This document shows, in pieces, positions 1 through 22,170 of a DNA stretch of 22,170 nt. Source of the DNA: a virus. The stretch is from positions 1 to 22,170 of IMG/VR virus record IMGVR_UViG_3300025102_000330. The stretch is one strand, 5' to 3'. The notes under the pieces were generated by a model. The model ran no database searches. It was given only the letters and a program-made list of their open reading frames with translations, and was not told the DNA's origin. Numbering within the stretch: the first letter of the stretch is position 1; each line of letters opens with the position of its first letter. The translations under genes and the position numbers were made by a program.

Positions 1-511
1 ACTGTTCTAATGAAGTTTCGTTAAGATCCGCCGCTGTAGCTAACGTGTTTGAAAACGTTCCTGCTACTGTCGGGTGAGAACCACTAAATAAAGCAACTCC
101 ATCTCCAGTTTTGAAAGTTCCAAAACCGTTGATTAAAGGTTCAACTGCTTTTACTTGTTTAGCGTTACTCATAGATCTTGCTAAAGCTTTCGTGTATCTA
201 GAAGCTAGTCTATCGTAGAGATTATCTTCGATAGCTTCTTCTGTGATAGCGAACGCTAGAGCTACGGTCTCGTGAGTGTATCTCGCTGTAAAAGTTTCTT
301 GTGCTTCGTCAAAAGAGACTCCGCTACCTTCTGCTTTTACTTGCGCGTTTGCGAAACCAGATAACATTACTTCTTCTTCAAAAGCTCTGTCACTGTTTTC
401 TGCAGTATAAATCTCAGCATGCTGATTTTCATACCTTTTGTATTCCAGCCCAAATAGTGCATTTAGGCCTGGTTCTAGTTCTTTAACTAGTTGCGATCTT
501 GATATTGCCAT
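1..511 (-). CDS. Major capsid protein, N-terminal part (runs off left edge)
   Basis: This is the first 170 codons of an open frame that starts with ATG at 511 and leaves the window without a stop. It begins MAISRSQLVKELEPGLNALF and continues with long acidic helices and the segment GDGVALFSGSHPT, which I recognise from tailed-phage major capsid proteins of the Mu gpT-like type. The protein would form the icosahedral shell. An AGGAG ribosome site lies near 523-527, about 10 bases before the start. It is the last gene visible in the minus-strand virion module and follows a decoration-like protein and a scaffold-like protein, the usual order around a capsid gene. Family assignment is from remembered pattern and context; the C-terminal half is not visible. 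Confidence 0.8.
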   Translation of the reverse strand, partial: MAISRSQLVKELEPGLNALFGLEYKRYENQHAEIYTAENSDRAFEEEVMLSGFANAQVKAEGSGVSFDEAQETFTARYTHETVALAFAITEEAIEDNLYDRLASRYTKALARSMSNAKQVKAVEPLINGFGTFKTGDGVALFSGSHPTVAGTFSNTLATAADLNETSLEQ

Positions 512-527
512 AGTCTATTTGCTCCTA

Positions 528-1100
528 TTAATTGTGGCCGTTGAACGAATTAAGATTCGATACAACAACTACAGAAGCTAAAGCCGCAGTAGCATCCTCA
601 TTTTCAGGATCCTCCGCTGATCTTAACAATCTGAATTGTTTACCGTTCGCTGAAGTCGTTCCAATGTCTAATGTAGATGATGATTTACCAGTGGTATCGC
701 TACCTGCTGATGAATTCATATCATACGTTTCTAACATTGTTGTTACTCCAGTCGCATCATCCGCTGCAACCACATATTGCTGGTAAGGGTCGTCCATTAC
801 AAAGGCTGTTGTGTCTTCACTGTTAGCCGGTGTGATAGTTGCTTTGTAGAAGTTCGAGAACGTCGGCTTCAAAGTTGTTGCCGCGTTAAAGAATATTCCG
901 TTCAAAACACCTATGATATCTGCAGCAGAACCGTTTCCGCCTACTACATAACCGCTAGAGATCTTTACACATTCACCATTGTATATAGTTGTGCTGTGTC
1001 CAGCATCGATTTTGTACTTACCTTGACCTTGGATAGATGGTCCACCACCTAATCTTCCAGCTGGGATCAGTCCAAAACCTTGACTATTTCTATTTGCCAT
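528..1100 (-). CDS. Putative capsid decoration / head structural protein
   Basis: A 190-aa protein starting MANRNSQGFGLIPAGRLGGG. It is rich in Gly, Ser, Thr, Ala and Asn, has no membrane segment and reads as a beta-rich extracellular or virion protein. It has a good ribosome site (AGGAG, 6 bases before ATG) and lies 16 bases upstream of the major capsid gene. That position and composition fit a head decoration or capsid-stabilising protein. I see no catalytic motif. It could equally be another minor head protein; the virion role is inference from context. Confidence 0.6.
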   Translation of the reverse strand: MANRNSQGFGLIPAGRLGGGPSIQGQGKYKIDAGHSTTIYNGECVKISSGYVVGGNGSAADIIGVLNGIFFNAATTLKPTFSNFYKATITPANSEDTTAFVMDDPYQQYVVAADDATGVTTMLETYDMNSSAGSDTTGKSSSTLDIGTTSANGKQFRLLRSAEDPENEDATAALASVVVVSNLNSFNGHN

Positions 1101-1171
1101 AGTTTTCTCCTATACCATATTGGTTAACGTTAAATCGATGATAGGGATTAACCCGAGAAATAACTAAAAAA

Positions 1172-1633
1172 TTATTTCTTTGTACCACCGAAGGTTACAC
1201 GAGATTGCCTGTCAACATTGATAGGCATTCTACTATCCTGCTCCTTCATAAGATCGTTTGCTACGGCTTCACTTCGGTCTTTATGACGATTTGCCATATA
1301 GTCCGATCTTTGCTGCGCGATCTCGATCGGTACCTTTGCAAGTAAAAGGCCTCCAACTCCGATAACCCCCTTGTATTTCCCGTCTTCGAGAATCGGATAG
1401 TCACCTGCATTTTCGACTTCTTCGGCACGAACTAATTCATAACCTTCTCTTAATCGTCCAGTTATGTTTTTCGTATCTTGGAAACCGGCTACCTCGGCTC
1501 TTATCCATCTGTACCTGAATCCATCAGGTGCAGGGGGTGCATCTAAAGATGACGGTGGAACCCATACCTTCGGTCTTTCAGATTTAGACCTAGATTGGTT
1601 CGCACGAGAAGTTTTTTTATTTTCATTTTCCAT
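1172..1633 (-). CDS. Conserved hypothetical protein of the head module
   Basis: A 153-aa protein. The first 30 residues are basic and disordered-looking (Lys, Arg, Ser, Asn). A folded-looking part follows with PDGFRYRWIRAEVAGFQD and an IGVGGLLLAKVP stretch, and the C-terminus is Arg/Asp/Lys rich. The start ATG at 1633 is set by a strong AGGAGG 9 bases upstream, which itself overlaps the end of the scaffold-like gene (stop at 1638), so the two are probably co-translated. I do not recognise the family. The place between scaffold and decoration genes suggests a role in head assembly. Confidence 0.55.
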   Translation of the reverse strand: MENENKKTSRANQSRSKSERPKVWVPPSSLDAPPAPDGFRYRWIRAEVAGFQDTKNITGRLREGYELVRAEEVENAGDYPILEDGKYKGVIGVGGLLLAKVPIEIAQQRSDYMANRHKDRSEAVANDLMKEQDSRMPINVDRQSRVTFGGTKK

Positions 1634-1637
1634 ATGC

Positions 1638-2612
1638 TTATACCTCCTTCGTGATTTTTAATTGTTTCGCATATTCTTCGAGTGGCACACCTAATTTTTT
1701 AGCTATTGCTACCTGTGATGATGTGAGTTTCACAGTTTTTGTGCTCGGCCTAACTACTCGTCTAGCCGAAGCTACAGTTTGCGTCGGTCTAGCCGACGAA
1801 TTACTGTCTTTTATATCAAACTTATTCGGAAATTCAAGTCTTATTCTCTTATCAACTTCCGCATAATATTCGTTTGATTTTGGGTCAAAACCTTCCTTAT
1901 CCACTAGATCTTTATGTATTTCAAAAGCTGTAAACGTCATTGGTCTGTTTTGTCCAAACCAAGTATTTCTTGCAGCCCACTCTTCCGCTCTAGGGTCAGG
2001 GTTAGGTAATTCCGATGGAGTTTCCCTTGGGAGATCAACAGCGTCTTCTAACTTAACTTGTTTTTCTTCTACGGGTTTAGTCTCCTTCATTACATTTAGT
2101 CTTGCTTCATCAATAGATAACGCAGCTATTCTTTTTTGAGCATTAACTTGGGCTGTAGCATCGCCAGACTCTATCGCTGTCGATAGTTCTTTTTGCGCTG
2201 AATCCATTCCGTCTTTTACTCTTTTTTCGAATTGATTTACGTAATCTTTATTAACTTGACCAAATCTAGAGTCCAAAGTTTTTCTTTTGCCTTCAACTGC
2301 TTTTGCATAATCTAAAGCGGCCTTCTCTCTCCGCTCTGCTTCACGCATCTTACGAGTTAGTTTGGCAATTCTTGCTTGAACTCCTTTACTGTAGTCTTCT
2401 AATTTTTCTTCGTCCTTTTTTTCTTCCGGTTCTGATCCTTCTTTTAATTCTTCTTTAGGTTCTTCTTTTACTTCTTCTTGTTTCGTTTCTACTTGTTCTT
2501 GTTTCGGCGCTTCGGTTTCTACAACCGACTCGTCTTTTTTTTCTTCAACATTGATTTCGGCACCTGGGCCTGATGTATCAATATCGACTGTTTTTTGCTC
2601 TTCAGTTGGCAT
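1638..2612 (-). CDS. Putative capsid assembly scaffold protein
   Basis: A 324-aa protein. Residues 1-75 are extremely rich in Glu, Lys, Asp and Pro (low complexity). About 80-190 is charged and heptad-like (coiled coil), and the C-terminal 50 residues are basic with a helix-forming tail (TSSQVAIAKKLGVPLEEYAK). Acidic and coiled-coil segments followed by a basic C-terminal helix are typical of phage scaffolding proteins, which fill the procapsid and leave before or during packaging. AGGAGG lies 5 bases before ATG. The position two genes before the capsid gene supports the call. No protease motif is apparent. The assignment rests on composition and context, not on a family signature. Confidence 0.65.
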   Translation of the reverse strand: MPTEEQKTVDIDTSGPGAEINVEEKKDESVVETEAPKQEQVETKQEEVKEEPKEELKEGSEPEEKKDEEKLEDYSKGVQARIAKLTRKMREAERREKAALDYAKAVEGKRKTLDSRFGQVNKDYVNQFEKRVKDGMDSAQKELSTAIESGDATAQVNAQKRIAALSIDEARLNVMKETKPVEEKQVKLEDAVDLPRETPSELPNPDPRAEEWAARNTWFGQNRPMTFTAFEIHKDLVDKEGFDPKSNEYYAEVDKRIRLEFPNKFDIKDSNSSARPTQTVASARRVVRPSTKTVKLTSSQVAIAKKLGVPLEEYAKQLKITKEV

Positions 2613-2629
2613 AGTTTCCTCCTATGGTA

Positions 2630-3052
2630 TTAATATTCATGCAAGATATCCTCAGGATTCTTGATGGTTGCTAAAACTTCGTCATCGTTTAGCAGACGTA
2701 TTTCTCCACCTTCTATCTTTATTCTTGATCCAGCATAACGGGCAAACATTACCCATTCCCCTTCCTTGCACCAAGGACCTTTAGGATATCTTTCCTTGTC
2801 CTTGTAACAATCTGGACCCATTCTTAAAACTAAACCACATTGCGACGCAACTTGTTGTCTCTCTAAGGCTGTCTCAGCAAGTATTAACCCGCCTTTAGTT
2901 TTCTCTTTCATTTTGAAAGGCAAAACTAACATCCTCCAACCAGTTGGTTGTGGTAGTTTCTGTGAATCTTCTTTTGAAAAATCTTTTTCTTTTTTGACTC
3001 CTACCAATTCTTTATTCGGTAGTTTTATCTTTGATGTCGATGACTGTTCCAT
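2630..3052 (-). CDS. GroES-like co-chaperonin (Cpn10 family)
   Basis: A 140-aa protein with a Cpn10 fold signature in residues 35-135. RMLVLPFKMKEKTKGGLILA matches the start of GroES and its mobile loop, and it is followed by the G.VL..G spacing, then GEWVMFARYAGSRIKIEGGE and LNDDEVLATI, as in GroES. Bacterial GroES has about 95 residues; this one has an extra N-terminal arm of about 34 charged residues. A phage co-chaperonin such as T4 gp31 replaces GroES so that host GroEL can fold the capsid protein. That partner is inferred from the neighbouring scaffold and capsid genes. The start at 3052 lies inside the previous gene, with AAGGAG 5 bases upstream. Confidence 0.85.
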   Translation of the reverse strand: MEQSSTSKIKLPNKELVGVKKEKDFSKEDSQKLPQPTGWRMLVLPFKMKEKTKGGLILAETALERQQVASQCGLVLRMGPDCYKDKERYPKGPWCKEGEWVMFARYAGSRIKIEGGEIRLLNDDEVLATIKNPEDILHEY

Positions 3053-3239
3053 GTTGCTCCTTATCTTCTAGCAGGTTAGAGAGTTCCTGTTTAGTTGCCT
3101 CTAGGGCTGTTATCTGTCCTACTATATAGTTATATTTTTCCATATTGTCAATACCGCCGGACGTAAGGGCTGCTGACAACTCTTCATTTCTTCTGGATAA
3201 ATATCTTAAGATTTTATTGATTGCTGTTTCTAATTGCAC
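3012..3239 (-). CDS. Small coiled-coil hypothetical protein
   Basis: A 75-aa acidic helical protein starting with GTG directly after the stop of the gene before it (TAAGTG), and overlapping the co-chaperonin gene by 41 bases. Residues 1-22 and 34-62 are strongly helical with heptad-like Leu/Ile spacing (ITALEATKQELSNLLED), so a short coiled-coil dimer is likely. Function unknown. The direct coupling to the basic protein upstream and the co-chaperonin downstream places it in the head-assembly block. Confidence 0.6.
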   Translation of the reverse strand: MQLETAINKILRYLSRRNEELSAALTSGGIDNMEKYNYIVGQITALEATKQELSNLLEDKEQHGTVIDIKDKTTE

Positions 3240-3548
3240 TTAACACTTCCATCTTCTGCGAGCCTGTCTTAGTCTTGAGTTAGGATCTTTCGCAGCTTTA
3301 GGAAATTTTTTCATTTGGCCTGCGCTACGTGCGCAATACGACTTACGTCGATTTGCAGCTTTTGATCCTGGTTTGACCTTGCCAGTGACCGCTGTTTTTA
3401 GTTTTGAACCGGGGTTTTTTCTTCTGTAGGCTTTGACACCGGCTCGAGTCATTCCTGCGCCCTTCTCAGTAGGACGAAAATTTTTTTTATTTCTTGGAGG
3501 CATAGTGCCTTTTGAAAATTGTTTTCTTGTTTGGAAATCTGTTCTCAT
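3240..3548 (-). CDS. Small Lys/Arg-rich Cys-containing phage protein
   Basis: A 102-aa, very basic protein. The core GMTRAGVKAYRRKNPGSKL is followed by KAANRRKSYCARSAGQMKKF and an Arg-rich end (RRRWKC). Two Cys lie in the C-terminal half. This motif combination looks like a recurring small phage protein, but I cannot give a family name with confidence. The upstream ATG (3548) overlaps the previous stop (TAATG); an internal ATG at 3503 has an AAAAGG ribosome site and would give an 87-aa product, so the start is uncertain. Nucleic-acid binding is suggested by charge only. Confidence 0.6.
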   Translation of the reverse strand: MRTDFQTRKQFSKGTMPPRNKKNFRPTEKGAGMTRAGVKAYRRKNPGSKLKTAVTGKVKPGSKAANRRKSYCARSAGQMKKFPKAAKDPNSRLRQARRRWKC

Positions 3549-3853
3549 TAAATCATTCCCATCATTTGTCTTTTAGCCATAAAACCACCACTCATAGCTT
3601 TCTTTCTTTTTGCAAAAGTTGCTGCTCTATCTGGTGTTGGACCTTGATTAGCTTTAGATTGTTTTCTTTTTACGGCACCCGCACGTTGACCTTTGGACAT
3701 CGCTCTTGCTTTCGCAATGGGCACGCATTTTGGATAATTTTTTCTTTTTTCTCCACCACTTCGACCACATTTCGGGTATGAGCCATCTTTTCGCTTGTTC
3801 GCAATATCTACCCAATTTTCCTTGACCCATGAACGTAATCCTTTTTCAGCCAT
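3548..3853 (-). CDS. Small basic Cys-motif protein
   Basis: A 101-aa basic protein. The N-terminus KGLRSWVKENWVDIANKRKD is followed by SYPKCGRSGGEKRKNYPKCV, with two PKC Cys motifs 18 residues apart, and then a Lys/Arg/Ala/Met-rich tail. The paired PKCG and PKCV motifs suggest a small metal- or disulphide-stabilised fold. It is coupled to both neighbours by one-base stop-start overlaps (TAATG). The pattern recurs in marine phages as far as I recall, without known function. DNA or RNA binding is a guess from charge. Confidence 0.6.
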   Translation of the reverse strand: MAEKGLRSWVKENWVDIANKRKDGSYPKCGRSGGEKRKNYPKCVPIAKARAMSKGQRAGAVKRKQSKANQGPTPDRAATFAKRKKAMSGGFMAKRQMMGMI

Positions 3854-4089
3854 TATGAATTCTTTCCGTAAGCTCTTCCTTTACCTTTCTTACAGATTCC
3901 TCCGCCTTTATACATGGCTCTTGGCATTTCCATCATACCACCACCCATCTTTTTAGCTCTATTCTTTTTACCACCTGGTGTAACTTTGCCAGAACAAACT
4001 GCAGAGGCGTACATGTTTGCATATGCGCTTGGGTACACCTTAAATTTTCTTTTTGCTGCTGCTTTTCCTTTAGGACAAAGTTTTGCCAT
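3853..4089 (-). CDS. Small basic protein with KAAAKRKFKVYPSAYAN motif
   Basis: A 78-aa protein with the segment CPKGKAAAKRKFKVYPSAYA near the N-terminus, a second Cys (AVCSGK), a Lys/Gly-rich linker, a Met-rich GGGMMEMPRAMYKGGG stretch and a basic C-terminus. I recognise the KRKF.VYPSAYAN motif as recurring in small virion-region proteins of marine phages; no function is established to my knowledge. Start and stop are shared with its neighbours (TAATG overlaps), so production is likely to be translationally coupled across this cluster. Confidence 0.6.
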   Translation of the reverse strand: MAKLCPKGKAAAKRKFKVYPSAYANMYASAVCSGKVTPGGKKNRAKKMGGGMMEMPRAMYKGGGICKKGKGRAYGKNS

Positions 4090-4220
4090 TATGCTCTCGC
4101 TGTTTGTTTTGCTCTTTTAAAGTCTTTTGCTTTTGGCGCACCTTTAGCGCCTTTCTTTCGCATCTTTTCACCACGTTTTCTCTTAGCGTGAATGTTTGCG
4201 TATAAACCTTTACCGGCCAT
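4089..4220 (-). CDS. 43-aa Lys/Arg-rich microprotein
   Basis: A 43-aa protein, MAGKGLYANIHAKRKRGEKM followed by RKKGAKGAPKAKDFKRAKQT and a short end. More than a third of the residues are Lys or Arg. The GLYANIHAKRKRG..MRK.G.KGAP pattern is one I have seen repeatedly in phage small proteins; the function is unknown. It begins in a TAATG overlap with the EF-hand microprotein gene and ends in the same kind of overlap with the next gene, which is strong evidence that the frame is real despite its length. Confidence 0.65.
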   Translation of the reverse strand: MAGKGLYANIHAKRKRGEKMRKKGAKGAPKAKDFKRAKQTARA

Positions 4221-4375
4221 TACACTACCTTCTTTTTAATTTTCTTTTTCTTTTTTCTTAACATCGCAAAATCTTTTCCAGAAATTTTACCGTCTTTGTT
4301 AGCGTCAAGTTTAGCTTGACCACCACTTAAAAATCCTGGTTTTTTAACCTGCGAATTATATCTTCTGTTAGGCAT
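4220..4375 (-). CDS. 51-aa microprotein with one EF-hand-like loop
   Basis: A 51-aa protein. Residues 24-36 read DANKDGKISGKDF, matching the canonical EF-hand calcium loop D-x-N-x-D-G-x-I-x-x-x-D-F at every liganding position. The C-terminus is a Lys-rich tail (LRKKKKKIKKKVV). A single EF hand usually pairs with another, so a homodimer or an EF-hand-like dockerin-type site is possible. It starts in a TAATG overlap with the membrane protein gene and ends in one with the next microprotein. Calcium binding is inferred from the motif; the link with the poly-Lys tail is unusual. Confidence 0.7.
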   Translation of the reverse strand: MPNRRYNSQVKKPGFLSGGQAKLDANKDGKISGKDFAMLRKKKKKIKKKVV

Positions 4376-4764
4376 TATTTTTTTCCTCCGTTTCTAAATA
4401 TTTGAGTACCCTTTATACCAAAAATACTCGCAACTACAAGCACCCATAAATTGGTGAACCATTTTGGAAGCTCATGAAAGTATTCGAAAAACAATTTTAC
4501 CTTCTCCATTGCAGTTGGATCGTCAGACATGACTGCCCACATTAAAACTACGATAGGCGCCGAAATTATTACGAGAACAAATTCATCCTTATAGTCGTTT
4601 TGTCTAGCTTCAAGTAATTTGCCTTGGTAAGTTTCTTCACCTCGGGCCATTTTCTCTGCGTGCATTAATTGTGCATCAGACATAGCCATTTTAGTCTTTT
4701 GACGGTTAGAATAAATCTTACTTCCCGCTTGTAAAGCAATTTTTGCTAGACTAAACCAAGCCAT
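4375..4764 (-). CDS. Two-helix membrane protein, holin-like
   Basis: A 129-aa protein with an amphipathic N-terminal half (residues 1-60), a hydrophobic helix at about 62-80 (FVLVIISAPIVVLMWAVM) and a second at about 104-120 (NLWVLVVASIFGIKG), then a short basic tail. The ARQNDYKDEFVL stretch before the first helix and the overall plan recall the holin family described from gene transfer agents and many alphaproteobacterial phages. A holin makes the pore that starts lysis. No endolysin is visible beside it, so the role is not proven; a virion-associated membrane protein is the alternative. Confidence 0.55.
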   Translation of the reverse strand: MAWFSLAKIALQAGSKIYSNRQKTKMAMSDAQLMHAEKMARGEETYQGKLLEARQNDYKDEFVLVIISAPIVVLMWAVMSDDPTAMEKVKLFFEYFHELPKWFTNLWVLVVASIFGIKGTQIFRNGGKK

Positions 4765-4765
4765 A

Positions 4766-4945
4766 TTAGTACCAAGTAGCTTCTTTTTTCTTTTCAGCTA
4801 ACATTCTCTTAGTTCCTCTAACTTTTTCCTTGTCTCCTGTAGGAATATAGTTAAAAGCGCCATCAGCTGTTGTTTTAGATCTAGGATCTACCTCAACATT
4901 CTGTTCTGGAATCTTAACTTCTTTTGTTTTTTTATAGTTCATCAT
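4766..4945 (-). CDS. 59-aa hypothetical protein between portal and membrane protein
   Basis: A short frame beginning MMNYKKTKEVKIPEQNVEVD and ending with EKKKEATWY. It is charged and mostly hydrophilic, with no membrane segment. An AAAGGA ribosome site lies 8 bases before the first ATG; a second ATG follows directly. It fills the gap between the portal gene stop (4962) and the next gene (4764) almost exactly, as expected for a real gene in this tightly packed operon. Function unknown. Confidence 0.6.
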   Translation of the reverse strand: MMNYKKTKEVKIPEQNVEVDPRSKTTADGAFNYIPTGDKEKVRGTKRMLAEKKKEATWY

Positions 4946-4961
4946 ATTTTTGTTCCTTTTA

Positions 4962-7409
4962 TTAATCTTCGACCTTAATTGCAGTTATACCTTGATTTCC
5001 ACTCTTTGCAAGACTTACTCCTGCTCTCAATTTAGCTAATTTTTCGTTTTGATCCATTTTATCTTCAGTTAATTGTCTTGCTTGAAGTAATTTTGCTCTA
5101 TCAAGGTCCATTTTTTGCTCTCCTTCGTCTTTTTTACGTTCATTTTCCATTGCACGAAGGTCAACTTCTCTAGATTTAAGTTTTAGAAGTGGGTCAGAGT
5201 CAAATTGTGATGTAATTTTCTTCTCTTCTTCCATAAAATCACCCATTAGCTCAGAAATCAACACTGCTTTTCTCGCTTCCATGTCCATAGATATCTTTTG
5301 TAACTGTCCTTGTACCTGTGGATTCTGTTGTGCCATCTGTTGCATCTGTGGAATTTGTTTAATTGTCTCTGCAAACTCTAATTCTACCTGTTCTTGAGCC
5401 ATTAAACTAATATGCTCTAAACAATTTTTTTCTATTGCAGCCATAACAGGCGGATTGTTTCTTACCATGTTAGTTGCCATGAAATTTAAGTGAGCAGTCA
5501 TGTGTGCTCTGTGATCTTGTCCTCTAAAAGCTTGAAAAGGTTTGCCTGCAAGTGCATCAATGTGTTCTAATGCTGGATCTTTTGGTGCAACAGGTGCTGG
5601 CGGGGGTAAAATTTTATCAATATCTTTTATACCAAGTGCTTCGTACATTTTTCTGTACGCATTGTACAAATTATGAATTTTAGGGTTAGATGTCGCAAGT
5701 TGTAATTCTGTTTGTGCAATTGTAATTCTTTGTGACATAGAAAAAATGTTTGGATCTGCAACAGGTAAAATATCTACTCTGTCATCAAAGTCCATTTGTT
5801 TAACTTCTCTTTTACCGCCAACTACATCAAAAGGATAAACTGGTGGTAAATATGTTTTAAATAAACTTGCAAGTAATCTAAATTCTGATCTCATTGATGT
5901 GTATAATCTTTTGTGTATTGCAGACATTACACGTGAACCTCTCTCAAGAAGTGCAACTGTAGTTCCAACTGCAGCAGCTTGATTACCGTCTCCAACTTGC
6001 ATGTCAGCTATTGCAGCAAATCTTTGTCCTGCTTGAACTACAATACCCATCAACTGTAATAATGTTGGTGATGGTTCTTTGTAAGGTAGCATCATAAATG
6101 AATCTCTAATATTACCACCCGGTGCATCTACATCTTTAAATTCACCTGGTTGTATTGGTGATGCTTCGTCTCTAACTCTAACACCTCTTTGTTTAAATCC
6201 TGCTGGCAAGTTTGATAGTGTACCTGCATCCAACAATTGACGGAGAGCAACGGTTGCAGTTCTGCTCAATCCGCCAATCATATGGATCAATCCAAATCCG
6301 TAGAACCCTAGTCCTGGCAGAAATTTAAAGTGGACAAAATATGGTATTCTATTTTTTCTTGGATCGTCAGGATTAAAGTTCCTTCTAATAGAAAGAACTT
6401 TTCGCGAACCTTCATCTACAGTTACAATGTATGGGAGCTTGATTCCTGTAAACTCTCCGTTCGCGTCCTTATCTTCAAAACCTTCTAAATCTAAATTAAC
6501 ATGGCACTCTAACAAAGTATAAACTGTTTCTGGTCTGCCTGTTTTTTTAGTTCCTTCTAGTTCTCTTTCTTTTGACTCAACTTCATTTTTAATTATAGAC
6601 GGTGCATTTAATTCTACATCAGAGTAAAAACCACCTACTTGTTGCTTTCGTAAATCATTTTCTGACATTTTAATAACATGCATAATTGCTTCTGCATCTT
6701 CTAAAGATGTAGCAGAATAAGGTACAACTAAATCATCGGCAGGTACAAATTTGGATACTGCTCTTCCTAATAAATCATCGTAATAAACTTTTTTAAATGT
6801 AGATCCTGCAAGAGGTAAATGAAATAACATTTGATCGAACTCTGGTTCGTACTCCGACATCTTCTCCATAAGTTCGTAATTCATGTATTCTCTTACACGA
6901 GTCGCCTGTGCTTCTTTTTGTGGATCGCTGTTGCCAACGATTTGAGTTCTAATTGGTCCTTCTGCTGGTAATAATTCTTTGTAAGCCCCGGCTTGAAACT
7001 GTGTTACAGCTTCTGCTAGTACAGGGTGCGTGGCCCCCGAAGCGCCTTGAAAAGGCTCTGTTCTGTTTTCGTATTTAAATCCTAAAAGGTCTAAACCTTC
7101 TGTATAAGATCTTTCCCAATCTTTTCTAGATGCTCTGTAATCTGTATAGTTTTGAAATAATTCTAAACCGATTGGTTCTAGAATATCATCTGGTAATAAT
7201 TCTGCTAAATTATCAAAGTGCGTTGGTTGCCCTTCGATGTTTACTTTGCTTGGATCAAAGTTTAATTCCACACCACCATCATCAGTTGGATTAATTTCAA
7301 CTGGTGGTTTGTTTGCTTCTTCTGCTTTTTCTATTTCAACTTGTTGGTCGGGTCCTTCTATTTTTACAGAGGTTCCCAACTCTGAAAGAGTCTTGTCAAT
7401 ATCTGCCAT
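4962..7409 (-). CDS. Portal protein
   Basis: An 815-aa protein. After an acidic 90-residue start comes a portal-like core: ENRTEPFQGASGATHPVLAE, a wing-like region, then YFVHFKFLPGLGFYGFGLIH and GGLSRTATVALRQLLDAGTL, and AAVGTTVALLERGSRVMSAI. The C-terminal 200 residues are Gln- and Met-rich with long coiled coils. Twelve copies of a portal form the ring at one capsid vertex through which terminase drives DNA. The length and long helical C-terminus suggest a podovirus-type (P22-like) portal. It sits downstream of TerL, separated by two large unknown genes. The portal call is firm; the subfamily is a guess. Confidence 0.85.
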   Translation of the reverse strand: MADIDKTLSELGTSVKIEGPDQQVEIEKAEEANKPPVEINPTDDGGVELNFDPSKVNIEGQPTHFDNLAELLPDDILEPIGLELFQNYTDYRASRKDWERSYTEGLDLLGFKYENRTEPFQGASGATHPVLAEAVTQFQAGAYKELLPAEGPIRTQIVGNSDPQKEAQATRVREYMNYELMEKMSEYEPEFDQMLFHLPLAGSTFKKVYYDDLLGRAVSKFVPADDLVVPYSATSLEDAEAIMHVIKMSENDLRKQQVGGFYSDVELNAPSIIKNEVESKERELEGTKKTGRPETVYTLLECHVNLDLEGFEDKDANGEFTGIKLPYIVTVDEGSRKVLSIRRNFNPDDPRKNRIPYFVHFKFLPGLGFYGFGLIHMIGGLSRTATVALRQLLDAGTLSNLPAGFKQRGVRVRDEASPIQPGEFKDVDAPGGNIRDSFMMLPYKEPSPTLLQLMGIVVQAGQRFAAIADMQVGDGNQAAAVGTTVALLERGSRVMSAIHKRLYTSMRSEFRLLASLFKTYLPPVYPFDVVGGKREVKQMDFDDRVDILPVADPNIFSMSQRITIAQTELQLATSNPKIHNLYNAYRKMYEALGIKDIDKILPPPAPVAPKDPALEHIDALAGKPFQAFRGQDHRAHMTAHLNFMATNMVRNNPPVMAAIEKNCLEHISLMAQEQVELEFAETIKQIPQMQQMAQQNPQVQGQLQKISMDMEARKAVLISELMGDFMEEEKKITSQFDSDPLLKLKSREVDLRAMENERKKDEGEQKMDLDRAKLLQARQLTEDKMDQNEKLAKLRAGVSLAKSGNQGITAIKVED

Positions 7410-10400
7410 TATTTACGCTCCTTGATTGGTCTAACATTTTTTGCAATATAAGGCAACCCATGTGGTGTAGGCCCTGATTTAGGTGGGGGTCCAGAATCGT
7501 CACCTGCTAGCTTAATAATACCGCCGCCTGCTTTTTTATCTTTAATAAATCTAATTAAAGATTCAGAATTAAGACCCATTTCTGTTAATTCTTCTTTTGA
7601 ATATGTCTTACCATCTTTAGCTAACAGCTCTAGTATCTCGTCAATAGATTCCAAACCACCTTCAACATCTCCGTCGCCTCCATCATAGTCTGGTTTCAAA
7701 GTATTTTCTTCATATATGTCTGGAACTTTTTGTGGTTTACCATCTTTACCCATTATTGTCTCAGGTGGATCGTATATTATTTCTTCTTTTCTAATAACAC
7801 CATCAACAGTATCATATTCACCATCACCGATGTAATAACTAGCACCCCCCTCAGTGTCTTTTCTAATAGATATCTTACCTGTAGATATGTCTTCGTACAT
7901 TGTATAATCATTGTAATCATAAACTTTTTGTCTCTCAATGGTTGCAGCTTTATCAGTTATGTCATCGCCTTTAGTCTTAATTAAGTTTACAAAGTCAAAG
8001 AAGTATTTTGGTGTGCCACCTTTTGTTACAATCTCTGGCGCAGCTTTTACAACTTTAGTTGTTTTTATTAGATTATCTAATCCTAAGTATTTAAGAAGAG
8101 CCATTGCTCCTCCCGCTCCTGTAGCTAAAAGCATATCTCTTCGTGTCTGGTCTACAGTATCTGTAGCTAATCTTTTTTCTATTTCTTTGTTGACTTTTTC
8201 TGCAGCTGTTCCAGTTCCCACTAAATTTCTAACTTGTTTTGCAATTTTAGGAAATGCTTTTATCAAGAAATAAGGTGTTGCTGGTCCAACAGACTCTGCT
8301 CCAAACTCCAACAGACCTCCCATAGTTTTCTGTGGTCCAGTTCTTTCTGCTCTTGATTTCTCTAACATGTCTGTAAAACCAATTTTTTCTTTTAAAAATT
8401 TTGTAGCTTTTGGATCTAATATTTCCACTGCTTTTTTTAAATCTTCTACACCAATTTTACTTAGATCACCTGTTGTAGTGGCAAGACTAGTTTTACCAAA
8501 AAGATACGCAAGTGCCGTTGGAAACCTAACCGCAATTTCTGGTATGTTAGCGCCTCCTGATGCAAGCTCTTGTGCATAATAAGGATATGCTTTTGGATCT
8601 GCGAACATTGTATTAAATGTTTGTATTAAAGTTCTATCTCCGTCATCTCCGTAAACCTGTTCTTTAAGAGTCTGTTTATTTTCTTCTTCTAAATTTTTTA
8701 TAAGATTTGTATTATCTAAAGCAGCTATAGCCTGCGTAAAGATTGGGTTAGGTGTCCCATCTTGAAAACCAACACGGCCACCTTGTGCTGCCATCATGGT
8801 TTGATCCATTTCAGGTAAATCTAATTCACCTGTAAGAGGTCTGTCTGATTGTGGTATAGATTGTAATTGATTAAATTCTTCTGGTGTCAACTGACCACCA
8901 CCTTGAAGAAACTGCATATACGGAGAGCCAGACTCTTCTAGTAATCCTGCCACCTCATCACTGTCTGGTAATTCTTGTGTAATGTCTGGTAGGTTACTTA
9001 TTTCTTGTCGTCCTAATTCACCTGTTGGATCTTCTCTAATTGCTTTATTTTTTGCAGCAACATCAGCTGATACTTCGTAAGCAATATACAAATCTCTTGG
9101 ATCTGTGATACCAGCTTGCAAAGCTTTATTTACATCATATACACCAATCGCTGTTCCAATAATAGGAATAGCTTTCGCAATTGGTTTAGCTGCTTTAAGA
9201 GCTCTTTTAAGATAAGAAATTTTTCCTGGTTTTAATTCTTTTAATAAATTATCTAAATTTCCATATTGTTGTTTAATTGCATTTTTACCTTCTTTAGTTT
9301 TATTGATTTCTTTAAAATAAGACGCGAATCTATCTGTTTGATTTTGAGTTTTTAAAACATTTATTTTTAAATTATTTTTAGAATCAAGCGAATATTTTAA
9401 TTCTCCTGGAATAAACTCTTCAGATAAATCATTTAGTATATCCACAATTTTAATTTTTCTAGCGTTAGTTGTTCCTTTTCTAACAAACTCTCTTGTTAAA
9501 TTTCTTCTTTTTTGTCCAAAAGCTTGACCCCCTAAATAAGCATTTTGTGAAAAAGTTTTTCCAAGAATATTATTAATGGCTTGTTTTGCTATAACTTTAT
9601 TGTTTAATTTACTTGCTTCTTCTATACCTATTATATGATCTCCCGAATACTTTAAAATTAAAGGAAGTTTATCTGTGTTAAATACTTTTTTTAAGGCTGC
9701 GTGATCAGCTCTTAAACTTGATCTTATATATCCTTTTTTAACACCAGCTAACTCTTCAAGATTACTTTCAAGTTGTGCTCTATATCTATCAATTTTATTT
9801 ACTTTAGATAAATAGCTTTCAGATAATTTTGGAAAATGGTAATTTAATATTTCTGCTCTGCTTTTGGCTGGTAAAGTTAATTGATCGATCTCTCCCATAA
9901 ATTTAACAGCATCGTCTGTTTTTAACCAAGAACTAGCTTCAATTAGTTGTGACCTATAGCCTATATCTCTTTTGTCCTTCACAGCCCAAGACATAAAATC
10001 TCTTATGTCTTTTTTAAAAGCAGGATTATTTTTTATTAAATAACTATGAAATGTTTTTTTATAGAAAGGTTCAGGGGTGTCTATTGTTCTGCCCAGAGCA
10101 ACCTTTTTTGTTAAACCGCTTGATCCAGGATCTGCACCTTTAATTCCTAATATTTCAAGATTTTTAAATACTGGGAAACCTTTTGAACTTGTAATAAATC
10201 TTTCAAACCTAAGCGGTCCACCTTTATATATTGCTTTTTTACTTTCTTTAGCCCAATCTTTTTTAAGTTTAGACATTGCCTCTTCATACTGACCTAATTT
10301 AAATCGTTTAGAATTTTTCTTAAACCAATCTTTTACCCAGTTATTAATATTAGAGTCTATTTTTTGTGCTCCTTTTCTACCTTCATCAAAAGTTTTTGTA

Positions 10401-10780
10401 ACTACTTGTCTTTGTAACTTTAATCTTTGATCAGCAAATTTTTCTCTAGCAGCGTGTGATTTAAAAAAATTAGTTTCATATTCTCCAGTCCACCTTCCGT
10501 CCTTATTTAAAACTTTAATTACAAGAGCGTAGCCTTTATCTGGGGAATAATATCTTACCTTTGATTTTATTCCTGCTTTTTTTAATTCTGGAATCGTCAT
10601 GTCAGGATCAAATTTAGGGTTATCTAGAACGGGTGCTCTAAAGTTCTCTCTGTCCCCAACTTTCTCTCCTTGTATCACGCCACCACCTAACGCAAACCTA
10701 TCTCGTAGTGTCGGTGTTAACGATTCAAACTCATTGGTTGCTGGATTAAATAAGTACTTCAACAATACCTCCTCTTGCAA
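7409..10780 (-). CDS. Large hypothetical virion-region protein (1123 aa)
   Basis: I do not recognise this 1123-aa protein as a whole. Residues about 70-125 (YYSPDKGYALVIKVLNKDGR, then a Phe-rich part with AAREKFADQ) resemble the layout of small AP2-like DNA-binding domains, but weakly. Gly-Gly motifs appear three times: FALGGGVIQGEKVG near residue 30, AQGGRVGFQDGT near 670, and AGGGIIKLAGDD near the C-terminus. There are hydrophobic stretches near 540 (AKAIPIIGTAIGVYDV) and 880 (LLATGAGGAMALLKYLG). The listed ATG lies in the end of the previous gene; a GAGGAGG followed by TTG at 10762 is a likely alternative start. Size and place next to the portal suggest an ejected or internal virion protein; this is inference. 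Confidence 0.55.
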   Translation of the reverse strand: MQEEVLLKYLFNPATNEFESLTPTLRDRFALGGGVIQGEKVGDRENFRAPVLDNPKFDPDMTIPELKKAGIKSKVRYYSPDKGYALVIKVLNKDGRWTGEYETNFFKSHAAREKFADQRLKLQRQVVTKTFDEGRKGAQKIDSNINNWVKDWFKKNSKRFKLGQYEEAMSKLKKDWAKESKKAIYKGGPLRFERFITSSKGFPVFKNLEILGIKGADPGSSGLTKKVALGRTIDTPEPFYKKTFHSYLIKNNPAFKKDIRDFMSWAVKDKRDIGYRSQLIEASSWLKTDDAVKFMGEIDQLTLPAKSRAEILNYHFPKLSESYLSKVNKIDRYRAQLESNLEELAGVKKGYIRSSLRADHAALKKVFNTDKLPLILKYSGDHIIGIEEASKLNNKVIAKQAINNILGKTFSQNAYLGGQAFGQKRRNLTREFVRKGTTNARKIKIVDILNDLSEEFIPGELKYSLDSKNNLKINVLKTQNQTDRFASYFKEINKTKEGKNAIKQQYGNLDNLLKELKPGKISYLKRALKAAKPIAKAIPIIGTAIGVYDVNKALQAGITDPRDLYIAYEVSADVAAKNKAIREDPTGELGRQEISNLPDITQELPDSDEVAGLLEESGSPYMQFLQGGGQLTPEEFNQLQSIPQSDRPLTGELDLPEMDQTMMAAQGGRVGFQDGTPNPIFTQAIAALDNTNLIKNLEEENKQTLKEQVYGDDGDRTLIQTFNTMFADPKAYPYYAQELASGGANIPEIAVRFPTALAYLFGKTSLATTTGDLSKIGVEDLKKAVEILDPKATKFLKEKIGFTDMLEKSRAERTGPQKTMGGLLEFGAESVGPATPYFLIKAFPKIAKQVRNLVGTGTAAEKVNKEIEKRLATDTVDQTRRDMLLATGAGGAMALLKYLGLDNLIKTTKVVKAAPEIVTKGGTPKYFFDFVNLIKTKGDDITDKAATIERQKVYDYNDYTMYEDISTGKISIRKDTEGGASYYIGDGEYDTVDGVIRKEEIIYDPPETIMGKDGKPQKVPDIYEENTLKPDYDGGDGDVEGGLESIDEILELLAKDGKTYSKEELTEMGLNSESLIRFIKDKKAGGGIIKLAGDDSGPPPKSGPTPHGLPYIAKNVRPIKERK

Positions 10781-12410
10781 AACCTTCTGTTGGATCTAGG
10801 TCTCTAGGGTGTGCACCATTCTCTTCGATGTATTTTAATTCATCAAATGTTTCGTCACCGTAAAGGTCTACGTTGTTAAATTTTGTTTTAGTTCTGTCTA
10901 CGTTAAGATCTAAATCACTAATGATACCTTCTTGTTTAATTGGCACAACCTCTGCTGTCTCTAACAACTCATCGCCTGGTAATACTTTAGTATCTTCTGG
11001 TGCAATCTCATTTTTAATTTTAACTAGATTAGCTCTTTTTATATTTTGATTTTTAATATCTTCTTTTGTTTTAAAGAAAGGATTATTCCCTTCTTCAATA
11101 GTTTTAATAACCTTGTCTACATCTGCAATCTCTTGTTCTAGCTCACCAGGTAGACTGTAGTGTTCATATGTATTGCCTGGTGCATTTTTATTTAAAGGCA
11201 CAATGCCTTTCTTTCTAAATTCAAATCGACCTGGGTATCTTATACCTGAAGAACTAAAAGCATTTTCATCTATGTGCTTTCCTACTATATCAAAAGCGTT
11301 GTCACCGTAGTGGTGTCTAAATACTTTAATAGGATCAATGAAAGGATGATTACCTTTTTTCATAGCATCATAAATACGTGGTTGAACTGATATGGTTCCC
11401 GATTCAATCTCATCTCTTAAAAACTGTCTTGTTAAAGATCTATACAAAGCTTCGTTAGGGCCATAACCTTTACCTTGATATAAATTTTTTACTCTAGTTT
11501 CATTATCTATTTTTGTTTTGCCTGATCTAATGTCTTCTATTTCTTTAACAGCTTTTTCCATTTTTTTTAATGATTCGTCCATAGATGCAAAAATGCCTTG
11601 ATCTTTTATGTATTCTTCGTCGAGACGTTTCTCAAGAGCTTGGTTGCCAGATCTTCTCCTGTTTAAAAAATTAGATGTAAAATCTTTATAAATTTTTTCT
11701 GGCTCTTTACCCACATCTATTAAATCATTACTCAACTGATTTACTTTATCATCTAGTTGCTTATATATTTTTAAATTGTAAATAATATTATCTAAATCTT
11801 TTTTACCAATAGCCATGTTGTTTTCTCTAGCACGACTCATTTGTTGAACCATGCCTCGTTTAATAGCTTCTTTTTCACGTCTAAAGGTATTGTATAGACT
11901 TTCTGTTGTGCCATCTAAACCTTGCAAAACAAATTTAGATTGTATTGGGTTTGATATTTTACTAGTAATAAAATTAAGTTCGCCTCTTTCTTTTCTTGTA
12001 GCTAATTTTTTAGGAATAGATGATCTCTTTACAGGTTTGTTTAATCTACGTAGGTCAGTTAAATAAGAATACGCTTCGCTGTATAATTCAGAATACTTCT
12101 TAACATCCATGTCAGTAGAATCTTGACCCTCTTTAATAAAACCTCTTTTCTCGGCCAACCCTGTGGCTAGAACGTCTGCATTATATTTTGTATCACCTTG
12201 TGCATAACCTGGCGACACGTCATCACTAACTTCAATAACATCGTCTGCTGCTTTAGGTGTTTGAAATACTTCAGGGCTTTTAGTTTCAGGTATTTTAATT
12301 TTGTCTTTAGGTGCTTTAATACCTGTTATAGACTCAGCTAATTCTTTTGCTAGTTTCTCTGGTAGTCCGCTTTCTACAAAATATACAAAAGCTTCCAAAA
12401 AATTTTTCAT
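10746..12410 (-). CDS. Large hypothetical protein next to TerL (554 aa)
   Basis: A 554-aa, largely helical and charged protein with no recognised domain. The N-terminus (MKNFLEAFVYFVESGLPEKL) is hydrophobic-helical, the middle is Lys/Glu rich with coiled-coil character, and the extreme C-terminus is GFARGGIVEVLI, a Gly-Gly motif similar to those in the following 1123-aa protein. It begins in a TAATG overlap with TerL and overlaps the next gene by 35 bases. In related marine phages I recall long unknown proteins between terminase and portal; virion or ejection roles are only inferred. Confidence 0.55.
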   Translation of the reverse strand: MKNFLEAFVYFVESGLPEKLAKELAESITGIKAPKDKIKIPETKSPEVFQTPKAADDVIEVSDDVSPGYAQGDTKYNADVLATGLAEKRGFIKEGQDSTDMDVKKYSELYSEAYSYLTDLRRLNKPVKRSSIPKKLATRKERGELNFITSKISNPIQSKFVLQGLDGTTESLYNTFRREKEAIKRGMVQQMSRARENNMAIGKKDLDNIIYNLKIYKQLDDKVNQLSNDLIDVGKEPEKIYKDFTSNFLNRRRSGNQALEKRLDEEYIKDQGIFASMDESLKKMEKAVKEIEDIRSGKTKIDNETRVKNLYQGKGYGPNEALYRSLTRQFLRDEIESGTISVQPRIYDAMKKGNHPFIDPIKVFRHHYGDNAFDIVGKHIDENAFSSSGIRYPGRFEFRKKGIVPLNKNAPGNTYEHYSLPGELEQEIADVDKVIKTIEEGNNPFFKTKEDIKNQNIKRANLVKIKNEIAPEDTKVLPGDELLETAEVVPIKQEGIISDLDLNVDRTKTKFNNVDLYGDETFDELKYIEENGAHPRDLDPTEGFARGGIVEVLI

Positions 12411-13876
12411 TAATAATACGTCCTCTTACGTTTGGGTTTAGTTTCATCTAAATAATCTTCAGGGTGTCCGATTAGTCCACCTTGTCTGAATCGCATGATG
12501 GCTTGTGTTGTAGAGTCTACCAAATCATCATGGTCGCCGTTTGGAAACGCAGCACATTCTTCGATGACTTCGTCAGCGAACTTTTGCTCTGGCGCCCATA
12601 TCATGCCAGACTCAAATAGTGGTGCAACCGCATTTACTCTAGAATGTTTATCATTTCCTTTGCTGGGTGTAAAGTTGATAACCGGTATATCCATCTGCCT
12701 TAATTCATAGGTTAGAGGTAATCCTGATGCTTTAGCTTCTATAATTACTGATTCGGGTTGCCAATACTTATATTGCTGTAAAGCTAATCGTCTCAACTCT
12801 GGAAACTCATATCTGCCTTTGACAGCATCTAATAGTATTAAATTAGCAGGTTGGTCTTCTGTTGGGTAAAAAATACCCCACGTTGTAATAGCAGAATAGT
12901 CAGCTGACTCCTTCTTCATAAAAGCTGTATCATAAGATTGTATGACGTGTTGAAGAGGAGGTATGGTTTCCTTGTTATAAACCTGCCACCATTCTCGTTT
13001 GATAATAGCTCCTTCTTCTGATGTGGGTTGTTGCATCCACTGCGCGTTCCATTTACCAACGGGTAGTGTTGCTTTAACTTTCTCAAGTTCGTCCGTGCTC
13101 CAGTATTCTGGCCACACTGGTCCGTGGTCCATGAGTGCCGGAAATTCGACCACGTGCCACTGATCAGACTTTGGTTCTTTTTGATTCGCTATAAGTTTTG
13201 CTGTTAAATCTTTTGTTGACCAACGTGTCATAACCAAGACAATCTTACCGCCTGGTTGTAAACGCTGACGTGGTCCTGATGTATACCACTCGTACGCACG
13301 TTCTAATGCGTCAGGGCTAAGTGCATCTTGTTCAGAATGTGGATCGTCAATGATCAATAGATCCGCGCCCCGTCCTGTAATAGCTCCACCTACACCAGCT
13401 GCAAAGTATTCTCCGCCTTGTGCCGTTTCCCAACGACCTGCAGCTTTCGAGTCTTCTTGTAGTGTCGTGTTAAAAATTTTTTTATAATCATCTGAATCAA
13501 TAAGATGTTTTGCCTTACGACCAAACCTCACGGCTAGTTCTGAATTGTGCGTGGTTTGTATAATCTTGAGTTTCGGATCACGGCCCACCATCCACGATGG
13601 CAAAAGAAAAGATGCAAACTCAGACTTTGTGTGCCTTGGTGGCATGTTTACGATTAAACGTTTTATCTCACCAGTTGCTAATTTATTAAATTTTTCTGCT
13701 ATATGTCTATGGTGTGATCCTTCTACAAATTCAGGCCACATATATTTTACAAAAGATAAAAAATCTTTTTTAGCTTTGTTTTGTATTTTTTTTTCAGCAT
13801 GTAAAACTTTTAATTGTTTATAGGTTCGTCTTACATCGGCAGGAAGTTTATTTATATCTATATCATTTACATTCAT
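12410..13876 (-). CDS. terL: Terminase large subunit (packaging ATPase and nuclease)
   Basis: A 488-aa TerL with both domains. The ATPase part has a Walker A-like loop MPPRHTKSE (residues 78-86) and Walker B LLIIDDP (173-179), followed by a coupling-type motif VLVMTRWS near 215. The RNase H-like nuclease has Asp316 (QSYDTAF), Glu380 (VIIEAKASG) and Asp448/450/451 (NGDHDDLVDS). All key residues look intact. The protein cuts concatemers and pumps DNA through the portal. The start has no clear ribosome site (AAATTTTT before ATG); a 15-codon frame ending in an ATGA overlap could couple translation. It opens the virion operon. Confidence 0.95.
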   Translation of the reverse strand: MNVNDIDINKLPADVRRTYKQLKVLHAEKKIQNKAKKDFLSFVKYMWPEFVEGSHHRHIAEKFNKLATGEIKRLIVNMPPRHTKSEFASFLLPSWMVGRDPKLKIIQTTHNSELAVRFGRKAKHLIDSDDYKKIFNTTLQEDSKAAGRWETAQGGEYFAAGVGGAITGRGADLLIIDDPHSEQDALSPDALERAYEWYTSGPRQRLQPGGKIVLVMTRWSTKDLTAKLIANQKEPKSDQWHVVEFPALMDHGPVWPEYWSTDELEKVKATLPVGKWNAQWMQQPTSEEGAIIKREWWQVYNKETIPPLQHVIQSYDTAFMKKESADYSAITTWGIFYPTEDQPANLILLDAVKGRYEFPELRRLALQQYKYWQPESVIIEAKASGLPLTYELRQMDIPVINFTPSKGNDKHSRVNAVAPLFESGMIWAPEQKFADEVIEECAAFPNGDHDDLVDSTTQAIMRFRQGGLIGHPEDYLDETKPKRKRTYY

Positions 13877-13920
13877 AAAAATTTTTTAAAAAATTTTTTG
13901 CACTTATTTAAGGTGTTCAT
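13873..13920 (-). other. Possible 15-codon leader peptide coupled to terL
   Basis: The frame MNTLNKCKKFFKKFL starts at 13920 and its TGA overlaps the terL ATG (ATGA). The terL start itself sits after an A/T run with no ribosome site, so re-initiation from this short frame could supply it. A weak promoter-like pair (TTGTAT, 17 bases, TATAGC at 13934-13939) would start transcription just upstream. The lysine/phenylalanine content partly reflects the A/T run, so the coding nature is uncertain. Confidence 0.25.
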
Positions 13921-14042
13921 TTTGTTTTTACCAGCTATAACTGTCTAAATCAAGCAATACAACCTAGAGTAGTGGGACCCCTTTATGTGTAAAAGGGGGG
14001 ATGGGTCGCGATACAACTTGAGATTGAGATCTGGATCGGGAC
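13921..14042. other. Non-coding gap upstream of terL, with a hairpin
   Basis: No credible gene lies between terL and the gene ending at 14081. The gap contains a hairpin CCCCTTT / AAAAGGGG (about 13978-13998) with a short loop, and the sequence GGGACCCCT occurs twice, at about 13974 and 14038, the second copy leading into the strong stem at 14043. The G/C runs contrast with the AT-rich flanks. It could hold a small RNA, the terL promoter region or a packaging signal; the sequence alone does not decide. Confidence 0.4.
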
Positions 14043-14082
14043 CCCTCGGGCCACCGTAGGTGGCCCGAGGGTAAAATTTTTT
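14043..14082 (+). terminator. Strong intrinsic terminator-like hairpin (plus-strand U tract)
   Basis: A perfect 13-bp GC-rich stem, CCCTCGGGCCACC paired with GGTGGCCCGAGGG around a GTA loop (14043-14071), is followed on the plus strand by TAAAATTTTTT. It begins about 10 bases after the stop of the minus-strand gene 14081-14317, so it may also stop that transcript, but the minus side has no U run after the stem. As a plus-strand terminator it has no gene in front of it, hence the idea of a small RNA ending here. Confidence 0.7.
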
Positions 14083-14317
14083 AGTCTAGTAGAACCATAT
14101 ATGCCTTAGCATTATGTTTCATAAACCAATCTAATAGGTTTCGCATTTCTTGCCAATGCTTACTGCCACCTGTGCCTAGTTCTTTGTCTTCAAGAGTGGC
14201 GAGTGCCTCGTGATAAAATATCTTATCATGTTTCTCGCTCTCCTCTTTTGTTAGTTCAATAGACTCACCTGTGAATCTATTTCGTCTTGTGTAGTCATGA
14301 TTTGTTTTTGTTTCCAT
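14081..14317 (-). CDS. 78-aa conserved hypothetical protein
   Basis: A 78-aa acidic/basic helical protein (METKTNHDYTRRNRFTGESI at the start, HWQEMRNLLDWFMKHNAKAY near the end). No catalytic motif or membrane segment. I have the impression that the WQEMRNLLDWF segment recurs in marine phages, with no function assigned. It has no ribosome site, but a TTGACA-N17-TAATCT promoter ends only 6 bases before its ATG, so a leaderless messenger is likely. The GC-rich terminator-like hairpin follows the stop. Confidence 0.6.
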   Translation of the reverse strand: METKTNHDYTRRNRFTGESIELTKEESEKHDKIFYHEALATLEDKELGTGGSKHWQEMRNLLDWFMKHNAKAYMVLLD

Positions 14318-14323
14318 AATCCA

Positions 14324-14352
14324 AGATTATCCTACATTGCTATCGTTGTCAA
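14324..14352 (-). promoter_or_regulatory. Promoter for the 78-aa gene, predicted leaderless
   Basis: On the minus strand TTGACA (14347-14352) is followed after exactly 17 bases by TAATCT (14324-14329); the ATG begins 7 bases beyond. A start point at the usual 6-8 bases from the -10 box falls on the ATG. The inverted pair ATAATC / GATTAT with a 3-base gap straddles the -10 box and could be an operator half-site pair. The promoter lies inside the 3' end of the upstream gene. Confidence 0.6.
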
Positions 14353-14677
14353 CCCTCTCTTTTATTGTAGTATTATAATAAGCATGACCGTAACCTGTTT
14401 CGTGTTTCTCTCTTTTAGGGTCCTCGATCGGTGTTTCGAGTGGCTCGTTTCGTGGTGCAACTAACCTGATACGTTCTATATGTGTTCGCCAAAAATCATT
14501 CTGACAACCTTGACTGCAAAAATAATTGTAAGAGTTATTTACATCATACCAATTACTTTCAGTCTGTTGTTTTATTTTTCTAGTTCTTAAAACTTTAGAA
14601 CCTTTAGAGCCTCGAACCCTATCTTGCGTTGAGTAAGTATGGCAACTCGGACCATGACACCAATAATATAAACTCAT
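14327..14677 (-). CDS. 116-aa protein with a zinc-finger-like Cys pattern
   Basis: The start MSLYYWCHGPSCHTYSTQDR gives C7 and C12, and a second pair appears about 40 residues later in NYFCSQGCQNDFW. The arrangement C-x4-C ... C-x3-C with nearby His fits a small treble-clef or MYM/TRASH-like zinc site. The C-terminal 50 residues are polar and probably flexible. No enzyme motif. It starts in an ATGA overlap with the 35-aa membrane microprotein. A nucleic-acid or protein-binding role is inferred; no family is named with confidence. Confidence 0.55.
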   Translation of the reverse strand: MSLYYWCHGPSCHTYSTQDRVRGSKGSKVLRTRKIKQQTESNWYDVNNSYNYFCSQGCQNDFWRTHIERIRLVAPRNEPLETPIEDPKREKHETGYGHAYYNTTIKERVDNDSNVG

Positions 14678-14781
14678 GATGATCTATACCCCTCTATACC
14701 AATAGCGATCAATGCTATGATAAAAATAATAGAAAGCCCTAGAGGGCTTTCTATAAATAGTAAATTAAATAGTTCAATCAT
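14674..14781 (-). CDS. 35-aa single-span membrane microprotein
   Basis: The frame MIELFNLLFIESPLGLSIIF continues with IIALIAIGIEGYRSS. Residues 13-29 are almost purely hydrophobic, long enough for one membrane helix, followed by a short tail with one Arg. Both ends overlap neighbouring genes by ATGA (start with the stop of the 62-aa gene, stop with the start of the 116-aa gene), a hallmark of translational coupling. A perfect inverted repeat (14731-14752) lies inside the coding sequence. Function unknown; small holin, antiholin or superinfection peptides are possible. Confidence 0.6.
   Translation of the reverse strand: MIELFNLLFIESPLGLSIIFIIALIAIGIEGYRSS
14731..14752. repeat. Perfect inverted repeat inside the membrane microprotein gene
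   Basis: AGAAAGCCCT, a 2-base AG centre, and AGGGCTTTCT pair over 10 bp. On the minus strand it is followed by ATTATTTTTATC, a loose U tract, which makes it terminator-like, yet it lies within the microprotein codons (ESPLGLS). It may act as an attenuator or an RNA stability element that reduces expression of the next gene. Confidence 0.6.
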
Positions 14782-14966
14782 ACTTTGATCTGCACTTTCC
14801 CAGTTGCATTTCTCCAACCGTCTGCGTCCAAATCCCAATAGATTAAACAAGGGTTGCCGTCTTTAGATATAAAAGCTTTGCCCTCAGTTCCGTCTGGTTT
14901 ATTGTATTGACCTTTTCTCGTAATAAAAGCTTTGTGCTTTTTTGCGAAGTAAGTTATGTAAAACAT
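14778..14966 (-). CDS. 62-aa hypothetical protein
   Basis: A 62-aa protein with strand-like alternation (MFYITYFAKKHKAFITRKGQ, then GKAFISKDGNPCLIYWDLDA). It probably forms a small beta-rich domain; the end GWRNATGKVQIKV suggests another strand. The phrase CLIYWDLDADGWRNATGKVQ is of a kind I associate with small conserved marine phage proteins. It has a clear AAAGGA-type ribosome site in a leader similar to that of the 326-aa gene, and a promoter with a palindromic operator directly upstream. Function unknown. Confidence 0.6.
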   Translation of the reverse strand: MFYITYFAKKHKAFITRKGQYNKPDGTEGKAFISKDGNPCLIYWDLDADGWRNATGKVQIKV

Positions 14967-14983
14967 TTCGTCCTTTCTGTTGT

Positions 14984-15021
14984 TATGGGATTATCCTATA
15001 AGATAATCCCATAGATGTCAA
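14984..15021 (-). promoter_or_regulatory. Promoter with perfect palindromic operator
   Basis: On the minus strand TTGACA (15016-15021), 17 bases, TAGGAT (14993-14998). A perfect inverted repeat TATGGGATTATC-N6-GATAATCCCATA (14984-15013) covers the spacer and the -10 box, so a dimeric repressor bound there would block RNA polymerase. The same half-site core GGATAAT recurs at the promoters of the 78-aa and 326-aa genes. It drives the 62-aa, 35-aa and 116-aa genes. Confidence 0.7.
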
Positions 15022-15024
15022 TCG

Positions 15025-16005
15025 TTAATTTACACTTTGTTTTTCGTATTGTAGTCTTGCCTTAATCTTATCCTCTCTTGTTTGATTTTTATTCTTCATA
15101 CCTTTAATCATATTTGCTAGATTACTAGGGTTGTAGATAGTTAAACCAGTAGAGTTAGTTCTAACTAATTCTGCCTCGTCTAATTCTATTCCAAGTTCTG
15201 TTGCAAGTTCGATACCCTCAGATAAATAACGATATGCTTTTAATCCAATTTTTAATTGGTCGCATTGTTTCGTGATACTATCAATCCAAGTTTGGTGTTT
15301 AGAAACAACATTAGCTTTTGCACTTCGCCACATTAAAAAGATTTCATATTCTTTTTTAGTACAGGCGATTGCTCTTGATCTACAATGGCTAGTTCCAATT
15401 ACATCAAGGTAAAATGGTGCGTTGAAGTCCTTACATAAACCACCTACGTCATTATCATTATAATAATGACCACTACTTGACCCTTTACCCAAAAACTTAT
15501 TGTTTGCGTCAACGTGCTTGGTCTTATGTGGGTTGCTGTCTTTACCTGATTGTTGTGCAATTATATCAGGATTACAACCACCCTCTTTTAGTTCTTCCCT
15601 ATAATATGCGTGAGCAAAGTGTTCACAATTATCGCCGTCTCCATACTCATTACCATTGAGATTGCCATACAAACCAAAATCAAAATGTGATTGTGTTTCT
15701 GTTTTCTCGCCCTCATCATCTACATCTTCGCTATGTGCAAAGTAAAAGCATTTATCTTTTGCTACTACATCACATGGGTCGCCGTACTTCTTTTTAAATA
15801 CTCGTAGTGTGGCTACATCTTCTTTTGGATATGACCTTTCAACAACTTGCTTTGCTATTTCAAATGTAGATTTCTGGGCTACATTAAAATCTTCTCTTGA
15901 TTGCATAAAACCTTGTTGCTCTTGCGTTTCTTCTTTTTCGAATACATCTTTTATTCTATTGAATAACTTGTTTCTGTATTCGGTGTTCATACGTATTTTA
16001 GACAT
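15025..16005 (-). CDS. 326-aa hypothetical protein, Cys/His/Asp-rich core
   Basis: A 326-aa protein I do not recognise. Residues 1-60 are charged and helical. The middle is rich in Cys, His, Asp, Asn and Gly (HSEDVDDEGEKTETQSHFDF, GDGDNCEHFAHAYYREELKE, GHYYNDNDVGGLCKDFNAPF), which suggests a metal site. The last 100 residues are helical and basic. HCRSRAIACTKKEYEIFLMW is the best-ordered looking segment. It is preceded by AGAAAGGAC as ribosome site and by a TTGACA-N17-TAATAT promoter that shares an inverted repeat with a divergent promoter. It stands alone between two promoters, so it is probably independently regulated. Confidence 0.55.
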   Translation of the reverse strand: MSKIRMNTEYRNKLFNRIKDVFEKEETQEQQGFMQSREDFNVAQKSTFEIAKQVVERSYPKEDVATLRVFKKKYGDPCDVVAKDKCFYFAHSEDVDDEGEKTETQSHFDFGLYGNLNGNEYGDGDNCEHFAHAYYREELKEGGCNPDIIAQQSGKDSNPHKTKHVDANNKFLGKGSSSGHYYNDNDVGGLCKDFNAPFYLDVIGTSHCRSRAIACTKKEYEIFLMWRSAKANVVSKHQTWIDSITKQCDQLKIGLKAYRYLSEGIELATELGIELDEAELVRTNSTGLTIYNPSNLANMIKGMKNKNQTREDKIKARLQYEKQSVN

Positions 16006-16039
16006 TTAGTCCTTTCTGTTTGTTGTTTATAATTATCCT

Positions 16040-16069
16040 ATATTATCCCTTGACAAATAGATTGTCAAG
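16040..16069 (-). promoter_or_regulatory. Promoter of the 326-aa gene, minus side of a divergent pair
   Basis: TTGACA (16063-16068 read on the minus strand), 17 bases, TAATAT (16040-16045). The -35 box lies in one arm of the inverted repeat CTTGACAA-N5-TTGTCAAG (16049-16069). Transcription would start near 16033 and give a leader of about 28 bases with an AGAAAGGAC ribosome site. Confidence 0.6.
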
Positions 16070-16078
16070 TCTTATATT
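16050..16078 (+). promoter_or_regulatory. Plus-strand promoter of the divergent pair
   Basis: TTGACA (16050-16055), exactly 17 bases, TATATT (16073-16078), a close match to the bacterial sigma-70 consensus. It points into 300 bases without a gene, so its first product would be a long leader or a non-coding RNA. Its -35 box is the other arm of the inverted repeat that also holds the minus-strand -35 box. Confidence 0.65.
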
Positions 16079-16084
16079 GAGTTA

Positions 16085-16298
16085 GGAATACAGGGTTGGT
16101 AAGTATTAATAAGCTGACAGCGTCCCTGTAGTCCTTTCGGGTTTAGTCTGGTGTTAATAGCGCCAGCTTGAGCCCTGATCCCTGTAGTACGAAATTGGCG
16201 TTGCAACGTCGAGCGGGGATCTGGGGTCAAGTAGATACTCGAGTAGGCAATCTAAGTTAACGCAACTACTTGGCCACCCTCAGGGCCAGGGCAAGGGC
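16085..16298 (+). ncRNA. Candidate structured non-coding RNA or long leader
   Basis: No credible open frame is found here. The segment is richer in GC than its flanks and follows the strong plus-strand promoter. Pairings seen: GATCCC (16177-16182) with GGGATC (16216-16221), extended by CCC/GGG across a T-T mismatch; GGTCAAGTAG (16225-16234) with CTACTTGGCC (16266-16275), 10 bp with one G-U; AAGCTG (about 16111) with CAGCTT (about 16164); and GGGCC / GGCCC near 16283-16299. CCCTGTAGT occurs twice. The first two helices compete at their edges, so two states are possible. Known classes were not recognised. Confidence 0.4.
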
Positions 16299-16299
16299 C

Positions 16300-16343
16300 C
16301 AAGCTTCAAGCCGCAAGCGTCAAGCTTCAAGCTTGACAAGCTG
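16300..16343 (+). repeat. CAAGCNN heptamer repeat, block 1
   Basis: Six units of the 7-base pattern CAAGCNN (CAAGCTT, CAAGCCG, CAAGCGT, CAAGCTT, CAAGCTT, CAAGCTG), with a GA insertion before the last. The insertion creates TTGACA (16333-16338), the -35 box of the following promoter. Two other blocks with the same unit and orientation lie at 16706 and 17598. Confidence 0.8.
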
Positions 16344-16361
16344 TAAATGATATTATAGGAT
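16333..16361 (+). promoter_or_regulatory. Promoter of the plus-strand Gp88-like operon
   Basis: TTGACA (16333-16338), 17 bases, TAGGAT (16356-16361), the same -10 sequence as the operator-controlled promoter at 14993. It would start transcription near 16368, leaving a short leader with AAAGGA before the ATG at 16381. The -35 box is built from the end of heptamer block 1. Confidence 0.55.
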
Positions 16362-16380
16362 GCATTTAGAAAGGATACAT

Positions 16381-16614
16381 ATGAAACTAAATAAACTAAT
16401 TAAAAAAATAAATAAAGAAAACGCGCCTCCTAATGGCTGGAAGGTTGCCGATAAAATAGATCCATTCGGATTTAACAAAGCCATCAACTGGGACAAATTA
16501 AATGATCCTAAAGTTCTTAAAGAATTAGAAGAGCTGGTTGGAGATAGTGACGACGAAGGAAATATCGCCGTCATTACAGAAGAGAGAATAAAAGAAAATG
16601 AAGAGAAGGATTAA
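16381..16614 (+). CDS. 77-aa acidic hypothetical protein, first gene of plus operon
   Basis: A 77-aa protein starting MKLNKLIKKINKENAPPNGW. The N-terminus is basic, the rest acidic and helical (LNDPKVLKELEELVGDSDDE). The start at 16381 is preferred over an in-frame ATG at 16360 because AAAGGA sits 5-7 bases before it and the predicted transcript starts near 16368. The gene overlaps the next by 17 bases. No known family; the segment GWKVADKIDPFGFNKAINWD may be the conserved part. Confidence 0.6.
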   Translation: MKLNKLIKKINKENAPPNGWKVADKIDPFGFNKAINWDKLNDPKVLKELEELVGDSDDEGNIAVITEERIKENEEKD

Positions 16615-16780
16615 ACACAACGATCTTGCGCCATGGTTCCTGGAGGACCATGGCCAGCTGCCGGAGGCGTACCTGAAGAGTTGTCAGAAATTTTTTGACA
16701 GTCTTAAAGCTGCAAGCAACAAGCAACAAGCCACAAGCTTGCCACAATTGAAAAGTATAATAAGAAATAGAAAGGTATAA
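16598..16780 (+). CDS. 60-aa hypothetical protein containing heptamer-coded residues
   Basis: A 60-aa frame (MKRRIKHNDLAPWFLEDHGQ, then LPEAYLKSCQKFFDSLKAAS) overlapping the gene before it and ending just before the ribosome site of the Gp88-like gene. The first 40 residues look like a real compact helical peptide. Residues about 37-48 are encoded by heptamer block 2 and read as low-complexity Ala, Ser, Lys, Gln. The overlaps on both sides and absence of another gene in the space favour it being translated. Function unknown. Confidence 0.5.
   Translation: MKRRIKHNDLAPWFLEDHGQLPEAYLKSCQKFFDSLKAASNKQQATSLPQLKSIIRNRKV
16706..16740 (+). repeat. CAAGCNN heptamer repeat, block 2
   Basis: Units CAAGCAA, CAAGCAA, CAAGCCA and CAAGCTT, preceded by one degenerate unit (AAAGCTG). 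It lies inside the coding sequence of the 60-aa gene, in the same orientation as blocks 1 and 3. Confidence 0.7.
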
Positions 16781-16781
16781 T

Positions 16782-17381
16782 ATGAAAACAAGTGAAGCTC
16801 TAAAATTAGTCGGAGGCCTGAGCAAGCCTTCAAAGATGCCCGGATGGGCCTACGGTTTACCTGCCAAAGAATGCAAGACTGGCTCGAAGCTGGTGAAGGT
16901 TAAGGGTAGTACTTGCGAGGGCTGTTACGCTCTTAAAGGTTGTTACGTTTTTAAAGTAGTACAAGAAGCACAATACAGGAGACTGGCCAGCGTCAAGCAT
17001 GAACTCTGGACCGGGGCCATGGCTCTTCTAATCAATTCAAAAAAATCTAAATGGTTCAGATGGCATGATTCGGGAGATGTACAGGACGAAGCGCATCTCA
17101 TTAAGATCTTTGCCGTGTGTAGACTGACGCCGGAGACCCGTCACTGGATGCCGACCCGTGAAGCATGGGTCAAGCACTTCCTGCCGCTGGCACCTGCTAA
17201 TCTTACAATTAGATTCTCAGCGCCGATGGTGGACCAGTCTGCACCTGCAAGCTGGCCGACAACGTCAACCGTGGTAACAGCTGGCGCAACGTGTCCCGCT
17301 CCGACTCAAGACAATGAATGCAAGGACTGCCGGGCATGCTGGGATCCTGAAGTCAAGAATGTAGCATATGGCCAGCATTAA
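16782..17381 (+). CDS. Gp88-like Cys-rich phage protein
   Basis: A 199-aa protein I place in the family named after gene product 88 of mycobacteriophages, from the FRWHDSGD signature (residues 92-99) and PTREAW (124-129). It has two Cys groups: C31, C45, C48 (TCEGCYALKGCY) with C54, and C171, C180, C183, C186 (CPAPTQDNECKDCRACWD). These look like metal or Fe-S cluster ligands. Function in the family is not established to my knowledge. AAAGG precedes the ATG by 6 bases. Codon and GC use is richer in G and C than in the virion genes, which may mean separate acquisition. It is the largest gene of the plus operon. Confidence 0.7.
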   Translation: MKTSEALKLVGGLSKPSKMPGWAYGLPAKECKTGSKLVKVKGSTCEGCYALKGCYVFKVVQEAQYRRLASVKHELWTGAMALLINSKKSKWFRWHDSGDVQDEAHLIKIFAVCRLTPETRHWMPTREAWVKHFLPLAPANLTIRFSAPMVDQSAPASWPTTSTVVTAGATCPAPTQDNECKDCRACWDPEVKNVAYGQH

Positions 17382-17538
17382 ATTATTTTACGATTATACA
17401 AAACACAAAGATGGTTTTATGGGCCGGGAGAATAGGCGCTACTGGTTATTAAATACTGAAACAGGCGACAAGCTTAAAATTACTGAGAAGCAATACGATG
17501 CTTTAAATAGTTTAGAATGGTTTCATGCCAGCTCATAG
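17368..17538 (+). CDS. 56-aa hypothetical protein
   Basis: A short frame MASIKLFYDYTKHKDGFMGR, then ENRRYWLLNTETGDKLKITE, ending in EWFHASS. It begins 14 bases before the stop of the Gp88-like gene and overlaps the start of the next frame by 14 bases, a pattern seen along the whole plus operon. The alternating hydrophobic pattern and aromatic residues suggest a small beta-rich domain. No known family. Confidence 0.55.
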   Translation: MASIKLFYDYTKHKDGFMGRENRRYWLLNTETGDKLKITEKQYDALNSLEWFHASS

Positions 17539-17719
17539 AAAGTACGATCACATCATACACAGAATTCACGATCAGTGGTGCCGGGACAATGGCTATCCAA
17601 GCCGCAAGCTTCAAGCTCCAAGCTGCGTAAGCTTCAAGCTGCAAGCTTCAAGCCCCAAGCATAAAGGTTCAAGCTCCAAGCCACAAGCTGCAAGCTCACG
17701 AACCACGGACCCTTCATAA
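17525..17719 (+). CDS. 64-aa frame with heptamer-coded tail
   Basis: The frame begins MPAHRKYDHIIHRIHDQWCR, a His/Arg/Asp-rich helical stretch, but after residue 25 it is encoded by heptamer block 3 and reads as a Lys, Leu, Gln, Ala, Ser, Pro repeat. It overlaps the gene before it, which supports translation, and also overlaps the minus-strand nuclease gene by 109 bases. Either the N-terminal 25 residues are the functional part with a tail added by repeat growth, or the frame is decayed. Confidence 0.35.
   Translation: MPAHRKYDHIIHRIHDQWCRDNGYPSRKLQAPSCVSFKLQASSPKHKGSSSKPQAASSRTTDPS
17598..17697 (+). repeat. CAAGCNN heptamer repeat, block 3 (largest)
   Basis: About twelve units of CAAGCNN in 100 bases (CAAGCCG, CAAGCTT, CAAGCTC, CAAGCTG, a break, CAAGCTG, CAAGCTT, CAAGCCC, a break, CAAGCTC, CAAGCCA, CAAGCTG, CAAGCTC). 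The block lies at the convergent, overlapping 3' ends of the plus-strand 64-aa frame and the minus-strand nuclease, and encodes the C-terminal tails of both. Confidence 0.8.
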
Positions 17720-17979
17720 AGTTTCAAGGCCCCTGAACCAAGGTGCTCTGCCAAGATAAAACTATTATACGGATGACGCATATGCCATGCAATTTGGTGT
17801 GCACTTAGTTTGACTTTGTTGGCTTTAGCCACTTTAAATTCTATGGTGAAGAACTGATTATATTTTGTATATCCCAACGCATCTGGCACGCCGGGTAATG
17901 CTAAATTTTCTATACGAGAGTACGATATTGTGGGTGTTGCTTTCTTAAATTTTTTGTAAAGTTTTGCTTCTGGACCCAT
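17611..17979 (-). CDS. PD-(D/E)XK nuclease, VRR-NUC-like
   Basis: A 122-aa protein with a compact nuclease core: Glu4 in PEAKLYKKFK, GVPD with Asp33, Glu47-Phe-Lys49 (FTIEFKVAK) and Gln62 in SAHQIAWH, the order expected for small PD-(D/E)XK nucleases of the VRR-NUC or resolvase type. Such enzymes cut branched or damaged DNA. The core is complete by about residue 95; the last 26 residues (from AACGLELEPL) come from heptamer block 3 read backwards and are Leu/Cys/Glu-rich filler. It ends in a tail-to-tail overlap with the plus-strand operon. Confidence 0.7.
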   Translation of the reverse strand: MGPEAKLYKKFKKATPTISYSRIENLALPGVPDALGYTKYNQFFTIEFKVAKANKVKLSAHQIAWHMRHPYNSFILAEHLGSGALKLYEGSVVRELAACGLELEPLCLGLEACSLKLTQLGA

Positions 17980-18003
17980 GTTATTTTTAGGACAACAATG
18001 TCA

Positions 18004-18060
18004 TTATTCGGACATGCCCATAACCCATAATACTATAAGCACATAACAAACAATTTCCAT
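18004..18060 (-). CDS. 18-aa hydrophobic peptide, translationally coupled
   Basis: The frame MEIVCYVLIVLWVMGMSE starts in a TAATG overlap with the stop of the 80-aa gene and has AAGGA 6-7 bases upstream. Fourteen of 18 residues are hydrophobic, long enough for one membrane helix. A phage membrane micropeptide is possible, but a frame this short could also arise by chance; the ribosome site and overlap are the support. Confidence 0.4.
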   Translation of the reverse strand: MEIVCYVLIVLWVMGMSE

Positions 18061-18302
18061 TAATAATCCTTAATATAACCTGGTGGCATTATGATTAATT
18101 CTTCCTTGTTTGGTTTCAAAACAACACGGATAGATGTATCGCCTGGCTTATTACTTTCATGGACTTCAATACGTTTTATCTCTTCAAGATAACCTCTCTC
18201 TGTCATGATGTATATTCTAGCATTACTGACACCGTTGCCACGCTTGCCATTTGGACCAGCAGTAAACTTATCGAGATACTCTTGTAAGTGTCTAACAAAC
18301 AC
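18060..18302 (-). CDS. 80-aa hypothetical protein
   Basis: An 80-aa protein that starts with GTG in a one-base overlap with the previous stop (TAGTG). The first 15 residues are helical (MFVRHLQEYLDKFTAG); the rest looks beta-rich (ARIYIMTERGYLEEIKRIEV, TSIRVVLKPNKEELIIMPPG). No catalytic motif. It is co-transcribed with the 113-aa coiled-coil protein and the 18-aa peptide. Function unknown. Confidence 0.55.
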   Translation of the reverse strand: MFVRHLQEYLDKFTAGPNGKRGNGVSNARIYIMTERGYLEEIKRIEVHESNKPGDTSIRVVLKPNKEELIIMPPGYIKDY

Positions 18303-18643
18303 TAGACATCACCTTTGTTTCTAAACTCGTTTAACATACTTTGACCTTTGCTATGTAAGTCTTCTTTTTCTTTCTTAAGTTGATTATACATATACTCAAA
18401 ATGCTCACACTTCTTTTTATAGAACATTAGCTCTTTCCTTAAGTCTGCGTTTAAATTTTGATGTGATAGACTTATTTTCATTAAATCTTCTATCCTTTTC
18501 TCTAAATCGTTAGGGCCTCTATCATCAGGCATAGGCACATCTGCATTTCTATACTCTTCCTCTCTAGTCATAGGTTTTAGTTTCTCTTCTTTTAGATCTT
18601 TCATTTGTTTTTCAAACTCCTCTATATCTTTATTTGTCATCAT
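18302..18643 (-). CDS. 113-aa coiled-coil hypothetical protein
   Basis: A highly charged, helical protein: residues 1-30 (IEEFEKQMKDLKEEKLKPMT) and 45-105 (coiled coil, FYKKKCEHFEYMYNQLKKEK) surround a short Pro/Asp loop (DVPMPDDRGPND). The start is set at the ATG-ATG at 18643/18640 rather than an upstream TTG at 18652, because the promoter -10 box occupies 18651-18656 and transcription would begin near 18644. Function unknown; a small dimeric binding protein is the most one can say. Confidence 0.6.
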   Translation of the reverse strand: MMTNKDIEEFEKQMKDLKEEKLKPMTREEEYRNADVPMPDDRGPNDLEKRIEDLMKISLSHQNLNADLRKELMFYKKKCEHFEYMYNQLKKEKEDLHSKGQSMLNEFRNKGDV

Positions 18644-18645
18644 CC

Positions 18646-18680
18646 TTGACAATATATGATTGTTGCCTTAAAAAGTCAAT
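18646..18680. promoter_or_regulatory. Interleaved divergent promoters, both near-leaderless
   Basis: Plus strand: TTGACA (18646-18651), 17 bases, TAAAAA (18669-18674), start near 18681, the ATG of terS. Minus strand: TTGACT (18674-18679), 17 bases, TATATT (18651-18656), start near 18644, one base from the ATG at 18643. Each -35 box abuts or overlaps the other strand's -10 box, so the two polymerases cannot bind together. Neither gene has a normal ribosome site. Confidence 0.6.
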
Positions 18681-19163
18681 ATGGGATTACCAAAAAGATT
18701 AACAGAAATGCAAAGACGGTTCGCAGAATTTTTAGTATTCGGCGGTCCTGATGGACCATGCACAAAAACAGAAGCAGCTACACTTGCTGGATACAGTAAA
18801 GACAATGCTAGACATGAGGGCTCGTCTCTCACCAACCCAAAACATAGTCCACTCGTTGTAAAATATATAGGTGAATTAAGAGAAGAAAGATTAAAAAAAT
18901 ATGAAGTTAATTATGACGCTCATGTGGCAGAACTTGGGCGAATTAAAGACGCCGCTTTGAAGAAGGGCGCGTGGAGTGCAGCTGTGAATGCGGAAACAAA
19001 CAGAGGCAAAGCAGCAGGATTATATATAGACCGCAAAATAATAAAAACAGGAAAACTAGAGGACCTATCAGAACAAGAGCTAAAAGCAAAAATGAAACAA
19101 ATTTTAGACGACTACTCACAAATTATAGATGTCACTCCTGATCCTAAAAAAATCACAGAGTAA
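18681..19163 (+). CDS. terS: Terminase small subunit
   Basis: A 160-aa protein with the Terminase_2-type plan: LTEMQRRFAEFLVFGGPDGP, then a helix-turn-helix region TKTEAATLAGYSKDNARHEG with SLTNPKHSPLVVKYI, then a helical oligomerisation part (AVNAETNRGKAAGLYIDRK) and an acidic C-terminal tail. TerS rings recognise phage DNA and hand it to TerL. It lies on the opposite strand from TerL and 4.8 kb away, which is unusual. Start ATG at 18681 has no ribosome site and coincides with the predicted transcript start. The C-terminal 11 bases overlap the minus-strand gene tail to tail. Confidence 0.8.
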   Translation: MGLPKRLTEMQRRFAEFLVFGGPDGPCTKTEAATLAGYSKDNARHEGSSLTNPKHSPLVVKYIGELREERLKKYEVNYDAHVAELGRIKDAALKKGAWSAAVNAETNRGKAAGLYIDRKIIKTGKLEDLSEQELKAKMKQILDDYSQIIDVTPDPKKITE

Positions 19164-19434
19164 TCTTCTCCATTGATAAGATACAACCAATAGGAAATAT
19201 ATTGGTGTCACTAAATACTTCATCGTCTTGATCGTAAGAACTAAATGTAGTCAAATACTTTTTAGTTTTCTTATACACATACGCTTGTGTAATCATTTTA
19301 CAAATAGGTAACTTCTCCATCTCATCTTTATTCTTGTGCCCCGCATCGCCGGTGATGTCGAGCCACTTGATTGTATAGAAGTAATACTTCTTTTTATTAA
19401 TAATTGCGTGTTTGTATCTCTTTTTCCTTTTCAT
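19153..19434 (-). CDS. 93-aa basic hypothetical protein
   Basis: A 93-aa protein starting with a strongly basic run (MKRKKRYKHAIINKKKYYFY), then IKWLDITGDAGHKNKDEMEK and a strand-rich end with SYDQDDEVF and FPIGCILSMEKITL. It may form a small beta-rich domain. The ribosome site AAAGGA is part of the first copy of a repeated GGACATTTTA element, which ends one base before or within the ATG. The gene is therefore likely to be regulated through that array. I recall similar sequences from marine phages but no function. Confidence 0.55.
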   Translation of the reverse strand: MKRKKRYKHAIINKKKYYFYTIKWLDITGDAGHKNKDEMEKLPICKMITQAYVYKKTKKYLTTFSSYDQDDEVFSDTNIFPIGCILSMEKITL

Positions 19435-19573
19435 AAAATGTCCTTTTTGATCGTAAAATGTCCTCTATATAGTGTTTTCTACCATTAAAATGTCCTTTTT
19501 CACACCTAAAATGTCCCTTACGAGCGATTATCTTGACGTCTTTATTGACTTTTTTGACATAATGGACATTTTA
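19434..19573. promoter_or_regulatory. Five-copy GGACATTTTA array upstream of the 93-aa gene
   Basis: The 10-mer TAAAATGTCC (GGACATTTTA on the minus strand) occurs at 19434, 19454, 19486 and 19507 in the same direction, and inverted at 19564-19573. The start-to-start distances 20, 32 and 21 are close to two, three and two helical turns, so bound proteins would face one side. Copy 1 overlaps the ribosome site and start codon. This looks like an operator array or iteron-type origin. The rest of the gap (19574-19629) is A/T-rich with no gene. Confidence 0.75.
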
Positions 19574-19629
19574 CATCGTTAAAATTTTTTTGAAAAATAA
19601 AAAATTTATGAAAATAATTACTATAGTGT

Positions 19630-19851
19630 CTAGTTTACTGCCACATTTACGCCATAAACTCGCTGCAATATAGCCATCTTTGACTCTGCGTCTTCTATTT
19701 TGCCTAACAACTTATCGATCTCACCTGTAATATTTATATGCTCTGGTATGATCCTAGTGTCAGTCATTAAGATGGTTATCTTTGCACTGGCGTCAGCAAT
19801 GTCTGCTTCATATCTTTTCATCAAAGCGTCGTATACAACTTTATGAGCCAT
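19630..19851 (-). CDS. 73-aa coiled-coil hypothetical protein
   Basis: A 73-aa, mostly helical protein (MAHKVVYDALMKRYEADIAD, and EIDKLLGKIEDAESKMAILQ near the end) with heptad-like spacing and a short break at TRIIPEHINITG. It has a near-perfect AAGGAGG ribosome site 6 bases before the ATG, inside the end of the exonuclease gene, so it is made together with it. It could be an exonuclease partner; there is no direct evidence. Confidence 0.6.
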   Translation of the reverse strand: MAHKVVYDALMKRYEADIADASAKITILMTDTRIIPEHINITGEIDKLLGKIEDAESKMAILQRVYGVNVAVN

Positions 19852-20608
19852 TTGCTACCTCCTTTTCATCCCTTATTAATTCATGATAATAATCTAACCG
19901 TTTTAAAAAATCGTGTTTTGCCTTACGTAAATTAAGCCCGTCAATCTTGAATTCTTGGTAATATAGGTCAGGAGTACATACCATAATTACACATTGTTCA
20001 ATGTTAGAGCCGTGTACTTGATCATGTGCCATGGCGTATGCTGCGGCCTGCAACTTATAGTCTCCAATCCACTCTTCTCTCTTTGGTCTGTTGGCCTGTT
20101 TAAAATCTATTACAGTTTCCTTGTCGTTGTGTATTCCAACTAAGTCTGTAGAGCCTGCGTAAAGGCCTGGATAGTATAATGTAACCTCCGACCCAAAATA
20201 TTCACTCACGGGCGCTAGACCCACCTCTATGACCTTCTCAGCCATACGTTTCGTCTCTTGTCCAAGTTCAGTTAGATCTTCATATCCTTTACCCAATACA
20301 TAGTTCTCCAGATACTTGTGCATTGATGTTCCACGTGTAGCACTAGCAACTTTTATTCTCTCTGCTTCAGCCTTACCTTTCTTCTTAATCCAATCTTTTA
20401 GGAACGTGTCATCTTTAGTCTTACCCAAGATAGTTGTGACAGACGGTAGTCTGTATCCCGCAACATCATAGTTCCGTGCGCCGTGGTCCAGGAACCGTGT
20501 ACCTTGAACATAGGTGTATTTGTTATTTAGCTTTATCATTTCTCTTTCGATGTCGGCCCATGTACCAATTACTTGGTTCATAGTCCCAACGCTTACCGTG
20601 ATGTCCAC
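19841..20608 (-). CDS. RecB/Cas4-like PD-(D/E)XK exonuclease
   Basis: A protein of up to 255 aa with the full RecB-type nuclease set: RGTSMHKYLE (His97), GSEVTLY (Glu141), GSTDLVG (Asp155), VIDFKQA (Asp168-x-Lys170) and the motif QAAAYA (Gln187, Tyr191). These bind metal and cut DNA ends; phage members act in recombination or in degrading host DNA. The GTG at 20608 has no ribosome site; ATG at 20581 or 20539 are alternatives and the conserved part begins near NKYTYVQGTRFLDHG (residue 29). It lies between an oxygenase and a small coiled-coil protein. Confidence 0.8.
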   Translation of the reverse strand: MDITVSVGTMNQVIGTWADIEREMIKLNNKYTYVQGTRFLDHGARNYDVAGYRLPSVTTILGKTKDDTFLKDWIKKKGKAEAERIKVASATRGTSMHKYLENYVLGKGYEDLTELGQETKRMAEKVIEVGLAPVSEYFGSEVTLYYPGLYAGSTDLVGIHNDKETVIDFKQANRPKREEWIGDYKLQAAAYAMAHDQVHGSNIEQCVIMVCTPDLYYQEFKIDGLNLRKAKHDFLKRLDYYHELIRDEKEVANGS

Positions 20609-20627
20609 GTATATCCGCGTACCACAT
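20523..20627 (-). other. Possible 34-aa nested frame at the exonuclease 5' end
   Basis: A frame MWYADIRGHHGKRWDYEPSN, ending HRKRNDKAK, starts one base after the oxygenase stop and runs in another frame through the beginning of the exonuclease gene. Its Trp/Tyr/Arg/His content looks protein-like, and the first 69 bases of the annotated exonuclease lack a good start signal, so this frame may be real and the exonuclease start may lie at 20539. No ribosome site is seen. Confidence 0.3.
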
Positions 20628-20628
20628 T

Positions 20629-21282
20629 CTAAGTTTTACTATTATCTTTTTTATAGTCATCTAGTTTTATATTATTTATCTTAGCCGAATCATGTATATT
20701 ACCCGAGACACTAATCCTAGTACAATCTGATTTAAAAGGATTAACCCAGTGTTTTAACCACGCCGGGAATATAAACATATCTCGCTCCTTTGGAAAATGA
20801 GACATGTATGTAATAGCATCTCTCGTACCATCTCCGTAGAAAAACTGTATACCACCAGGACCACCGGACTTACCGACATAGGCCTCGTTCTCCTTCTTCA
20901 ACTCATCTGGGATTTGTAAATAGATCACAAAGGATATCGCACCATCGTGATCGTGAGGTGGATTAAACTCATGTTGCTTCTGGTAATTAATCCAAAGCGC
21001 AGACATAATATACTCTGGCTTTTGTTTAAACTTCTCTCGTTTATAAAACTCTTGAGCTTGATCGTATAGACCAAAACACTTAGACAAATGTGGCAAAAGC
21101 TTGTCTTTAGATTGATCCGTGTACCCTGTTTCTTGCTCTATGATTCCTGCTAATTTGCTCTTGTAATCATAGCCAACCTTAGCCTCGCTCAATAATAATT
21201 TTTTTAATTCATTCGTAATCGTACACTTCATGAGGCATGGTCCCCAGTTGTATATATTTACATTAGTGTCTTGTTCTTCCAT
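20629..21282 (-). CDS. 2-oxoglutarate/Fe(II)-dependent oxygenase
   Basis: A 217-aa protein (from ATG 21282). FNPPHDHDGAISFVIYLQIP carries the proximal iron ligands (His110 and His112 or Asp113), then GGPGGIQFFYGDG, and FPAWLKHWVNPF gives the distal His178, followed by Arg189 (CTRISVSGNI), the usual 2-oxoglutarate salt-bridge residue. This is the putative 2OG-Fe(II) oxygenase type common in marine phages. Substrate unknown; protein hydroxylation or nucleobase repair are candidates. The start at 21282 is preferred over 21333 because of an upstream AAGGA and because the 51 extra bases belong to the 56-aa frame. Confidence 0.8.
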   Translation of the reverse strand: MEEQDTNVNIYNWGPCLMKCTITNELKKLLLSEAKVGYDYKSKLAGIIEQETGYTDQSKDKLLPHLSKCFGLYDQAQEFYKREKFKQKPEYIMSALWINYQKQHEFNPPHDHDGAISFVIYLQIPDELKKENEAYVGKSGGPGGIQFFYGDGTRDAITYMSHFPKERDMFIFPAWLKHWVNPFKSDCTRISVSGNIHDSAKINNIKLDDYKKDNSKT

Positions 21283-21433
21283 ATCCTGTTCCTTTCTCTC
21301 TGTTAGCCCATCGCTTTCTCCAGCCGTAGCCATTCATCTTACTACCAAAATATTCAAAGAATCTATAGTACACATCTCGCACTCGCTTGATGTACCAAAG
21401 TATATCGTCTATCGCATCAGGTATTGTTTTCAT
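21263..21433 (-). CDS. 56-aa hypothetical protein, overlapping both neighbours
   Basis: The frame MKTIPDAIDDILWYIKRVRD continues with VYYRFFEYFGSKMNGYGWRK and a basic end. It is helical, aromatic and basic. It starts 17 bases inside the end of the 104-aa gene, with AAAGGAG just upstream, and overlaps the oxygenase start by 20 bases. Its size, ribosome site and coupling support a real gene; I believe similar frames occur in other marine phages. Function unknown. Confidence 0.6.
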   Translation of the reverse strand: MKTIPDAIDDILWYIKRVRDVYYRFFEYFGSKMNGYGWRKRWANREKGTGYGRTRH

Positions 21434-21731
21434 TCTCTCCTTTAAAAAATCTTCTACAGTGTTCTAAGTATTCTTCTTCACTTACATGGTCAGCAAACAA
21501 ACCCAACATCGCTTTGTATGCACCACCGCTTTTATAATCATCGCTGATTGTTTTATCTTTAAATACATTCATATCGTCAGTGGGAACACTACGTCTAGCA
21601 CTCTCCCCACTAACGCCGAGCGTCGTCGCTACCTTTTCAGGTCGTTGCTTAGGTCCAGAGGAACGCAATTCTGCAGGACTTGTACCCCTATCTCGGTCAC
21701 TTTTAAATTTTATTTTATGCTTGATACTCAT
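21417..21731 (-). CDS. 104-aa hypothetical protein
   Basis: A 104-aa hydrophilic protein: the first half is basic and Ser/Arg/Pro-rich, probably disordered (SIKHKIKFKSDRDRGTSPAE), and the second half helical and acidic (YKAMLGLFADHVSEEEYLEH). It starts in an ATGA overlap with the resolvase-like nuclease gene, so the two are made together. No motif or family recognised. Confidence 0.5.
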   Translation of the reverse strand: MSIKHKIKFKSDRDRGTSPAELRSSGPKQRPEKVATTLGVSGESARRSVPTDDMNVFKDKTISDDYKSGGAYKAMLGLFADHVSEEEYLEHCRRFFKGENENNT

Positions 21732-22066
21732 ATTTTTTGTGTTTGTGTTCTTCGTTTTAAATGATTCTTATCTTCTTTGTAGAAATAACATTCTTTTTTG
21801 TCTGCGTCGACGTATAATATTTTTACATCTAATTTTTTCTGTAATGGTGTACGACATCTATTAATCTTCCATCCATCTCGTTTTCTTCTACACACAGATT
21901 TAACATCTACTTTTATTATTTCATTGTCTTTGTTGACAACAACCATGTCAATACAACCTTGTTGACTTACATTACTAAACACATGATATCCATTTTTTAA
22001 AAAATATATTTGTGCCAAATTTTCTGCTTCTCTACCTTTCACATGTTTATCTAATATAAATTTCAT
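21728..22066 (-). CDS. PD-(D/E)XK nuclease, Holliday-junction-resolvase-like
   Basis: A 112-aa protein beginning MKFILDKHVKGREAENLAQI. Glu in the GREAE motif near residue 12, GCIDMVVV (Asp) and IIKVDVKSV (Asp-x-Lys) give the E...D...(D/E)xK pattern of archaeal Hjc-like resolvases and related endonucleases. The tail is basic. The start at 22066 is preferred over 22102: GGGAG lies 4-5 bases upstream and the ATG overlaps the stop of the lipoprotein-like frame (ATGA). It would cut branched DNA in recombination or packaging; this is family inference. Confidence 0.7.
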   Translation of the reverse strand: MKFILDKHVKGREAENLAQIYFLKNGYHVFSNVSQQGCIDMVVVNKDNEIIKVDVKSVCRRKRDGWKINRCRTPLQKKLDVKILYVDADKKECYFYKEDKNHLKRRTQTQKI

Positions 22067-22170
22067 ATATCTCCCACCTTTGTTATTGCTCTTATCACCC
22101 ATTTAAACGGATTACTTGCGTCAGTCTTTTTGTGTTGACTGCAACTCATCAGGAATAACAGGATCATAAT
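22063..22170 (-). CDS. Possible small lipoprotein (N-terminus at or beyond the right edge)
   Basis: The frame runs from at least the ATG at 22167 to a TGA at 22063: MILLFLMSCSQHKKTDASNP, then FKWVIRAITKVGDI. LMSC is a lipobox-like motif after a hydrophobic stretch, so the Cys could be lipidated in the outer membrane, as in spanin-type lysis lipoproteins. The basic N-terminal residues of a signal peptide are missing, so the true start is probably upstream of the window. Its stop overlaps the nuclease start by ATGA. Confidence 0.45.
   Translation of the reverse strand: MMILLFLMSCSQHKKTDASNPFKWVIRAITKVGDI

Follow-up and report, generated by a model that had tools for sequence, protein, structure and literature searches.

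A helically phased repeat array in a pelagiphage fragment is a likely replication origin whose repeat word tends to follow the primase/helicase module

What role does a short word play when it is repeated several times in one intergenic space, close to the genes of a phage terminase? The window, by which we mean the whole stretch of DNA analyzed here, is a linear virus contig of 22,170 bases. Its terminase large subunit is 73% identical to that of 023Pt_psg01, 71% to HTVC027P and 63% to HTVC023P, and by these identities the window is therefore a fragment of a HTVC023P/HTVC027P-type pelagiphage (SAR11-type, marine). Along the minus strand, the exonuclease gene is followed by the 73-aa gene, an AT-rich tract, the repeat array and the 93-aa gene, after which comes the terminase small subunit gene (terS) on the opposite strand (Table 1).

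Table 1. Features of the array locus, in positions of the window
Feature	Position	Strand	Remark
Copy 1 of GGACATTTTA	19434..19443	-	exact match; overlaps the 93-aa gene's ribosome site and the A of its ATG
Copy 2 of GGACATTTTA	19454..19463	-	exact match
Copy 3 of GGACATTTTA	19486..19495	-	exact match
Copy 4 of GGACATTTTA	19507..19516	-	exact match
Copy 5 of GGACATTTTA, inverted	19564..19573	+	exact match; adjoins the AT-rich tract
A+T tract (90%), candidate DNA-unwinding element	19580..19629		top 0.09% of the record's 50-bp windows
93-aa gene, downstream of the array	19153..19434	-	predicted small beta-barrel
73-aa gene, other side of the array	19630..19851	-	phrog_1811
Exonuclease gene	19841..20608	-	phrog_298
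Terminase small subunit gene (terS), convergent with the 93-aa gene	18681..19163	+	tested and rejected as array reader

The word GGACATTTTA occurs in five exact copies inside 140 bp, four direct (minus strand) and one inverted (plus strand), against 0.084 copies expected in the window under a first-order Markov model of both strands. The array is the sole such cluster of any mixed-composition 10-mer in the window; the 8-mer GGACATTT has no occurrence there outside the array, and a one-mismatch match to GGACATTTTA lies at 6663, within a coding region. In the relatives G007 and G008 the array is unique too, save for one isolated extra copy. Start to start, the direct copies are 20, 32 and 21 bp apart, which places them on one helical face within ~35 degrees at 10.5 bp per turn; the inverted copy is out of phase with them, and is found at about the same place in L015, L030 and L044. 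A preliminary description of this DNA had listed the five copies and their common face, and had considered that the word might prove to be scattered at random or its spacing lost in relatives. All five copies are real and the phasing holds; the word is confined to the array, and the spacing is retained in relatives having the same word. Elsewhere in the window, AGCTTCAAGC is present in three copies in ~50 bp (17606-17653) within a 122-aa ORF region, and other phage contigs (L135 6438-6600, L121 547-634) have GGACATTTTA, in other contexts, within tandem arrays whose period is 18 or 26 bp.

We consider the array to be, with fair probability, the iteron cluster of a phage replication origin, with a winged helix of the phage primase as its likeliest reader. 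Several short direct repeats at regular spacing and an adjacent AT-rich unwinding region are the marks of an iteron origin, and both are present in the window. At the arrays of other word classes the AT-rich tracts are often extreme, but not always, and in some classes they are weak. A switch of GC skew at the array, suggested earlier as a further sign of an origin, is absent: the skew merely follows gene strand. The literature searched holds no described origin for these phages, which does not prove that none exists.

In many of the contigs that have the 93-aa gene, a repeat array occupies the same position, upstream of that gene facing terS, and the word varies by lineage: GGACATTTTA, TTGGACACTTT, GGTACAATT, GATACAA, TGCTACAAT, TGTAGAAA, TTGCGACCCC, TTGCGACACC, AAGTTCCATG and TGCGACCCC/ACC. 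The word is TGGCACACTT in 023Pt_psg01 and GTTACAATG in HTVC027P, where the array precedes gp28 at about 14.8 kb, while HTVC023P has a repeat array of CTAGGAAA directly upstream of terS. No clear array is seen in L027-L029, which have another gene context, or in L049-L053, L060, L061, L067 and L068, where the gene immediately upstream is a different one. Spacings often seen are 20, 21, 31 and 32 for GGACATTTT, 20, 22 and 32 for GGACACTTT, and 9, 10, 18 and 27 for GGTACAA, counted over all fetched loci pooled, some of them from unrelated phages. A second element, ATACCAA, is common to several word classes and absent from the window's class; AATACCAAC, likewise a second element, stands once or twice in the array region of several word classes, upstream of the 93-aa gene in L405, L404 and L403.

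Which genes does the word follow? On long contigs, an AEP-TOTE primase (PF22548), a UvrD-like helicase and PolA are encoded upstream of the array, the primase ~10 kb away; the primase has a fold match to the CRISPR-associated Prim-Pol, and a search of PDB sequences with its profile gave no match. In the phage G017, a backbone like that of the window (exonuclease 88%) goes with the word TTGCGACACC, with a primase that is unrelated, and with a helicase and PolA that differ as well. The same word is found in the distant phage G072, whose primase is 46% identical to that of G017. A scan for primases of the G017 type retrieved L630 (primase 43% identical to G017 and 61% to G072), which displays TGCGAC words on a third backbone, like that of G013 and G048, themselves carrying the standard primase and GGACATTTT. 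Contigs were sorted by helicase or primase type, and TGCGAC words accompany the alternative primase/helicase in all 6 contigs, one of them found through the primase itself, as opposed to 2 of the 26 with the standard type (Fisher p = 3e-5 without phylogenetic correction; many of the contigs compared were fetched by word searches, and they are not phylogenetically independent). The two exceptions, with a standard module and TGCGAC words, are G047 (L409, the intergenic region before terS) and L549. Judged from these comparisons, the word follows the replication module rather than the neighboring genes, and tends to change with the DNA-copying enzymes.

Several potential readers were rejected. 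The 93-aa, 73-aa and exonuclease proteins are up to 99%, 93% and 90% identical, respectively, across different words; adjacent proteins are excluded because they remain nearly unchanged while the word changes. A small HTH-like protein of 94-155 aa differs among phages with the same word. The LAGLIDADG protein encoded upstream in G007 has no match in L001, the near-identical twin of the window, where a PD-(D/E)XK-like protein takes that slot. The slot itself holds the PD-(D/E)XK-like protein in the window (21728-22102) and the LAGLIDADG protein in G007 (reverse strand 25926-26267) and many relatives, which suggests an exchangeable nuclease slot. PolA does not decide the word, since L228 pairs an alternative PolA with the standard helicase and standard word. 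The stretch concerned (L228 831-2876) also indicates that PolA is exchangeable separately from the primase/helicase pair.

Within the module, the C-terminal part of the primase is the strongest candidate. Among 377 residue windows from 25 gene families, primase residues 447-486 rank first in tracking the word (partial r 0.62; identity 70% in same-word pairs as against 43%), in a systematic screen that came after the C-terminal differences had been spotted by eye. For that window alone, none of 400 label shuffles reached this value, and the maximum over all 377 windows reached it in 25% of shuffles (family-wise p = 0.25); the tracking is therefore nominal only, a suggestive result that lacks significance over the whole screen. 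The AlphaFold2 model of the primase (mean pLDDT 80, about 85-91 in the C-terminal part) places a helix at 428-439, a helix at 445-455 and strands at 459-465 and 468-476, which together form a predicted winged helix; the word-tracking window consists of its recognition helix (445-455) and its wing (459-476). G098 shares with G051 both the C-terminal helix of the primase and a TTGGACA-type word, and looks like a natural recombinant. By contrast, G011 has the GGACATTTTA word, yet only about half of its primase C-terminal residues match G007. Whole-primase identity was discarded as a word tracker (82% in G047 with another word, 65% in G011 with the same word), and tryptophan 451, a single residue shared by the GGACATTTTA phages, was judged too weak on its own. 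The primase gene of the window's own phage lies outside both the record and its twin.

These observations can be assembled into a mechanism. Several copies of an initiator would bind the helically aligned words and melt the adjoining AT-rich tract, where the primase, helicase and PolA of the phage would load. The reader is probably the archaeo-eukaryotic (AEP) primase acting through its predicted C-terminal winged helix, though it may be the helicase, or the two together; failing the primase, the primase-helicase pair might act as a unit. The gain of another primase/helicase by a lineage, or a change in the winged helix of its primase, would alter the words and leave the neighboring genes as they were. 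We infer binding, melting and origin use at the array, and a primase of this kind in the window's own phage. A more far-reaching version, which we put forward tentatively and hold to be rather less probable, is that the HTVC023P-type AEP primase is itself the origin initiator, that its fast-changing winged helix rewrites the iterons, and that ~10 specificity classes are swapped as primase/helicase cassettes together with matching origins.

The preliminary description had left the choice between a replication origin with iterons and a phage operator array. The former is favored by where the array lies, by its uniqueness, by the AT-rich tract and by the association of the word with the replication module. 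An operator array appears unlikely to us; in it, a repressor or activator of the phage would act on the words at the promoter or promoters of the 93-aa gene, and divergence of regulator specificity would make the words differ, as in phage immunity regions. The array is intergenic and directly upstream of a gene, with copy 1 overlapping the gene start; a -10-like TATATA is seen by eye between copies 3 and 2; and in phages an origin often overlaps a promoter. A scan for promoters gave weak results, however, with 7 consensus matches against 4.0 expected and none on the TATATA element, and an AT-rich tract is not predicted by a repressor. The link found is with the primase/helicase: no regulator gene tracking the word emerged among the families shared by enough phages, a set that may leave out rare or distant genes. 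Nor is there any sign that these phages are temperate, and HTVC027P has been described as a lytic phage (PMC12753301).

The overlap of copy 1 with the ribosome site of the 93-aa gene (AAAAAGGACATTTTATG), reported earlier, is borne out, the last A of the 10-mer being the first letter of the ATG. Phages with GGACAT and GGACAC words also have the word fused to the start codon, which the other word classes do not; because most classes lack such a fusion, the proposed joint control of transcription and translation through this copy is unsupported as the main role. The 93-aa protein is conserved in several phage types, including HTVC026P, HTVC111P and HTVC202P, and a fold search against the PDB gave no confident match (best E 0.11). 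In HTVC026P, a DnaD-type protein is encoded two genes upstream of the homolog.

It is very improbable that the array is a packaging site (pac/cos) read by the terminase small subunit, the product of the neighboring terS. terS lies only a few hundred bases off, and the HTVC023P array directly precedes it. Such a site calls for a TerS DNA-binding domain that varies with the site sequence, and this is not what we find: the N-terminal helix-turn-helix is nearly identical across four different words (L002, L010, L059 and L030), and TerS is 97-98% identical between G047, with its TGCGAC word, and G007 and G018, with GGACATTTTA, which largely contradicts this reading. Least credible of all is that the copies are a product of chance, or a duplicated ribosome-site leader with no role in binding: copies 1 and 3 do resemble a ribosome site followed by ATG, but the flanks between copies are unrelated, the helical spacing is kept in same-word relatives, an inverted copy is kept as well, and unrelated words occupy the same site. 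A site that is conserved while its word is replaced contradicts this reading.

With a replication origin as the preferred reading, a conserved site bearing interchangeable words linked to primase type offers a direct test of an AEP primase as origin initiator. It could explain the exchange of replication modules between such phages and, by inference, the avoidance of cross-recognition in co-infection.

Known systems offer partial likenesses. In lambdoid phages the O protein acts at an origin that combines ori iterons with an AT-rich region (PMC7466680), resembling the proposed origin in having a phage-encoded initiator on several iterons beside an AT-rich region; the lambda iterons lie inside the O gene, whereas those described here are intergenic, at a distance of ~10 kb from the primase gene, and the analysis identified no O-like protein. 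Intergenic repeats also form the origin of the phage satellite PLE (PMC7145576), as proposed here, but with a RepA_N initiator, of which none is seen in these phages. SaPI Rep and SCCmec Cch2 read origin iterons with their C-terminal domains (PMC7581432), similar to the reading of short origin repeats by the C-terminal domain of a replication protein that we propose. In those elements a replicative helicase does the reading, at an origin that directly follows the helicase gene, whereas our candidate is a distant AEP primase, which matches the fold of SaPIBov1 Rep weakly (E 0.86). A further likeness is to the AEP primases with C-terminal winged helices, PolpTN2 and PrimQH, proposed to read the origin (PMC5862659). 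They belong to a different AEP family from the AEP-TOTE-like (PF22548) pelagiphage proteins, and whereas that proposal came from structure prediction, the winged helix described here tends to vary with the repeat word from phage to phage.
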